The position numbers were made by a program, and so were the translations under genes. Positions 1 to 64,000 of a stretch of 64,000 nt of DNA are shown piece by piece (position 1 is the first letter of the stretch; each line of letters opens with the position of its first letter). The notes beneath the pieces were generated by a model. The model did no database searches. It was not told the DNA's origin and saw only the letters and a list, made by a program, of their open reading frames with translations. The stretch comes from Pleurocapsa minor HA4230-MV1 (lineage in GTDB: Bacteria > Cyanobacteriota > Cyanobacteriia > Cyanobacteriales > Xenococcaceae): assembly GCA_019359095.1 (NCBI GenBank), contig JAHHHZ010000017.1, positions 310,001 to 374,000 on the forward strand, written 5' to 3'.

Positions 1-2
1 GT

Positions 3-197
3 GAGTGTCGATCAATTTTCAATGTCCTTTTGCCGATGCCTAATTTTACAATTTTGCTTTTTGCTGGACGGCGCAGCGATCTGGTGCAATCGCTTGAAGT
101 CATCAAAGCTAATAGCGATCGAGAATTTTTGGTCAACTGGATCTTTTTTTTTGCACTGACATTTTTATTGTCCCAATTTTTTTCCGATAAAAAGTAG
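3..197 (+). CDS. C-terminal end of an unidentified membrane-anchored protein (5' truncated by window edge)
   Basis: An open frame runs from the window edge to TAG at 195-197 (64 codons). The translation contains LLFAGRRSDLVQSLEVIKAN and then a hydrophobic stretch (EFLVNWIFFFALTFLL) before a short charged tail, as expected for a protein ending in a transmembrane helix. I do not recognise the family. It has the same strand as scyB but is separated from it by about 500 bp, so it is probably a different transcription unit. Confidence 0.5.
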   Translation, partial: ECRSIFNVLLPMPNFTILLFAGRRSDLVQSLEVIKANSDREFLVNWIFFFALTFLLSQFFSDKK

Positions 198-698
198 AGC
201 TTAATAGAATCAAATATGCTTGAATTTCGGTAAAAACACGGTTAAATTACACCAGCTTATTTATCGATCTACGTAAATTTAACTAAAAATTGTTTAGTCG
301 TTCACCTAAAAAATTTTCACTTCGTCAACAAATAGTTAATTGGTAGAGCTTGTTGCATCCTGTTATCTTTTTTTAAAGAAGCGTATGTTTTTTGAGACTT
401 GTCTTAGAAAGCAACAGTGATATCTCTATTGGATTTTACTCGCAAACTACTGCACCGATAAAACTTTAAAGAATTGAAATTAGACATAAAAGATCAAGTC
501 AAGCTGACTTTACTCAAGGAAATCGAAATAGGAAGTAGATTTTGTTGACGGCGAAAAATAGTGAACTACAGCTGGTTTTTTGTCAATTCAATTTTCGATA
601 GCTTCAATTTCTTTATTGATAGCGACTAGTAAACTTAATTTTAATGAATACTAACAACAGCCAAGTGTCAGCTAAGTCAGGTGTAGCAGGAGAGCAAA
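198..698. other. 501-bp intergenic region upstream of scyB
   Basis: A+T-rich spacer without a convincing ORF. It must contain the promoter of the scy genes. A ribosome-binding site AGGAG at 688-692 sits six bases before the GTG start of scyB and decides that start. I see no clear operator. Confidence 0.6.
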
Positions 699-1754
699 GT
701 GGAGCTTTTTGAAACTGTTACACAAATGGGTCACGAACAAGTTCTTTTTTGCCACAACCCAGAACAAAATTTAAAGGCAATAATTGCGATTCACGACGCT
801 AGCTTGGGTTCGGCAATGGGAGCAACTCGTTTGTGGCCCTATGCTAATGAAGCTGATGCACTGCGAGACGTTCTCCGCCTTAGTCGTGGTATGACATATA
901 AGGCAGCCTGTGCCAATATTCCCGTTGGTGGTGCTAAAGCCGTAATTATTGCCGATCCGAAAGCTAAAACCAGTGAGCTTTTGAGAGCATATGGACGCTT
1001 TGTTGACAGCTTAAACGGACGTTTTATCACTGGACAAGATGTAAATCTTGTTCCCCAGGACGTGCGGGAAATTAGTCAGGAAACCAAGCATATTGTTGGA
1101 GTAACCGAGAAATCTGGAGGGCCTGCTTTTATAACAGCACAGGGAGTCTTATTTGGCATCAAAGCTGCGGTAGAGTTTAGCTCAAATAAAAAACTTAACG
1201 AGCTGAAAATTGCCGTTCAAGGATTAGGAAATGTTGGTAGTAATCTATGCAAGCTTCTCTCTGAAAATGGGGTAACTCTTTTTGTCACTGACATTAATCC
1301 TGAAAAAACGGCAGAAATTGAGCGTCTTTACGGAGCTACAGTTGTAGACCCCGATCAGATTTATAGTCTCGATGTTGATATTTTTTCTCCCTGTGCTTTG
1401 GGAGCAACTTTAAACGATTCAACAATTCCTTTGCTCAAAGCCTCAATCGTTGCTGGTGCTGCTAATAATCAGCTTGAAAACGAACAGCTACATAGCAAAC
1501 TCCTTAAATCCAGAGGAATTTTTTATTGTCCCGACTACGTGATTAATGCTGGAGGCTTGATCGACGTTTACAACGAAATGATTGGCTACGAAGAAGAGAA
1601 AGTATTTAAGCACCTAAACGGCATTTATGACACCTTGCTAGAAATATTTAGCATTGCCAAGCAACAAGACATAACTAATTTTGAGGCTGCTCAAAAATTA
1701 GCAGAGCAGCGCATCAAAAAAGCGCGATCGCAAAAGGCGACAAAAGAACACTAA
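699..1754 (+). CDS. scyB: ScyB, leucine-dehydrogenase-like enzyme of scytonemin biosynthesis
   Basis: Member of the Glu/Leu/Phe/Val dehydrogenase family, 351 aa from a GTG start. The two active-site lysines align with LeuDH numbering: K68 in MTYKAA and K80 in VGGAKAV. The Rossmann motif GLGNVG is at about residues 175-180. In scytonemin synthesis ScyB oxidatively deaminates tryptophan to indole-3-pyruvate with NAD, and ScyA then couples this to p-hydroxyphenylpyruvate (family knowledge). Assignment to ScyB rather than an amino-acid catabolic dehydrogenase rests on the immediate neighbour scyC, 15 bp downstream, and the ebo genes. The partner scyA is not present in the window. Confidence 0.9.
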   Translation: MELFETVTQMGHEQVLFCHNPEQNLKAIIAIHDASLGSAMGATRLWPYANEADALRDVLRLSRGMTYKAACANIPVGGAKAVIIADPKAKTSELLRAYGRFVDSLNGRFITGQDVNLVPQDVREISQETKHIVGVTEKSGGPAFITAQGVLFGIKAAVEFSSNKKLNELKIAVQGLGNVGSNLCKLLSENGVTLFVTDINPEKTAEIERLYGATVVDPDQIYSLDVDIFSPCALGATLNDSTIPLLKASIVAGAANNQLENEQLHSKLLKSRGIFYCPDYVINAGGLIDVYNEMIGYEEEKVFKHLNGIYDTLLEIFSIAKQQDITNFEAAQKLAEQRIKKARSQKATKEH

Positions 1755-1769
1755 CGAAAGGATAGATTA

Positions 1770-2741
1770 ATGGAAGAAAATACTTTTGCTACATCTGCGT
1801 ATATTGCCACTTCTGCCACAACGGCTTTTGACTATCTTTGTAGCTTAGAAAATCTTGACGACTGGACTCTTTATAGTCGCATGATCGAGAAAATCGATGA
1901 AGATACGTGGTTAGGCACTGCCTCTGGTTATCAAAACAATCTTTACTACCACGTAAAGAGAGTAGAAACCCCATTCTTGCGCGGAATCGAGTGGCACTGC
2001 GGGGTTGAATACCAAAAATACTTTCAGGTTTATCCTGTTTTTCTTTTTACCCCAGACTACATTGACCCAGGAACAGACGAACAGGGAGTTTATTTTCACT
2101 GGCTCAGTTTTGTCGACCCCAAACGGCGATCGCCAATGATTATGCAGGGGATTGAAACTGTCCACACTTCTGAATGTCGCTCTTTAAAAGCGATTTTGGA
2201 ACGCAACGCTGGCAAAACCGAAGCTACCCAAGGGCGCTATCGAATCGATACTGACACTATCTATATTGATGCTCCAATTGAGCTGGGTTTTGAATACCTA
2301 CAAGATCTGCGCAACATGGAAGACTGGGCGCATCTTTTACGCGCTAACGGCGAGATTGCGCCAAATTCGGGCAGTTTTCTGGACGAGTACAACCAAAAGG
2401 TAGAAGTTAGCCTGCGGATTAACGACCTCAATAACTACTACCTAATCGAGCAAAACTTTTATTACCCCGACGACGATTTTACTCAGCGTTGTCCAACTAT
2501 TATCATTCCTTGCTCCTACGCTTTCGGCGACCCAGATGCTAGGGGGTTTATCCAGCATCGGATTACCTTCTGGCCCGTTCACCAATCTCTGCGTCGTGGC
2601 AAGCTACAAATTCAGGACTATGGGGCTGAAAGCATGAACGTTAAGCGATTATTGGAAGCTAAAGCAGGCAACACCAAGACGTTTGATCGAGGAATGAGCT
2701 ACAAACCTGCTAATTTGGAAGCGATCGCAGCCTCCGTCTAA
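1770..2741 (+). CDS. scyC: ScyC, scytonemin biosynthesis cyclase
   Basis: 323 aa, ATG preceded by AAGGA. ScyC carries out the cyclisation/decarboxylation that forms the tricyclic monomer of scytonemin (known for the Nostoc ScyC). The protein shows an internal two-fold repeat. Residues 12-40 (ATSATTAFDYLCSLENLDDW) resemble residues of the second half (YIDAPIELGFEYLQDLRNMEDW), which fits two tandem START/SRPBCC-like halves. It is close behind scyB and certainly co-transcribed with it. Length agrees with known ScyC. Confidence 0.92.
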   Translation: MEENTFATSAYIATSATTAFDYLCSLENLDDWTLYSRMIEKIDEDTWLGTASGYQNNLYYHVKRVETPFLRGIEWHCGVEYQKYFQVYPVFLFTPDYIDPGTDEQGVYFHWLSFVDPKRRSPMIMQGIETVHTSECRSLKAILERNAGKTEATQGRYRIDTDTIYIDAPIELGFEYLQDLRNMEDWAHLLRANGEIAPNSGSFLDEYNQKVEVSLRINDLNNYYLIEQNFYYPDDDFTQRCPTIIIPCSYAFGDPDARGFIQHRITFWPVHQSLRRGKLQIQDYGAESMNVKRLLEAKAGNTKTFDRGMSYKPANLEAIAASV

Positions 2742-2980
2742 AGCTAGTTTAAACTCACGAGATTGCAAAACGCGCATCCAGACGGAAATCGCCAATATTA
2801 TGGCTTTGCGTCAAGATGAGTGGGAACTTTATCTATTCACATTATTTTTTACTACGTAAGCAATGCAACTTCAGCAAATGATTTACTTAGGTTTTCTCAA
2901 GCCGAATTGAATCAATAAAAACATTATTAGCGATTATCCCTTATATCCAGATGCGACATCAAGGCTTTTCGTTAACCGTG

Positions 2981-3068
2981 AAAATGAAACTTTGAAGGAA
3001 CAAACTCCCCCAATACTCCCCCAATAAATAAAATGGACGAAACTTTGAACGAACAGACTCCCCCAGTA
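2981..3068 (+). repeat. Tandem duplication of the start region of the ScyD/E-like gene
   Basis: A 30-bp block at 2986-3015 recurs at 3039-3068 with three mismatches (GAAACTTTGAASGAACARAC followed by TCCCCCARTA). Both copies follow AAAATG, but the upstream copy lacks four bases, so its ATG runs into TGA after three codons. The genuine start at 3033 encodes the downstream copy (DETLNEQTPP). The upstream copy encodes NETLKEQTPP in its own frame, which ends at a TAA at about 3025. Confidence 0.75.
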
Positions 3069-6000
3069 GATGCAGCCCCTGGTAACGAGGACGTAACATC
3101 TAGCCTCCCAGCCCAATATTCTGAAGGCAACGCGGGCTTTTTTAACCGCCAGAACGAGGCTGTCCCAACTGCCGTTACGGTCGGCCCTGACGGCGCGCTC
3201 TATGCCTCTGAGTTGAGCGCGTTGCCCTACCCTGAAGGCTACGCTAACGTGGTGCGGATCGACAATCCAGAGGGTGATGCTAGTTATGATGGAGAGACTC
3301 CAGGCGGTGTTAGCCAGACCTATGCCAGTGGCTTTGAGCAAATTAATGGTCTAACGTTTGACGAGGAGGGGGCGCTTTATGTCCTTGAATACGTAAACGG
3401 TAGCACCGTATACGACCCGTCGCTCCCAGTTGAAGAGTTGCCAGCGAGTCGTTTGATTAGGGTCGATCCAGATGGCACGCGTCAGCAGATATCTGGTGAG
3501 GAGCTGCGCTTCGGCAATTATGTGTTCGCCCATGAAGGCAAGATTTATACCGCAATTAACAACGGCGACATCGACAAGGGGCAGGTGCTTGCATACGAAC
3601 AAAACCCTGAGACTGGTGAATGGTCGCACGAAGTCGTTGCCGAAAATCTGAATAATCCGCGTGGCATGGACATCGGCCCCGACGGTAACCTTTACGTTCT
3701 TGAGGTAGGCAAAGGAACGCCAGCAGACGACCCAAACGTTGACGACGCGCTAAGCGTTGAATTTATTCCTGGTTTGGTTAGCCAGCGCGCTGGGTACACC
3801 GCTGCGATTAGCCGAATTGACCTTGAAAATGGTGGTCAAGAGCGAATTTACGAGGGTTTACCTTCTACTGTTGAATACAACCCAAACACTGGCGAGGATC
3901 GCATTGTATCCATTGGTTCCAACGGCATGGCGATCGGCGACGATGGTACGGTGTGGATTTCCTCTGGTGGCGGTCTGTCGGATGAAAGCGCTGATGCGTT
4001 AGGCGAGTTCGGCGAAGGTTTGCGCGGCGTACTGAAGCTTGATGGTTTGTTCGGCGAAGATCCTTCGCAGGCGACCTGGACTCCAGCATTTGATTCGGTG
4101 CAATACGCAGGTGAGAATGGGCCTGATGGCGCAACCACACTGTTCAACACCCAGAGCAATTTGAACGATATTGAGGTTGGCCCCGACGGCAATCTTTATA
4201 CCGTCGATGCAGCACGCAATGTAATGTACGGTCTTAGCCCAGACGGTCAAGAAGTAGAAAGTGTCACCGTGCTGCAAAAGACTCCGCCAGTACTGACTCC
4301 AGCACAATATGCCTTAGTTAAAGAGGCGGGCGGTGACCCAACTGCTGACTACAGCGTCGAGATCTCCGAACGTACATTTAAAGGCGAGAACGATTTACCC
4401 GATACGCCAGGCAGGCAGCAAGCGCTAGCGAACGAGGCTGTGGCTTCAACCGAGGGCGGCACAAATGGTGAGATACCACCTGAAGGAAGCAATGGTGAAG
4501 CGCCTAGTTCTCCTCCCCAGCAGGACATTCCCTTAGAAGAATCTGCTAATGGCAATGGCGAACCCCCTCTACGGGGTGAGGATGCTGCGGTCGGTACCAC
4601 TTTGGGCGAGGGGCAAGAGGCTGGCAACACTGAAACCCTCGTAGCTACAACGGCGGACGACTTACCAACAGAGGTACCAGGTCTTGACCAAACAACGCCT
4701 CCTCCAGAGGGTTTAGACGCAAACCAATTCGATCCACTCAATCCTGGTTTGGTGCCTGGTGTCGAACAAAGTGTACTGACTCCTGGCCCAATCGATCCGA
4801 CTAAGCCTGCTATAACTGAGGGTAATCCGTTTGCTGAGTACTTCGATCCGTTTTTCGGTGTGTATTCACCAGCGGAGGGAGAAGAACCCGTGCTGCCAGA
4901 CGGAGAAGATGGCTACAAAGTTGACGACCTGTTCGTGTTCGGCGATCGCCTGACTGAAAATGGTGGTGAGTTTGGCAAGAACGCTGTAGCCCAAAGTACG
5001 GGCGCTAACCCTCCTTACGATGAGGCTCCCTACTCACCTGACGGCAGCTTCACAGACGGCGAGAACTGGACTACATACCTGGCAAGTATTCTCGGCGTTG
5101 AGAACGAGGGAGAGCAAGACACTAATTTCAGCTATCTTGACGCTACTGCTCGTGAATTAGAGAACCCTACCGATCCGTTTGGCGAGGCAACAGAGTTAAA
5201 TAGCTTCGCTGGTCAAATCGATACCTTCAAGCAAACCTATGGCACGTTCACCGAAGACGACTTAGTGGCCGTCAATTTTGGCGGCAACGATCTAACCTTG
5301 CCTCCAGAGGAAGGCGTTACACCAGAGCAGGCAGCCCAGCAGTCAATCCAGGCTACTGTTGACGGCATTGCCAGCCTGCAAGAATTAGGTGCCGAGAACT
5401 TTTTGGTCGGACTTGTCCCGCCAGTTGAGCTAGCGCCAATCTTCAATGAGCAGGATTTTTTAGACCTTCTTGGTGTCCAGCCTGGTTTCTTCGAGCCAAT
5501 AGTAGAAAGCTACAACCAGGCGTTGACGGCTGCACTAGATACTTACGAGGCAGAATCGGGCGCGAACATCGAAATTCTAGATACCAATGCTCTGTTTGAC
5601 GATATTGCTGCCGAGCCTGGATCATACGGCTTCACCAACGTGGAAGAGCCGGTATTGAGCAGCAAGACACCAGTGACTGGAGAACCCATAGCCTACAATC
5701 CTGACATTGTGGGACAAGATCCAGCGGTACAACACTCGACACTGTTCCTCGACCCATACTTCCATCCAACTGCGCTCGGTCACTCGATTGTCGCCGAGAC
5801 GGCACGGGACGAACTGCTTAATTTGGGCGAAGATATTAGTGGATCGACATCTGAAGCAACAGGAATGACCGTTGGGCTTTACGATGCGGACACAGACACC
5901 TTAATCGCGCCTCTGAAAAATGGTACACAAATTCAGGCGAGTGAAGTTGCTGGTAAGAATTTGACAGTTGCTGCCTCAGTTCCAGAAGATAGTGCTTATT

Positions 6001-6221
6001 TTGAACAGGTGGAGAGCGTGTTCTTAAATTTAAATGATGGTCAGGTTACTCGAACAGAAAATGCCGAACCCTACGCTATATTTGGTGGCAATAATGGGGA
6101 CTATTTTAACGGAGGAGTTGATTTGCAGGGAGAACATACCATTGCTTTCGATATGTATTCCGAAGATGAACTCGGTGGCGAAATGCTTGGCAGCATGAGT
6201 GTAGACTTCTCAATTGTCTAA
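3033..6221 (+). CDS. ScyD/ScyE-family beta-propeller fused to a GDSL/SGNH-like domain
   Basis: 1062 aa. Residues about 40-445 are a ScyD/ScyE-type NHL-like propeller with repeated VGPDGALY, IGPDGNLYV and VGPDGNLYTV blades. Residues about 465-620 are a Pro/Gly/Glu-rich linker. Residues about 628-930 resemble the cyanobacterial GDSL (SGNH) esterase domain: block I FGDRL at 636-640, the block III-like GGND at 750-753, and DPYFHPT with D907 and H911. The block I nucleophile Ser is Arg (R639), and the usual Asp-x-x-His spacing is one residue longer, so hydrolase activity is doubtful. About 120 C-terminal residues form a further domain of unknown role. ScyD and ScyE are secreted or periplasmic assembly factors whose exact role is unsettled. 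No N-terminal signal peptide is visible. The gene is richer in G+C than its neighbours: 35 of 60 bases at 4021-4080, against 21 of 60 at 6601-6660 in eboA. Confidence 0.82.
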   Translation: MDETLNEQTPPVDAAPGNEDVTSSLPAQYSEGNAGFFNRQNEAVPTAVTVGPDGALYASELSALPYPEGYANVVRIDNPEGDASYDGETPGGVSQTYASGFEQINGLTFDEEGALYVLEYVNGSTVYDPSLPVEELPASRLIRVDPDGTRQQISGEELRFGNYVFAHEGKIYTAINNGDIDKGQVLAYEQNPETGEWSHEVVAENLNNPRGMDIGPDGNLYVLEVGKGTPADDPNVDDALSVEFIPGLVSQRAGYTAAISRIDLENGGQERIYEGLPSTVEYNPNTGEDRIVSIGSNGMAIGDDGTVWISSGGGLSDESADALGEFGEGLRGVLKLDGLFGEDPSQATWTPAFDSVQYAGENGPDGATTLFNTQSNLNDIEVGPDGNLYTVDAARNVMYGLSPDGQEVESVTVLQKTPPVLTPAQYALVKEAGGDPTADYSVEISERTFKGENDLPDTPGRQQALANEAVASTEGGTNGEIPPEGSNGEAPSSPPQQDIPLEESANGNGEPPLRGEDAAVGTTLGEGQEAGNTETLVATTADDLPTEVPGLDQTTPPPEGLDANQFDPLNPGLVPGVEQSVLTPGPIDPTKPAITEGNPFAEYFDPFFGVYSPAEGEEPVLPDGEDGYKVDDLFVFGDRLTENGGEFGKNAVAQSTGANPPYDEAPYSPDGSFTDGENWTTYLASILGVENEGEQDTNFSYLDATARELENPTDPFGEATELNSFAGQIDTFKQTYGTFTEDDLVAVNFGGNDLTLPPEEGVTPEQAAQQSIQATVDGIASLQELGAENFLVGLVPPVELAPIFNEQDFLDLLGVQPGFFEPIVESYNQALTAALDTYEAESGANIEILDTNALFDDIAAEPGSYGFTNVEEPVLSSKTPVTGEPIAYNPDIVGQDPAVQHSTLFLDPYFHPTALGHSIVAETARDELLNLGEDISGSTSEATGMTVGLYDADTDTLIAPLKNGTQIQASEVAGKNLTVAASVPEDSAYFEQVESVFLNLNDGQVTRTENAEPYAIFGGNNGDYFNGGVDLQGEHTIAFDMYSEDELGGEMLGSMSVDFSIV

Positions 6222-6397
6222 GTATCCTTTGGTTCGACAGAAAAACTATCGGTACTGAGACTATAGATAAGTAATTAATAATATCTAAAATATCTTTTGA
6301 CGAAGGCGATCGCCATATTACAGTTGCGATCGCCACACATTTTCTCAATAGTCACAAGTATCAAACCCAATCGCAATTATTCATCAAAGTTAGTCAA

Positions 6398-7149
6398 ATG
6401 GTCAATAATCTTACCTCCAAAAGTAATCAAGTATTTGTTCTTTTGTCTGACTGGATTTCACGGCAATTAGACTCACAGCGTTTAAGTTGGTTACAACAAA
6501 AGCAGCAGCAAATAGCTTCTGATTCATCTGGACGTGCTTTTTTTTTGCTTATAGTGCTGTGTCTCGTTTTATAGGCAAGGAAAATCTCCAGTTAGAAGAA
6601 ACAGATCTTCAAGAATTAGCCAACCAGAATATTGGTTGGTTTCCACAATATTGGACTATAGATCGAGCGGTTCGTATTTGGCTGCTGTTATCTCTTAATT
6701 TAGATAACCAACAATATTTAGCTGTAATAAAACAGCTTTTGAATACTGGTGATGTAAGAGAGTTAACAGCACTCTATCAAGCCTTACCTTTTTTACCCAA
6801 TCCCGAACGGTATTATCATATTGCGACTGAAGGAGTCCGTAGCAATATGACAGACGTATTCAATGCTATTGCTCTATACAACTTTTATCCCGCTGCATAT
6901 TTTGACGAACTTGCTTGGAATCAAATGATACTCAAAGCTTTGTTTGTGGGTAGTCCTTTAGCTAAAATTCAAGGGCTAGAGCAACGCGCTAATGTCACTT
7001 TAGCCACAATGTTAATCGATTATGCCCGCGAACGTGTGTCAGCTAACAGATCGGTGTCTCCAGAACTCTGGCAAATTGTAAGTCGATTTGCCGATACTGC
7101 ATTCTTGGCAGACTGGGAAAAATTGCCGATTGAGTCAGAGTTAATTTAG
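6398..7149 (+). CDS. eboA: EboA, interrupted by a frameshift at a T9 run
   Basis: EboA is the first protein of the ebo operon, which supports delivery of scytonemin precursors to the periplasm; its molecular role is unknown. Reading from ATG 6398 gives MVNNLTSKSNQVFVLLSDWI and on to SSGRAFF, then the frame is lost at nine T (6538-6546) and stops at 6572-6574. The downstream frame continues directly with AYSAVSRFIGKENLQL through to TAG 7147-7149. One extra T would join the halves into an EboA of about 250 aa. The downstream half alone could start only at GTG 6559, which has no ribosome-binding site and would lack about 50 residues. Either the gene is broken, the run is a sequencing error, or RNA polymerase slippage restores the frame. 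Confidence 0.8.
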
Positions 7150-7312
7150 AGGATGTCTGAGAACTCAATTCTGTTGTGCTTAGACCCTAGTAGATCCCCC
7201 CTAGCCCCCCTTAACAAGGGGGGAATCGGAATCAAAGTCCCCCTTAACAAGGGGGATTTAGGGGGATCTACCCACTGCAAACAGAGCAATTAGACTTTTC
7301 AGATATCCTCTT
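7149..7312. mobile_element. MITE-like long palindrome between eboA and eboB
   Basis: About 164 bp forming one long imperfect inverted repeat. The outer arms are GAGGATGTCTGAGAA (7149) and TTTTCAGATATCCTC (7298-7312). The core arms, AGATCCCCC...CCCCTTAACAAGG and CCTTAACAAGGGGGATTTAGGGGGATCT, fold on each other. It has no ORF and starts in the last base of the eboA stop codon. This is typical of non-autonomous elements common in cyanobacterial genomes. Confidence 0.75.
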
Positions 7313-7355
7313 AGAACCAGGCTGAAGTAAAAAACTACTTTTAAATATTAACTAA

Positions 7356-8264
7356 ATGATGTTTATCGACCCTCACATTCACATGACATCGCGTACTACC
7401 GATGACTATCAAGCAATGGCGAAAGCGGGAATAGTAGCGATAATTGAGCCAGCTTTTTGGTTGGGACAACCTCGTACCAGCGCAGATAGTTATAAAGATT
7501 ATTTAAGTTCCCTAGTCGGTTGGGAAAGATTTCGCGCCAGCCAGTTTGGCATTAAACATTACTGCACTATTGGTTTGAACTCGAAAGAAGCTAATAACGA
7601 GGTATTAGCAGAAGCAGTGATGGAGTTACTACCTCTTTATGCTTGCAAAGAGGGCGTAGTAGCTATAGGAGAAATTGGTTATGACGACATGACTCCAGCC
7701 GAAGATAAATATTTCCGCCTCCAATTAGAATTAGCGAAAGAATTAGATTTACCCGTAATGATTCATACCCCCCATCGGGATAAAAAATCGGGTACGTCTC
7801 GTAGCATGGATGTCTGTATAGAACATGGTTTAAAACCAGAGCAAGTAATTGTCGATCACAACAACGAAGAAACCGTTCGAGAAGTATTAGATCGAGGTTT
7901 TTGGGCAGCATTCACTATTTATCCTCAAACTAAAATGGGTAATGAAAGGATGGTGGAAGTAGTGCGAAATTATGGTTGCGATCGCATTATTGTCGATAGT
8001 AGTGCTGATTGGGGTGTTAGCGATCCTTTGGCAGTGCCTAAAACTGCTCGATTAATGCAAAAAAGAGGTATTCCCGAAGCTCAAATTAAAGCTGTTTGCT
8101 ATCAAAATGCTTTAGCTGCATACGGTCAAAGCGGTCAAATCAAAGAAAGTGATTGGTTAGAGCGAGAATTAATCGATCGCCGCCAACTTTATAGTGGCAA
8201 TTCTGTATTAAGAGGACAAGAACCTCTAGTTGAATCAATTCTAGAATCAGTCGTTATTGTTTAA
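7356..8264 (+). CDS. eboB: EboB, TatD-family metal-dependent hydrolase
   Basis: 302 aa TIM-barrel amidohydrolase of the TatD family. Metal ligands are visible as H7/H9 in DPHIHM, His in MIHTPH, DHNNEE and the Asp of VDSSADWG. In the ebo operon its substrate is not established. The gene begins with two consecutive ATGs. It is separated from eboA by a MITE and from eboC by another repeat, so polycistronic transcription through the cluster would have to read strong hairpins. Confidence 0.88.
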   Translation: MMFIDPHIHMTSRTTDDYQAMAKAGIVAIIEPAFWLGQPRTSADSYKDYLSSLVGWERFRASQFGIKHYCTIGLNSKEANNEVLAEAVMELLPLYACKEGVVAIGEIGYDDMTPAEDKYFRLQLELAKELDLPVMIHTPHRDKKSGTSRSMDVCIEHGLKPEQVIVDHNNEETVREVLDRGFWAAFTIYPQTKMGNERMVEVVRNYGCDRIIVDSSADWGVSDPLAVPKTARLMQKRGIPEAQIKAVCYQNALAAYGQSGQIKESDWLERELIDRRQLYSGNSVLRGQEPLVESILESVVIV

Positions 8265-8324
8265 CCAAGAACTCCAGCAAAATCAATCGCAGCTATTTTA
8301 TTTGCAGTTAAATAGAACCTATCA

Positions 8325-8472
8325 TATGAAGTCCGTTTAAACAATTTCAATTAAAACTCGCGCAAAGACGCTAAGACGCTAAGACGTTGATCCCGCTTAG
8401 TTTGGGGCCCTAAAGGACTAGCTTCGCGTCGCAAAGATTTTATTAAAAGTAATTAAGCGGACTTGATATTAC
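8325..8472. mobile_element. MITE family A, copy 1 (eboB-eboC spacer)
   Basis: About 148 bp bounded by imperfect terminal inverted repeats ATGAAGTCCGTTTA (left) and TAAGCGGACTTGAT (right). The interior holds AATTAAAACTCGCG, AAGACGCTAAGACGCTAAGACG, a CCTAAAGGACTAGCTTCGCG module and CAAAGATTTTATTA. The same element occurs at 48788-49016 and 52542-52688. Confidence 0.75.
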
Positions 8473-8493
8473 CCATTACCCATTACCCATTAC
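8468..8493. repeat. Heptamer tandem repeat (ATTACCC)
   Basis: Three perfect copies of ATTACCC followed by ATTAC, immediately after the MITE. It belongs to the class of short tandemly repeated repetitive sequences found in many cyanobacteria. Confidence 0.8.
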
Positions 8494-8532
8494 TTCGATA
8501 AATCAATGTATCTACTCAATTAAAACCAACTT

Positions 8533-9447
8533 ATGATCTCCGTAACAAGAATTAAACCTCAGTCTGTCCTTGGTTATTTGCAGTTAATGCGTCCTGCCAA
8601 TATTATTACCGCTTGGGCAGATATTCTCCTGGGTTATGCTGCTGCTAGCTCGGTAACGGGAGGAATTAACAACTTAGATATTATTGCTTTAACTACGTTG
8701 ATTTTAGCAACCACAGGACTGTATGGAGGTGGTGTCGTTTTTAACGATATCTGTGATGCTGCGTTAGATGCTGTCGAACGCCCAGAACGACCTATCCCTA
8801 GTGGTAGGGTATCTTTGACGGGGGCAATTGCATTAGGAACGGCATTATTGCTCGTTGGTATTATTGCTGCTGCGATGGTATCTAACTTGAGTGCCATTTT
8901 AGCGAGTATAGTGGCAGTAACGGCGTTACTCTATGACAAGTATGGCAAACATCATACTTTTTTCGGGCCTTTAAATATGGGTGCTTGTCGTAGTGCCAAC
9001 TTGCTATTGGGTGTCAGTGCTATTCCCGAAGCTGTGAGCGATCGCTGGTATTTAGCTGTCATTCCTGTTGTCTACATCGCTGCTATTACTGCTATTTCAC
9101 GGGGAGAAGTTCGAGGAGGTAATAAAACTACGGGAATTATAGCGATCGCTTTAATTGGCATAGTTATTAGTAGTGTTCTCGGTTTGGGACTGTTGCCTGA
9201 ATATAGCTTATTAATTACTCTACCTTTTTTAGCTTTATTTACCGCTTTAGTTTTACCACCTTTTATTAAAGCTGCCCTAACTCCCAGTCCCGAATTGATT
9301 CAAACGGCAGTCAAAGCAGGAGTTTTATCTTTAATTGTTTTAGATGCAACTATCGCAGCAGGTTTCGCCAATTGGATTTACGCTTTGCTTTTATTGGCAC
9401 TGCTGCCAGTATCTCGTTTTTTAGCTCGTTTATTTGCCGTCACTTAA
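8533..9447 (+). CDS. eboC: EboC, UbiA-like prenyltransferase family protein
   Basis: 304 aa integral membrane protein with about eight to nine hydrophobic segments. The first UbiA Asp-rich motif is NDICDAALDAVERPERPIPS (near residue 72). The second region is YDKYGKHHTFFGPLNMGACR. EboC is thought to act with EboB/D/E/F in making or moving a lipid-linked or isoprenoid-like factor required for export of scytonemin precursors; the exact reaction is unknown. The stop codon is one base before the eboD ATG. Confidence 0.9.
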   Translation: MISVTRIKPQSVLGYLQLMRPANIITAWADILLGYAAASSVTGGINNLDIIALTTLILATTGLYGGGVVFNDICDAALDAVERPERPIPSGRVSLTGAIALGTALLLVGIIAAAMVSNLSAILASIVAVTALLYDKYGKHHTFFGPLNMGACRSANLLLGVSAIPEAVSDRWYLAVIPVVYIAAITAISRGEVRGGNKTTGIIAIALIGIVISSVLGLGLLPEYSLLITLPFLALFTALVLPPFIKAALTPSPELIQTAVKAGVLSLIVLDATIAAGFANWIYALLLLALLPVSRFLARLFAVT

Positions 9448-9448
9448 T

Positions 9449-10669
9449 ATGTTTATTTTAGAAAATAAAGTTTCTTCCTTAGAGTCACTACATCAAAGCA
9501 TTGCAGTTAAATTCAGCTACGACGTTCATTTTACTAGAGATTTATGGTCAACCAGGAATCTGTTACTATCTCAGGTTATAGCTAGAGACAGTAATGTCGC
9601 CAAATCTGTCATTATTATCGTAGATTCGGGATTGTTAAACCACCATCCAGGACTTTTGAGCAAAATAGCCAACTATGCTAATTATTACGACGATAAAATT
9701 AAATTAGCTGCCGAGCCAATCGTCGTTCCAGGAGGAGAAGCAGCTAAAAACGATCCTACTCTGGTAGACAAAATTCATCGCATTATCGAACAAGTAGGAT
9801 TGTGCCGTCACTCTTACGTTTTAGCCATTGGTGGTGGTGCAGTAATCGATCTGGCGGGATATGCTGCTGCTACTGCCCATCGAGGTATTCGCCTGATTCG
9901 TCTTCCTACCACTGTTTTGGCTCAAAACGATTCGGGAGTCGGAGTAAAAAACGGCATCAACGCCTTTGGCAAAAAGAATTTTTTAGGCACTTTTGCCCCA
10001 CCCTTTGCCGTACTTAATGACTTTGACTTTCTAACTACCTTGGGCGATCGCGATTGGCGAGGGGGTATTGCCGAAGCAGTTAAAGTAGCCCTAATTAAAG
10101 ATCGAGACTTTTTTGAATTTATTAGCGATCGCGCTGATGATTTAGCTAAAAGAGATTCTCAAGCTATGGAACAGTTAATCTATCGCTGTTGTCAACTGCA
10201 TCTTGACCATATTGCTACATATGGCGATCCTTTTGAAATGGGTTCTTCTCGCCCCTTAGATTTTGGACACTGGGCTGCCCATAAACTAGAACACTTAACC
10301 CATTATCGTCTCCGCCACGGAGAAGCCGTTGCAATTGGTATGGCTTTAGACTGTACCTATTCTTATTTAACTGGACTACTTCCCGAGGCAGACTGGCAGC
10401 AAATCATTAAAACTTTGAAACAACTGGGATTTGAACTATATGTCCCAGAATTAGCTGTGGATCTGAAGAACAAAACCTTAAAAAGCTCTATTTTTAGCGG
10501 ATTGAGCGAATTTCGCGAACATTTGGGTGGAGATTTGGCAATTATGTTGCTTCAGAAAATAGGAAAAGGAACAGAAGTCGACCGAGTTGACATTGACCTG
10601 TACAAAAAAGCTATCTCGATGTTGCAAAAGATTGAAGTAGATGCTGTCGCTCAATCTATTACTGTCTAG
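9449..10669 (+). CDS. eboD: EboD, 3-dehydroquinate-synthase-like (sugar phosphate cyclase family) enzyme
   Basis: 406 aa from ATG 9449, which I prefer to an upstream TTG because it follows the eboC stop by one base. NAD-binding GGGAVIDLAGYAAA and PTTVLAQNDSGVGVKNG are visible, as are metal-site residues in GGIAEAVKVALI, DFGHWAAHKLE and HGEAVAIGM. Fold and cofactor residues match dehydroquinate synthase, but its place in the ebo operon argues for a different cyclitol-type product. This gene is not expected to supply the shikimate pathway. Confidence 0.9.
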   Translation: MFILENKVSSLESLHQSIAVKFSYDVHFTRDLWSTRNLLLSQVIARDSNVAKSVIIIVDSGLLNHHPGLLSKIANYANYYDDKIKLAAEPIVVPGGEAAKNDPTLVDKIHRIIEQVGLCRHSYVLAIGGGAVIDLAGYAAATAHRGIRLIRLPTTVLAQNDSGVGVKNGINAFGKKNFLGTFAPPFAVLNDFDFLTTLGDRDWRGGIAEAVKVALIKDRDFFEFISDRADDLAKRDSQAMEQLIYRCCQLHLDHIATYGDPFEMGSSRPLDFGHWAAHKLEHLTHYRLRHGEAVAIGMALDCTYSYLTGLLPEADWQQIIKTLKQLGFELYVPELAVDLKNKTLKSSIFSGLSEFREHLGGDLAIMLLQKIGKGTEVDRVDIDLYKKAISMLQKIEVDAVAQSITV

Positions 10670-10920
10670 TCACTTGGCAATACTTCTCGGTTAACAATTG
10701 CTGCGGTAAATCTCAGCTTAAGTAATGAGTAATTTAACTTTTACCTACTACCTATTTGCGAAGCTTATCCTTTAGGACTACCTACTACTTCAAACCCAAC
10801 CAATCAATAACAAAGCTTAAACGAGAAGTATTGAGTCGCTGGGAAAATTGCTAACTCATGGCAATCGCTTTCCCTAAGATTTTAAAAGCTGTTGGCAATG
10901 TAAGATAACTGGGCAATACC
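10670..10920. repeat. eboD-eboE spacer with degenerate ACCTACT repeats and a CCTTTAGGAC palindrome half
   Basis: At 10742-10790 degenerate heptamers (ACCTACT, ACCTATT, ACCTACT) are interrupted by GCGAAGCTTATCCTTTAGGA, the module found in the other repeats of this window. No ORF. A weak ribosome-binding context precedes eboE. Confidence 0.55.
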
Positions 10921-12207
10921 ATGAAATTAACTACTAAGACAGATTTACACCTCACCTACTGCACTAATATTCATCCAGGAGAAACTTGGGCAGAAGTAGA
11001 AAACAACCTCAGACAATATATTCTGCCCCTAAAAACTCGCCTATCTCCAGATCGACCTTTTGGTATTGGCTTGCGTTTGGCAGATATCGCAGCTAGAGAA
11101 TTACTAGAAGACAATAATCTATCTCAATTCCAAACTTGGTTACAAGCAGAAGACTTATATGTTTTTACCCTTAATGGTTTTCCCTACGGTGGGTTTCATC
11201 ATCAAGTAGTAAAAGACCAAGTGTATGCCCCCGACTGGTGTAGCAGCGAACGTTTGGACTATACCTTGAGGTTAATGGAAATCCTCAAGGCTTTGTTACC
11301 AGATAGTCTCGATGGAGGAATTTCTACCTTACCAATATCTTACAAACCCTGGCAGCAAAATACTGACGAGAGACAAACAACTCTACATCAAAGTAGTCTT
11401 AATTTGGCTAGGGCGATCGCCAAAATGGTTCAGATTTACCAAAACACGGGGAAACTGCTGCATATCGATCTCGAACCCGAACCCGATGGTACGCTAGAAA
11501 ATACTGCTGAGGTAATTAATTTCTTTCAAGATTGGTTATTGCCGATAGCAGGTAGCTGGCTACAGCAAAAATTATCGGTCACTCAGACAACAGCAGAAAC
11601 CTGGATTAAAGAACACATCAGAGTTTGCTACGATACTTGCCATTTTGCCGTAGAGTATGAAGAACCAGAGGATATTATTCGACGTTTAGATAATGCAGGC
11701 ATAAAAATTGGCAAAATTCAGCTTAGTTCGGCGATCAAGATCGATATACCAGCCCAAACAGATCGGCGCCAGCTTATTTTAGAACAACTGTTGCCTTTTG
11801 CCGAATCTACCTATCTACATCAGGTAATTGCTAGTTATGAAGAGTCAAATGAAACAGCTTCTTCAAACACCTTCAAACATTATCGCGATTTATCCCTTGC
11901 CCTGCCTGATTTTCTGACAACGGAAGCACGAGAATGGCGTACTCACTTTCACGTACCCATATTCATTCGCAACTATACCACAGGGTCAAAACGTCAGCTA
12001 TTTGAATCGACTCAAGAACATATCAAAAAACTATTACAGCTTTTGCCAGACGTTGCGACTCATCATTTAGAAATTGAAACCTATACTTGGGAAGTCCTAC
12101 CTCCAGAAATGAAATTAGACATCTTAACTTCCATCGAGCGTGAGTATCAATGGGTTTTGTCAGCGATCGCCGAGCGCGTAGATACTAAACAAAGAGCTTC
12201 TCTCTAG
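10921..12207 (+). CDS. eboE: EboE, metabolite traffic protein (xylose-isomerase-like TIM barrel)
   Basis: 428 aa, matching the EboE family by context and by signature segments: the start TYCTNIHPGETW, LHIDLEPEPDG, CYDTCHFAVEYE, and a late ETYTWEVLP. The acidic and His residues in these segments are metal-ligand-like, as in sugar isomerase or endonuclease IV barrels. EboE is required for periplasmic delivery of the scytonemin monomer; its catalytic role is not known. It lies 25 bp upstream of eboF and is surely co-transcribed with it. Confidence 0.88.
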   Translation: MKLTTKTDLHLTYCTNIHPGETWAEVENNLRQYILPLKTRLSPDRPFGIGLRLADIAARELLEDNNLSQFQTWLQAEDLYVFTLNGFPYGGFHHQVVKDQVYAPDWCSSERLDYTLRLMEILKALLPDSLDGGISTLPISYKPWQQNTDERQTTLHQSSLNLARAIAKMVQIYQNTGKLLHIDLEPEPDGTLENTAEVINFFQDWLLPIAGSWLQQKLSVTQTTAETWIKEHIRVCYDTCHFAVEYEEPEDIIRRLDNAGIKIGKIQLSSAIKIDIPAQTDRRQLILEQLLPFAESTYLHQVIASYEESNETASSNTFKHYRDLSLALPDFLTTEAREWRTHFHVPIFIRNYTTGSKRQLFESTQEHIKKLLQLLPDVATHHLEIETYTWEVLPPEMKLDILTSIEREYQWVLSAIAERVDTKQRASL

Positions 12208-12232
12208 CTACTTTTAATCAATGATCTGACTT

Positions 12233-13609
12233 ATGAAGAAAACTGTAGTGTTTAATGTAGTTGGTTTAACTACTCAATTAATCGGAGAACATACTCCTTT
12301 CCTTGAGCGCTGGCAGCAGCGGGGCAAAACAACTTCAATTAACCCAGTCTTACCTGCCGTAACCTGTACTGCCCAGGCAACCTACTACACGGGAGTAAAT
12401 CCCGACCAACACGGTATTGTAGCTAATGGTTGGTATTTCCGAGAAGAGTGCGAAGTCAAACTATGGCGACAGTCAAACCACCTGATTCAAGCACCAAAAA
12501 TTTGGGATAAAGCGCGATCGCTCGACCCCGAGTTTACCTGTGCCAATCTTTTTGGCTGGTACAATATGTACTCGACTGTAGATTACGCCGTTACACCCCG
12601 TCCCTTATATCTGGCAGACGGCAGAAAAATCCCCGATATCTACACCGAACCGATGGAATTGCGCGACTGGTTAAATTCTGAATTGGGTGAATTTCCTCTA
12701 TTTAATTTTTGGGGGCCAAATACTTCAGTAAAATCAAGTCAGTGGATCGCCGATGCTGCCAAGCAAGTCGAACTAAAATATAGTCCTACTCTAACTTTGG
12801 TTTATTTACCGCACCTAGACTATTGCTTACAAAAAATTGGCACTAAGCCTCAAGCGATCGCCAAGGATTTACGAGAAATAGATCGCATATGCCAGGAGTT
12901 AATCGAGTTTTATGAGGCAAAAGGGGCAAAAGTCATCGTTCTTTCCGAATACGGTATTACGGAAGTTTCTACCCCCATTCATCTTAACCGCCTATTCAGA
13001 CAGCAGGGTTTAATAACTGTCAGAGAAGAACTGGGTGGGGAAATCCTGATTCCTGGGGCGAGTAAGGCTTTTGCCGTTGCCGATCATCAAATTGCCCACG
13101 TCTATATTAATGACCCCAGTTGCTTATCTCAGGTACGAAATATTTTAGAACATACTTCAGGAATCGATTTAATTTTGGATGAAACGGGCAAGCAAAAATA
13201 TCACCTCAATCATTCTCGTTCGGGAGAATTAGTCGCGATCGCTCGTCCCGATGCTTGGTTTACTTACTATTATTGGTTAGATGACCATCGCGCCCCAGAT
13301 TTTGCCCGTACTGTCGATATTCATCGTAAACCAGGTTACGACCCTGTAGAATTGTTTGTCAATCCTCAGCTAAAATTACCCAAAGCTAAGGTGGCATTAA
13401 GCTTATTGAAAAAAAAATTAGGTTTTCGTTATCTGATAGATGTAATTCCTCTAGATGCCAACCTAGTTAAAGGTTCTCACGGTCATCTTACTGCTTCAGT
13501 AGAGCAATCGCCATTATTTATTACTCAACAGCAAAATCTATTAACCAAGGAAACAATTGAAGCACAACAAGTGTTTCAGTTAATACTCAATCATCTTTTA
13601 GAAAGCTAG
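12233..13609 (+). CDS. eboF: EboF, alkaline phosphatase/nucleotide pyrophosphatase superfamily protein
   Basis: 458 aa. The nucleophile region PAVTCTAQATYYTGVNPDQH matches type I phosphodiesterase/NPP enzymes (catalytic Thr in VTCTAQ). A later HxH-type motif is KGSHGHL. Between them the usual Ser-Asp-His-Gly metal motif reads SEYG, so metal binding may differ; I cannot tell whether this is typical of EboF. It is the last gene of the ebo run. Confidence 0.88.
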   Translation: MKKTVVFNVVGLTTQLIGEHTPFLERWQQRGKTTSINPVLPAVTCTAQATYYTGVNPDQHGIVANGWYFREECEVKLWRQSNHLIQAPKIWDKARSLDPEFTCANLFGWYNMYSTVDYAVTPRPLYLADGRKIPDIYTEPMELRDWLNSELGEFPLFNFWGPNTSVKSSQWIADAAKQVELKYSPTLTLVYLPHLDYCLQKIGTKPQAIAKDLREIDRICQELIEFYEAKGAKVIVLSEYGITEVSTPIHLNRLFRQQGLITVREELGGEILIPGASKAFAVADHQIAHVYINDPSCLSQVRNILEHTSGIDLILDETGKQKYHLNHSRSGELVAIARPDAWFTYYYWLDDHRAPDFARTVDIHRKPGYDPVELFVNPQLKLPKAKVALSLLKKKLGFRYLIDVIPLDANLVKGSHGHLTASVEQSPLFITQQQNLLTKETIEAQQVFQLILNHLLES

Positions 13610-13922
13610 CTAGTTCGCTAATGTCATCCATAAATTTTATAGACATCATATTTTAGTTTAGGTCGCACTATCTTAAAATTTGATTGCATCCCACCATAAA
13701 CTGTTCTTCCCAAAGTGCGATCGCCAAGTGGATAGTGCAGGCTGATCTGAATTCGAGTAAGGCGATCCGAAGTCTAAGCGTAAGTCTAATCGCTCTTATA
13801 CGAAACTGCTAACGTTGCCCATAACTCGCCGCAAATAACCTTTGAAGATCTTGACACTACCTATTGTAATTTAATTGTCATGTTATATGCGCAAACGGTC
13901 GTCAACAATCTCATAGCAACTA
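13610..13922. other. Intergenic spacer after eboF
   Basis: No ORF or repeat of note. It contains one GCGATCGCC site at about 13718. The region separates the sunscreen cluster from the metal-response pair. Confidence 0.5.
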
Positions 13923-13923
13923 C

Positions 13924-13955
13924 TTGACTCTCCAGTTAACTGGAGAGTCTATGAT
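13924..13955 (+). promoter_or_regulatory. MerR-type promoter/operator
   Basis: TTGACT (13924-13929) and TATGAT (13950-13955) are separated by 20 bp, the over-long spacer typical of MerR-activated promoters. Bases 13926-13949 form a perfect 24-bp palindrome (arms GACTCTCCAGTT and AACTGGAGAGTC) centred between the two hexamers. A strong ribosome-binding site GAGGAGG follows at about 13970-13976. Confidence 0.88.
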
Positions 13956-13981
13956 GATTCGTAGCAAGAGAGGAGGTCATC

Positions 13982-14395
13982 ATGCTGGCTCACGAACAAG
14001 CTTTCCTAAAAATTGGAGAACTTTCTACTAAAAGTGGTGTATCGATCAAAACCATCCGTTACTACGAAGAATTGGGACTAGTGAAAAGCTGTAGGCGGAC
14101 TGAAGGACATTTTCGTTTATTCCACCCAGAGATGGTAACTCGTCTGGCTTTTATTAAACGTTTGCAGTCATTGGGCTTAAGCCTGCAAGAAATTGGTGAA
14201 TGCTTGACAGTTTATGACCACGGCGATTTACCGTGTGGTGATGTCAAAAGCAAGCTGGAAGGACAGGTTGCTGAAATTGATCGACAAGTCGCAGAATTGA
14301 TGATCTTACGTCGAGAATTGACGGACATTCTACAACGCTGGTCAGCCTCGCCGAAAAGACGCTCGGAAGTTATCTGCCCAAATCTGCAAATTTAA
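13982..14395 (+). CDS. MerR-family heavy-metal-responsive regulator
   Basis: 137 aa. The N-terminal winged HTH begins LKIGELSTKSGVSIKTIRYY; a dimerisation helix follows (SKLEGQVAEIDRQVAELMIL). Cys85 in LPCGD is at the position of a metal-binding Cys in MerR/ZntR relatives, and Cys132 lies in the C-terminal ICPNLQ segment. This predicts sensing of a soft metal ion; which one cannot be told. The gene has its own MerR-type promoter just upstream, implying autoregulation, and is 26 bp ahead of the DUF305 fusion gene in the same operon. Confidence 0.9.
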   Translation: MLAHEQAFLKIGELSTKSGVSIKTIRYYEELGLVKSCRRTEGHFRLFHPEMVTRLAFIKRLQSLGLSLQEIGECLTVYDHGDLPCGDVKSKLEGQVAEIDRQVAELMILRRELTDILQRWSASPKRRSEVICPNLQI

Positions 14396-14421
14396 TTTTG
14401 TAATTGTGTAAGGAACGAATC

Positions 14422-15765
14422 ATGACTATTTCCACTGAAAAAATTACTAACGTCAAATTATATCGGATGTCAACTCCCGAACATGACTGTCCTTGGGGAC
14501 GGCGGGCTGTTAATTTACTAACGGAACAAGGAATTCCATTTGAGGACATTAAGTTGCGATCGCCCGAAGAAATCGCAACCTTCAAAGCTAAGTATGGGGT
14601 AACGACAACCCCTCAAATTTTCTTTGGAGCAGAACGGATTGGCGGCTACACTGAGTTGGCAGAGCATCTCAAGGTGAAAGCGGAAAAAGCCGAGTATTCC
14701 TATACTCCAGTCATCGCGCTGTTCTCCACCGCAGGGTTGATGACTTTAGCCACCTCGCTAGGAATGACAGGGTTCATGGGAATTTCGCTCTCCATGTTGG
14801 CTTCACTGAAGTTAATGGACCTCAAATCCTTTACGGAGAGTTTTGAGAAGTATGACTTGATCACAAAACGCTTTAAGCTCTATGGCAAGGCTTACCCGTT
14901 TGCTGAATTGGCGATCGCATTGGGGTTTCTCTCTGGCATTACTCCACTTGTCACTGGAGTTGGGGCTTTGGTCGCCGGCGTGAGTGGTGCAGTATCCGTC
15001 TTCAAGGCAGTTTACATTGACAAGATGGCTCTCAATTGCGCTTGTGTGGGGGGTAACTCTAAAGCACCGTTAGGCGTTGTTAGTTTTGCAGAAAACGCGA
15101 TTATGGCAGGAATGGGAGCAATGCTGACTTTTTCATCCCTAACTGGGACAGCCGTAGAATTTCGCAAACCTTTAGCGGTATTACCTGCTAGCGTTTCGAT
15201 GAATCACGACAGTATAGATCGACAAGGCACGCTCAACCATGGCTCAATGGATCACAGTTCAATGGATTTAGGTCCAGCCGACAAGGACTACGATCTACGC
15301 TTCATCGATGCTATGATTCCCCACCATGAGGGAGCAGTAATCATGGCAAAGTCTGTACTGGAACGTTCCCAAAGATCAGAATTGAGGCAACTAGCAACTG
15401 AAATTATCAATGCACAAAACCAAGAAATTGATCAAATGCGTCAATGGCGAAAAGCTTGGTATCCCAAAGCATCAGATACGCCAATGGCTTGGCATTCTCA
15501 AATGAAACATATGATGGCAATGTCACCAGAACAAATCAGCACTATGCGAATGGATGTCGATTTAGGTGCTGCCGATGCAGAGTTTGATTTACGATTCCTC
15601 AATGCAATGATTCCGCATCATGAAGCAGCCGTGATCATGGCAAGGGATTTGCGCCAAAAATCTAAGCGCCCAGAGATGCAGCTATTAGCGCAGAATGTTT
15701 TGACTTCTCAGCAAGCTGAAATCGAGCAAATGAGAAAATGGCGCAGGACTTGGTACGGTAGATAG
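14422..15765 (+). CDS. Glutaredoxin-MauE-DUF305-DUF305 fusion protein, probable metal-resistance membrane protein
   Basis: 447 aa from ATG 14422 (AAGGA nearby; an upstream TTG at 14404 is less likely). Residues about 10-82 are a glutaredoxin domain with a monothiol CPWG (C23). Residues about 94-240 are four or so transmembrane segments resembling MauE/DoxX, with the paired cysteines NCACVGG (C196, C198). A His/Met-rich linker (NHGSMDHSSMD) follows. Two DUF305 domains have MIPHHE at 288-293 and 386-391, separated by a Met/His-rich segment (MAWHSQMKHMMAMSP). DUF305 proteins are linked to copper and other metal responses. Together with the MerR regulator this suggests redox-coupled metal binding at the cell envelope. 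The four-domain order is unusual. Confidence 0.87.
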   Translation: MTISTEKITNVKLYRMSTPEHDCPWGRRAVNLLTEQGIPFEDIKLRSPEEIATFKAKYGVTTTPQIFFGAERIGGYTELAEHLKVKAEKAEYSYTPVIALFSTAGLMTLATSLGMTGFMGISLSMLASLKLMDLKSFTESFEKYDLITKRFKLYGKAYPFAELAIALGFLSGITPLVTGVGALVAGVSGAVSVFKAVYIDKMALNCACVGGNSKAPLGVVSFAENAIMAGMGAMLTFSSLTGTAVEFRKPLAVLPASVSMNHDSIDRQGTLNHGSMDHSSMDLGPADKDYDLRFIDAMIPHHEGAVIMAKSVLERSQRSELRQLATEIINAQNQEIDQMRQWRKAWYPKASDTPMAWHSQMKHMMAMSPEQISTMRMDVDLGAADAEFDLRFLNAMIPHHEAAVIMARDLRQKSKRPEMQLLAQNVLTSQQAEIEQMRKWRRTWYGR

Positions 15766-15850
15766 TGGACAGCGTAGCAGCCTTAACTCACAGTCACTAA
15801 ACTTAAATACTACTATCACTCGTTGAAGCCGTAATTATATGGGATTACCT

Positions 15851-16501
15851 TTAATTACAAGTAACTAAACGATGAAGCTCACCATCAAGACGATAAAAAT
15901 CAAAACGTGAATTAGAGTAAAAAATTTCGGCGGGTAAAAAATTTTCAGGCTGACTAGATAATAAATCCTTGCTTGTATCCTGTTGTTGAGGAATAGTTGC
16001 TAGCTGGTTTAAAGCATGATTTAACTTGATATTATCAAATGCGATCGCATTTGATTGATGACAGTACTTGTTTAAAGATGACTCTATTGCAACTAGGCGA
16101 TCGTTGCGTTCAATCGTGAGAATTGCCTCTTCAGGATTAAGAGTCGAAGATTCAAGATTCTGCTTGTCTGGAAAGGGTAGAATTACAACATAGGATACGT
16201 TGCCGTTTTTTGCTTGGAAACCGCGATTATGCTCCAGAGGAGTTGCGGTCATAAAAATTGAGTTGGTGTCGCTTTGTTTAGCTTCTCCTGAGTAAAAATA
16301 AACCCGATCTTTTTGGCAAATATTAATATAAAAACTAGAGGTTTCAAAAGCATAAACTTCTTGATATTCAGGATTAATTTGTTGACAAACACGCCAGTCC
16401 GAGTTAGCCAAAAATTTGTAGTCAGCATCAGAAGTAGCCTGAACATCGGCGATCGCTCCTAGATGAATTACTATAATCATTCCTGCTGTAGCGTACTTCA
16501 T
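15851..16501 (-). CDS. Secreted hypothetical protein
   Basis: 216 aa if started at the ATG whose complement is at 16499-16501, which places a signal-like segment (MKYATAGMIIVIHLGAIADV) at the N-terminus; an ATG ten codons upstream is also possible. The mature part has four or five cysteines (WRVCQQI, INICQKD, KYCHQS, LVTCN), suggesting disulfides. No family recognised. It is transcribed opposite to both neighbours. Confidence 0.7.
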   Translation of the reverse strand: MKYATAGMIIVIHLGAIADVQATSDADYKFLANSDWRVCQQINPEYQEVYAFETSSFYINICQKDRVYFYSGEAKQSDTNSIFMTATPLEHNRGFQAKNGNVSYVVILPFPDKQNLESSTLNPEEAILTIERNDRLVAIESSLNKYCHQSNAIAFDNIKLNHALNQLATIPQQQDTSKDLLSSQPENFLPAEIFYSNSRFDFYRLDGELHRLVTCN

Positions 16502-16911
16502 CTTGATCTCAATACCCGACTGATTAATCATATGCTGATGAATAATTATTACTGTAGTTAAGATCGGTTATTTAAATATAAGACTTAAACTTGGGCTTAA
16601 TAGTTTCAATCCATATTAGTTTTGTCCCTACAAATTGGCAATATACCTCTGACTATAGTTATACGACCCACGAAAAACGATATTCTTAAGCTTTCTTAAT
16701 TAGTTTTTTGCTTCATTATGATTTTATTACCATTTACTAGCGTCAAAACTACAGCAAGTAATCAGCTTATTGCTCACTGCTATGCGGTTAACCGTATTTT
16801 ACTGGAATTGTTTGATTATTCTAAAATAGGAATAATAAATCGAATAATTAATATAAATAGTTCTAGGGAATTTAATCACCTAGTCAAGAGATATATAAAG
16901 GAACAGCAATT
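16502..16911. other. Divergent intergenic region
   Basis: 410 bp upstream of two divergent genes. An open frame at 16718-16915 has no ribosome-binding site and no recognisable protein signature, so I treat the region as non-coding. AAGGA precedes the DUF1825 start. Confidence 0.5.
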
Positions 16912-17229
16912 ATGAGTTTTTTTGATTCTCAAGTAGTCCAAGAAGAAGCTAAAAAGTTATTTGAAGATTATCAGTCTTTGATGCAGCTTGGGGGAGAATA
17001 TGGCAAGTTTGACCGAGAAGGGAAAAAAATGTTCATTGAGCAGATGGAACGCTTAATGGAACGCTACCGTATTTTTATGAAGCGTTTTGAACTCTCAGAA
17101 GACTTTATGGCGCAAATGACAGTACAGCAGCTAAAAACCCAGCTAAACCAATTTGGCATGACTCCACAACAAATGTTCGATCAGATGGAAGTCACTCTCA
17201 AGCGCATGAAGTCCGAAATTGAACCATAA
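16912..17229 (+). CDS. DUF1825 family protein
   Basis: 105 aa, almost entirely helical. It starts MSFFDSQVVQEEAKKLFEDY, a sequence conserved throughout cyanobacteria, and contains YGKFDREGK and the Met-rich MERLMERYRIFMKRF. The function of the family is unknown. The start is fixed by AAGGA nine bases upstream. It is a stand-alone gene, convergent with the PBP gene. Confidence 0.92.
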   Translation: MSFFDSQVVQEEAKKLFEDYQSLMQLGGEYGKFDREGKKMFIEQMERLMERYRIFMKRFELSEDFMAQMTVQQLKTQLNQFGMTPQQMFDQMEVTLKRMKSEIEP

Positions 17230-17305
17230 TCATCGGCGATGAATGCAATTAGTTAGCTAGGGCTGCTTTAAAAGCTCAAAAGCTCAGTTTTTGAGGTGGT
17301 TTGTT

Positions 17306-19249
17306 TCATTCCACATTAGCTGGTTCTGGGCGATTAAACTTTGAAGCAGCAGGAAAATATTTGACTGGTTCATTTTCTAGGGCTTTGAGCATAAAGCTAC
17401 GCCAAACAGGAGCAGCAAAATCTCCGCCCGTAATACCATTGCCCATACTGCCGTAGTCATCATTGCCCACCCAAACGGCTGTAGATAGTTGAGGTACATA
17501 GCCTACAAACCAAACATCTCTCTCTGAAGAAGTTGTTCCTGTTTTTCCCGCTGCGGGGCGACCAATATTGGCTTTTACCCCCGTTCCTCCTGGTTCGAGA
17601 ACTCCTGTTAACATTGTGTTTAAACTAGCTGTTGCCCAAGGATCTAGGACTTGTTTGAGTTTAGGAGTATTATCCAGCAGAACATTGCCTTTGCTGTCAG
17701 TAACTTGCAGAATTACAGTGGTTTCAGAAGACCAGCCATTGTTAGCCAAAGTTGCAAATGCTCCCGCCATTTCTAAAGGAGTAACCCCAATTGAACCCAA
17801 AGGCAAAGAGATAACAGGCTGCATCGGGCTTTTTATCCCCAACAGACGGCAAATTTCAATCACTTTCTCTAACCCTACCGCTTTACCTAATTTCACCGCA
17901 GGAATATTGCGAGATTGCCTTAGAGCAGTAGCTATAGACATATTTCCAGCAAAGTCTCTACTCCCACCATAGTTTTGTGGCTTGTAAATTCCCCCAGGAA
18001 TTGGATAAGAGATTGGGGAATCATCAATGATCGTATTCGGACTAAAGTTACCGCTTGCTAGGGCAGCGTAATAGACAAAAGGTTTAAAAGAAGAGCCAGG
18101 TTGTCTGCGAGCTTGTACTGCCCGATTAAACTGACTAGACTCATAATCGACTCCACCGACTAAAGCTTTGACGAAGTGAGTACGTGGATCGACTGCTGCT
18201 AAAGCCATCTGATCGGCTCTCAGACCCCAGCTAAGTAGCATTTTATGGCTATCTCTCACTGATTCTTCTGCCATTTTTTGAAAGTCCATGTCAACTGTAG
18301 TTTGGACTCTAATACCACCAAGCAAAACTTTATCTTTACCAAAACGTGCTTCTAATTCTTTAGTCACGGCTTCAGTGATAAAAGGAGATTTACTCCTACG
18401 CCAAGCAGTAGGTTTGCCAATTAACAAAGGGGTTGTGCGTGCTGCTTCGGCTTCTTCAGGGGTAATCCAGTTAAGTGTTTCCAAACGATTTAGGACAGCC
18501 GCCTGTCTTTGTTTGGTGTTGGCATAGTTAAGAAATGGGCTATATCTTTCAGGTGCTTGAATTAAGCCTGCCAAAACCGCAGCTTCTGCTAAGTTTAGTC
18601 GATCGGCATCTTTGTTGAAGTAGCTTTTGGCAGCAGTTTGAACTCCGTAGTTATTGTGTCCCCAATAAATCGTATTGAGATACATTTCTAAGATTTCTTC
18701 CTTAGAAAATACTTGTTCAACTCGTATAGCTAAAACAGCTTCCGCCAGCTTACGACTAAAGGTACGTTCTTGAGTCAAAAACAGGTTTTTGACCAGCTGC
18801 ATGGTTAAGGTAGAAGCACCCTCAGAAACTCCACCTCTTTCAAAGTTAGCCAAGGCTGCACGAGCAATACTATAAGGATTTAATCCTCGATGACGATAAA
18901 AATTACTATCTTCGATCGCCACAACTGCTAATTTTAATTCTGGTGACATTTGGTCAATAGTGGCAATTTCACGATTAACTTCACCATGAATACTCGTCAT
19001 CAATCTACCTTTAATATCGTAGACATAACTAGTCTCAGCAGGAACGTAATTACGTAAAACCCTGACATCAGGTAGATTGCGGAAACTGAAGGCTAAACCA
19101 ACTAGTCCACCTGCGGCAACGGCACTTGTTACCATCGAAATACCTAAAACTGTGCCACCCGCAGCTTTTGCTACTCCCAACAAAAATGATTTGGCGATCG
19201 CCTGACCTGGTTTAGGTTCTGGTTTCTGGAATATGGTTTCAGAAGACAC
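17306..19249 (-). CDS. Class A penicillin-binding protein (PBP1A-type)
   Basis: 647 aa from the GTG whose complement is 19247-19249, chosen because GGAGGA lies about ten bases upstream; a TTG 15 codons earlier lacks this. It has a single N-terminal membrane helix. The glycosyltransferase-51 domain has AIEDSNFYRHRG (catalytic Glu), EGASTLTMQLVKN and NTIYWG. The transpeptidase domain has SSFKP (nucleophile Ser), SRN and GKTGTT. It polymerises and cross-links peptidoglycan. It is monocistronic. Confidence 0.95.
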   Translation of the reverse strand: MSSETIFQKPEPKPGQAIAKSFLLGVAKAAGGTVLGISMVTSAVAAGGLVGLAFSFRNLPDVRVLRNYVPAETSYVYDIKGRLMTSIHGEVNREIATIDQMSPELKLAVVAIEDSNFYRHRGLNPYSIARAALANFERGGVSEGASTLTMQLVKNLFLTQERTFSRKLAEAVLAIRVEQVFSKEEILEMYLNTIYWGHNNYGVQTAAKSYFNKDADRLNLAEAAVLAGLIQAPERYSPFLNYANTKQRQAAVLNRLETLNWITPEEAEAARTTPLLIGKPTAWRRSKSPFITEAVTKELEARFGKDKVLLGGIRVQTTVDMDFQKMAEESVRDSHKMLLSWGLRADQMALAAVDPRTHFVKALVGGVDYESSQFNRAVQARRQPGSSFKPFVYYAALASGNFSPNTIIDDSPISYPIPGGIYKPQNYGGSRDFAGNMSIATALRQSRNIPAVKLGKAVGLEKVIEICRLLGIKSPMQPVISLPLGSIGVTPLEMAGAFATLANNGWSSETTVILQVTDSKGNVLLDNTPKLKQVLDPWATASLNTMLTGVLEPGGTGVKANIGRPAAGKTGTTSSERDVWFVGYVPQLSTAVWVGNDDYGSMGNGITGGDFAAPVWRSFMLKALENEPVKYFPAASKFNRPEPANVE

Positions 19250-19507
19250 GGTGATTAATTTCCTCCAGAGAGCATTACAGGAAAGCTGCGACAATTGTAA
19301 GCCACAGTCGCTAAATATGAATTAGTAAAATTTAGTAATTTTTTTAATTTAAATCTTAATTTGAACATAATACATATTAATTACATCTTCCAGCAGTCTA
19401 AACTGTGAGCTAAATCTTAGCTTACAACTTCCTTTAGATGTAACTATTAAACTGATTTTAATTTGGCTGAAAATTTAAAACTTAATCAGTTAACCAAAAT
19501 TTGGTCA

Positions 19508-19537
19508 AAAAAAAACCTCGGATGACTAGCCGAGGAA
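19508..19537 (-). terminator. Rho-independent terminator on the minus strand
   Basis: Stem CCTCGG / CCGAGG (19516-19521 and 19530-19535) with an eight-base loop. On the minus strand it is followed by nine or more T (A run at 19507-19515). No annotated minus-strand gene lies immediately upstream, so it should end a small transcript. Confidence 0.7.
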
Positions 19538-19742
19538 GTTAATATTCAGGAGAAATCAATGTTGATGAAGTTAAAGTAACTTTTGCCTGTTAAAGTCAGT
19601 TTTGAATAATTGTCGGCGTAAAACACCTGGTCATTAATCAAATTACTGCTTATCTAGACATCTGCTATGAACATTAATTATGCTCCAGCATCAAGAAGGA
19701 TTTTTGCTTAGTTCACTCAAGCCTTCAAACAACATCTTTAAA
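19508..19742 (-). ncRNA. Candidate small RNA or tiny-ORF transcript ending at the terminator
   Basis: Inferred from an orphan strong terminator pointing left and a palindromic putative control element at its right end. A 14-codon ORF (complement of 19691-19735, MLFEGLSELSKNPS) lies near the 5' end. I do not recognise the RNA. This is inference only. Confidence 0.3.
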
Positions 19743-19776
19743 TTATGTAAATTAATGTAACAAAAAATTTACATAA
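19743..19776. promoter_or_regulatory. Operator-like inverted repeat
   Basis: Perfect 11-bp arms TTATGTAAATT (19743-19753) and AATTTACATAA (19766-19776) with a 12-bp spacer. It lies about 90 bp before the ParA-like gene and at the head of the candidate minus-strand transcript, so it could control either. Confidence 0.5.
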
Positions 19777-19866
19777 TAACAAGCTAAACTCAGATTTAAA
19801 TTGAGCAAGACACACGAATAGGTAAACTACTATTTACTACTCGATAAACTATTTCAGGGGCTACCG

Positions 19867-20469
19867 ATGATTATTGCCATTACCGCTTTGAAGGGAGGAG
19901 TGGGCAAAACCACAACCGCAGTTCATTTAGCTGCGTTTTTGCAAACTTTAGCCCCGACATTATTAATTGACGGAGATAAAAATCGTTCCGCTTTAGTTTG
20001 GTCGAGGGAAGACAAGCTACCCTTTTACGTAGCATCTCAAGCAGGTGCGCCAGGATTGATTAAAAAGTTTACCCACATTGTAATTGATACCCAAGCAAGA
20101 CCAGAACCAGAAGAACTGGAAGATCTCGCTGTGGGTAGCGATCTGTTGATTTTACCAACAACGCCCAATCACCTAGATTTGGATACGACAGTTAAGGCGG
20201 TGGAATTACTCAAAACTTTGAATGCTAATTATCGAGTCTTGCTAACTAAGGTTGATTCCCGTACCAAAAACCCCCAAGATGCCAGAGAATTCTTAGCCCA
20301 AGCTCAATTACCGATCTTTAAGACGGAAATTCCCTTACTTGTCGCTTTTCAGCGATCGCCTAGCCTGGGGGTTACCGTTAAAGACTATCCCGATCGGCGA
20401 GCAAAAACTGGTTGGTATCGCTATCAGGATGTGGGTAAAGAGATTTTAGAAATTATGTCTCAAAAGTAG
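19867..20469 (+). CDS. ParA/MinD-like ATPase (short form)
   Basis: 200 aa. Deviant Walker A KGGVGKTT (residues 9-16) starts the protein, and VIDTQARPE forms the switch/Walker B region. It is shorter than chromosomal ParA and has no N-terminal HTH, like stand-alone ParA-like proteins that position cargo such as carboxysomes or plasmids. No ParB or McdB partner is next to it. Possible control by the inverted repeat at 19743-19776. Confidence 0.85.
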   Translation: MIIAITALKGGVGKTTTAVHLAAFLQTLAPTLLIDGDKNRSALVWSREDKLPFYVASQAGAPGLIKKFTHIVIDTQARPEPEELEDLAVGSDLLILPTTPNHLDLDTTVKAVELLKTLNANYRVLLTKVDSRTKNPQDAREFLAQAQLPIFKTEIPLLVAFQRSPSLGVTVKDYPDRRAKTGWYRYQDVGKEILEIMSQK

Positions 20470-20533
20470 GCGATCGCTGTTTAATAACTTAATTAATGAT
20501 GCGATCGGGGAGAATGACTATTCACCCACCCTA

Positions 20534-21493
20534 CTATGAATGATCCCAATCTGGTTTAACTGTCTTGCGGTGATTAAGATAACGGTCAATTGCCATCGCC
20601 GCAATACAACCATCTCCCGCAGCTACTACCGCCTGTTTGTAGGGAGTATTACGAATATCACCGATCGCCCAAACTCCAGGAACATTGGTAGACATAGAAT
20701 CATCTACCTTGACCCCACCATCGGCATTATATTCCACCTGATCGCCAGCAAAATCGGTAATGGGTTTTGAGCCGTTTTGATAGACAAAGACTCCTTCTAC
20801 TTCCAAAGATAAAGGCTCACTAACATCTTTCTGTTTAACCTTGACTCCTGTTACCCCAGCATCATTACCTTCGATCGCTGCTAAACGAGAGCGTCGCCAG
20901 TGTTTGACGTTAGACATCGTTAGCAAATCTTGAGCATGATAATCGTCTTTACCAGGATCTTTAAACGTAATCCAATGCACCATGGATGCAAACTTAGTCA
21001 AAAACTGTGCTTCCTCTACAGCTTCGGGATTTAACCCCACCACTGCGACTTCGCGATCGCGATAAAATGCCCCATCACAGGTAGCACAGTAGCTAACCCC
21101 ACGACCTAAAAATTCTGATTCTCCCTCAAAGGATGCTCCACTGCGTCCCATAGCACCAGTAGCTAAAACCAAAGCTCTACCAGAGAAAGTACCTTCTGGG
21201 GTATAAACCTTCTTCATTTCCCCACTCACATCAATCCCAAAAACTTGAGCGCGCTGATAGGAAGTACCATGCTCAACAGCTTGATTTCGCATACTATCTA
21301 GTAGCGCTTCTCCACTCATTTCGCCCGATACCCCAGGGTAATTAGCGATTTTGTGGGTAATAGCCAAAGCTCCCACCGCAGGATTCTTGTCTAGAATAAC
21401 GGTTTTGAGATTGGCCCTTGATGTGTAGAGTGCGCAGGTACATCCTGCTGGGCCGCCTCCAATAATAACAACATCAAATTCGTGTGTTTCCAA
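20534..21493 (-). CDS. Thioredoxin-reductase-like FAD disulfide oxidoreductase (Slr0600/DDOR type)
   Basis: 319 aa. FAD-binding GGGPAGCTCALYTSRA at about residues 12-27, redox-active CATCDG at about 137-142, and C-terminal GVWAIGDIRN. The usual NADPH-binding GGGDSA motif reads VGLNPEAVEEA, lacking the glycine cluster. This matches the cyanobacterial NTR-like group, whose known member (DDOR) does not use NADPH normally. Its electron donor is therefore unclear. Monocistronic. Confidence 0.85.
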   Translation of the reverse strand: METHEFDVVIIGGGPAGCTCALYTSRANLKTVILDKNPAVGALAITHKIANYPGVSGEMSGEALLDSMRNQAVEHGTSYQRAQVFGIDVSGEMKKVYTPEGTFSGRALVLATGAMGRSGASFEGESEFLGRGVSYCATCDGAFYRDREVAVVGLNPEAVEEAQFLTKFASMVHWITFKDPGKDDYHAQDLLTMSNVKHWRRSRLAAIEGNDAGVTGVKVKQKDVSEPLSLEVEGVFVYQNGSKPITDFAGDQVEYNADGGVKVDDSMSTNVPGVWAIGDIRNTPYKQAVVAAGDGCIAAMAIDRYLNHRKTVKPDWDHS

Positions 21494-21727
21494 AATGCCA
21501 ATCCCCAGTTGCTTATTAAACTAATAGATATATTTATTCAGGATACATCTGCGCTGGCTCTTGTTACAAATATTCCCGTTAAAATTACGTAGTTTTGTGA
21601 CAAGATTAATGAGCTTATTGTCCGCTCATCGATAGCAAACAATAGTTCCAGCAGATTGCGATTCTCCAGCAAACTCAGTAATATTTGTTAACTTTATTGG
21701 CACATCTTAGACGGATTTTACCTGAAA

Positions 21728-22246
21728 TTAAGGAGTCTTTTGGATATTTCCGCCTTTGATCCAGCCTTCTTGATCATTCCAGGGTAATCTAACTCGCTGC
21801 CATTTTCCATCAGCAGAATCTTCAAGGATAATAATCGTGGCTTCATTTTCGATGCCGCCAATCCGCTCAGCATCAGCATCAGGTTCGGCTCTTAAACTCA
21901 AACCTTCAGGCCACGTAACTGATGCGCGATAGGCATTAGGTGGTAGTTCAAGCTCAGCTTTAGCTTCTTCTGCTGGAGGTGTAGTTTCTTCTGGCTCTAG
22001 ATTATCCTCAGTTGTGGATTCTAGTGGCTCAATTGGCTCGATCTCGACATCGGCTGTATTTGATGGCGCTGTTCGCTCGGCTATCGGCTCAGAAAATACT
22101 GGTTTTTCAGGTACTGCGGACATTTTTGTATAGTAAGCAAAGATGATCGTTCCCGATATACCTGCTATAACACCAATGCCCAGAATAAAGCCGAGAATAA
22201 ACTGAACAGTCGCTGAAAAATGTTTAATAAAGATAGATTTGGTCAT
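21728..22246 (-). CDS. Membrane-anchored bacterial SH3 (SH3b) protein
   Basis: 172 aa. One N-terminal transmembrane helix (about residues 15-40, FILGFILGIGVIAGISG), an acidic Pro/Glu-rich linker, and a C-terminal SH3b domain (about 105-170) with LSLRAEPDADAERIG and the Trp pair KWQRV...EGWI. SH3b domains often bind peptidoglycan or peptides, so a wall-facing role is likely. It lies 3 bp behind ycf46 and is co-transcribed with it. Confidence 0.85.
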   Translation of the reverse strand: MTKSIFIKHFSATVQFILGFILGIGVIAGISGTIIFAYYTKMSAVPEKPVFSEPIAERTAPSNTADVEIEPIEPLESTTEDNLEPEETTPPAEEAKAELELPPNAYRASVTWPEGLSLRAEPDADAERIGGIENEATIIILEDSADGKWQRVRLPWNDQEGWIKGGNIQKTP

Positions 22247-22249
22247 CCC

Positions 22250-23764
22250 TTAATTAAGTTGACTCTGAATGCGATCGCTTAAATTACTATTGTTAGAAGC
22301 CAGACGAGCTTTTCCTGCTGCCACCCACTGTTGAAGAAATTCAATTTGCTCCTGAGCAGTTTTGGCTAAGGGAACGATTTGACTCGCCGCCTCTAGAATA
22401 TCATCCGTGGTAAAGTCACGATTTTGACTAAAGCCAATGTGCATTGCCTCAATGATAGTTTGCTCGATCTCTGCCCCAGAAAACTCTGGTGTTTCATATG
22501 CTAACCGCTTGGCATCATAATTGCCTAGATTATGGGGGCGTAATTTGGCTAAATGAACCTTAAAAATAGCTTCGCGTTCTACTTGATTAGGTAAGCCAAC
22601 AAAAAATATTTCGTCAAACCGCCCTTTTCTCAACATTTCTGGAGGCAAAGTTTGAATATTGTTGGCCGTTGCCACCACAAATACAGGAGTTTTTTTCTCG
22701 GCTAACCAGGTAATGAAAGTACCAAAGACACGGCTTGTAGTACCTGAATCTCCTTTTCCGTCTAGTCCCGCAAATCCCTTATCTATTTCATCAATCCAGA
22801 GAATACAGGGGGAGAGTGCTTCGGCTAGTTCAATCGTTTGACGAGTCCGAGATTCTGATTCGCCGACTAAGCCTGCAAATAAACGTCCCACGTCTAGGCG
22901 AAGTAAAGGTAGATGCCAATGATGAGCGATCGCTTTTGCCGTTAGTGATTTTCCTGTCCCCTGGATGCCTACCAGTAATAGCCCTCTAGGGTTGGGTAAT
23001 CCATAGGCTCTCGCCTGTTCGCTAAATGCGCCACCACGACGCAGCAGCCAGCTTTTAAGATTGTCTAAGCCACCAATATCAGAAATTTGTTCCGTAGCGG
23101 GATAGTAATCTAAAATCTGCGTCTGGCGAATTGACTGGCGTTTCTCTTCGAGAATAAGTTCGACATCTTCCTCTTCTAGTTTACCGTTGGTGGCGATCGC
23201 TCTGGTTAAAACTCTTCTAATTCTTTCTAAAGACAGCCCCTGTGCCGCTCGAACTAATTCATCTAGCAACTGTTCTGATAAATCTTGATTGGTTGCTGAA
23301 ATTAAACGTTGAATTTCTGTTTGAATTTCTGGTGCAGTTGGTAAAGCAAATTCGACTACGGTAATAACTTCTGATAATTCTTCGGGTATCTGTACCTGGG
23401 GCGCAATTATAATAATATTTTTAGGCTGAGATTTTAAAATCCGTGCCAAGTTACGTAACTCACGCGATACAGCAATGTCTTCTAAAAAACGGGAAAAATC
23501 TCGCAAAATAAAGACTCCTCCAGCATTTTTGGGCATATTGGTAATAAATTCTAGTGCCTGCAAGGGATTGCGCTTACCAAAACCAATATTATTCGGATTT
23601 TCCTGATAGCCATTAACAAAATCCCAAATATAAATATTACGCTTGCCCAATTTCTCTGTGGCGGTGGCGATCGCTTTTTCGGCTCTTTCTTCTTCTCTAG
23701 TAGGCAGATAAATTAGGGGGTAACAGGCGCGTAACAGGAGAGAAAACTCTTCGTTGAAATTCAT
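22250..23764 (-). CDS. ycf46: Ycf46-like AAA ATPase
   Basis: 504 aa. The N-terminal half is a degenerate P-loop-like region of the Ycf46 family. The C-terminal AAA domain has Walker A GIQGTGKS (near 268), Walker B CILWIDEID, and the arginine-finger segment LRKGRFDE. Ycf46 is conserved in cyanobacteria and algal plastids and has been linked to inorganic-carbon and photosynthesis regulation; its molecular function is unsettled. It is the first gene of a two-gene operon with the SH3b protein. Confidence 0.92.
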   Translation of the reverse strand: MNFNEEFSLLLRACYPLIYLPTREEERAEKAIATATEKLGKRNIYIWDFVNGYQENPNNIGFGKRNPLQALEFITNMPKNAGGVFILRDFSRFLEDIAVSRELRNLARILKSQPKNIIIIAPQVQIPEELSEVITVVEFALPTAPEIQTEIQRLISATNQDLSEQLLDELVRAAQGLSLERIRRVLTRAIATNGKLEEEDVELILEEKRQSIRQTQILDYYPATEQISDIGGLDNLKSWLLRRGGAFSEQARAYGLPNPRGLLLVGIQGTGKSLTAKAIAHHWHLPLLRLDVGRLFAGLVGESESRTRQTIELAEALSPCILWIDEIDKGFAGLDGKGDSGTTSRVFGTFITWLAEKKTPVFVVATANNIQTLPPEMLRKGRFDEIFFVGLPNQVEREAIFKVHLAKLRPHNLGNYDAKRLAYETPEFSGAEIEQTIIEAMHIGFSQNRDFTTDDILEAASQIVPLAKTAQEQIEFLQQWVAAGKARLASNNSNLSDRIQSQLN

Positions 23765-23917
23765 TATCTGAGATTGTATTATTGCTTGCTGCTAAAAAAT
23801 TGTCTTATTCTTAATAATATGCTTGATAGTTCGTTAGCTGTATCCAAGTTGATTAGTATTAATTATTAGTCGTCAGTTCTTAGCTCTCAAAATCCTCTTC
23901 GCATAATGTTTTAATGC

Positions 23918-24904
23918 ATGCCGAAAATAGATTATTTACGCATTAGTTTAATTGATAAGTGTAATTTTCGTTGCCAATACTGTATGCCAGAGGGAACGAA
24001 GTTTGATTATGTTCTCAATCATGAGTTGTTAACTAATCAAGAGATTGTGACTTTGGTGCGCCAAGTATTTATTCCTCTGGGGTTTACTAAGTTTCGCCTC
24101 ACAGGAGGAGAGCCTTTATTGCGACCAAAATTGATAGATTTGGTGGGAGATATCGCCCAGTTACCGCAAACGGAAGATTTGGCTTTGACTACTAATGCTT
24201 TCCTGTTAAAAGATTTAGCCCAACCCCTCTATAATGCTGGTTTAAGACGGATTAATATTAGTTTAGATTCCTTAAACCCAGAAACTTTCGATCGCATTAC
24301 TGGTAATCATGGGCGCAGTCGCTGGCAGCAAACCTGGTCGGGTATACAGACTGCCCATGAGGTAGGTTTCGATCCTTTGAAGCTCAATGTAGTGGTTATT
24401 CCTGGTTTAAACGATACCGAAGTGTTGGACTTAGCAGAATTAACTATTAAGCGTCAATGGCACGTACGTTTCATTGAATTTATGCCCATCGGCAATCCTG
24501 AATTATTTGGGACTAAAGCTTGGATTGATTCGGCCCAATTACGCCACCAAATACGTCAAAAATGGGGCTTAATGGAATCAAATATTAAAGGCAATGGCCC
24601 TGCTGATGTGTTTCAAATCCCTGGAGCAAAAGGAACTCTCGGCTTTATTTCGCAAATGTCCGAATGTTTTTGCGATCGCTGTAACCGAGTCCGATTATCA
24701 GCAGATGGTTGGCTACGTCCTTGTCTCCTGAATGAAACTGGTCAAATTGACTTGAAAACTGCTCTCCGTAGCGGTGTAGATTTAGCAGAATTACAGACTC
24801 AAATTAATCAGTTGTTGCTACTAAAACCAGAAATAAACTTTAAAGAGCGGGACTCTGGTACAGATGGAAAGTACAGTCGTACCATGTCCCAAATCGGTGG
24901 ATAA
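23918..24904 (+). CDS. moaA: GTP 3',8-cyclase MoaA
   Basis: 328 aa radical-SAM enzyme of molybdenum-cofactor biosynthesis. The N-terminal cluster motif [12 protein letters not shown] is at about residues 14-25, [10 protein letters not shown] follows, and the C-terminal cluster motif is [15 protein letters not shown]. It ends in the Gly-Gly pair required for MoaA activity. No other moa gene is adjacent. Confidence 0.97.
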
Positions 24905-25029
24905 GTGAACTGTGGAATAATTTGATAGTCTTGATATTTGTTGGGTTTCATCTCTCAACTCAACTTACAAGATCTGCGATCGCACCTACAAGTGGGGATT
25001 TAAACGATGAAAGATATTAAAGAATAGCT

Positions 25030-25593
25030 ATGATTGATAGTTTGTCTATTGAACCAACCATTCACTTAGAAAATAGCGATACTTATATTTCAAGAGAAGA
25101 TGATTTCAAAATAACTTTCATTCGTAGTTTGATTAAATTAAACTTTGAAGATGAAATAGGTCATATTACAGCCTATAGGTTTAATTTAAATTATTCAGAT
25201 AGTGATTTAACAAACCTATCAGAAAAAAAATCTACAGGACTTTCCTATATAGCTAGCTTTTTCTTTTTGGAAGAAGGAAAAAATGAAGACTTGTTTGGCT
25301 CTATTGTATATATCGATCTAGTTTTTATTAAACCTAAATATAGAGGACAAAGATATGCAATCCAAGCAGTGGCTATGTTTCTAAAATATTTTGCTTGTTA
25401 TGAAACTGTTTGTTGTTTTCCTGAGCCAACAAAGGATATAGAAGAGAAATATCCGAAAGAAAAGGGTAAATTGCTGATGAGAAGATACTGGTCAAAGCTA
25501 GGACTTAATAAATATAGTGCCAAACAAAATATTCTTTGGACAGATGAATGGTCTATGCCTGACTGGTTAAGAGAACAAATATTTTCTGATTAA
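25030..25593 (+). CDS. GNAT-like N-acetyltransferase
   Basis: 187 aa. A GNAT signature is visible: beta strand VYIDLVFIKPKYRGQRYAIQ, where RGQRYA is in the place of the acetyl-CoA-binding Q/R-x-x-G-x-G/A. A C-terminal YWSKLGLNKY fits the late motif. The substrate is unknown. The gene is A+T-rich and lies beside an IS1 remnant and a gene fragment, so it may be recently acquired. Confidence 0.7.
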   Translation: MIDSLSIEPTIHLENSDTYISREDDFKITFIRSLIKLNFEDEIGHITAYRFNLNYSDSDLTNLSEKKSTGLSYIASFFFLEEGKNEDLFGSIVYIDLVFIKPKYRGQRYAIQAVAMFLKYFACYETVCCFPEPTKDIEEKYPKEKGKLLMRRYWSKLGLNKYSAKQNILWTDEWSMPDWLREQIFSD

Positions 25594-25715
25594 ATGATCG
25601 CTCTGCCCCTTCATCCCCAACACCTCTAAAATCTTTCTCACTGGTGTTTTCTCCACCTCCAGCTTCTCGACTCGTGCTAATAACCGCTTGGGAATATAAC
25701 GAGACTTTTTAGTGC
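25569..25715 (-). pseudogene. Fragment of an unidentified small protein gene
   Basis: The minus strand stays open for about 49 codons, encoding SRYIPKRLLARVEKLEVEKT and then PVRKILEVLGMKGQSD before a TAA that overlaps the end of the GNAT gene. It looks coding but lacks a start; a TAG lies just upstream. I interpret it as a decayed gene tail. Confidence 0.35.
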
Positions 25716-25727
25716 GATCGCTAATCT

Positions 25728-25761
25728 ATAGGTTGGGTAGCGCGAAGCAAAACCCAACACC
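25728..25761. repeat. Short palindromic repeat (GGTTGGGT...AACCCAAC)
   Basis: Arms TTGGGT and ACCCAA around GCGCGAAGC. This is a common type of cyanobacterial dispersed palindrome and marks the boundary between the decayed gene tail and the IS1 remnant. Confidence 0.5.
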
Positions 25762-25854
25762 AACTAAAGCATGAAATAAACGTTATTGCTGGTTGCAGTG
25801 AATTAAGTTTGAAATGGCGATCGCTTGTTATGAGTTAGATTTTAGTGCGATCGC

Positions 25855-26139
25855 TCACAGACAACTTTTAGCAAATTATGGTGGATAATTCGAGGTTGGG
25901 AATGTTTTTTGTATATTACTGACGGATGGAAAGTCTATCCTTGCTTTATTAATGATTGCGACCATTTAATCAGCAAGATAGGGATGACCAGAGTCGAAGG
26001 TGAAAACTCACGACTTCGGCATTACTTAGCTCGTTTACATCGAAAAACATTTTGTTATTCTAAATCTATCGAGATGCTTGAGGCTTCTGTTCGACTCCTG
26101 ACATACTATCTCAAACATTGGAAAATTCCTCTTTTTTGA
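25855..26139 (+). pseudogene. IS1-family transposase, C-terminal remnant
   Basis: The frame ending at 26139 encodes LWWIIRGWECFLYITDGWKV and continues with MTRVEGENSRLRHYLARLHR and YSKSIEMLEA, which is the C-terminal part of an IS1 transposase with the second catalytic Asp (TDGW) and the catalytic Glu region (VEGEN). The N-terminal half, including the HTH and first Asp, is gone and no full terminal repeat pair is seen. Confidence 0.8.
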
Positions 26140-26179
26140 TTAGTCATCTATTTATTGTGCAACGCCCTAATAGCTTTTG

Positions 26180-27907
26180 TTAATAGTGATTCCCTACCTT
26201 GCGGTGATGAACAGCAGTTAAGCCATCAGGGTTAGAAACTCGACCCAAAGCGACCTGACTATAGACGACCCAGTGATCGCTACATTCCATACGGCTCAAT
26301 ACTTCACACTCAAGATACGCCAAAGCATCGGTTAAAATAGGTGAGCCATTAGCAGCGGTTTGGGTATCGATCCCAGCAAAACGATCGGCACCAGGTTTAA
26401 ATCGCTTAAGAAAGTGTTTCATCAAGCCTTGATACTTACCTTCTTCCAAGATGTTTAAGACAAAGCGATCGCCCACTTGCATTAATGATTCAATCGCCCG
26501 ATCTTTAGCTACAGCAATAGTTAAGCCGATGGGTTCAAAACTAGCTTGAGATACCCAGGAAGCTAACATGGCACTGCTTAAGTTGTCTTTGGTAGCGGTA
26601 ATAATATAGAGTCCACCACTCAAACGACCGATCGCTTTATCTAAATCGGTGTCCAAAGATTTCATCTGTTTGACTAAATCTTTACGGGTAAGTAGTTGTC
26701 CCAAGTCAACCCCCGATTCTTCGCATACCTGATAGTCTGCTGCGGTGGGAGTATTTTTAATTTTAATCGGCGGAAAACCAGGTTTTAGACCAGCTTCTCG
26801 GAATTTGGTGAGTAAAGGATCGATTGGTTCATCATCATCACCATAGGATTCAAATGCGCCAATTAGCTGCTTATCTTTAGCTGCTGCGAGAACTGTACCC
26901 AAGTTTGCTGTGATATCCTCTTGGTTTTTACTTGCCAGGGGAGGCATACCCAGAACAATTCCCATAGAACGATTAACAATCTCGTGGACTTCAGTACTAT
27001 CAGCCGATCGCAGATCGACCATTTCTACTTCTACGCCAGTTTTGGTAATCCCTTTAGCAATTGCTTGACTCAGGCGATCGCTATAGCCATAATCAGCCAC
27101 ATAAAAAACAGCAACGCTCTTTTCTGCCTTAGTTTGGGCATTACTCCAGTTACGATAGCGATCGAGTAATTCCTGGATGTTATGGCGCAATAAAGGTCCA
27201 TGTCCATTAGCTACCAGATTGATTTCCCCTAGCTGATCCATCCGTTTCATCGCCGAAAGCACAGAACGAGCATTAGGGCCCATCAAGCAGTCATAATAAA
27301 AGCGATAGTCTTTGGCGATCGCTTTTAAATCTTCGTCATAGGTAGCATCAGAACAATAGTGCAGACCAAAGGCATCACAGGTAAACAAAATAGCCGATTT
27401 TCGATCGTAGCTAAAAATAGTATCTGGCCAGTGAAGATTCGGCGCATTAACAAACTCAATCACATGACCCTGACCGAGATCTAGAGTCTCGCCATTTTTG
27501 GCAATAATTGTCTCAAATGGTTGATGAACTAAATCCTCCAAAAACTTGATCGCCATCTTGGAAGCTACTATTGTCGCTTGAGGCGCAAGTTCGAGAAAAT
27601 CTTTAACCAACCCACTATGATCGGGTTCAGTATGGCTAATAATTAAATAATTAATCTCTTTGGGGTCAATTAAACCCTGTAAAGCCTCTAGATATAGCTC
27701 CCGAAACTTAGCATGGGAGGTATCAACTAAAGCTGTCTGCTCACCTTGGATTAAATAAGAATTATAAGTAGTGCCGTTTTGCAGACCAAATTCAATATCA
27801 AAGCGATCGCGATCCCAGTCTAGAGAACGAATTACTGTTGTATTAAGACCGACCTCGGCAGTTTGAATACTTAACCTAGGTTGGGTTTTAATTGGTGTTG
27901 CGACCAT
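26180..27907 (-). CDS. flv3: Flavodiiron protein Flv3 (C-type, with flavin reductase domain)
   Basis: 575 aa. It has a metallo-beta-lactamase-like diiron domain with complete canonical ligands (H92-x-E94-x-D96-H97 in SHTEPDHSGL; further His/Asp in NLHWPDT, TCDAFGLH, NGHGPLL). A flavodoxin domain (from about 260) and a C-terminal flavin-reductase domain (from about 425, SGGLYIITA) follow. With Flv1 it reduces O2 to water downstream of photosystem I. Canonical ligands exclude Flv1, and absence of a flv2-flv4 neighbour favours Flv3. Monocistronic. Confidence 0.9.
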   Translation of the reverse strand: MVATPIKTQPRLSIQTAEVGLNTTVIRSLDWDRDRFDIEFGLQNGTTYNSYLIQGEQTALVDTSHAKFRELYLEALQGLIDPKEINYLIISHTEPDHSGLVKDFLELAPQATIVASKMAIKFLEDLVHQPFETIIAKNGETLDLGQGHVIEFVNAPNLHWPDTIFSYDRKSAILFTCDAFGLHYCSDATYDEDLKAIAKDYRFYYDCLMGPNARSVLSAMKRMDQLGEINLVANGHGPLLRHNIQELLDRYRNWSNAQTKAEKSVAVFYVADYGYSDRLSQAIAKGITKTGVEVEMVDLRSADSTEVHEIVNRSMGIVLGMPPLASKNQEDITANLGTVLAAAKDKQLIGAFESYGDDDEPIDPLLTKFREAGLKPGFPPIKIKNTPTAADYQVCEESGVDLGQLLTRKDLVKQMKSLDTDLDKAIGRLSGGLYIITATKDNLSSAMLASWVSQASFEPIGLTIAVAKDRAIESLMQVGDRFVLNILEEGKYQGLMKHFLKRFKPGADRFAGIDTQTAANGSPILTDALAYLECEVLSRMECSDHWVVYSQVALGRVSNPDGLTAVHHRKVGNHY

Positions 27908-28077
27908 ATCCCCTCTTCTTAACGTTTATTAAAATTTTTTTACTCTTCTTTATTGTGCCACGACTTTTTGATTACTAATTACTGATGTTTTATGTGGTGG
28001 GCATTAAGAAGCTTAAAAATTTTGCAGCACAATTAACTTGATTGCCCACCCTACGGCTACTGGTCATTGCTCATTGT

Positions 28078-28905
28078 TCAAGCAGATTTGATGTTGGTTA
28101 CTTTTTCAACCAAATTTAAAACATCATGACGACTTAACTTTGATTTACCGATCGCGATCGCATCTAATGTACCTCTAGCCAATATGTAAGGTATTTGGCA
28201 AAAATTTAGAGCAGGACTACCTTTGGGCAAAGATTCGATATATAAACTAGCCTGCTTTAACTGTTGGCGGGCATAATTCTGTACATCTTGATTTGTCCAG
28301 TCGTCGGGGATAAAACTAACTCCCCGTTGAATATCTTCCTCTTGGTTACGAACAATATTAACTGCCTGTAAACCCCGTCCAAAAGCGATCGCTTGAGTTC
28401 GATCGGTTATAGTACCATCGTACCAACTCCAGAGGTCTGAGAGTAATAAACCGACTGCCCCTGCTACGCTAAAAGTGTAACGGTCTAAATCAGCTTCATT
28501 GGCGATCGTCCAATTTTGCTCTGCCCAATATGCCATTCGATCCGCCATCGCTGCGGTGGCATCACAGATTCGAGGAGCGATCGTTTTTGGGGCAAGACTC
28601 GCCCATTCGCCAATAGACAAACTGACATCGGGTAAAACAGCATTGTATTCTGCTAAATCTGCACCAATGCGGGCATAGGAGTCAAGATCGGTTATTTCCT
28701 GCAATCTTAGACTAATAGAACGTAACAGCAGAGCTTTTGTCTGGTTATCAAGGTCAGGAGTATCTTCTATTTCATCAATAGCGCGCATACAAAGATAAGC
28801 TGATGCTACAGCATCCTGAAGCTTCTCAGGTAAACGGGCGATCGGAATGTAAAATGTTCTACTAGTTTGCTTTAGGGTTTCTAAGGCCCTATCTTTTGAA
28901 TTCAT
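28078..28905 (-). CDS. Squalene/phytoene synthase family protein
   Basis: 275 aa. The first Asp-rich motif is DEIEDT (near residue 43). The second reads NIVRNQEEDIQRG, with Asn in place of the first Asp of DxxxD. SRTFYIPIARLP at the N-terminus is typical of the family. It condenses two prenyl diphosphates head to head, most likely farnesyl diphosphate to squalene or presqualene for hopanoids, rather than the main carotenoid CrtB; this choice is inference. Monocistronic. Confidence 0.8.
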   Translation of the reverse strand: MNSKDRALETLKQTSRTFYIPIARLPEKLQDAVASAYLCMRAIDEIEDTPDLDNQTKALLLRSISLRLQEITDLDSYARIGADLAEYNAVLPDVSLSIGEWASLAPKTIAPRICDATAAMADRMAYWAEQNWTIANEADLDRYTFSVAGAVGLLLSDLWSWYDGTITDRTQAIAFGRGLQAVNIVRNQEEDIQRGVSFIPDDWTNQDVQNYARQQLKQASLYIESLPKGSPALNFCQIPYILARGTLDAIAIGKSKLSRHDVLNLVEKVTNIKSA

Positions 28906-29164
28906 TAGCTTCGCTACTCCTCACGCTGACCAACAATTATCATGATGCTCGCCCTCAAATATCGGGGATGATCGATGACTTATCGAAAAGCATACACCAG
29001 AAACTTTAATTTCTCGGTGAGAAATGAGCCAATTTTTACTTCGCTTGATTAAAATGATTCAAATCAACTACTAATAGTTCGAGCTATTTCTGAATGAGCG
29101 GATTATGAGAAGATAATAAATCTAGTTAAATTCATCAATTTATCGGTACAAATTCGCGATCGCC

Positions 29165-29482
29165 ATGTCTAATACTTACAGCGTTGAAATCAATCATCAG
29201 GGTACAACCCAAACTATTCAAGTTGCTGAATCACAAACTATTTTAGACGCAGCAACTAGTGCAGGGATCGATCTTCCCTATTCCTGTAGTGCTGGAGTTT
29301 GTACAACCTGTGCTGCTCAAATTATTTCAGGAGAAGTCGAACAAAGCGACGGCATGGGAGTCTCTCCCGAATTGCAGGCGGAAGGTTATGCTTTACTTTG
29401 TGTAGCCTACCCCAGATCTGATATCAAACTCGAATCTGGGAAAGAAGATATTGTTTACGCCAAACAATTCGGTAATCAATAA
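29165..29482 (+). CDS. Plant-type [2Fe-2S] ferredoxin
   Basis: 105 aa with cluster ligands C41-x4-C46-x2-C49 and C79 (PYSCSAGVCTTC, LLCVAYP). It carries a slightly extended C-terminus (SGKEDIVYAKQFGNQ) compared with the main photosynthetic ferredoxin, so it may be one of the minor ferredoxins. A GCGATCGCC site abuts the ATG. Stand-alone gene. Confidence 0.93.
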   Translation: MSNTYSVEINHQGTTQTIQVAESQTILDAATSAGIDLPYSCSAGVCTTCAAQIISGEVEQSDGMGVSPELQAEGYALLCVAYPRSDIKLESGKEDIVYAKQFGNQ

Positions 29483-29647
29483 TTCATGCTAAATCCAATT
29501 GTCAGAGGTAGTGAGGCGATCGCATTTTTCTGTAGAGTCCACTAAAACTTCGGCGATTAGGCGACCCCTAGCCTACGGATCGCTATTCTAGAATTGAGCA
29601 ATTATAGTCATTCCAAAGTTGAAAGGCTTAGAGGAGGAATTGATTTT

Positions 29648-29983
29648 ATGAATATTTCAAGGTTGACAAACACCCAGCTAACCTTACCGATAGAAATCCC
29701 TCGCGAGCAATTAGAGAAATTTTGTATCAGACATCGGGTTGCTAAATTATCTTTGTTTGGTTCGATCTTGCGAGATGATTTCACAGATGAGAGCGATATT
29801 GATTTTTTGGTGGAGTTTCAAAAAGGTTACACACCAACGTTTTTAGCGCTGGCGCAAATGGAGGATGTGTTATCGGAGTTATTGCAAGGACGAAAGGTGG
29901 ATTTGAGGACACAGGCGGAACTCAGCCCCTATTTCCGTGATCGCGTCATGGCAGAGGCTAGGGTTCAATATGAGTGCAGTTGA
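29648..29983 (+). CDS. mntA: MntA-like minimal nucleotidyltransferase (antitoxin)
   Basis: 111 aa from ATG 29648, preceded by AGGAGG (29632-29637); an upstream in-frame start is unnecessary. The polymerase-beta signature GS-x10-DxD is complete: G38, S39, D50, D52 in FGSILRDDFTDESDID. MNT proteins of this type neutralise a HEPN toxin, in known cases by AMPylating its conserved Tyr. The 3' end overlaps the HEPN gene by 14 bp. Confidence 0.9.
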   Translation: MNISRLTNTQLTLPIEIPREQLEKFCIRHRVAKLSLFGSILRDDFTDESDIDFLVEFQKGYTPTFLALAQMEDVLSELLQGRKVDLRTQAELSPYFRDRVMAEARVQYECS

Positions 29984-30320
29984 TGATATCTCCCGATTGA
30001 GACACATTGCTGATGCTTGCCGAGAGGCGTTGTTATTTATTGAGGGTTGCGATCGCGCAGATCTAAGCAAAAACCGAATGCTAGCACTGTCTTTAGTGAA
30101 GGAGCTAGAAATTATCGGGGAAGCCGCCAACAATATTTCTAAGGACTGTCAAGACCTTTATCCACAAGTTCCCTGGCGAGCAATTGTGGGTATGAGAAAT
30201 CGCCTGATTCATGCTTACTTTGGCATTGATTATGATGTCGTATGGCAGACTGTTACTGAAAGTTTGCCAGCTTTATTGGTTGAGGTAGAAGGCATCATCA
30301 AAAATGAAACTAATGTTTAG
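29970..30320 (+). CDS. hepT: HepT-like HEPN (DUF86) ribonuclease toxin
   Basis: 116 aa. The HEPN catalytic motif R-x4-H-x-Y is intact (R76, H81, Y83 in RNRLIHAYF); the Tyr is the residue AMPylated by MntA in characterised pairs. It is encoded immediately after and overlapping mntA, the standard order when antitoxin comes first. Its own 3' end overlaps the next gene by 17 bp, so three proteins are translationally coupled. Confidence 0.9.
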   Translation: MSAVDDISRLRHIADACREALLFIEGCDRADLSKNRMLALSLVKELEIIGEAANNISKDCQDLYPQVPWRAIVGMRNRLIHAYFGIDYDVVWQTVTESLPALLVEVEGIIKNETNV

Positions 30321-30552
30321 ATGTCATGTTTGTGGTTCGGGCGAGTCCCATTCTGAGGTTGTTAGCGAGGTTTTTAATATTCAGGGAAAATTCTATTTAA
30401 TAGAAAATATTCCTGCTACGGTTTGCTCTCGCTGTGGGGAGGAGGTATTTAGCCGAGAGACAACCGATCGGATTAGGGTTATGTTACATAGGCAAGAACA
30501 GCCCATTAGATCTATTCCTTTAAAGGTTTTTTCGTATGGCGAAGCCGTTTGA
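30304..30552 (+). CDS. YgiT-type zinc finger protein (MqsA N-terminal-like)
   Basis: 82 aa. Two CxxC knuckles (CHVCG and CSRCGEEVF) form the YgiT zinc finger, followed by the short TTDRIRVML tail usual in cyanobacterial relatives. These proteins normally accompany a small toxin-like partner of the DUF4258 type, which is absent here; instead it overlaps hepT. It lacks the HTH domain of full MqsA. Confidence 0.85.
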   Translation: MKLMFRCHVCGSGESHSEVVSEVFNIQGKFYLIENIPATVCSRCGEEVFSRETTDRIRVMLHRQEQPIRSIPLKVFSYGEAV

Positions 30553-30577
30553 GAAGTTGGATCATTATTAGACGAAG

Positions 30578-30976
30578 ATGGCACTCATGAAAATTGCTGA
30601 TTTCTGGAAGAAGTTTGATCAAGAGTGGGATGCAACAAATCACTTCACGTTGATTGTGCAGGGTGATACTTCTTTGACAGAAGATATTTTTGCTTACAAG
30701 CTTTATATCAACGGCAATATTCATGGAACAGGAGTAAGATTTACCCATTTAGCTCCACCCAACAGTATTTACGTGCGGCTCAAAGCAGGAGGCTATCGCA
30801 TCATCTTACGAGAGTATGATGCAAGGAAAGCAGACCGCATGGAGTCTAATACACTGCCTATCGAGATTGATTATGATGAACAGATACTGATTCGAGCTTC
30901 ATTGCGAGATGGGCAACTTGTGCTGTCTTTTGATGATATCGCCCAACAGAGCCACTACGTTAAAATTAAAAAGTAG
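30578..30976 (+). CDS. Hypothetical protein in the toxin-antitoxin island
   Basis: 132 aa. Predicted mostly beta (alternating segments HFTLIVQGD, FAYKLYINGN, SIYVRLKAGGYRIILREYDA, QLVLSFDD), suggesting a small beta-sandwich. No family recognised. Spacing of 25 bp to the zinc-finger gene and 21 bp to the next gene suggests one transcript. Confidence 0.65.
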   Translation: MALMKIADFWKKFDQEWDATNHFTLIVQGDTSLTEDIFAYKLYINGNIHGTGVRFTHLAPPNSIYVRLKAGGYRIILREYDARKADRMESNTLPIEIDYDEQILIRASLRDGQLVLSFDDIAQQSHYVKIKK

Positions 30977-30997
30977 AGTTAGAACGAGGTTAAGCCG

Positions 30998-31273
30998 ATG
31001 GCAGTTCGACAACGCCGTTACAGCAAAGAAGAGTTAGCTCAACGTGGGCAAGAACTCTATGAATCCACCATTCAGCAGCAGGTCGAGGCGGGAAATGAGG
31101 GTAAGATTGTGGCGATCGACATCGAAACTGGAGCCTTCGAGGTCGATGAAAATGTCGTGCCTGCAACTAATCGTTTGTTTGAGCAATACCCCGCAGCTCA
31201 GCCCTGGGTGATTCGGATTGGGCATCGTGCCGTCGATCACTTTGGGGCAAGAAGTCTTAAAAAAAATCCATGA
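30998..31273 (+). CDS. Small hypothetical protein, usual partner of a retropepsin-like protein
   Basis: 91 aa. MAVRQRRYSKEELAQRGQEL and IVAIDIETGAFEVDEN are typical of small cyanobacterial proteins encoded just ahead of clan AA aspartic proteases. Function is unknown, possibly antitoxin-like. The stop codon overlaps the next start (ATGA). Confidence 0.75.
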   Translation: MAVRQRRYSKEELAQRGQELYESTIQQQVEAGNEGKIVAIDIETGAFEVDENVVPATNRLFEQYPAAQPWVIRIGHRAVDHFGARSLKKNP

Positions 31274-31500
31274 TTTACGGAGTGGTAAATTTACGACGAG
31301 AAGCAACGCTTCCCCTTGTTGTTGGTAACATAAATAAAAAGCAGAAAATGATTGATACCGTTATCGATACAGGATTTAGCGGATTCATAACTTTGCCATC
31401 TTCAATTATTACTACCCTGGATTTACCTTGGAGTGCCTCAGATCTTGTTACATTGGGCGACGGGAGCGAAACCCTGATCGTCAAAATTGAAGAACTGTGA
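31270..31500 (+). CDS. Retropepsin-like (clan AA) aspartic protease, internally shortened
   Basis: 76 aa. The active-site motif is IDTGFSGF with the following LPSSIITTLDL. Relatives I know run to about 120 aa and end near GLVTIEAL; here LGDGSETL passes directly into IVKIEEL and stop. This is as if about 40 internal codons had been deleted in frame. Activity is uncertain. Confidence 0.7.
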   Translation: MIYGVVNLRREATLPLVVGNINKKQKMIDTVIDTGFSGFITLPSSIITTLDLPWSASDLVTLGDGSETLIVKIEEL

Positions 31501-31547
31501 TTCCGCACCATATCTATCAGTTGGCGTAGTATAAAGCAACCGCATAA

Positions 31548-32117
31548 TTACACTATCCCAATCCGTCCTAAAGGCCAAAAGCGAAACACTGCTCGACCAA
31601 TTACATTTTCTGCTGGTAAGAAACCCCAGATATGAGAGTCATTACTATTATTGCGGTTGTCTCCCATGACAAACAGCTGTCCTTCTGGCACTGTGACTGG
31701 TATTAGTTCATATTCTGGAGGTGCAGCTATATAATCTTCGATTAAAGGTTGATTGTTGACGTATACTACTCCATGTTTGACCGCTACTGTTTCTCCTGAT
31801 TTGGCGATCGCTCTTTTGATAAAAGCCTGACTCTTATCGAAATTGCCGATCATTCTTAGCATTTCTGGTGGCTGGAAGACAATAATATCGCCTTTATCTG
31901 GGGGTTGAAATTTGTAGCCTACTTTTTCAACGACTAAGCGATCGCCTGTGGATAAAGTGGGAAACATTGATTCTGAAGGGATGTAGCGAGGTTCGGCAAT
32001 AAAGAGCCGAATAACTAACGCTAAAGCTAGCGCCACAATGACTGTGATACTGTTTTCTTTGATATTGCGCTGTAGAGCAGATTTGTTGCCTAACTTCTTG
32101 GGGTCAGTTGAAGACAT
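31548..32117 (-). CDS. lepB: Signal peptidase I
   Basis: 189 aa. One N-terminal membrane helix (SITVIVALALALVIRLF). The catalytic Ser lies in YIPSESMFPTL and the catalytic Lys in FIKRAIAKSG; GDNRNNSNDSHIWG forms box E. It cleaves signal peptides at the outer face of the cytoplasmic or thylakoid membrane. Confidence 0.96.
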   Translation of the reverse strand: MSSTDPKKLGNKSALQRNIKENSITVIVALALALVIRLFIAEPRYIPSESMFPTLSTGDRLVVEKVGYKFQPPDKGDIIVFQPPEMLRMIGNFDKSQAFIKRAIAKSGETVAVKHGVVYVNNQPLIEDYIAAPPEYELIPVTVPEGQLFVMGDNRNNSNDSHIWGFLPAENVIGRAVFRFWPLGRIGIV

Positions 32118-32149
32118 AAATTAATTTAGATATTTGAGTAAAGTAGTAA

Positions 32150-32818
32150 ATGTTATCTATTAATACTATTGTTGTGCCTCAAGGAGCAGAATACCACGCA
32201 ATTTGTCGCGGTTTAGCCAAAGCTAAGATCGATAGTATTCAAGTTATTGCTATTCCTTTGGGTGTTAAGCAGATCGACCAAGTCTTATCAGATTATTCTG
32301 AGCAAATAAATAATTCGACCAATGTTTTAATTATGGGGTTGTGCGGTAGTTTATCTGATGATTATTATGTTGCCGACTCGGTGTTAGTCAAAAGCTGCCA
32401 AGACTTGAGCCATAATTTAATCGATCTCGATGCTAAATTGACTGGTGAGCTTCAGCAGAAATTATTAATTAATCTAGTTGCTGGTTTGACGAGCGATCGC
32501 ATTATTACTCAAGCTAAAGAAAAGCTAATCCTCGCTCAAGAGTATTCCGCCACCATCGTGGAAATGGAAGGATATAGCTATGTCAGGGAATTACAGCACC
32601 AAGGAATATCTGTTGCCATGCTGAGAATAGTCAGTGACGATCTTTGTGGAGATCTTCCCGATCTAAATCAAGCCATCGATAGTCAAGGAAATCTCCAGAA
32701 TTTGCCAATGGCGAGCGCCTTAATCAAACAACCCATGGCAGCAATTAGATTAATTAAAGGCTCTTTAACTGGCTTAAAAGCATTAGAACAAATTACTGCT
32801 AAACTTTTTAGCAGTTGA
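32150..32818 (+). CDS. Nucleoside phosphorylase/MTA-SAH nucleosidase-like protein
   Basis: 222 aa of the PNP/UDP phosphorylase superfamily: MGLCGSLSD for the phosphate or ribose site, VEMEGYSYV for the ribose-binding Met-Glu, and RIVSDDLCGD for the acid. Substrate is not determinable. Some relatives act in hopanoid or purine salvage. It is divergent from lepB with a 32-bp gap. Confidence 0.8.
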   Translation: MLSINTIVVPQGAEYHAICRGLAKAKIDSIQVIAIPLGVKQIDQVLSDYSEQINNSTNVLIMGLCGSLSDDYYVADSVLVKSCQDLSHNLIDLDAKLTGELQQKLLINLVAGLTSDRIITQAKEKLILAQEYSATIVEMEGYSYVRELQHQGISVAMLRIVSDDLCGDLPDLNQAIDSQGNLQNLPMASALIKQPMAAIRLIKGSLTGLKALEQITAKLFSS

Positions 32819-32844
32819 TTAGCCACTGGCAATGACTTCTTAAC

Positions 32845-35109
32845 CTATTGTTCAACTGAATTTGATGAATTTGAATTCATCACCCGACGAATATTAAGAA
32901 TGTCACTCATACTTTTAATTCGTTGAAAGACATACTCTAGCTGTTGGCGATCGCGAATATCTAAGCTCAAAGAAATTAAGGCAGGCTTGTTTCGACCAGT
33001 CTTGACTCCAGCATTACGGACATTAATCCCGCGATCGCTAAGACGTGCCAAAATATCCTTAAATACCCCGACTCGATCCATTGCTTCAATCTGAATATCG
33101 ACAGGGTAAGTAAAGCTTTTACCATCCTCTGTTTGCTCATTCCAGCTAACGGGAATAATTCTTTCTCCTGGTATTTTGTCTATATTCTCACAGCCTTGAC
33201 CATGAATTGAGATACCTCTAGAGCTAAGGGTTACGGCACCGATAATACACTCTCCTGGTAAGGGTGTACAACAGCCTGCTATATGATATAGCATTCCTTC
33301 TACGCCGATGATGGGCGAGTTTCCACCTCTGTGTTTCTCATAATTGTTATTAAGATGAGCAGGAATCTCAACTTCTTCTGATGCTAATTCAGTTTGTACG
33401 GGTTGCTGCTCTTTAACTACATCTCGCAGACGATTAACCACATGATTTTGCGTGATTTCGCCATAACCTAAAGCTGCCAGTAAATCTTCAACTGAATGAT
33501 AATTACAGCGTTGGGTCACAATCTGCATGGCTTCAGATTTGAGCAAAGCATCAAACCCACTTTTGCCCATTTCTTTCTCAAGTAATTCTTTCCCACGGAC
33601 AATATTTTCATCGCGGTGGGATAGTTTATACCATTGACGAATACGATTACGTGCCGTGGCTGACACCACAAAATTAAGCCAGTCCAAGCTAGGGTGACTA
33701 TTTTTCTGGGTCACAATCTCGACAATATCACCATTTTCTAAAGGTTTAGACAACACTGACCAACGACCATTAACCCTCGCCCCTTTCATATGATTACCGA
33801 TTTCGCTATGAATACGATAGGCAAAGTCTACGGGGGTTGCTCCCTGAGCTAGAGCCACTACATCGCCATCAGGTGTAAAGACATAAACATCGTCTTCAAA
33901 CAGGTTATCTTTGACGCTTTCCATATACTCTTGAGCGTCACTAAGATCTTTTTGCCACTCTAGTAGCTGTCTAAGCCAGGTAAATTTGCTATCTTCTTCT
34001 GAAGAAATGGCAACGTTACTCGAACCTGTTTCTTTATATTTCCAGTGAGCAGCAATTCCGTATTCAGCAACCTGATGCATTTCTTTAGTCCGAATCTGAA
34101 TTTCAATCGGACGACCATTAGTCCCAACTACAGTGGTATGTAAAGACTGATAGCGATTTGGTTTTGGTAAGCCAATATAGTCTTTAAAACGACCAGGGAT
34201 CGGTGTAAAAGCATCGTGAACTACTGCTAAGGCACGATAACATTCTTCGTTTGTTTGGACAATAATTCTAAAAGCAGCAATGTCATAGATTTGACTAAAC
34301 TCTTTTTGCTGGCGCTGCATCTTCTGATAAATACCATAGAGATGCTTTGGTCTACCCTTCAACTCCACCACTTCGATCTTTTGGTTGTTTAAACCCGATC
34401 TCAATGTTTCGGTAACTCGAGCAATCCTCGCCTCGCGATCTGCTCTTCTTTCAGCAATTAAAGACTTGATTTCGTCATAAGCTTCTGGTTCTAAGTATTT
34501 GAAGCAAAGATCTTCTAGTTCCCACTTAAAGCGACCAATACCTAATCTATTCGCCAAGGGAGCAAAAATTTCTCTAGTTTCCTGGCTAATCCGTCTTTGC
34601 TTTTCTGGCTTGAGGTGTTCTAACGTCCGCATGTTGTGCAGTCGATCCGCCAGCTTCACTACAATGACGCGGATATCTGTTGCCATTGCCAGGAACATTC
34701 GCCTAAAATTCTCTGCTTGACGTTCAGTAGTGCTGGAGAAATTAAACTTAGATAATTTAGTCACTCCCTCTACCAACAAACGTACCTGCACCCCGAATCG
34801 TTCCTCAATTTCTTCTGAGGTAACATCCGTATCTTCGACTACGTCGTGTAAAAAACCAGCAGCGATCGTCACACTGTCTCCGCCCAAACTCCGCAATAAG
34901 CTAGCCACCGCGATCGGATGAGCAATGTAAGGTTCTCCTGACTTACGAGTTTGTCCTTCATGAAGCTGATAGGCAAAATTGAACGCTTGACAAATTAATA
35001 AAGCATCCGAATCCGACTCTAACGACTCTTGGTCAATGAGACATTCCTGTAGCCACTGAGGAAGCTGAACTTCATTACTACGATTTTCTATGATGGAGAT
35101 AGCTGTCAT
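32845..35109 (-). CDS. relA: Bifunctional (p)ppGpp synthetase/hydrolase RelA/SpoT
   Basis: 754 aa. The HD hydrolase domain has HDVVEDT (H88-D89), the synthetase domain RYQSLHTTVVG, the TGS domain VFTPDGDVVALAQGATPVDF, and a C-terminal ACT domain (about 680-745). Because the HD residues are intact it should both make and degrade (p)ppGpp. Monocistronic. Confidence 0.97.
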   Translation of the reverse strand: MTAISIIENRSNEVQLPQWLQECLIDQESLESDSDALLICQAFNFAYQLHEGQTRKSGEPYIAHPIAVASLLRSLGGDSVTIAAGFLHDVVEDTDVTSEEIEERFGVQVRLLVEGVTKLSKFNFSSTTERQAENFRRMFLAMATDIRVIVVKLADRLHNMRTLEHLKPEKQRRISQETREIFAPLANRLGIGRFKWELEDLCFKYLEPEAYDEIKSLIAERRADREARIARVTETLRSGLNNQKIEVVELKGRPKHLYGIYQKMQRQQKEFSQIYDIAAFRIIVQTNEECYRALAVVHDAFTPIPGRFKDYIGLPKPNRYQSLHTTVVGTNGRPIEIQIRTKEMHQVAEYGIAAHWKYKETGSSNVAISSEEDSKFTWLRQLLEWQKDLSDAQEYMESVKDNLFEDDVYVFTPDGDVVALAQGATPVDFAYRIHSEIGNHMKGARVNGRWSVLSKPLENGDIVEIVTQKNSHPSLDWLNFVVSATARNRIRQWYKLSHRDENIVRGKELLEKEMGKSGFDALLKSEAMQIVTQRCNYHSVEDLLAALGYGEITQNHVVNRLRDVVKEQQPVQTELASEEVEIPAHLNNNYEKHRGGNSPIIGVEGMLYHIAGCCTPLPGECIIGAVTLSSRGISIHGQGCENIDKIPGERIIPVSWNEQTEDGKSFTYPVDIQIEAMDRVGVFKDILARLSDRGINVRNAGVKTGRNKPALISLSLDIRDRQQLEYVFQRIKSMSDILNIRRVMNSNSSNSVEQ

Positions 35110-35411
35110 AGATTTAAATAATATTTAGGTAATTGTGGAAGGGAAGAGTCAAATAGAAAAAATCTAGCAGAAATTTTTAATTTATACTATCTATACTCGT
35201 GCATTTAAGTCTGTTTGAACTCTAGTTGAATAGCTTTACTACGGGTAAAAATTAATAATTTTATAGTAATTTAACTAGGTAATTTAACTCACTGTTAAGA
35301 CAATTAAATTACTTACTTTTTAAACATAAAAGTCTACTTTTTACAACACACTTGTCAAACAGCAGCATCGAGTAATAGTCAAGCTTAATTAGTAAAATTT
35401 TATTCTGTCGG
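35110..35411. other. A+T-rich divergent promoter region between relA and patD
   Basis: 302 bp, rich in TTTAATT and TAAATT runs, with no ORF and no repeat recognised. Confidence 0.5.
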
Positions 35412-35804
35412 ATGCTTTATTTTAACTCAAAAATGTTATCTGAATCACATAATCGAGCATATCAGGATTTCTTGACTTTGTTAATTAAATTTGTGCAAGA
35501 ACTATCCAAGCAAGAGCAAAAAATTAATCAATTTGAGATTAAACAAAAATTTCAAGGGTTATTAGAATGGTTTGAACAGAACGTTGCTCAACTTAGTAAC
35601 CAAGATTTAGCACCAGCGCTCGCTTCTCGGTGGCAAGCAGTACAGACTGAAATCTTAAGAGAGTTTAAATTATTATCGACAGATATCTTATTTTTGGCTA
35701 CCTCCCGTCAGCAGGCAACTCAACAGAAAAAACTCAAAAGTATTAATGAGCGTTTGACTAAATTAATTGGTTATTGTCAGATCATGTTAAAAGATCACAA
35801 GTAA
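35412..35804 (+). CDS. patD: PatD-family protein
   Basis: 130 aa, all helical. ALASRWQAVQTEILREFKLL and DILFLATSRQQATQQKKLKS match the PatD family, first described in Anabaena as a regulator of heterocyst frequency. A start at 35433 (MLSESHNR) is possible. Relatives occur in many cyanobacteria, so presence here does not prove heterocysts. Confidence 0.8.
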   Translation: MLYFNSKMLSESHNRAYQDFLTLLIKFVQELSKQEQKINQFEIKQKFQGLLEWFEQNVAQLSNQDLAPALASRWQAVQTEILREFKLLSTDILFLATSRQQATQQKKLKSINERLTKLIGYCQIMLKDHK

Positions 35805-35918
35805 GCAAGTATTAAGAATTGTCTGGTGTAGCTTAAAGAAGCTCAAAGAAATATTAATCACCATTCAGACTCGTGATACTATTGCTGCCAATAATTAATT
35901 AGAGTCAAAATTTAACTA

Positions 35919-36770
35919 GTGAGTCGATTATTAATTCGTCTAGCGATAGGCGCAATCTTCGCAGTTTTTGGCATATTCAACTATTTCACTAATGTTAGCG
36001 AAAATCCGATTACGGGAGAACGGCAAAGAGTGCAGCTTTCTCCTGAACAGGAAGTTGTGATTGGTCGCCAGTCAGCACCACAGATGGCAGCACAGCACGG
36101 CAACCTCTATCCCGATCGAATCTTACAAGACTATATAGATGAAGTAGGAAATCGAGTTATTCAGAATTCGGTAGCCAAAAATTCAGCTTATCCTTTTGAG
36201 TTTCATCTTTTGCGCGATCCCCAAACGATTAATGCTTTTGCCCTACCTGGAGGGCAAGTGTTTCTGACCGCAGCTTTACTGAGTAAATTAAATTCTGAAG
36301 CACAGCTAGCAGGGGTTTTGGGTCATGAAGTTGGTCATGTGATTGGTAGACATGGTGCAGAACATTTAGCCAAACAACAGCTAGGGAGTGCCTTAGTCAA
36401 TGCAGTAGGAGTTGCCGCCAGCGATAGTCCTGGTAGTGGTAGACAGGCAGCAATTTTAGCCCAGGCGGTAAATCAAATGGTCAACCTCAAATATGGTCGA
36501 GAAGACGAATTAGAAAGCGATCGCCTGGGATTTCAATTTATGACTGAAGCGGGTTATAACCCTGTAGGCATCGTTGAGTTAATGAAAATTCTTGATTCTG
36601 CTAGAGGTGATGCAGGAGGACAGCCAGAGTTTATGAGTACTCACCCCAATCCAGGAAATCGAATTGAGAAATTAATTGCCATCATTAACCAGACTTTCCC
36701 CAATGGTGTTCCCCCTCAACTACAGCAAAATCAAGACCGTTTTGCCAGAGTAGTTGGCGATCGCCTTTAA
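35919..36770 (+). CDS. M48-family metallopeptidase
   Basis: 283 aa from GTG. An N-terminal hydrophobic segment (LIRLAIGAIFAVFGIFNYF) suggests membrane anchoring or export. The zinc motif GHEVGHVIGRHG (HExxH) is at about residues 139-150; the third ligand Glu lies in YGREDELESDRLG. It resembles the BepA/Oma1-type quality-control proteases. Confidence 0.92.
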   Translation: MSRLLIRLAIGAIFAVFGIFNYFTNVSENPITGERQRVQLSPEQEVVIGRQSAPQMAAQHGNLYPDRILQDYIDEVGNRVIQNSVAKNSAYPFEFHLLRDPQTINAFALPGGQVFLTAALLSKLNSEAQLAGVLGHEVGHVIGRHGAEHLAKQQLGSALVNAVGVAASDSPGSGRQAAILAQAVNQMVNLKYGREDELESDRLGFQFMTEAGYNPVGIVELMKILDSARGDAGGQPEFMSTHPNPGNRIEKLIAIINQTFPNGVPPQLQQNQDRFARVVGDRL

Positions 36771-36825
36771 CTGAAATAGGAAATAGGAAAGGGCTATAAA
36801 TGCAAACCCGTTATTAAATTTAACT

Positions 36826-37371
36826 ATGGATATAATTACTATTTATTGGATTGTCTTAGCTGTCATGGCAATTGGGGTCATCGGGTCAATGATTCCTGGA
36901 CTTCCTGGCAGCAGTATTATTTTAGCGGCGATTGTAGGTTGGAGTATCTTCACAGGTTTTGCTGGCATAGGCTGGCCAATGATTTTAATCTTTGTGGTCT
37001 TAATTCTCAGCGCAGGAGTGGAATATTTGGCGTTATATTTTGGCGCAAAACAGTCTGGGGCGAGTAAATGGAGTCAGTATGGTGCGATCGCGGGGATGGT
37101 CTTAGGCTTTGTGGGTTTACTACCAGCTTTGCCCTTTGGCGGGCCTTTAATCGGCGTATTGTTGGGTGCAATTATCGGCGCTTTTGTCGGGGAATATGCT
37201 TATCGTAGCAATCTTGAAGGTTCAGAACGGATGCAGCAGGCACTAAAAGCAAGTGCAGGTGTTGTGGTTGCCTCTTTAATTGGTAACCTGATTGAAGCAT
37301 TGCTAGCAGCTTTAGCCGTAGCCATATTTATTTATTCCACCTGGTCGTTTGTGTTTATTGGCAGCAGTTAG
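36826..37371 (+). CDS. DUF456 family membrane protein
   Basis: 181 aa with about five hydrophobic helices and repeated glycine-rich segments (GLPGSSIILAAIVGW, LPFGGPLIGVLLGAIIGAFV) typical of DUF456. Function unknown. It lies 55 bp downstream of the M48 protease and may be co-transcribed with it. Confidence 0.88.
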   Translation: MDIITIYWIVLAVMAIGVIGSMIPGLPGSSIILAAIVGWSIFTGFAGIGWPMILIFVVLILSAGVEYLALYFGAKQSGASKWSQYGAIAGMVLGFVGLLPALPFGGPLIGVLLGAIIGAFVGEYAYRSNLEGSERMQQALKASAGVVVASLIGNLIEALLAALAVAIFIYSTWSFVFIGSS

Positions 37372-37465
37372 CAGACAGCAGGCAAAAGCGATCCACAATT
37401 TTTAGAGAACCGCTAGAATCAATATATATTAAGCATTAGTTATTTGGTGCGAACAAGATATTTTT

Positions 37466-38653
37466 ATGAGCGCAACAAGAATTTGTATTGTCGGTGGTGG
37501 TTTTGGTGGTCTTTATACGGCTTTGCGCCTGAGTGAATTTCCCTGGCAAAGTGCAGACAAGCCAGAAATAACTCTGATCGATCAAAGCGATCGCTTTTTG
37601 TTTTCGCCTTTGCTCTATGAATTGATTACCGAAGAGATGCAGAGTTGGGAGATTGCCCCACCTTTTGCCGAACTCTTGGCAAATACAGGCATTATTTTTC
37701 AGCAGGGTAGCGTTACTGAAATTGACATCGAAGGGAAGCAAGTTACTCTACACAACGAGCAAAAAATCGACTACGACAAGCTAGTGCTTTCTACGGGGGG
37801 GAGAACTCCTGTCGAGTCCACCCCAGGCGCAAAAGACTATGCTCTACCATTTCGTTCCCTTAATGATGCTTATCGTCTTCAAGAAAAGTTGAGGCTATTG
37901 GAGGAAAGCGATCGCGATCGAATTCGGATTGCCGTAGTTGGCGGTGGCTACAGTGGCGTGGAGTTGGCCTGTAAGCTGGCGGATCGCTTAGGTGAAAAGG
38001 GCAGAATTCGCATTATTGACCGAGGAACGCAAATTCTGAAAGATAGTTCTGAATTTAATCGAGAAACGGCGATTAAAGCCCTGGAAAAAAATCAAATCTG
38101 GCAAGATTTAGAAACCGAAGTCGAGCAAGTTACCTCAGACAGTATTACTCTAATTTATAAAGGTCAACCTGATACGATTCCCGTCGATTTAGTTTTATGG
38201 ACTGTCGGCAACCGCGTTTCTGAATTAATCAGTAAACTTCCTCTGCCACAAAATGAGCAAGGATTATTAGAAATTGAGCCTACTTTACTAGTTAAAGGAA
38301 GAGAAGATATTTTTGCCTTGGGAGATGCTGCCAACAGTTACGATGGCGACGGCAAACCTCTACCTGCTACAGCTCAAGTAGCTTTTCAGCAGTCTGATTA
38401 CTGTGCTTGGAATATTTGGGCATCGGCAACTAATCGTCCTTTATTGTCTTTCCGTTATCAGCCTTTGGGGGAAATGATGACCTTGGGTACAGACAACGCT
38501 ACAATCAGCGGTTTAGGTTTAAAATTAGATGGCCCGATGGCGTATGTGGCTAGGCGTTTGATCTATTTATATCGTTTACCAACCTTGAAACATCAGTTAA
38601 CTGTCGGGTTTAATTGGATTACTCAGCCTATAGTTGAACTGTTGTCGTCTTAA
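37466..38653 (+). CDS. Type II NAD(P)H dehydrogenase (NDH-2)
   Basis: 395 aa. FAD-binding GGGFGGLYTALRL at the N-terminus, NAD(P)H-binding GGGYSGVELACKL at about residue 155, and IFALGDAAN near 290. A C-terminal amphipathic region (LKHQLTVGFNW) is consistent with membrane association. It reduces plastoquinone or a related quinone without proton pumping. The acyltransferase gene starts 7 bp downstream. Confidence 0.9.
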   Translation: MSATRICIVGGGFGGLYTALRLSEFPWQSADKPEITLIDQSDRFLFSPLLYELITEEMQSWEIAPPFAELLANTGIIFQQGSVTEIDIEGKQVTLHNEQKIDYDKLVLSTGGRTPVESTPGAKDYALPFRSLNDAYRLQEKLRLLEESDRDRIRIAVVGGGYSGVELACKLADRLGEKGRIRIIDRGTQILKDSSEFNRETAIKALEKNQIWQDLETEVEQVTSDSITLIYKGQPDTIPVDLVLWTVGNRVSELISKLPLPQNEQGLLEIEPTLLVKGREDIFALGDAANSYDGDGKPLPATAQVAFQQSDYCAWNIWASATNRPLLSFRYQPLGEMMTLGTDNATISGLGLKLDGPMAYVARRLIYLYRLPTLKHQLTVGFNWITQPIVELLSS

Positions 38654-38660
38654 TCTTTCG

Positions 38661-39854
38661 ATGTCCGATCCTAAATTTATCCCGCCTCAGCAAAACCCTC
38701 TGCTGGTTCGCTTAGCTCAAAGTATATTTTATCTAGTAACTTACCTGGCTTTCAAGTTTAGCCTCATAGTATCTGAAGAGGATCTAGCAAAGGTAAGGGC
38801 GATCGCTTGTGATCGAGTCGTCTATCTACCCAATCATTCCAACCTAGATGATGGTGTTGCAGTGTTTCAATTGTCTGCACGCATCGGACAGTTGTTTCAT
38901 TACGTAGTGGCGATTGAGGCTTTTCAAGGTGTAGTTGGCAAGTTAATACAGCTGGTTGGCGCTTATTCCCTGCGTCGAGGCGTAGGCGATCGCTCTAGCG
39001 TCATACAAACCCTCACAATACTCCAGCAACCCCAATGTAAGCTAGTAATTTTTCCTGAAGGGGGTTGTTCCTATCAAAATGATACTGTGATCCCGTTTCG
39101 CACTGGGGCAATTGAGCTATCTTTTAAGGCACTAGAAAAGTTAGTTAAACAAGAAAATACAGTCCCCGACTTTTATTTAGTACCTGTTAGCTTAAAATAC
39201 TGTTACCCCAAAGCTACAAACAAACAAATTGACCAAGCTCTTACTCGTCTAGAACATGCTTTAGCTCTTAAAGCGATTCAGGACGATCGTTACTCTCGTT
39301 TAAGGGCGATCGCCGAAAAAGTCTTAACTAGTCTTGAGACGGAATATCATGTTGCTGTCGAGCAAACCGACTGGAATCAACGCTGTCAAAATCTGAGAAA
39401 ACAAATGCTGGGCTACTGTGAAGCAAAATTAGCCATAGCTACCAAAAATCAATTAGGCGATCGCGAAGCCAATCGCGAACGAGTTTATCGAGTACAGTCT
39501 ATTCTACGCAACCTGAGCGATCCAGATCAAAAAGCAGCTATAGACTATGAACACCTCTACCTAACTACCGTTCGGCTACTCAATTTTGATGCCATCTATG
39601 ATGGCTACGTGGCAGAAAAACCGACAATCGAAAGATATTTCGCCACAATAGATCGTTTAGAAAGAGAAGTTTTTAAAATTGATCGACCGAAATTTAAAGG
39701 ATGGCGAGAAATCACCGCTAAAATAGGTACGCCAATTAATCTCAAAAATTATTGGCAAAAATATCACAGCGATCGACCCTCAACTTCACGCGAACAAATC
39801 ATCAATCACCTAACTGAAATTGCTCAGCAGGAAGTCCAGGCTAATCTCAGCTAA
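38661..39854 (+). CDS. PlsC-like 1-acylglycerol-3-phosphate acyltransferase family protein
   Basis: 397 aa from ATG 38661 (an upstream in-frame start overlaps the NDH-2 gene). The acyltransferase motif HX4D is NHSNLDDG, and FPEGGCSY is motif III. About 200 C-terminal residues beyond the core domain have no clear assignment. It probably acylates a lipid precursor at the membrane. Confidence 0.85.
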   Translation: MSDPKFIPPQQNPLLVRLAQSIFYLVTYLAFKFSLIVSEEDLAKVRAIACDRVVYLPNHSNLDDGVAVFQLSARIGQLFHYVVAIEAFQGVVGKLIQLVGAYSLRRGVGDRSSVIQTLTILQQPQCKLVIFPEGGCSYQNDTVIPFRTGAIELSFKALEKLVKQENTVPDFYLVPVSLKYCYPKATNKQIDQALTRLEHALALKAIQDDRYSRLRAIAEKVLTSLETEYHVAVEQTDWNQRCQNLRKQMLGYCEAKLAIATKNQLGDREANRERVYRVQSILRNLSDPDQKAAIDYEHLYLTTVRLLNFDAIYDGYVAEKPTIERYFATIDRLEREVFKIDRPKFKGWREITAKIGTPINLKNYWQKYHSDRPSTSREQIINHLTEIAQQEVQANLS

Positions 39855-39912
39855 ATTAATTACTGATGTTAAGCACCTGCTAATTTACTCTATAGTTTTT
39901 GCGTTGGGGTTT

Positions 39913-40105
39913 TGCCCTAAAGGATATGCCCTAAAGGACTAGCTTCGCGTCGCGTAGCGGTATCTCCAACTATGCGACTTGTCCTAAAGGATACTGCTCC
40001 GCATATGCCGCTTAGTTCGGTAGACAAGTGCTTTAGCACTAGCTTCGCGTCGGGAATTAGGGACTTGGGGCAATAATTATCTCCCTATCTCCCTATCTCC
40101 CTACA
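39913..40105. repeat. Cluster of CCTAAAGGA/GCTTCGCGTCG palindromic modules plus CTCCCTAT tandem repeat
   Basis: GCCCTAAAGGA occurs at 39914 and 39928, GTCCTAAAGGA at 39981. GCACTAGCTTCGCGTCG or its variants occur at 39938 and 40037. A CTCCCTAT tandem repeat lies at 40081-40104. The modules resemble those nested in the MITE family. No ORF. Confidence 0.65.
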
Positions 40106-40148
40106 TAATTGTAATTACTAACTTTTTTCTGCCTAACGTCAGTTAATC

Positions 40149-40871
40149 ATGCAAATATTAGACCAATTACCCCGCGAGTCTCTACCCAAAGTCATTTTTT
40201 TTGATGCTATGGGTACTTTATTCGATCTAAAAACTAGTGTCGGGGAAATATACCATCAATATGCCCATCAATATGGTGTAGAAATAGATGCAGAACAGAT
40301 AGAACAGGCTTTTGCAAATAGCTTTAAATCTGCCCCTCCATTAGGATTTTCGCCTAATGAACTAACAATAATTAAGCAACAGGAATTTGACTGGTGGAAA
40401 CAAGTAGTATCAGCAACTTTTGAGCAGTTAGAGGTATTAGAAAACTTTAGCGATTTTAATGCTTTTTTTAGGGAAATATATCTTTATTTTGGGACGAAAG
40501 ATCCTTGGTATGTATTTCCTGATACTGTTAATTGTTTAACTAAATGCAGCGATCGCAAAATTGAATTAGGCGTTATTTCTAATTTTGACAGTCGCTTAAT
40601 AAAAGTACTGAATCTCTTAGATCTAGATCAGTTTTTTACTAGTATTACCATTTCTTCAGTGGCGGGATTTGCCAAGCCGAAGTCTAATATTTTCCAGCTC
40701 GCTTTGAGTAAACATAATTTGCCCTCAGACCAAGCATGGCATATTGGCGATAGTCCAACTGAAGATTACGCAGGCGCAAAAAATGCAGGATTAAGCTCAT
40801 TCTGGTTAAATCGCTCAGCCTATTCATTGAATATTGAAAATCAACTACCCAATTTATGGAGTCTGGGATAA
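40149..40871 (+). CDS. HAD-superfamily hydrolase
   Basis: 240 aa. Motif I FFDAMGTLF (nucleophile Asp; the second Asp is Met, as in several HAD-IA groups), motif II ISNFD, motif III Lys in GFAKPKSN, and motif IV HIGDSPTEDYAG. A small cap domain lies between motifs I and II. Substrate unknown. Confidence 0.88.
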   Translation: MQILDQLPRESLPKVIFFDAMGTLFDLKTSVGEIYHQYAHQYGVEIDAEQIEQAFANSFKSAPPLGFSPNELTIIKQQEFDWWKQVVSATFEQLEVLENFSDFNAFFREIYLYFGTKDPWYVFPDTVNCLTKCSDRKIELGVISNFDSRLIKVLNLLDLDQFFTSITISSVAGFAKPKSNIFQLALSKHNLPSDQAWHIGDSPTEDYAGAKNAGLSSFWLNRSAYSLNIENQLPNLWSLG

Positions 40872-40946
40872 ACTTGTCAATATATAGTGCTTTATATAGA
40901 CATTTTTAGACATTTTAACAGCGTTTAAGGACACGGGGGATAGTAG

Positions 40947-41846
40947 GTGGATACAGCTAATCAACAGAGAATTCTCGGATATTTTATCGAAGAAGCAAAA
41001 GAACATCTGCAAACATTAGAGCAAGGAATTCTACAGCTAGCTACGTCTGTACAGGATACCGAGACTGTTAACGAAATGTTTCGAGCTGCTCACTCAGTCA
41101 AAGGTGGTGCTGCAATGTTGGGCTACACCAGTATTCAAAAAACTGCTCATCGTCTCGAAGATTCTTTCAAAATATTGAAAGATAATCCTGTTGATGTCGA
41201 CCAAAAGCTAGAAACTTTATTTCTTAACGGTTACGATCATCTTCAAGATTTAATTGAACGTTTAGAAAATTCTGCCGATTTTAAGGATGCTGATGCAGTA
41301 GAAATTTTACAGCAATCAGAATCAAATTTTGCGATCTTAGATCAATATCTCCAGCAGCTACTCTCAGGATCTACTTCGGGTCAAGCAAACGTCCCTCAGC
41401 AAGTGACAAAAATACTCAAGCAAATGCTACAGATATTCAAGCAGCCTGACAGTCCAGAAAGCCGTCAGAAACTGCATTTATGCTGTAGAAGCTTGGGGGA
41501 AATTGCCCCTAGTGAAGCTAACTGGCAAAATCTTATTTCCACTACTCAAACAGCGATCACTAATAAAAAGTATCCCTACAGCACAATTGCTCAGGTAGTT
41601 ATTAAAGAAATCAAGCAGGCTGGCGACTATTTAAATGCTGGTCAGGCAAACAAACTCACGATCAGTAAAAACCTTCAGCAGTTGGCAGCTACGGCAGGCG
41701 GTACTGCTAGTGGTGTTGCTAGTGCTGTTGGTGCTGGCACAGTGAGTATTCCCACAGATCCTCAAGGTGCTGCGATCGCTTTACTTAAAACATTCAACAA
41801 ACAGCAAATCATGCAAATATTTCAGATTATTAAGACCCGTCTCTAA
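40947..41846 (+). CDS. Hpt-domain phosphotransfer protein
   Basis: 299 aa from GTG. The N-terminal Hpt domain carries the phosphorylatable His in AAHSVKGGAAMLGY (about residue 49). There is no kinase or CheW domain, so it must receive phosphate from a kinase encoded elsewhere. The second half is helical with a Gly/Ala-rich segment (AATAGGTASGVASAVGAGTV). No partner kinase is adjacent. Confidence 0.87.
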   Translation: MDTANQQRILGYFIEEAKEHLQTLEQGILQLATSVQDTETVNEMFRAAHSVKGGAAMLGYTSIQKTAHRLEDSFKILKDNPVDVDQKLETLFLNGYDHLQDLIERLENSADFKDADAVEILQQSESNFAILDQYLQQLLSGSTSGQANVPQQVTKILKQMLQIFKQPDSPESRQKLHLCCRSLGEIAPSEANWQNLISTTQTAITNKKYPYSTIAQVVIKEIKQAGDYLNAGQANKLTISKNLQQLAATAGGTASGVASAVGAGTVSIPTDPQGAAIALLKTFNKQQIMQIFQIIKTRL

Positions 41847-41938
41847 CTGGTAATATTGAACCAAAGACATAGATTTGATAATTTAATGTATGTCATAATA
41901 AAAGCTTATAATGTAAGTTTTTTAAGTGATAATTAGCT

Positions 41939-42214
41939 GTGTTTCAATTTGCTTTAAATTCCGCTATTCTATTCAAACCATTACTGCTTCAACTTCGTGT
42001 AGTTGGAGCTTTTTCCATTTTGAGCCTTTGTACTTGGAGTTTAATTAGCTGCATTTTGGATGTAATCGCTCAAGCTAAAAAAATGCATCAAATTCCCTGT
42101 AGTAAGTGTCGCTTTTTTACAGGAGACTATCGTCTCAAATGTACGATCAATCCTTCGGTAGCTAATACAGAGCAGGCGATTGGCTGTGGTGACTATCACC
42201 ATCATAATTACTAA
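41939..42214 (+). CDS. Small Cys-rich hypothetical protein
   Basis: 91 aa from GTG. A hydrophobic N-terminal half is followed by CSKCRFFTGDYRLKCTINP and GCGDYHHH, four to five cysteines and a His cluster that could hold a metal. The Cys-rich tail resembles small conserved cyanobacterial proteins of unknown function. It is convergent with, and directly abuts, the RNase III gene; the two stop codons share TTAATTAG-type sequence. Confidence 0.65.
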   Translation: MFQFALNSAILFKPLLLQLRVVGAFSILSLCTWSLISCILDVIAQAKKMHQIPCSKCRFFTGDYRLKCTINPSVANTEQAIGCGDYHHHNY

Positions 42215-43180
42215 TTAGTTTGCTGGCTCATTTTCACCAATTAGCTCATAGTATTTTTCTCGACCTTCATTGTATTGATTATTAGAATAGTTCATCACTT
42301 TATGAATAATCCATTTTTGCGGTTTACCGTCTTTAAGGAGTAAAGCGATCGCTGTAGCCATAATTTCATCATCGTCAAGACAGTCTTGAGCAAAGTAAGC
42401 ACTGGTTTTACGGAAGCTAGATTTACTGTTTTCGCTGTCAAGATGTAGATATATTTTTGCGAGTAAAGTTTTATATGACTTAGGTTTTATCTGTTCAGCA
42501 AACATAGCTGACCAAGTAGGATCAGATAATTTCAGGTAATTACTCTGACTTTCTTTAGCAGTAAGTTTTCGAGCCAAAGATTTTAAAATATTGGGACTTG
42601 CTAGATGAATCTGTTTATATAAATAATCAACGACAACCGTTTGAAGTAAAGTATCTCCTAAAAACTCAATATGTTTATCCGAGGGAGCATGTTCTAATTC
42701 AGGCTTGAGATAACGTTTGAGGGATGGCACGATTAACCGTTTTTGTAGCCAATTGCGTGTCTGCGCAAAACCGCGATCTATAAATATTGCACCGATTAAA
42801 GCTTTGCAAGCCTGTTCAAAGGGATTACTTTGCTTGACTCGTAAACGATGACGTTCTTCTTTAAGATCCAAAAATGGATAAAATTCGCCTAGCTGTAAAT
42901 CGTACCAAAAATTAGTTAGTCTTTCTGATTCGGTTAACTTACTCACCAATGCCTTTTGTTTTCCTACCTGAAAGTGAGAAAAATTCCAATAAATGTAGTC
43001 AACCAAAACTAAATTAAGAATTGCCTCCCCTAAAAGTTCCAAACGCTGATTGTTAATTTCAGGCTCATCAATTAGCTTGGCATAGGAAGAATGAATCAAT
43101 GCTAGGCGAAGAGTTTGATCGTATTTAAAATTGATGCCAATCTTGTTCTCGATTTGTGATGGTTCCCAATTATTATTCAT
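42215..43180 (-). CDS. Tandem RNase III-domain protein with degenerate first active site
   Basis: 321 aa with two RNase III-like units. Unit 1 has the signature NNQRLELLGEAIL (43-55) and KALVSKLTESERLTNFWYDL (76-95). Unit 2 has SDKHIEFLGDTLL (167-179) and KSLARKLTAKESQSNYLKLS (200-219). The parallel is clear by eye. In unit 1 the signature Asp is Glu (E52), and the late catalytic pair in the usual ADxxEALIG is replaced (EQACKALIG at 122-130). Unit 2 keeps E172 and D176. No dsRNA-binding domain is visible. Bacterial RNase III normally has one such domain and dimerises; here the pair could form an intramolecular dimer. It is not the usual rnc product. Confidence 0.75.
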   Translation of the reverse strand: MNNNWEPSQIENKIGINFKYDQTLRLALIHSSYAKLIDEPEINNQRLELLGEAILNLVLVDYIYWNFSHFQVGKQKALVSKLTESERLTNFWYDLQLGEFYPFLDLKEERHRLRVKQSNPFEQACKALIGAIFIDRGFAQTRNWLQKRLIVPSLKRYLKPELEHAPSDKHIEFLGDTLLQTVVVDYLYKQIHLASPNILKSLARKLTAKESQSNYLKLSDPTWSAMFAEQIKPKSYKTLLAKIYLHLDSENSKSSFRKTSAYFAQDCLDDDEIMATAIALLLKDGKPQKWIIHKVMNYSNNQYNEGREKYYELIGENEPAN

Positions 43181-43342
43181 TGCTAATGTTGAAGTGATTC
43201 CCTGTTAACAAGACTACCTAAGATATATCGGCTAATGACAAAACTATAGAATATAGATAGATCTAATCCCACCGCTAATCGATAAAGTTATGGTTTCTGT
43301 ATTTAAATGGTCGATCGCCGATTGGCATGAACTTAATCGAGA

Positions 43343-43363
43343 TAATTAGTAATCAGTAATCAC
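43343..43363. repeat. Heptamer repeat TAATNAG overlapping the lipA stop codon
   Basis: TAATTAG, TAATCAG and TAATCAC in tandem; the TCA in the last unit (43360-43362) is the complement of the lipA TGA stop. Confidence 0.7.
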
Positions 43364-44271
43364 TCTTCTCCTGCATGATAAGAACTTCTAACCAATGGTG
43401 CAGAACGAACATGAGAAAACCCCAGATCTTGAGCTATTGCTCCTAAACGAGTAAATTCATCAGGAGTCCAATATTTGACTACAGGAAGATGAGCCAAAGA
43501 AGGACGCATATATTGACCGAGAGTAAGGCGATCGCATTTAATTTGCCGTAAATCTTTTAAAGTCTGAATTACCTCTGCTTCTGTCTCTCCTAACCCCAAC
43601 ATCAAACCTGATTTAGTAGCAATACTGGAGTCTATTTCTTTGACGAAGCGTAAAACATTAAGCGAGCGATCGTATTTTGCACCTCGTCTAACAGGTGCTT
43701 GTAAACGGGGAACAGTCTCTAAATTGTGATTGTAGCAAACAGGTTTGGCTGTGACGACGGTTGCCACTCGCTGCTGTTGACTAATATCTGCCGATTTACC
43801 ACTCCAAAAATCGGGGGTTAGTACTTCAATTTGAGTTGATGGATTTTCTTGGCGTATAGCTGTCATCACTCTCACAAACCAAGCTGCACCGCCATCATCT
43901 AGATCGTCCCTCGCAACAGAGGTTAACACCACGTAGCGTAAGCCTAATAATTTAACAGCATCAGCTACCTTTTTTGGCTCATCAGGATCGAGAATCATCG
44001 GTGCATGACCCTTTTCTACCTGACAAAAAGCACAAGCGCGAGTACAAGTCTGACCCATTAATAAGAAAGTGGCAGTCCGATTGCTGTAGCATTCTCCACG
44101 ATTAGGACATCTTCCTTCTTCACAGATAGTATGAATGTCTCTCTGTTTAATAATTTTCTGTACGGTAGACAGTTCACTTGCCTTACCGATAGGTCGCTTT
44201 AACCACGCAGGTAAAGAAGTCGCTTCAGTATGCCAATGGTTTTTGGTTGAAGAATGTGCAGAGTGATTCAT
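43360..44271 (-). CDS. lipA: Lipoyl synthase
   Basis: 303 aa radical-SAM enzyme. The auxiliary cluster motif [12 protein letters not shown] precedes the SAM motif CTRACAFC, and the C-terminal RSSYHAGE provides the conserved Ser. It inserts sulfur into protein-bound octanoate to make lipoyl groups. Monocistronic. Confidence 0.96.
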
Positions 44272-44596
44272 AATTTATTGACGATTAGCAAAAGTATTGT
44301 AAATTAGTTATTTTCAAAGTCATTAGTTTTTAATTTTTAGCTCATGTAAAAAGCATTAAGTCAGGCTGATTCAGCTACGTAATACATCATCTAAATTTAA
44401 AGACCGTTTAATTAAAGCGCTTTTGTGGCTTGAAATTAGCACTCGGCGTAAATTACAAAAATAATTATTTATTAGATGTTTTTTCCTGTTATTTTAGTAA
44501 TTCAAAAGGGAACTCTAAACTTGTAACCCAAAACTAACTGTCAAAACCAGTCTAGTCGATATCAGGTATCAAGAGTTAGTCGCTTAGGAGTAAATC
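44272..44596. other. Divergent intergenic region lipA/response regulator
   Basis: 325 bp without an ORF. TAGGAG at 44585-44590 is the ribosome-binding site for the GTG at 44597. No other signal recognised. Confidence 0.5.
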
Positions 44597-45157
44597 GTGT
44601 CAACCCACAAAATTCTAGTTATTGATGATAGTAAAGTCATTAGAATGCGAGTCAAAGATATGTTGCCAGAGGGTAATTTTGACATTATTGAAGCCAAAGA
44701 TGGTCTTGAAGGATTCAACTTAATTAGAACAGAAAATCCCAATTTAATTATGTTAGATTTTCTGTTACCAAAAATGAGTGGGTGGGAAGTATATCAAGAG
44801 ATCCAGAAGCAATCACAATATCGCTCAATTCCCTTGGTTTTGATGTCTGGTCGCAAGGAAGAAGTCACCGATAAAATTACTGAGCCTTTTGAATATTTTT
44901 CCTTTGTCGAAAAACCTTTTGATAAAGAACAGCTCATTAATGCGATTCGCGATGCAATGATGAAGGCGAAAAAACAGCCGCAAGCATTGGTTACAGCATC
45001 CCCCAAAGCAGCTAGTGGAGCTAATGCCAATCTTTCTGCCTTAACCGCTGAAATTGAGTATTTAAAGTCTAAAGTTTACCGTCTAGAACAAGAGTCAGAG
45101 CAGATGAAAAAACAGTTTAATCAACTTGTCACTTTTATCAAGCAAAAACTGAGATAA
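44597..45157 (+). CDS. Response regulator with C-terminal coiled coil
   Basis: 186 aa from GTG. The receiver domain (about 5-125) has the acidic pair in IDDSK, the phospho-acceptor Asp in IMLDFLLPK and the Lys in VEKPFDK. After an Ala/Pro linker, residues about 145-186 form a heptad-like coiled coil (LTAEIEYLKSKVYRLEQESE). There is no DNA-binding domain, so the output is probably protein interaction or oligomerisation. Confidence 0.9.
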   Translation: MSTHKILVIDDSKVIRMRVKDMLPEGNFDIIEAKDGLEGFNLIRTENPNLIMLDFLLPKMSGWEVYQEIQKQSQYRSIPLVLMSGRKEEVTDKITEPFEYFSFVEKPFDKEQLINAIRDAMMKAKKQPQALVTASPKAASGANANLSALTAEIEYLKSKVYRLEQESEQMKKQFNQLVTFIKQKLR

Positions 45158-45260
45158 TTTTTGGCGCGACGATGATCTTAAATTGCGATCGCTAACTAAG
45201 AAATCAATTTTTGCTCAATTTTACCGATAATTATTAGACGGCTATTGACACCTGCTAAAG

Positions 45261-45512
45261 TTGTGGATAGCAACTACTGTGTTTGCTAGTGCAAGAATTG
45301 TGACTTATGCTATTTATCAACCAAGCTTAATGAACAATCAAGCTATTTTTGTCTTTAAAATACTGCTATTTTCTCTTGGATTATCTTTGTTAGTTAAGTA
45401 TGGAGGCCGATATCTAGAGCTTCAGCCCACTACAATTACTGCTTTAACTATTGTTTTAATGCCATCTGTGGTTATTGGTTTAATCTTGGGCTGGCGCTAC
45501 TATCAGAGTTAA
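45261..45512 (+). CDS. Small two- to three-helix membrane protein
   Basis: 83 aa from TTG, the only start after an in-frame TGA at 45246. Hydrophobic segments WIATTVFASARIVTYAI, FVFKILLFSLGLSLLV and ALTIVLMPSVVIGLILGW are separated by short loops. Function unknown. The weak start lowers confidence, but composition is clearly membrane-protein-like. Confidence 0.6.
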   Translation: MWIATTVFASARIVTYAIYQPSLMNNQAIFVFKILLFSLGLSLLVKYGGRYLELQPTTITALTIVLMPSVVIGLILGWRYYQS

Positions 45513-45658
45513 TTAAGCACTAAATTGCACAAATAACATCGTAACTAGATTATTTCCCGTGAATTATCAATAATATATTAGATAGCAAAACTCAAAAATT
45601 AGGTTAATCTATAGGCCAACTTTATGCCTGCTATGCTCAACCAAAGGAGTTTAAAAAA

Positions 45659-46750
45659 GTGAATTTTGGTGCTTGGATTGGTCTAATTGTCTTTTTTATC
45701 TCCATATATATATTGTGGCAAATCAAGCAGTTACTGCTACTGCTTTTTACGGCAATTGTCTTAGCAACATCCTTAAATATCTTGGTTAAAACCTTTCAAC
45801 GCCGAGGTATCAAGCGATTTAGTGCGGTTCTTTTGTCAATGTTGTTGCTTATTTTTGTGAGTGTTAGTTGTGTTTGGATTGTTATACCACCGTTTATTGA
45901 CCAGTTTCAAGATTTAGGTAAATTAATTCCCCAAGGGATAGAAAGATTAAACACCTGGACTGATTTACTTTCAGAGCGTCTCGATCCTCGAATAATAACT
46001 TTATTGCCAGATACCGAAGAATTAAATCGGCAATTACAACCTCTGCTCAACCAATTTTTAGGTAGCGGGTTAACAATTTTCTACAATTCTTTGGGCGTTT
46101 TGTTAGGTATTTTGCTGCTGTTAGCCATCACTTTAATGTTACTTGCCGATCCTATGACTTATCGGCAGGGTTTTAAGCGGTTATTTCCTGCCTTCTATCG
46201 TCGCCGAGTTGAAGAGATTTTAAATCTATGTGCAGAAGGTTTAGAAGGATGGCTAGTAGGGATTTTATTCAATATGGTGGTAATTGCTATTTTGAGCTTT
46301 ACTGTACTTTTACTACTAGGTATTCCCTTGGCTCTATCTCAAGCAATGCTAGCGGGGGTAATGACTTTTATTCCTAATTTAGGGCCAACCTTAAGTGTAA
46401 TTTCGCCTATGGCGATCGCTCTGATTGAAGCTCCTTGGAAAGCTCTAGCTGTCCTAGTTCTTTATATAATTATTCAACAGATTGAAAGTAATATTTTGAC
46501 TCCGATTGTGATGGCGCAACAGGTTGCTTTGCTGCCAGCGATTACTCTATTGTCTCAGCTATTTTTTGCCACTTTTTTTGGTTTTCTTGGTCTATTTCTC
46601 TCCCTACCCTTAACCGTAGTTGCTCAGATTTGGTTTAAAGAAGTAATTGTTAAAGATGTTTTAGATAATTGGAATTATTCTTTTACAGGAAATCAAAACT
46701 TAGAAAAAAAAATAGTGATTAAAGAAGTAGCAACCTCAGAAGAAGAATAA
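45659..46750 (+). CDS. AI-2E family transporter (PerM/YhhT-like)
   Basis: 363 aa from GTG with about seven to eight transmembrane helices. The family-typical segment is MLAGVMTFIPNLGPTLSVIS, followed by QIESNILTPIVMAQQVALLP. Members export small molecules or ions (some are Na+/H+ antiporters); substrate unknown. Confidence 0.9.
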   Translation: MNFGAWIGLIVFFISIYILWQIKQLLLLLFTAIVLATSLNILVKTFQRRGIKRFSAVLLSMLLLIFVSVSCVWIVIPPFIDQFQDLGKLIPQGIERLNTWTDLLSERLDPRIITLLPDTEELNRQLQPLLNQFLGSGLTIFYNSLGVLLGILLLLAITLMLLADPMTYRQGFKRLFPAFYRRRVEEILNLCAEGLEGWLVGILFNMVVIAILSFTVLLLLGIPLALSQAMLAGVMTFIPNLGPTLSVISPMAIALIEAPWKALAVLVLYIIIQQIESNILTPIVMAQQVALLPAITLLSQLFFATFFGFLGLFLSLPLTVVAQIWFKEVIVKDVLDNWNYSFTGNQNLEKKIVIKEVATSEEE

Positions 46751-46763
46751 CGAGTCAAATCGG

Positions 46764-46798
46764 TAATTAGTAATTAGTAATCAGTAACCAGTAATCAA
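46764..46798. repeat. Heptamer tandem repeat TAATNAG
   Basis: Five units: TAATTAG, TAATTAG, TAATCAG, TAACCAG, TAATCAA. They fill the 52-bp gap between the AI-2E transporter and the DUF39 gene, ending four bases before the ATG. Confidence 0.75.
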
Positions 46799-46802
46799 TT
46801 AC

Positions 46803-48008
46803 ATGCGAACAATTGCTGAAATAAATGAAAAAATTAGTCGTGGTCAAGCCGTCGCTTGGACAGTAGCAGAAGTTAAGGCAAAAGTTCCTCAGCTAGGCAT
46901 CAGCAAAATCTTTGAACAGGTAGATGTTGTCACAACGGGGACATTTGAGCCAATGGAGTCCACGGGAGCAATTATTAATCTGGGACATACCGATCCGCCG
47001 ATTAAGATTCGCCAATGTTGGCTTGATGGTATTGCTGCCTATGCTGCTTTTGGGGCAGTGGATCTTTATTTGGGAGCAACTGCCACAGCGGACTACAATC
47101 TTCAAGAAAGCGATCCTAATTTACGAGAAGGTATCGGTGGGGAAAAAGGTGGTGGTCATGTAATCGAGGACTTGATTGCAGGGAGAGCCGTCCAACTTAA
47201 AGCGATCGGTCAAAAAACTGATTGTTATCCCAGAGCAATGTGGGAAAATGCGATTACCAAAGATAATATCAACCAATTTTATTTATTTAACCCACGCAAT
47301 CTCTATCAGAACTTCATTGTGGGTGTAAACGGTGGCGATCGCACTTTATATACTTATTTAGGAGCATTACAGCCGAGATTAGGTAACGCGGTGTATTCTA
47401 ATCCTGGGGCAATTTCGCCTCTACTCAACGATCCAGATTTAACTTCTGTGGGCATTGGTAGCAAAATCTTTTTGGGTGGTGGCATTGGCTATATTGCTTG
47501 GGAAGGGACACAAAATTTTCCTTTACAAAAACGTTTACCCAATCGTACCCCCATTGGCCCTGCTGCTACTGTTGCCCTAATTGGTGACGCTAAACAAATG
47601 AGTGCTGACTGGGTACGAGGCTGCTATTTCAAAAATTATGGGCCGTCAATTATGCTGGGAGTAGGAGTGGCCTTACCTGTGACTAGTGAAAAAGTGATTC
47701 AAAACTGCTCTGTAGTAGACCAAGACATTGTTGCCCCTGTGATTGATTTTTCCATTCCTCGCCGAGTTCGTCCTACTTTTGGTCTAGTCAGTTACGAACA
47801 GCTGCAAAAAGGGCATATGACCATCGATGGTAGATCGGTTAGGGTTGCCCCCCTAGCTAGTAAATATCGTTCTTTGAAGGTTGCCCAAGAATTAAAGGAG
47901 TGGATCGAAACAGGTAAATTTACTTTAACCGAACCAGTTGCTCCTCTGCCTAGCGATCGCCTTTTTATCCCTCAAGACAGTAACAAGTCTATTATTTCCT
48001 TAGAGTAA
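46803..48008 (+). CDS. Homocysteine biosynthesis protein (DUF39)
   Basis: 401 aa. DUF39 proteins take part in sulfide incorporation into homocysteine from aspartate semialdehyde (shown in archaea). Gly-rich segments GVNGGDRTLYTYLG and GSKIFLGGGIGYIAWEGTQN are characteristic, and RQCWLDG, NCSVVDQD supply conserved cysteines. No ferredoxin-domain extension is present. The last 21 codons recur in decayed form at 49038. Confidence 0.88.
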   Translation: MRTIAEINEKISRGQAVAWTVAEVKAKVPQLGISKIFEQVDVVTTGTFEPMESTGAIINLGHTDPPIKIRQCWLDGIAAYAAFGAVDLYLGATATADYNLQESDPNLREGIGGEKGGGHVIEDLIAGRAVQLKAIGQKTDCYPRAMWENAITKDNINQFYLFNPRNLYQNFIVGVNGGDRTLYTYLGALQPRLGNAVYSNPGAISPLLNDPDLTSVGIGSKIFLGGGIGYIAWEGTQNFPLQKRLPNRTPIGPAATVALIGDAKQMSADWVRGCYFKNYGPSIMLGVGVALPVTSEKVIQNCSVVDQDIVAPVIDFSIPRRVRPTFGLVSYEQLQKGHMTIDGRSVRVAPLASKYRSLKVAQELKEWIETGKFTLTEPVAPLPSDRLFIPQDSNKSIISLE

Positions 48009-48147
48009 TTATCTAGATTGATTAATTGGCAGACAACGCAGCTCATCTTAAAACGTTTTTGCTCTAAGTTATTTTTGTCCATCCTAACAAAGCCATTATT
48101 CTAAATAAGGGCTAAAATATTGCACTAGCTAATTTGCCCGTTGAAAA

Positions 48148-48759
48148 ATGTTTAAAAAAATAGCAGCCGAAACACTAGGTTTGAGCGATATTGGCAAAAT
48201 TATTTCCCCTGCCGATTACGATAAAGTAGATGCTGATGATTATTTGTTTCACGAAGATGGGGAAAAAATCTTTTTTCTAATCAAATCCAAAAAAGATGAA
48301 TACTGCTTTACTAATTTGGCTTTAATTCATGTTGATGGAGATTCTGCTATTTCCAACAAAAGAATTGTTAAGCGTTATGAATATGCCAGTTATCAAGTTT
48401 CACAAGTTTTTATTGAAACCGCAGGCAATATTGACTTAGATATTGAAATAAAGTTTACCTTGGGTAATAGCCAAGTTTTTAGCATTGATGTCGATCGCCA
48501 GTCCCTCGAATCACTCAAAGATATTTACAAAGTTTTAATTACAATTAGCAAGCTTCAACATAAGGAAGAAATCAGCCGCAACAATGCCGTTCTCTGTCTT
48601 CAGGCTCTATCATCAATGTATAAAATCAATAACATTGAAAACGAAGCCTCAATCGTGCAGCATTTCAATACCATTTTCGTGAATTTTAATGCCACAATTT
48701 TAGAGCGCTATACAAAACGAGATTTTAGCAATATTTTTGAAAAATATATTCGCCTTTAG
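48148..48759 (+). CDS. Bacterial PH-domain (YvbH-like) protein
   Basis: 203 aa. Residues about 1-130 resemble the bacterial PH domain (FHEDGEKIFFLIKSKKDEYC, TNLALIHVDGDSA, RIVKRYEYASYQVSQVF). The C-terminal helical part has HKEEISRNNAVLCLQALSSM. The gene lies between the intact and decayed copies of the DUF39 3' end, so it may have entered with that duplication. Confidence 0.75.
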   Translation: MFKKIAAETLGLSDIGKIISPADYDKVDADDYLFHEDGEKIFFLIKSKKDEYCFTNLALIHVDGDSAISNKRIVKRYEYASYQVSQVFIETAGNIDLDIEIKFTLGNSQVFSIDVDRQSLESLKDIYKVLITISKLQHKEEISRNNAVLCLQALSSMYKINNIENEASIVQHFNTIFVNFNATILERYTKRDFSNIFEKYIRL

Positions 48760-48787
48760 CCTTTCACAGTACAATTGCTCGAATTAT

Positions 48788-49016
48788 ATCAAGTATGAAT
48801 AAACAGTTGAATTAAAACTCGCGCCCTAAAGGATATGCGAAGCGGTATACCACAAGGGTACAATGTGCTTTAGCACTAGCTTCGCGTCGCAAAGACACAA
48901 AGGCGTTTATCCCGCTTAGTTTGAGCGCGAGATTCGGCGAATTCATTTCGCCTTGAATAATCGCGCTGTTGGGGCAAAGATTTTATTAGAAGTACATAAG
49001 CGGACTTGATATTACA
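48788..49016. mobile_element. MITE family A, copy 2 (with nested insert)
   Basis: Shares AATTAAAACTCGCG, GCTTCGCGTCGCAAAGAC, AAAGGCGTTTATCCCGCTTA, GGGGCAAAGATTTTATTA and the right terminus AAGCGGACTTGATATTAC with the copies at 8325 and 52542. The left terminus has decayed. A palindromic insert at 48924-48967 makes it longer. Confidence 0.75.
48924..48967. repeat. Nested 44-bp palindrome inside MITE copy 2
   Basis: Outer arms AGCGCGA (48924-48930) and TCGCGCT (48961-48967), inner arms GGCGAA and TTCGCC. Absent from the other two MITE copies at the corresponding position, so it inserted after the element spread or was lost from them. Confidence 0.7.
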
Positions 49017-49037
49017 GTCATTTTTAGTTCTCAAGGG

Positions 49038-49100
49038 AGCGATCGCCCTTTTATTCTTCAAGACAGCAACAGGTCGATTATTTCCTGAGAATAATTATCT
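49038..49100 (+). pseudogene. Decayed duplicate of the 3' end of the DUF39 gene
   Basis: Matches 47952-48014 at 55 of 63 bases without gaps. It still reads SDRPFILQDSNRSIIS then stop, against SDRLFIPQDSNKSIIS in the intact gene, which includes the region past the stop (AATAATTATCT). Only the tail is present. Confidence 0.8.
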
Positions 49101-49110
49101 GGCTAATGTA

Positions 49111-49225
49111 ATTAGTCCTAAAGGAGAAGCTTCGTGACCATAGGGCGACGCGTAGCTAGTACTTTAGTGAATCCTTTAGGACAACTTCAGTAATCAGTAA
49201 TCAGTAATTAGTAATCAGTAATCAC
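49111..49225. repeat. CCTAAAGGA palindrome and TAATNAG heptamer array at the 3' end of the next gene
   Basis: GTCCTAAAGGA at 49115-49125 and TCCTTTAGGAC at 49172-49182 form inverted arms around GAAGCTTCG and GGGCGACGCGTAGC. Then five heptamers (TAATCAG, TAATCAG, TAATTAG, TAATCAG, TAATCAC) at 49191-49225; the TCA at 49222-49224 is the complement of the stop codon of the following gene. Confidence 0.75.
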
Positions 49226-50040
49226 TGTCCATCGCTTGGCTTTTTCTTGGGCAAAATAGGACGAGCTGTGGCACTAGTTCTTTGGGGGCGAGCTGATTTA
49301 AGCTGAATTTTTTTCGGATCTTTCTTAAACTGGGGTTTGCGTTTTTGAGCAAAGCCTAGATCTGTTCCTTCTTCAATAATCAAATCTTCTCCCTCAAGAC
49401 GCACCTTCAGATCCCAAAAACGACGTAGGGGTTTATCTCCCAAAACTCCCTTCAGTTTAAGTTTAAAGAACTTCGGTTTTTCACCTTCCTTACGGGGAAA
49501 CTGCTTGACTTTGACGATGACAATTTCTTCTTCTGTAGAGTAAAAAATTACTTCGCCTCGAATTGAGAAATAACCGTGTTCAGCTTCTTTACCCGATGCC
49601 TCTAATTCCTCTGAGTCTTGGCTGAGGGTTTCTGGTTCCCATACCCCAACGATTTGAGCATGAAGACGATCCTCCTGTATTTTAGTTCGGGGATAAACTA
49701 CCCACAAATGCTCTTGTTCGAGGTCAAGATGATTTTTAATCAGACTGATAATACGACCTAGCAGCACTGCTTCAATTTGAGCCCCATCAGTAGTCAACAA
49801 AGTTCCTTGAGTCATCTGATCGTCACTCTGTTGATATTTAGCTTCGATCAGACCGATAGCACGATATTGTCGTGGATGGGAAGGAGGAGGAATTGGCTGC
49901 TTCCTTTCTGGGTTTACCTCGGGTTGGGAATTGGGCAGGATGGAATCCTGAGAGTTATTGGTCATGGTAGATTCAGCCAATTGATTGACAGCAGTAGAAA
50001 GTTGATTGGGTTGTTCAGAATTATCGTGAGCCGAATTCAT
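49222..50040 (-). CDS. Conserved cyanobacterial hypothetical protein
   Basis: 272 aa. The first about 60 residues are Ser/Asn/Pro/Gln-rich and probably disordered. A middle domain (about 60-225) begins YRAIGLIEAKYQQSDDQMTQ and contains EHLWVVYPRTKIQEDRLHAQ. The basic C-terminal tail (KKDPKKIQLKSARPQRTSAT) may bind nucleic acid. I recognise it only as a cyanobacterial conserved protein without assigned function. Confidence 0.75.
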   Translation of the reverse strand: MNSAHDNSEQPNQLSTAVNQLAESTMTNNSQDSILPNSQPEVNPERKQPIPPPSHPRQYRAIGLIEAKYQQSDDQMTQGTLLTTDGAQIEAVLLGRIISLIKNHLDLEQEHLWVVYPRTKIQEDRLHAQIVGVWEPETLSQDSEELEASGKEAEHGYFSIRGEVIFYSTEEEIVIVKVKQFPRKEGEKPKFFKLKLKGVLGDKPLRRFWDLKVRLEGEDLIIEEGTDLGFAQKRKPQFKKDPKKIQLKSARPQRTSATARPILPKKKPSDGQ

Positions 50041-50291
50041 AGAGCGATAGTATCTTAATTAATGGGATATTACATCTCATCAATTGAAACTGCATCCAGA
50101 AAATGTCAGAGAAATTAAAATTGTCCAAGAAATCATACTTTATATTCTCATGAAATTTAAAATAACCTCTAGTTTTGTCTGTCTAAATCAAATTAGCTTC
50201 TCCCTCTAGAATAAACGATAGGAGAGTTGGTCTGATGACCTTAACCAACAAATCAAGTATAATCTGCTGATCGTAATTTGGTGATAAGAGC

Positions 50292-51149
50292 ATGAAGAAA
50301 AAGCGCAGTAGTTGGATTTATTTAGTTTTAGGCATGATGTTATTTTCTTTAATAACTGCTTCTGCCCTGCCGATATTAGGCAGTGTCCTTGAAGGACAAC
50401 AATTTGCCACAAATCCCAATCAAGAGGTAATCACCCTTTCACAGCAAGAACTAGCACTCATAGAAGCAGAAGCTTCTGGTTATCAAAAAGTTCTAGAACG
50501 TGAACCAAACAACGACACGGCTTTAAATGGTCTATTAAAAATTAGATTACAACAAAAAGATTTAAACAGCGCGATCGCTCCCTTGGAAACATTAGCAAAA
50601 CTTCATCCTGAACAGACTGAATATAGTACTTTACTGGCTCAAGCCAAGTCACAAATTGAAGATTATGAAGGAGCAGCCGCAGTATATAACGAAGTATTAG
50701 CTGAACATCCTGGAGATATTTATGCTCTTGGTGGTATTACCAATCTCTATTTAACTCAATCATTACCAGAGAGAGCGATCGCCTTATTAAAAAAAACAAT
50801 TAAGTTAGCCGATAATGCTGATAGCCCCCAGGCAGGTTCAATTAATCGAGAAGCCGTAGAATTATTACTAGGGGAACTATACACCAATCAGAAACGATAT
50901 GGAGAAGCGATCGCCCTCTACGATCGATTAGCCCAGTTAGATCAGACTGATTTTCGTCCTATTTTGGCTAAAGCTTTGGTATTGGAGAAAAAAGGCGACT
51001 TGAGCGCAGCCCAGCCAGTGTTACAAAAAGCCTATATAGCTGCTCCCGAACAGTATAAAGATCAGATTGGGCAGGAAATGGAGCGAATAGTCAAGGAAAT
51101 TAAAGTATCTAAAGCAGATAATCAGAAATCAGCATTATCCGTTGAATAA
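50292..51149 (+). CDS. Membrane-anchored TPR-repeat protein
   Basis: 285 aa. An N-terminal membrane helix (WIYLVLGMMLFSLITASALP) is followed by at least four TPR-like helix pairs (VLEREPNNDTALNGLLKIRL, ETLAKLHPEQTEYSTLLAQA, YNEVLAEHPGDIYALGGITN, AIALYDRLAQLDQTDFRPIL). Probably a periplasmic or lumenal scaffold for protein complexes. Confidence 0.88.
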   Translation: MKKKRSSWIYLVLGMMLFSLITASALPILGSVLEGQQFATNPNQEVITLSQQELALIEAEASGYQKVLEREPNNDTALNGLLKIRLQQKDLNSAIAPLETLAKLHPEQTEYSTLLAQAKSQIEDYEGAAAVYNEVLAEHPGDIYALGGITNLYLTQSLPERAIALLKKTIKLADNADSPQAGSINREAVELLLGELYTNQKRYGEAIALYDRLAQLDQTDFRPILAKALVLEKKGDLSAAQPVLQKAYIAAPEQYKDQIGQEMERIVKEIKVSKADNQKSALSVE

Positions 51150-51159
51150 ACTCCAAGAG

Positions 51160-51194
51160 CAACCAAAAAATCCTTTTTTCGGTTATTTTTTTTT
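51160..51194 (+). terminator. Rho-independent terminator after the TPR gene
   Basis: Stem AACC-AAAAAA paired with TTTTTT-C-GGTT (one bulged C) around TCC, followed by TATTTTTTTT. It lies 11 bp after the stop codon. Confidence 0.7.
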
Positions 51195-51277
51195 CAATCT
51201 TTACAGATTAATAACTGAGTAACATCAGTAACCTAATATAGTTAAAGACGATAATGTTATTTATTTAAGATCGGTTT

Positions 51278-51916
51278 GTGGAAGGGAAAAGAGAGTCATT
51301 TGCTAATTGGGCATCTTATCATCTATTGAAATGGTCAATAGTTAGCCCTGCTCTACATACTTATTGGCGGTTAAATATTTATGGGGCAGAAAATGTCCCT
51401 CAATCTGGTGGCTTAATTGCCGTAAGTAATCATGCTAGCTATTTCGATCCACCTATCTTATCTAATTGTGTGGGTCGTCCTGTAGCTTTTATGGCCAAAG
51501 AAGAGTTGTTCAAAATCCCCGTGTTCAAGCAGGGAATTCAGCTTTATGGGGCATATCCTGTAAAACGTCAAATGGGCGATCGCGCAGCTCTACGTGCAGC
51601 TACCACAGCTATAGAATCAGGCTGGATCGCAGCGATATTTTTACAGGGAACTCGTTCTCCCGATGCCAAAATTACCGACCCCAAACTTGGTGCAGCTTGG
51701 ATTGCAGCCAAGACTAAAGTACCCTTATTACCCGTGAGTCTTTGGGGAACAGAAAAGATTTTAATTAAAGGTTCAGCCTTGCCCAAACCAGTGCCGATTA
51801 CAGTTCGGATTGGCGAGGTGATTCCACCTCCTGCCTCGACTAATAAAGCAGATCTACAAGCTGTTACTGAGCAGTGTGCTGCTGTGATTAATGCTCTCCA
51901 TGATTTAGGACGATAA
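51278..51916 (+). CDS. Lysophospholipid acyltransferase family protein (PlsC-like)
   Basis: 212 aa from GTG. Motif I is NHASYFDPP (HX4D); motif III reads FLQGTRSPD instead of the usual FPEGTRS, so the Pro and Glu are replaced. GVALPLWG-type motif IV appears as VPLLPVSLWG. It likely adds the second acyl chain in phospholipid or galactolipid synthesis, but the altered motif III leaves substrate use uncertain. Confidence 0.88.
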   Translation: MEGKRESFANWASYHLLKWSIVSPALHTYWRLNIYGAENVPQSGGLIAVSNHASYFDPPILSNCVGRPVAFMAKEELFKIPVFKQGIQLYGAYPVKRQMGDRAALRAATTAIESGWIAAIFLQGTRSPDAKITDPKLGAAWIAAKTKVPLLPVSLWGTEKILIKGSALPKPVPITVRIGEVIPPPASTNKADLQAVTEQCAAVINALHDLGR

Positions 51917-51954
51917 GCTGTCAAAAATACATATTTATCTAAAAATCAGCTAAG

Positions 51955-52545
51955 ATGACTCATTCTCAAGATATAACCACCCTCGCCCGTTGGATGGCAT
52001 CAGACTTTAGTAACCAGGCTCAAGCCTATGCTAATCCACCCTTTTTTGCTCACATTCGTGTCTGTATGCGTCCTTTACCCAATGACTTACTGGACGGCAC
52101 TAGTTTGTTTCTAGAACAGGCATATGATTTTATGCTGAATCAACCTTATCGTTTGCGGGTCATTCGCTTGAGCTTAGTAGGCGATCGCCTTGAGCTAGAA
52201 AATTTTAAGGTCAAGGAGCAAGAAAAGTTTTACGGCGCATCCCGCAACCCAGAATTATTAAGTACTCTCACTGCCGATCTAATTGAGAAGATGGACGGGT
52301 GCGACATGGACGTGACTTGGACAGGTAGTTGTTTTCAAGGGCAAATTAAGCCTGGAAAAGCCTGTATTGTAGAGCGTAAAGGTAAGGTAACTTATCTCGA
52401 TAATAGTTTTGAACTTACCGATAAACAGCTAATTAGCTACGATCGCGGACGAGATCCTGAAACAGATGAGCTTGTTTGGGGTTCGATCGCAGGGCCATTT
52501 GAGTTTTCCCCTGTTCAAAGTTTTGCCGATGAGGTAGTTAGATGA
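51955..52545 (+). CDS. CpcT/CpeT-family chromophore lyase
   Basis: 196 aa. TLARWMASDFSNQAQAYANP and IRVCMRPLP start the domain; CDMDVTWTGSCFQGQIKPGK and YLDNSFELTDKQL complete the family signature. Members attach phycocyanobilin or phycoerythrobilin to a Cys of phycobiliprotein beta subunits. Which subunit is not shown here, and no phycobiliprotein gene is adjacent. The stop codon lies inside the left end of a MITE. Confidence 0.9.
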   Translation: MTHSQDITTLARWMASDFSNQAQAYANPPFFAHIRVCMRPLPNDLLDGTSLFLEQAYDFMLNQPYRLRVIRLSLVGDRLELENFKVKEQEKFYGASRNPELLSTLTADLIEKMDGCDMDVTWTGSCFQGQIKPGKACIVERKGKVTYLDNSFELTDKQLISYDRGRDPETDELVWGSIAGPFEFSPVQSFADEVVR

Positions 52546-52688
52546 AGTCCGTTTAGACAATTTTAATTAAAACTCGCGCCCTAAAGGACTAGCTTCGCGT
52601 CGCAAAGACGCAAAGGCGCAAAGGCGTTTATCCCGCTTACTTTGGGGCAAAGATTTTATAAGAAGTAATCAAGCGGACTTGATATTAC
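52542..52688. mobile_element. MITE family A, copy 3 (abutting cpcT-like stop codon)
   Basis: About 147 bp. Left terminus GATGAAGTCCGTTTAGAC, right terminus CAAGCGGACTTGATATTAC. Interior CCCTAAAGGACTAGCTTCGC, a tandem AAAGGCGCAAAGGCG and GGGGCAAAGATTTTATAA. Its left end contains the TGA stop of the upstream gene. Confidence 0.8.
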
Positions 52689-52776
52689 ACCTTAAAATCA
52701 GAACGCGATTTAAATGCTGTCTGGCGACTTTTAGACTGGTAAACTATTTTTAACTTGTAACCAATAGAAAAATATC

Positions 52777-53643
52777 TTGCCTGAACTTCCAGAAGTAGAA
52801 ACAGTCCGACGCGGATTAAACAATTTAACTCTCCAGCAGAAAATTCTAGGAGGAGAAGTTTTATTACCCAGGACTTTAGCTTATCCGCCTGAAATCGAAC
52901 AATTTTGGCAAGGAATTACGGGAGTGGCGATCGCCCAGTGGCATAGAAGAGGTAAATATCTTTTGGCTCAATTAGAAAGCGATCCGAAGACTCAGTCTAA
53001 GCCTGATCGCCCCGCAGGTTGGTTAGGGGTACATCTACGCATGACGGGACAGCTTCTATGGCTACCGCAGGATGCTCCTCTCCAAAAACATACTCGTATT
53101 CGTTTGTTCTTCCCCGATCGCCAAGAGTTACGCTTTGTTGATACTCGCACCTTTGGCAAGGTTTGGTATTGTCCCCCTGAAACTGAACTTGAGTCTGTGA
53201 TTACAGGCCTACAAAAATTAGGCCCTGAACCCTTTGCCGATGATTTCTCAGTCAAGTATTTTACCGAAAAGCTCCATAATTGTCGTCGTCAGATCAAAAC
53301 TCTGCTGTTAGATCAAGCGATCGTGGCGGGAATAGGCAATATCTACGCCGATGAAGCTCTATTTCAAAGTGGAATTTTACCCCATACAGTAGCTGCCGAG
53401 CTAAAACCAAAGCAAATCAAAAAACTTCACCAAGCAATTATAGATGTTTTGCAAACTTCGATTGACAAAGGCGGAACAACTTTTAGTGACTTTCTCGATC
53501 TCCTAGGGGTTAGCGGTAATTATGGTGATGCTGCTCTAGTTTATGGCAGAAAAAATCAACCGTGCAAAGTTTGTGATACTCCCATTGAGAAAATTAAGCT
53601 GGGTGGGCGATCTTCACATTTTTGTCCTCAGTGTCAAGAGTAA
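52777..53643 (+). CDS. mutM: Formamidopyrimidine-DNA glycosylase
   Basis: 288 aa starting at TTG, directly before the essential PELPEVETV (P2 nucleophile, E3). The active-site Lys is in RRGKYLL. DQAIVAGIGNIYADEAL is the helix-two-turn-helix, and the C-terminal zinc finger has CKVC and CPQC. It removes 8-oxoguanine from DNA. The TTG start lacks a clear ribosome-binding site. Confidence 0.96.
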   Translation: MPELPEVETVRRGLNNLTLQQKILGGEVLLPRTLAYPPEIEQFWQGITGVAIAQWHRRGKYLLAQLESDPKTQSKPDRPAGWLGVHLRMTGQLLWLPQDAPLQKHTRIRLFFPDRQELRFVDTRTFGKVWYCPPETELESVITGLQKLGPEPFADDFSVKYFTEKLHNCRRQIKTLLLDQAIVAGIGNIYADEALFQSGILPHTVAAELKPKQIKKLHQAIIDVLQTSIDKGGTTFSDFLDLLGVSGNYGDAALVYGRKNQPCKVCDTPIEKIKLGGRSSHFCPQCQE

Positions 53644-53802
53644 GATTAGTTTTAATACTATTTCTCAAAAGTAATAAGGTAGTAGCACATCCACTTTAAC
53701 TTGTTGGGTAAAATAATCAAAATCCGTAGGGCGAGGCACACCCCACTCTACTTAAATGAACCCAATGTTTTAGCCTAGACGCGCTACTACCAAGTCTCTT
53801 AT

Positions 53803-53837
53803 TACTTCCTATTTCCTATTTCCTACTTCCTACTTAT
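53803..53837. repeat. Heptamer repeat TAYTTCC running into a stop codon
   Basis: TACTTCC, TATTTCC, TATTTCC, TACTTCC, TACTTAT; TTA at 53834-53836 is the complement of the stop codon of the truncated kinase gene. Confidence 0.7.
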
Positions 53838-54311
53838 GTATTTTCTCTTCTTTCTATTTGGATATTAAAACCCTCTTCTTCGGTAGGAGGTTGAAAATAA
53901 CTATTTACTTGATGAAACACTTTTTCGGTATCAAAATTAGCGGAATTTGGGTTAATTTTTCGCCGTTGTTCGATCTGTTTTAGACAAAGTTCATCACTTG
54001 CTTCAAGGTAATATAATTTATGTGGTATTTTATCCTCGGAAAATATTTCTTTGAACCAAGCTCGTTGATTAGGCGTATTACCTGGAAAATCCATAACTAC
54101 GGAAATATCAGAATTTAAGAGATTTTGAACGTGTTTCTTTAGTAAAGGCTTGAGACGCGATGAATATTTTAGATAATCAGCAAATACTTTAATTTCTTCA
54201 GGATAAACAGCTGCCAACCATTCATCTTCAGAAAGTAGTATGGCATCATATTCATTCGCTAGTTTGCTCGCTTGGGTCGATTTACCAGACCTCATCTTCC
54301 CACAAAAAAAT
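53834..54311 (-). pseudogene. AAA-type small P-loop kinase, 5' end removed by an IS5 mini-element
   Basis: About 155 codons encoding a Zeta-toxin/T4-polynucleotide-kinase-like P-loop protein (GKMRSGKSTQASKLANEYDA; VVMDFPGNTPNQRAWFKE). Before the first available ATG (54293-54295) the frame still reads IFFCGK, completing the Walker A, and then runs into the terminal repeat of the inserted element with a TGA. The natural start is missing. A protein from the internal ATG would lack the first two P-loop residues. Confidence 0.8.
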
Positions 54312-54685
54312 ATTAGGGCGTGTCATCAATTAGAAAAATGCGCTCGCTTCGGAAGAGATAGAATAATCCACAGAAGAGCTAAAAGAAAGAGTAAATTGTG
54401 ACCAAACGTTATGCTTTGAGAGATGATCAGTGGTCAAGAATTAAGAATCTACTTCCAGGAAGAGAAGGAACGGTGGGAGTGACAGCCAAGGACAATAGAT
54501 TGTTTATAGAAGCAGTACTATATCGTTACAGAGCAGGTATTCCGTGGAGAGATTTACCGTCGAGATTTGGTGATTTTAGAGTGGTGCATACGAGACATAG
54601 CCGATGGAGTAAAAAAGGAATTTGGGAAATGGTATTTCAACCTTGCTTCTTCTGTCGTTTGGCTTAATTGATGACACGCCCTAAT
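54312..54685 (+). mobile_element. Miniature IS5-family element with intact terminal inverted repeats
   Basis: 374 bp. Left 54312-54332 and right 54665-54685 are perfect 21-bp inverted copies (outer sequence ATTAGGGCGTGTCATCAATT). It contains only the first transposase reading frame. The catalytic second half of an IS427-type IS5 transposase is absent, so it could move only with help from a full-length relative. Confidence 0.88.
54398..54667 (+). pseudogene. IS5-family (IS427 group) transposase, N-terminal half
   Basis: 89 codons from GTG. YALRDDQWSRIKNLLPGR and YRYRAGIPWRDLPSRFGDFR are the DUF4096 N-terminal part; VVHTRHSRWSKKGIWE matches the usual end of the first frame. The DDE catalytic portion is deleted. 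Confidence 0.85.
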
Positions 54686-54716
54686 TAGTAATTAGTAATC
54701 AGTAATTAGTAATTAA
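54682..54716. repeat. Heptamer tandem repeat TAATNAG fused to the IS terminal repeat
   Basis: TAATTAG, TAATTAG, TAATCAG, TAATTAG, TAATTAA. The first four bases are also the end of the mini-IS, and the array ends two bases before the stop codon of the TIGR02588-like gene. Confidence 0.7.
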
Positions 54717-54718
54717 TA

Positions 54719-55105
54719 TTATGGTTCTTGATAACTGGCTACTCTAACGCTCAATTTTCCTGCTTGGGGATCTTGGTCAAAAATAAATTCTCCAGACACA
54801 GTTTCTTGACGAGACAAGAAATCGATTTCTTGGTGACCAACTTGGGTTGCTTCTGGAGTAACCAGTTCACCGACAACTTCAACCGAATTAGCAGTTTTTC
54901 CCCCAAAGTTGGTGAGGGTAAACGGGACGTAATATTGCTGATTAACCTGTCTTACTTTAGCAGTAGATACAGATAAAATTGGCGGATTTGTATCTCCCGT
55001 GATCCAGGTATAGCAAATCAAGGCAACAATGATACTTAACAAGAACAATGAAATACTCAAGCTGACTTTTTCAGCTAGCGATCGCTTGGGAGAATTTTTG
55101 GACAT
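54719..55105 (-). CDS. TIGR02588-like single-pass membrane protein
   Basis: 128 aa from the ATG at 55103-55105 (MSKNSPKRSLAEKVSLSISL); a longer reading into the upstream gene is less likely. One transmembrane helix (about 14-36), then a beta-rich domain (ILSVSTAKVRQVNQQYYVPF, GKTANSVEVVGELV). Members are found next to TIGR02587 genes, as here. Function unknown. Confidence 0.8.
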   Translation of the reverse strand: MSKNSPKRSLAEKVSLSISLFLLSIIVALICYTWITGDTNPPILSVSTAKVRQVNQQYYVPFTLTNFGGKTANSVEVVGELVTPEATQVGHQEIDFLSRQETVSGEFIFDQDPQAGKLSVRVASYQEP

Positions 55106-55173
55106 AGGAAAACTAGAAGGAATAAATAAAATTTGTCCTAGGAAACTAACTGCAAGATTCAAAACTTTAAACT

Positions 55174-56073
55174 TTAAACTGCCAAACGTCCCGCAGCGCC
55201 ACCAATACAGGCAGGTAAGCCTAATACTATGCCATGACGTAGCCACATGAACCACGGATCGCTAAAAGTTAGTTTGTGAAAAAACCACATGATTAGTATT
55301 CCTGTTAGTAAAGATATTAAATAAGATATAATCGTCTCGCTCTTGGGACTCTGAAATATTCCCGATTGTTTTCGACGATTTTGATAGTTGGTAATTTTTG
55401 AGGCAAAGACAATGCCATAAGAGATTAATAACGAAGCCAGCATCATAATCAGTAGCCAACCAGAAGACGCAGAGGCTGCTAGCATATCTATCTCATCAGT
55501 TGGTGCAATGCTAAAAGACACAAACAAAGCGCCGATCATTGCAGCAAATAGATCTGCCACAGTATCTTTCCAGACTATAGCTTGCTGCTTGTTAGATTGA
55601 ACAGACTGATTATTGTTATCGGAATCTGTTTCTGCACCTCTAGTTAAAAGCGATCGCGAAAATGCCACCCCAACGGAAAAAGGAATACCCTCAAAAACAA
55701 TTTTACCTAATGCTTCGCTTAAAGATGTTTGTCCATTAATTTCTTGCAAAACAATTAACATCAAGGCTGCACAGGTTATACCAATCGCTAGGGTTTCAAT
55801 GGTTTCGGCGATATTCTCTAAGATAGTTAGGTTTTTTTGTGGTCGAAAACCTTCAATCTGATTGAGCATTAGCACAATCGTAAACGTTACGGCTAGACTG
55901 CTTAAGAGCATTGGCGGTTCGATCTCAGAGCCGATAAACCAGACTTCCATCGTGTAAAGCAAGGGAATGCCAAATAAAAATCCTCCCGAAGCGCCACTGA
56001 TGATTTCTTGGATTTCTTCTTGCCAGCTATTGTTAGATCTTTTATTTCCTGCTGGCTGCTGTCGATTACTCAA
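55174..56073 (-). CDS. TIGR02587 family integral membrane protein
   Basis: 299 aa with about seven to eight hydrophobic segments. The first segment is ISGASGGFLFGIPLLYTMEV; the acidic EGFRPQK loop and GRSLLTRGAE-like loop fit the family. It is the upstream partner of the TIGR02588 gene 68 bp away. Function unknown; a transport or envelope role is inference. Confidence 0.85.
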   Translation of the reverse strand: MSNRQQPAGNKRSNNSWQEEIQEIISGASGGFLFGIPLLYTMEVWFIGSEIEPPMLLSSLAVTFTIVLMLNQIEGFRPQKNLTILENIAETIETLAIGITCAALMLIVLQEINGQTSLSEALGKIVFEGIPFSVGVAFSRSLLTRGAETDSDNNNQSVQSNKQQAIVWKDTVADLFAAMIGALFVSFSIAPTDEIDMLAASASSGWLLIMMLASLLISYGIVFASKITNYQNRRKQSGIFQSPKSETIISYLISLLTGILIMWFFHKLTFSDPWFMWLRHGIVLGLPACIGGAAGRLAV

Positions 56074-56346
56074 TATTTTATCCTGTCTTTAATATGTGTT
56101 GTCGATCATAGTACTTAATCCAGTATTGCTTAAACTTAGGCAAACAATATTGTTGATCGTCGATCAAAGTAACCTACCAAACAAAACAAAACCAAGCAAA
56201 TGATGTGAATACTTCTTTACAACAGCAACGCCAAAATTGGACTACGTAATTGCATCTATTCCTTAAGAGATATATCTTTATTGCGATGTAAGAGTTTGAA
56301 TTTATTGTTTAGTATACATATGTTGTGTGTCAATCGACTTGTATCT

Positions 56347-56769
56347 ATGAGTAACTTTATTTTGGTGGTTGAGGATAATGATGACCTTCAAATCTTGTTC
56401 AGGCTAGTTTTAGAGTCTGAGGGATATGAAGTGGCAATAGCGGATAATGGAAAGGATGCTCTTAGGCTTCTTGAAGAGACGCAACCTCAATTAGTAATTA
56501 TGGACATCATGATGCCTGGAGTTAGCGGTATTGAAGTTTCTCGTAGCATCAAACAACAGCCAAGTTATGAGACTTTACCAATTTTGCTCGTATCTGCTGT
56601 AGATCGCCTCAAAGAACAGCAACTTAACTATAGCCAAGCTAATGGAGTTCTTTACAAGCCTTTTGATCTTGACAATCTGCTTGACAGAATCGCCCAGCTA
56701 ACTGGCGATCGCCAATTTCGGCTAAATTTTTGGGAAACTTCATCTTTTAATTGCTGTTTGCAAAGCTAA
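56347..56769 (+). CDS. Single-domain response regulator (CheY-like)
   Basis: 140 aa from ATG 56347 (MSNFILVVEDNDD); the frame extends upstream but without receiver sequence. Acidic pair EDNDD, phospho-acceptor in LVIMDIMMPG, and Lys in LYKPFD. No output domain. It is convergent with another receiver gene, the stop codons being four bases apart. Confidence 0.9.
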   Translation: MSNFILVVEDNDDLQILFRLVLESEGYEVAIADNGKDALRLLEETQPQLVIMDIMMPGVSGIEVSRSIKQQPSYETLPILLVSAVDRLKEQQLNYSQANGVLYKPFDLDNLLDRIAQLTGDRQFRLNFWETSSFNCCLQS

Positions 56770-56773
56770 TTAT

Positions 56774-57187
56774 TTAAGCTGTATTGGAAATATGAGAATA
56801 GACAATTTGCTCTAATTCTTCCAATAGGTATGGCTTAAGTAAGCAGCCATCAAAGCCAGCATTCTTAATCATTTCTTGCTCCCTGTCTCCAGCTAGAGCG
56901 GTAACTGCAATTACAGGAATAGATTTTGTTAGCCAATCGAGCCGTAAGATTTTTAATAGCTCTAGACCACTAATTTCAGGCATTCTAACATCTAGCAGAA
57001 TTAAATCTGGCTGTCGCTGCTGTGCCAGTGATAAAGCCGTTAAGGCGTTTTCAGCAATTAAACAATGATAATTAAATAAGCTCAGAGCCGTATAAATATA
57101 AGTCAAATTATCTTTATCGTCTTCTACGACGAGGATAGTTGCTTTAAATGAGTTTTCTTGAGAAATTGGCGTTAGTGTAGTATACAT
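56774..57187 (-). CDS. Single-domain response regulator (CheY-like)
   Basis: 137 aa. Acidic pair VVEDDKD, phospho-acceptor LILLDVRMPE, and Lys in LLKPYLLEE. Single receiver, probably a phosphate sink or a signal to a separate output protein. It is related to, but not a close duplicate of, the convergent neighbour. Confidence 0.9.
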   Translation of the reverse strand: MYTTLTPISQENSFKATILVVEDDKDNLTYIYTALSLFNYHCLIAENALTALSLAQQRQPDLILLDVRMPEISGLELLKILRLDWLTKSIPVIAVTALAGDREQEMIKNAGFDGCLLKPYLLEELEQIVYSHISNTA

Positions 57188-57418
57188 TGATAATATATAT
57201 CTCCTAGCTACAATAACGCCTCCTCAAAATGAGAAATGAACTCAATTTCCATCTGAGAAGGGGTTTCGTTGATTGATTGTATGTTGCTTATGCCAAGTCG
57301 CTCACTTGAGATAAACAGCCATATCATTTAGCTTAATTCTATGATCTTAAATCTTATTAAGCAAATTCATCTTTTCTATTCATCAAAGTATAATATCGCA
57401 ATTAAAAAGTATTACCAA

Positions 57419-57799
57419 TTAATTACGCTTAGTTTGACGTATTTGAGGCATTTCATTCAGCAAAGCCAAAATACCAGTAAAATTATGTTCCAAGGTAGTA
57501 TCAATCGTAAGATCGATAACTTCAACTCCCAAATTGTGTCTGATTTTAGCAATCACTTCGCTTTTAATGATGCGATCGATACGAATGCGCAGATCGCTGA
57601 CAAAATTTTGATCCTCAGAATTATTTAACAGCCTTTCCAAAGAAGTGACGGAATTTTCCACAACGATCGCAACTTGTTGACCAAATATATGACAACTAAT
57701 TTTGCCTACCCGACAGCTTAATTGATCTCGGTATAAAGCTTGGATAGATTGAGAAAGATTACGCTCCATTTCACCACGACTAGGAACATTGTTTGCCAT
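57419..57799 (-). CDS. DUF2294 family protein
   Basis: 126 aa. PSRGEMERNLSQSIQALYRD, LSCRVGKISCHIFGQQVAIV and HNLGVEVIDLTIDTTLEHN are characteristic of DUF2294. Cytosolic, no catalytic motif known. Several relatives occur next to signalling genes, as here. Confidence 0.85.
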   Translation of the reverse strand: MANNVPSRGEMERNLSQSIQALYRDQLSCRVGKISCHIFGQQVAIVVENSVTSLERLLNNSEDQNFVSDLRIRIDRIIKSEVIAKIRHNLGVEVIDLTIDTTLEHNFTGILALLNEMPQIRQTKRN

Positions 57800-58196
57800 T
57801 TTCGCTTTTAATTAATTATTCAAGTTTTGATTAGATGAAATAAAAAATTAATCAAACAGCTTTCATAGTGTCTGATTCCCTAGCGTTTGAAGAGTTAGGG
57901 ACGGTTGTATTGCTTATTCCTATACAATCTTAACTAAATAATAAAGGTTTTAATAATAGGGTCAGATGAGTAATAACCGAATATAACTATTGGCTTTTTG
58001 TACAGAACAAAAAAAGAAAAAAAGAAAAAAGAAAAAAGAGTTGCACTAATAAGCTAGAACAGGTTTTGATTAAAAGTAACTACTGAAGACTAAAAAATTG
58101 TCTAGATAATATAAATAAAAGCAAATTAGCGATCGCTGTGACAAAATACAATCGGCGATCGCTAATTAAATAGCAGAATAAAAAAAAGTTAATTAC
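57800..58196. other. Non-coding region with a purine tract
   Basis: A run of A with spaced G (58009-58040) gives a polypurine tract downstream of the RTX gene. Two GCGATCGC sites follow near 58130 and 58156. No ORF. Confidence 0.55.
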
Positions 58197-59174
58197 TTAA
58201 GCTACAAATTCTTTCTCAGTTGCAGCTCCTTCAGCTGCTCTAAAGGTAGGTGAGACCACTTCAGAGAAACCAAAGTCATCTGAAGTAATTACATCAGGAG
58301 AAACTCCAGTTAAATTGGCAATCACACCACCAAAGCTAGAAATTGTAGTACCAGTGCCACCAGTAGTACTTGCAGTGATAGTTAGATCGTCAAAAGTTAA
58401 TCCATTGGTTAATAAAATCTGATCTGATCCATCTACAAAATCAAAAATTCTATCTTGACCATCACCGATTACAAAAAGATCATCACCCCTTCCGCCATAC
58501 AGAGAGTCATTTCCTGCTTCACCCCCTAGGGTATCATTACCATTTTCACTTCTTAAGACATCATTACCATCTCCACCTCGTAGTAGATCATCGCCTGCAC
58601 CTCCAGTCATAAAATCGTTACCAGCATCCCCTAAGAGATTATCTTTTTGCCCCCCACCTGTAATAGAATCGTTACCAGCCAATCCCTGAATATAGTCTGA
58701 TTCTCCCGTTCCTGTTAGTCTTTCTGAGCCATCAGTACCATTGATACCGTTAAAGATGCTGATTGCTAAGTCATACTCTCCAATGCTAAAACCTTCGCCA
58801 GAGTTTTCTACATTGGGATCGTAATCGAAATTAGCATAACTACTCACGCCAACATAGTAATCACCTGAATTGGCAGCAGTGTATGCCAAGTAAGAATCGA
58901 AACTGAAATCTTCAAAAGGCCCTTGACCATCATCATTGATAGCTTGTTGGCTGCTAGCAGAGTCAAATACTCGTAGTACAGAATCTAAATCAGAGCCATT
59001 TTCCCGCGCTTCAGTATTGAGAGTGACCACATCTCCTTGATCTAGCTGCAATTTGATGAAATCGACATCGGAAGTTGATTCGATCTCACCACTGAGAACT
59101 GCGGCATTTCCAGGAGAGGTTAATCCGCTATCGTTTGCAGTGCTAATAGTATTGTTCGGTTCAATTATAGACAT
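58197..59174 (-). CDS. Secreted RTX calcium-binding protein with N-terminal PPC-like domain
   Basis: 325 aa. Residues about 20-140 resemble a pre-peptidase C-terminal (PPC) domain (TSDVDFIKLQLDQGDVVTLN). About 145-235 carry hemolysin-type nonapeptides (GNDSITGGG, GDAGNDFMTG, GGAGDDLLRG, GGDGNDVLRS, GGRGDDLFV). The C-terminal part follows the RTX-protein pattern for type I export. No catalytic domain, so a surface or sheath role is likely. No secretion gene nearby. Confidence 0.88.
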   Translation of the reverse strand: MSIIEPNNTISTANDSGLTSPGNAAVLSGEIESTSDVDFIKLQLDQGDVVTLNTEARENGSDLDSVLRVFDSASSQQAINDDGQGPFEDFSFDSYLAYTAANSGDYYVGVSSYANFDYDPNVENSGEGFSIGEYDLAISIFNGINGTDGSERLTGTGESDYIQGLAGNDSITGGGQKDNLLGDAGNDFMTGGAGDDLLRGGDGNDVLRSENGNDTLGGEAGNDSLYGGRGDDLFVIGDGQDRIFDFVDGSDQILLTNGLTFDDLTITASTTGGTGTTISSFGGVIANLTGVSPDVITSDDFGFSEVVSPTFRAAEGAATEKEFVA

Positions 59175-59439
59175 TTGTTTGGCTCCAAAAAATTATGTTT
59201 TTCTGGCTAAAAGTTTTTAGCTGATATATATCTATCAGTAGTACCCATAAATTTTTTGGTTTTTTGAGGCTTGACTGTAATAAAGCTTAATACAAGCTCT
59301 AAATGTATTGAGGATGGTTCTTTTATCCAGAATCATGATTCTGCTTTTTGTTTATTTAAAGCTTTTAAATTGCATTTATTACCCCAAATGTCGGTATGGA
59401 AATTCAGCGTAATTTTCGTAATCAGTGAGCGAAAGCATT

Positions 59440-60135
59440 ATGGGTATCAAGATCAGTAAGTTACTCCAACAAGTATCTCAACATCCCCAAGGAAGTGAAC
59501 AAAGGCGAAGAGCGATGCATCGTTTATTAACTGAAATTTATCATCTACCAGGATTACTCAAATCATCGCATCCAGATTATTTAGCTGCCTTGAACCAAAC
59601 TTGGGAAAAAGTTAGTCGAGACATTTGTTGTGAGTTTCAACCTAAATCAAAATCATTGGAGAAAAGTCTGGTTAATTGGATCAATGGATATCTATACTGG
59701 CGCATAAAAGATTTATATGCTGCTAATTCTGCTTTAATTAGCCTCGATGCACCGATCGCTGAAAATGATTGGCAAACAACCTTGCTCGAATTACTAGCAG
59801 AGACGGGATTCAACACGCCCAAATTAAATGGATTAGATTGCTATATTGAACAGCTACAAGAACAAGAAAATGAACGTCTTAGTCAAAAAATAGTAAATTA
59901 TATTAATCAAGATCCCCAAAATCGGCTGAAAAACTGTTATCCCCGCGCATATCCACATTGTCATTGCCAGTTACTTAGCCAAAAAAGATTGTTATCAGAA
60001 CCTACTAAAACTTTTGAAGATATTGCTGAAGAATTAAATATACCTTTAAAACAACTAACTAACCATTGGTATGGAAGGTGTAAGCCACTTTTGCAAAAAA
60101 TCTTTCAAGATTACAAATTACGAATTACTAATTAA
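59440..60135 (+). CDS. Sigma-70-like protein with divergent region 2 and region 4 HTH
   Basis: 231 aa from ATG 59440 (GTG 59425 also possible). VNWINGYLYWRIKDLY resembles the region 2 core helix, but the -10 reading sequence is not typical. TFEDIAEELNIPLKQLTNHW is a region-4-type HTH. The protein matches a cyanobacterial group of sigma-like proteins whose promoter targets are unknown. No anti-sigma factor adjacent. Confidence 0.7.
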   Translation: MGIKISKLLQQVSQHPQGSEQRRRAMHRLLTEIYHLPGLLKSSHPDYLAALNQTWEKVSRDICCEFQPKSKSLEKSLVNWINGYLYWRIKDLYAANSALISLDAPIAENDWQTTLLELLAETGFNTPKLNGLDCYIEQLQEQENERLSQKIVNYINQDPQNRLKNCYPRAYPHCHCQLLSQKRLLSEPTKTFEDIAEELNIPLKQLTNHWYGRCKPLLQKIFQDYKLRITN

Positions 60136-60186
60136 AGTTTAATTTAAGTAGGTATGCAAAATAATTGATCAAACCCCTACCCTAGA

Positions 60187-60250
60187 GCTATTTGTCCTAA
60201 AGGATACCGCTCCGCATATTACTCGTTACTTGTTACTTGTTACTCCCTAA
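60187..60250. repeat. CCTAAAGGA module and TTACTTG heptamers
   Basis: TTTGTCCTAAAGGATACCGC at 60191 is the module found in other repeats. TTACTCG, TTACTTG, TTACTTG and TTACTCC follow at 60219-60246. Confidence 0.7.
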
Positions 60251-60293
60251 CTTCATTTCCAATTTAATTACACCCACCTACTTAGCTAGATAA

Positions 60294-61436
60294 CTATTCC
60301 TTGACCATGGGAATATTAACGGTAAAAGTCGTACCTACTTCTAGCTCACTGACTACGAAAATAGTGCCTTGATGAAATTCGACATATTCTTTGGCGATCG
60401 CTAAACCCAAACCCGATCCCTGATAACCTTGTGAGTTACTGGCACGATAAAAAGAATTAAATAGTTTAGGTAGATCTTCGGGGGGAATGCCAATACCGCG
60501 ATCGCGAATCGTAAATATTAATTCTGAAGCCTGAGAGTGAATTTCAAAATCTATAGTGCTATCTTTGGGCGAGTATTTACAGGCATTGGCGAGTAAGTTA
60601 GTCAGAACATGATTAAGTAGTTTACTGTCTAAATTGAATTCTGCTGATTCTGCTTGATAAATAAAGTTGATTGTTTGCCTGTTGTCAAATGCTGTTTGAA
60701 CTTCATTAATTACGTGGCGACAAAACGTTTCTAACTCTAGTGGCGCAGGATTAAATTCCAACTTGTTCATGTCTTTTTGACTAATCACCAAGACATCATT
60801 TAAGAGATTGGTCATTTTGGTGACGTTGCGCCGTAATTGTTGCAAAACTTCTGTCTTTTTAACTGGGGTTAATTTATCTCCATAAGCCTCTAAAATTTGT
60901 GCCATGCCTGAAATACTATTTAGAGGATTACGAAACTCATGAGATACCGTAGAAATGAAGCGAGATTTGATTTTATTTAACTCTTTTTCGTGAGCTAAAG
61001 ACTGATTTAACTTTTCTTGTGTGGCTTTAAGCTGAAGAGAATAAGAACGCGATCGCAATAGTACGCGAATTTTAGTTCGGAGTTCAATTTTTTCCACTGG
61101 TAGATAAACAATATCATCGACTAATGGTTCTAAATGATCTGTAGACAAACCAACATCATGCAGGGTAGTCATAAAAACGAACGGTAGGAACAAAGGAATC
61201 ACTGCCTCCCTTTTCGCCAGCATTTTTTCGCGTAAATAATGAATAGCCGTATAATCAATAAAACAGAGATCGAAATCCTCGGTTAACATTTGCTCACCAG
61301 CTACAACAAAGTCCGAATCAACTCCAGGAGCAAGTACTTGATAGTATTTCTCCAAGGCTTGAGATAACAATTGTCGATTCTGCTGATGTTCGACTAGTAA
61401 GAGAATACGTTTCCTTGTTCCTTGTTCACTGTTCAT
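60294..61436 (-). CDS. Histidine kinase with N-terminal receiver-like domain
   Basis: 380 aa. N-terminal receiver-like domain (about 10-125) has FIDYTAIH but the usual acidic pair and the Lys are degenerate (VYLPVEK), so it is probably a pseudo-receiver. The kinase core has H-box VSHEFRNPLNSI, N-box NLLANACKYSPKD, and G boxes RDRGIGIPPEDL and GSGLGLAIAKEY. The start overlaps the end of the KaiC-like gene by 11 bp (both minus), so the two are translationally coupled and probably form one signalling unit. Confidence 0.9.
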   Translation of the reverse strand: MNSEQGTRKRILLLVEHQQNRQLLSQALEKYYQVLAPGVDSDFVVAGEQMLTEDFDLCFIDYTAIHYLREKMLAKREAVIPLFLPFVFMTTLHDVGLSTDHLEPLVDDIVYLPVEKIELRTKIRVLLRSRSYSLQLKATQEKLNQSLAHEKELNKIKSRFISTVSHEFRNPLNSISGMAQILEAYGDKLTPVKKTEVLQQLRRNVTKMTNLLNDVLVISQKDMNKLEFNPAPLELETFCRHVINEVQTAFDNRQTINFIYQAESAEFNLDSKLLNHVLTNLLANACKYSPKDSTIDFEIHSQASELIFTIRDRGIGIPPEDLPKLFNSFYRASNSQGYQGSGLGLAIAKEYVEFHQGTIFVVSELEVGTTFTVNIPMVKE

Positions 61437-62871
61437 TGTTCACTGACTTAGGTACACCGCTTAATATTCCTCGCAAATGAGACAAGGGTTCACCTACCTT
61501 GATCCCATACTTAGTAATTTTAAACTCTCTTAGGGTGCGCTCGAAATCTGATACTCTTTTTTTCAATACGCCGATCGCTTTACGCAACTCGCCATTTATT
61601 TCTAAATAACGTAAAAAGATCAAATTGTCGGCTAAATAAGACAGTCCTACTTCAGTCACGCTAAACTCTACCCCAGTAATCGCATGGGTTTCGTTGACTA
61701 GAATGACCGTGACTCCCATATTTTTCAGATATTTACATAGGGAATGTAGATGACGAATTAAATCTCCTCCTTCCATCGATAATCTATATCCTGAAGTACT
61801 ATCGATCATCACTATTTTGGCGTTGTTTTGCTCCACTTCGGTGCGAACTAATTGGACGAATTGATGAGGAGTATACTTTAGGGGTTCAATATTAACTATC
61901 GAGAGTGTCCCGCGTTCAATCATAGCGTGGGCGGGAATATTAATTGATTCGCAACGTCTTAAGATCGTACTTGAAGCTTCTTCAAAAGCATATAATACTG
62001 AGCGTTCTCCTCTTCCCGCAGCCTCCTTCATAAACTGCATCCCAAAGGTTGATTTGCCTACACCTGATGGGCCACTGAGAATAGTTGTTGTTCCTCGTTC
62101 AATTCCACCACAAAGTAATTCATCAATTTCTGGAATACCAGCAGAAATGACTTCTAGTGTATCCTCACGTTGATAAGTCTCTGGAATCAGAATCGGATAA
62201 ACCAACATGCCGCGATCGCTTAAATGTAAATCGTGATGACCTTTAGCAAAACCAGAACCCCGAAATTTATTGACTTGAAGACAGCGCTTGTTAATAGTTG
62301 TGTGTAGTTCAATTACGCCATCGCTCATAAACTGGAGATCATCATCAGGATCGCGATCGCTTCCTTCGGAGGTAAATAATAGAGTAATATCGCGATCGAC
62401 TACAAAGCGTAAAAATGACTGTACCTGCTTGCGAAATTCAAAGGCATCTTTTGCCAGATAACGGAATTGGGTAATAGCATCGAGGAAAATCCGCTGTGGC
62501 TTGATTTTTTCAATTGCAGCCACCAATTTTTCCGTAACTGGTGATTTTTCTACTTCTGAAGGAGAGAAAATATCATAGCTTCGATCTTCGGCAAAAAAAT
62601 TTTCTGTAGTGCTAAGATCTAGAAATTCTACATCATCTAGCTCGATACTCATTAGCTTGGCATTACGACGCAGCCTTGATTCTGACTCACTAAAGCTGAT
62701 TAGTAGGCTGGTTTCTCCCAAAGCAATTCCAGTACTAAGAAAATGAAATCCTAAAGTCGTTTTTCCACTACCTGGTTGACCTTTAATTAAATACGCTTGT
62801 TCAGCAACCAATCCCCCCAACAGGACTTCATCTAAACCAGCAATTCCTGTAGATATACGCTTTAAGGTCAT
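61426..62871 (-). CDS. KaiC-like double-domain ATPase
   Basis: 481 aa with two RecA/KaiC domains. Walker A GQPGSGKTT at about residues 31-39 and GPSGVGKST at about 264-272. The conserved EE pair is intact in the second domain (AFEEASS) and altered in the first (SFSESES). This is a KaiC relative, not canonical KaiC: no KaiA or KaiB is adjacent and the 481-aa length is below that of KaiC (about 519). Coupled to a histidine kinase, it may feed ATP state or redox information into phospho-signalling. Confidence 0.9.
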   Translation of the reverse strand: MTLKRISTGIAGLDEVLLGGLVAEQAYLIKGQPGSGKTTLGFHFLSTGIALGETSLLISFSESESRLRRNAKLMSIELDDVEFLDLSTTENFFAEDRSYDIFSPSEVEKSPVTEKLVAAIEKIKPQRIFLDAITQFRYLAKDAFEFRKQVQSFLRFVVDRDITLLFTSEGSDRDPDDDLQFMSDGVIELHTTINKRCLQVNKFRGSGFAKGHHDLHLSDRGMLVYPILIPETYQREDTLEVISAGIPEIDELLCGGIERGTTTILSGPSGVGKSTFGMQFMKEAAGRGERSVLYAFEEASSTILRRCESINIPAHAMIERGTLSIVNIEPLKYTPHQFVQLVRTEVEQNNAKIVMIDSTSGYRLSMEGGDLIRHLHSLCKYLKNMGVTVILVNETHAITGVEFSVTEVGLSYLADNLIFLRYLEINGELRKAIGVLKKRVSDFERTLREFKITKYGIKVGEPLSHLRGILSGVPKSVNNEQ

Positions 62872-63228
62872 TATAGATACTTCGATACGATCGCAAATTT
62901 ACGCAAATTTAAGTTTATTATGAAAATAGCCCATAATATAGTTTAAGTTACTATGTGATCGCACCTCTTGGAAATACTTGATGAGATTTTCCCGAAAACT
63001 TTAAATATTTTTTATTTTTACATTGGCGATCGCCCCTCTTGATCATATCTCCTGAAATTCTTAAGGCTATTTCAAATATGTTTTACATCTAATATAAATT
63101 AGTCTACGTTTAAATCTACTAATTTAAGCGATCACCGTTGATAATTAATACACAAAAATACGCAAAAAAATAGTAAATCTAAACTTAATTAGATTTACTT
63201 AATTACTCTTAAAATTACGGAATTTTAA
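62872..63228. other. A+T-rich intergenic region
   Basis: 357 bp with no ORF. GATCGCMCCTCTTG occurs twice (62957-62970 and 63028-63041), one mismatch apart, probably two HIP1-containing repeats. Confidence 0.5.
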
Positions 63229-63582
63229 TTATTTTAGGTTGTCGGGGACAGTTCTTTCAGCTACATCTGGATAAAGTCCACCCCAATCTTTTACTGCTTC
63301 TTTTGTTTCTTTGCCAATTTCTTTAACTCTTTCTAAAGGTTGGTCTTCGGTTGCGCGAGCCTCTTGTTTCCACTCGCGAGTAGTTGTTGGTCGTTCGGGA
63401 TTACCTTCAAAGATCTTATCACTAATTTTATCAGCAGCACTATTACCGTTGGTAGCATAGCTACTAACACCACTAGTTAATAAAATTACAGCTAAAAAAG
63501 TAGTAGTTAGTAGACTTTTGATTTGAGTTTTTTTAAGTACAGAACTCAGGTAGTTGATTGCTTGAGAAAATAAATGTCTCAT
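63229..63582 (-). CDS. Small secreted hypothetical protein
   Basis: 117 aa from ATG 63580-63582 (MRHLFSQA); an earlier ATG adds 18 residues. A hydrophobic segment ending in Ala (LTTTFLAVILLTSGVSSYAT) is a probable signal peptide. The acidic and basic tail (TREWKQEARATEDQPLERVK, EIGKETKEAVKDWGGLYPDV) is helical. Family not recognised. Confidence 0.65.
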   Translation of the reverse strand: MRHLFSQAINYLSSVLKKTQIKSLLTTTFLAVILLTSGVSSYATNGNSAADKISDKIFEGNPERPTTTREWKQEARATEDQPLERVKEIGKETKEAVKDWGGLYPDVAERTVPDNLK

Positions 63583-63850
63583 TTTTTTTGACAGAATAAC
63601 AAAATAATTGTGCAAATTTACGTGTAAGTTACTCAAAATGAAGTAAATAGAAATATTGGAAATTTAAATTTATTTTTTATTTCATTCTGCTTTTAGTTAC
63701 ACAACCTCAGATTAGCTAACTTATAACTTTTAATTCCTCCGACTAAAGTTATAGTTTGTTTTGGAGCAAGTACGGATAATTAATAAATATAGATAAATAT
63801 CTCATTTCCCCATAATTCAAACTATTTAACTGTTCCAAAGATATTATTAA

Positions 63851-64000
63851 GAAATATCCAACCAATGTTTCATTTTGAAGTTTATTTGTCAGTATTTGAT
63901 ACAAACTTTTGAAGCCGTAAAAATAGCTGCTGACAATATTAACTACTTGCGCGATCGCTTAGATATTCCCTTTGCTTTTGAAACTGGGGTTAATTATTTG
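63851..64000 (+). CDS. 5' part of an unidentified ORF running off the window
   Basis: The frame opened by TAA at 63848-63850 stays open to the window end. From TTG 63896 it reads LIQTFEAVKIAADNINYL and RDRLDIPFAFETGVNYL. The phrase FETGVNYL resembles the start of DUF692 (multinuclear nonheme iron oxidase) proteins, but no proper start or ribosome-binding site is visible. It may be a fragment. Confidence 0.35.

Follow-up and report, generated by a model that had tools for sequence, protein, structure and literature searches.

Enzymes of the SGNH (GDSL) type require the serine of block I for catalysis. Among the GDSL/SGNH lipases of PF00657, the nearest solved by sequence to the domain described here are PlaA (8a24), 8h09, 8hwo and the thermolabile hemolysin 6jl1. 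For scytonemin, the closest described proteins are ScyE and ScyD of scytonemin clusters. In Nostoc, ScyE is an essential protein of the periplasm, and a 2018 study, as excerpted, proposes that it acts as the dimerase of the scytonemin monomer (PMC6282210); an excerpted 2016 Nostoc study concluded that ScyE has no direct part in the final steps (PMC4870267). In this study we describe a gene in which a ScyE-type propeller is circularly permuted and fused to a conserved SGNH domain. It lies in a window (the whole stretch of DNA that was analysed) of 64,000 nucleotides from Pleurocapsa minor HA4230-MV1. We consider it fairly probable that the encoded protein is the permuted ScyE of this lineage, that it carries a conserved, non-hydrolytic SGNH relic as a binding or positioning module, and that the genome-wide HIP1 motif did not cause the loss of the serine. 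Our literature search returned no paper joining scytonemin with GDSL and none on an SGNH pseudoenzyme and the catalytic serine, and the word "fusion" is absent from the main text of the paper found on scytonemin, Pleurocapsa and scyE.

The fusion gene (1062 aa; 3033..6221, on the + strand like all genes and domains of the window given below) lies between scyC and eboA. Upstream of it are scyB, a tryptophan dehydrogenase gene (699..1754; NF035922 619 bits, cut-off 600), and scyC (1770..2741; NF035924 616 bits, cut-off 400), and a ScyA-like enzyme and trp-like genes, assigned by eye, are found further upstream on the same contig. Downstream follow eboA (6559..7149; 177 bits for the NF035938 domain with a cut-off of 50, and 261 bits for NF035937, under its cut-off of 320) and a region from eboB to eboF (7356..13609), within which eboC and eboE score above the NCBIfam cut-offs and eboB (TatD-like), eboD (3-dehydroquinate-synthase-like) and eboF are putative assignments from gene order. 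From its N-terminus the protein consists of a leader, the permuted ScyE propeller, an acidic linker, the SGNH/GDSL domain and a C-terminal beta domain.

NF033206 (ScyE_fam) gives 181.9 bits on the fusion, with a cut-off of 80, and is above cut-off in all four genomes that carry the gene. Compared with canonical ScyD/ScyE, the propeller has undergone circular permutation: its first half (residues 29-193; 3117..3611) is homologous to their C-terminal half and its second half (residues 194-425; 3612..4307) to their N-terminal half. When seven comparators were used, five of them divided in the middle and two at a VPT motif, the swapped arrangement beat the collinear one each time, by 22 to 109 points, and each half aligned best crosswise in all seven, with a narrow margin (97 vs 74) for one comparator's second half. 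Among six canonical proteins the collinear order won in 15 of 15 comparisons, and the order of the NF033206 profile is swapped in the fusion proteins of all four genomes.

How widespread is this arrangement? Matches at E 1e-10 occurred in 27 of 100 relatives, the gene itself only in four of them: the window's own genome (G000), two of the same genus (G005 and G012) and one of another genus of the same family (G016), where the gene is split across the ends of two contigs, one of which carries scyB and scyC. Searching with the SGNH alignment gave orthologues in 4 of 27 genomes of the family. In a 386-genome sample of the phylum no orthologue besides the window's own was detected; the four further matches that reached E 1e-15 or better there come from open frames of 327-413 aa. 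A scan of a contig collection yielded one locus, from Pleurocapsa sp. CCALA 161, which is very probably G005, and a plasmid collection yielded no match to the fusion. ScyC exceeded its cut-off in 8 of the 100 relatives, and 4 of these 8 carry the fusion. Separate ScyE-family genes stand at its place in three others (two genes in G037, two in G070, one in G087), followed by a ScyF-like gene assigned by eye. In a further genome, G001, ScyC is divergent (62% identical), and the 17 kb read there contain no ORF resembling the fusion. In G012 an eboA-like gene (L040 11184-11990, 51% identical) lies on the strand opposite to eboB.

At E 1e-5, NF033206 picks up no protein besides the fusion in G005, G012 and G016. 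This, together with the place of the gene and the role of ScyE in Nostoc, indicates that the fusion is probably the ScyE of this lineage, and it probably helps to finish scytonemin. The permuted propeller would then carry out, outside the cytoplasm, the oxidative step that joins scytonemin monomers into dimers, or assist in it. Several points speak against a ScyE role: the window's genome encodes two further ScyE-family proteins outside the cluster (on contigs C15 and C25, with no signal peptide visible by eye), NF033206 also matches in 3 of 14 control genomes, so that the family is wider than the scytonemin makers, and there is the conclusion of the 2016 Nostoc paper, as excerpted (PMC4870267). 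The two genes, on C25 (L043 7285-8508) and C15 (L044 7034-8209), are nearly identical.

The leader of the fusion protein (MDETLNEQTPP...; 3033..3116) starts with MDETLNE or MEETLNE in all four orthologues. Neither a hydrophobic signal peptide nor a PEP-CTERM is visible by eye, a point that also speaks against the ScyE reading. Directly 5' of the start codon, at 2984-3020, the leader-coding stretch is present a second time in interrupted form, and G005 has MNETLNEQTPPINEMDETLNEQTPP there. The leader MEETLNE occurs again, beginning with an internal Met, within a Gly/Asn-rich ORF (L057 13874-14953) upstream of the ScyA-like gene. Gly/Ser/Asn-rich proteins, mostly with NPF motifs and with no visible signal peptide, were seen beside the scytonemin clusters of 7 of the 8 genomes read (L057 13874-14953 and 15155-15847; L039 605-2719; L040 45-2633; L042 6411-7262; also L046, L047 and L048), and none in G001. 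It is conceivable, though less likely than not, that the fusion is a lineage-specific scytonemin dimerase whose permuted propeller and repurposed, non-hydrolytic SGNH pocket around Arg639 replaced scyD, scyE and scyF, and that it is exported by way of the leader shared with the Gly/Asn-rich cluster protein and not by Sec.

Behind the propeller, an acidic, Pro-rich linker of variable length (4308..4922), with NPFA(E/D)YFDPFFGVY close to its end, leads to the SGNH/GDSL domain (residues 633-922; 4929..5798). PF00657 matches the fusion with 55.1 bits (gathering cut-off 23.6; E 1.5e-14), and with the ScyE family score and the scyB, scyC and ebo neighbours this bears out the fusion of a ScyE-like protein to a GDSL domain in a scytonemin cluster for which the preliminary description had argued. 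Its reading of block I was accurate as well: F636-G637-D638-R639-L640 (4938..4952) is written TTC GGC GAT CGC CTG, with GGCGATCGCC at 4941-4950 and within it the HIP1 octamer GCGATCGC (4942..4949, without strand). Arg639 takes the position of the nucleophile serine, and block I departs from the canonical GDSLSDxGN at several other positions too. FTDGxNW and FGGNDL, which we take to be the Gly of block II and the GxND of block III, are present in all four orthologues. Block V reads DPYFH in all four (D907 to H911; 5751..5765), so both Asp and His are there at a spacing one residue wider than in DxxH. The extra residue, also pointed out earlier, is backed by structure-linked alignments: in the HMMER alignment to PlaA the Asp meets an Asp only across a one-residue insertion, and in the ungapped alignment to 8h09 the position of the Asp is a Pro. 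The C-terminal beta-rich domain (5865..6218) has an approximate boundary, its strands coming only from a low-confidence AlphaFold2 model of the SGNH and C-terminal parts (two-row alignment, pLDDT 39.6).

The SGNH domain is under strong purifying selection. Its dN/dS is 0.048-0.066 in five of six pairs of orthologues, at a dS of 1.24-1.92 that is near saturation; the closest pair, G000-G005, has 0.199, a value derived from few changes. All four orthologues share VDDLFVFGDRLTENGGEFGKN and FLDPYFHPTALGHS without any amino-acid difference, while the codons beneath them vary synonymously. With the catalytic residues gone, one could regard the domain as a decaying, functionless remnant, an idea that is hardly credible for a pocket signature invariant in 4/4 and a dN/dS of about 0.05-0.07 in all pairs but one at nearly saturated synonymous sites. 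The same purifying selection could be expected of a domain that is still an enzyme but works by an altered mechanism, with a different nucleophile or the His alone and with Arg639 binding the substrate. The oxyanion-type blocks FTDGxNW and FGGNDL, kept with D907 and H911 in all four, would fit such an enzyme, and the low-confidence model leaves room for another nucleophile or acid; there is, however, no serine at or beside the nucleophile position of block I, and Asp and His are spaced differently, and we regard this alternative as unlikely. The domain is best read as conserved and catalytically degenerate, and the earlier suggestion that it is not an esterase is probably correct. As a non-hydrolytic relic, with Ser changed to Arg, a different Asp-His spacing and its Gly and GGND blocks kept, it would most likely serve to bind or position a partner such as a matrix glycan or the monomer.

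Has the serine been lost to HIP1? The preliminary description suggested that mutation or selection for HIP1 replaced an AGC (Ser) codon by CGC in an ancestor that was still active, and that the dead form was then kept. Its statement that HIP1 is massively over-represented holds for the window's genome, with 6883 copies of GCGATCGC and 29 of a reversed control (7736 and 57 in G016). Its wider premise, that HIP1 shapes protein sequence, was also supported. In 460 kb and 297 ORFs of the window's genome (the window, L043 and L058-L076), GDR occurs 54 times vs 18.8 expected from residue frequencies (2.9x) and SDR 91 times vs 19.8 (4.6x), and in 400 kb and 284 ORFs of G016 (L187-L206) the counts are 58 vs 18.5 and 81 vs 18.7; the control tripeptides GDK, GER and ADR are at or under expectation. 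GDS falls short of its expected count in G016 (13 vs 24.4) but barely in the window's genome (24 vs 26.5). Such shifts in composition, and an octamer lying exactly at the Arg codon in three of four orthologues, would agree with a loss driven by HIP1.

GDR tripeptides are written GGCGATCGC in 48 of 54 cases in the window's genome (fusion included) and in 46 of 58 in G016, so that HIP1 beneath a GDR is the base rate and is to be expected whatever the history; the HIP1 coding of this GDR does not go beyond the 48/54 of its genome. The fusion gene is not dense in HIP1, with one site in its 3.19 kb vs about 3.9 expected from genome density. Arg stands at the nucleophile position in all four orthologues, coded CGC, CGC, CGC and CGT; the CGT belongs to the most distant, G016, which has GGCGATCGT and thus Arg without HIP1. 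Arg on codons free of HIP1 in most fusion orthologues would speak against the proposed origin; the Arg was indeed found in all four, but a codon free of HIP1 in only one, so that this sign is present only in part. Since the blocks are identical, dN/dS is low and G016 uses CGT, the Arg is kept for the sake of the protein, at least in G016.

Other SGNH proteins lend the HIP1 origin no support. After removal of repeats and short matches from 116 matches, 105 distinct SGNH domains remained, with Ser in 99, Arg in 4 (all of them fusion orthologues) and Leu in 2, in a survey that leans to Ser, since 23 Ser-bearing rows were the seed of its model and PF00657 matches at E 1e-12 or better supplied most of its places. 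Four of its 60 regions gave no row, two that were poorly chosen (L110, L111) and two with PF00657 matches that the model missed (L131, L137), and the model also missed the C19 protein, the other SGNH protein of the window's genome above the Pfam cut-off. The C19 protein keeps GDSL, its Ser written AGT, and DGLH; it belongs to a different subfamily. Nine of the 116 survey rows have GGCGATAGC, one step from HIP1, with the Ser retained, in a count by eye that does not consider how rich in HIP1 the genomes are. The FGDLL proteins of G004, G009 and G017 (L050 2160-3569, L049 1800-3212, L168) have Leu in block I, no HPT block and, in G004 and G009, RTX-like repeats seen by eye; they form a second Ser-less SGNH family, without HIP1, in the same cyanobacterial family. 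Grouping them with the SGNH domain of the fusion received an SH-aLRT of 70 in one tree and was absent from the other, with long branches in both, and was not rejected (p-AU 0.304). The second tree was built without the rows of nine loci, judged long or odd, and with a random draw of 45 from the canonical rows that then remained. The stem of the fusion's SGNH domain measures 1.77 to 1.83 changes per site in the two trees, a length at which neither the residue before Arg nor a single AGC-to-CGC step can be reconstructed.

We therefore consider a HIP1-driven loss very unlikely: Arg persists without HIP1 in G016, GDR carries HIP1 at base rate anyway, block V and further block I residues have changed along the long stem, no Ser-bearing orthologue was found among 27 family genomes (4 with the gene), and the second Ser-less family carries Leu with no HIP1 site. 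At Arg639 the octamer most plausibly reflects how Gly-Asp-Arg is ordinarily encoded in these HIP1-rich genomes, rather than the cause of the Ser loss. An ancestral HIP1 event is conceivable, given that HIP1 influences protein sequence in these genomes and that no Ser-bearing orthologue came to light, but it is unsupported.

In conclusion, this permuted ScyE fusion contains a real and conserved degenerate SGNH domain, whose HIP1 origin is unsupported. The case illustrates that a HIP1 site at an active site should be weighed against the frequency with which HIP1 encodes that peptide in any case. For the mechanism of ScyE, a permuted and fused protein that is the sole copy found in three genomes would offer an independent natural variant for finding the residues that dimerisation needs. 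With ScyE and ScyD (NF033206) the fusion shares a family score above cut-off, the place after scyC and the propeller repeats; it differs in its permuted halves and fused SGNH domain, and while Nostoc ScyE has a Sec signal peptide and a PEP-CTERM, according to the excerpted paper (PMC4870267), neither can be seen by eye in the fusion. It resembles the PF00657 lipases in its domain match, its Gly and GGND blocks and the His of block V, and departs from them in having Arg for the nucleophile Ser, DPYFH for DxxH and a changed remainder of block I. With the FGDLL proteins, finally, it has in common an SGNH domain without the block I Ser in the same cyanobacterial family, whereas theirs carries Leu, lacks the HPT block and is accompanied by RTX-like repeats (G004, G009), and that of the fusion carries Arg.
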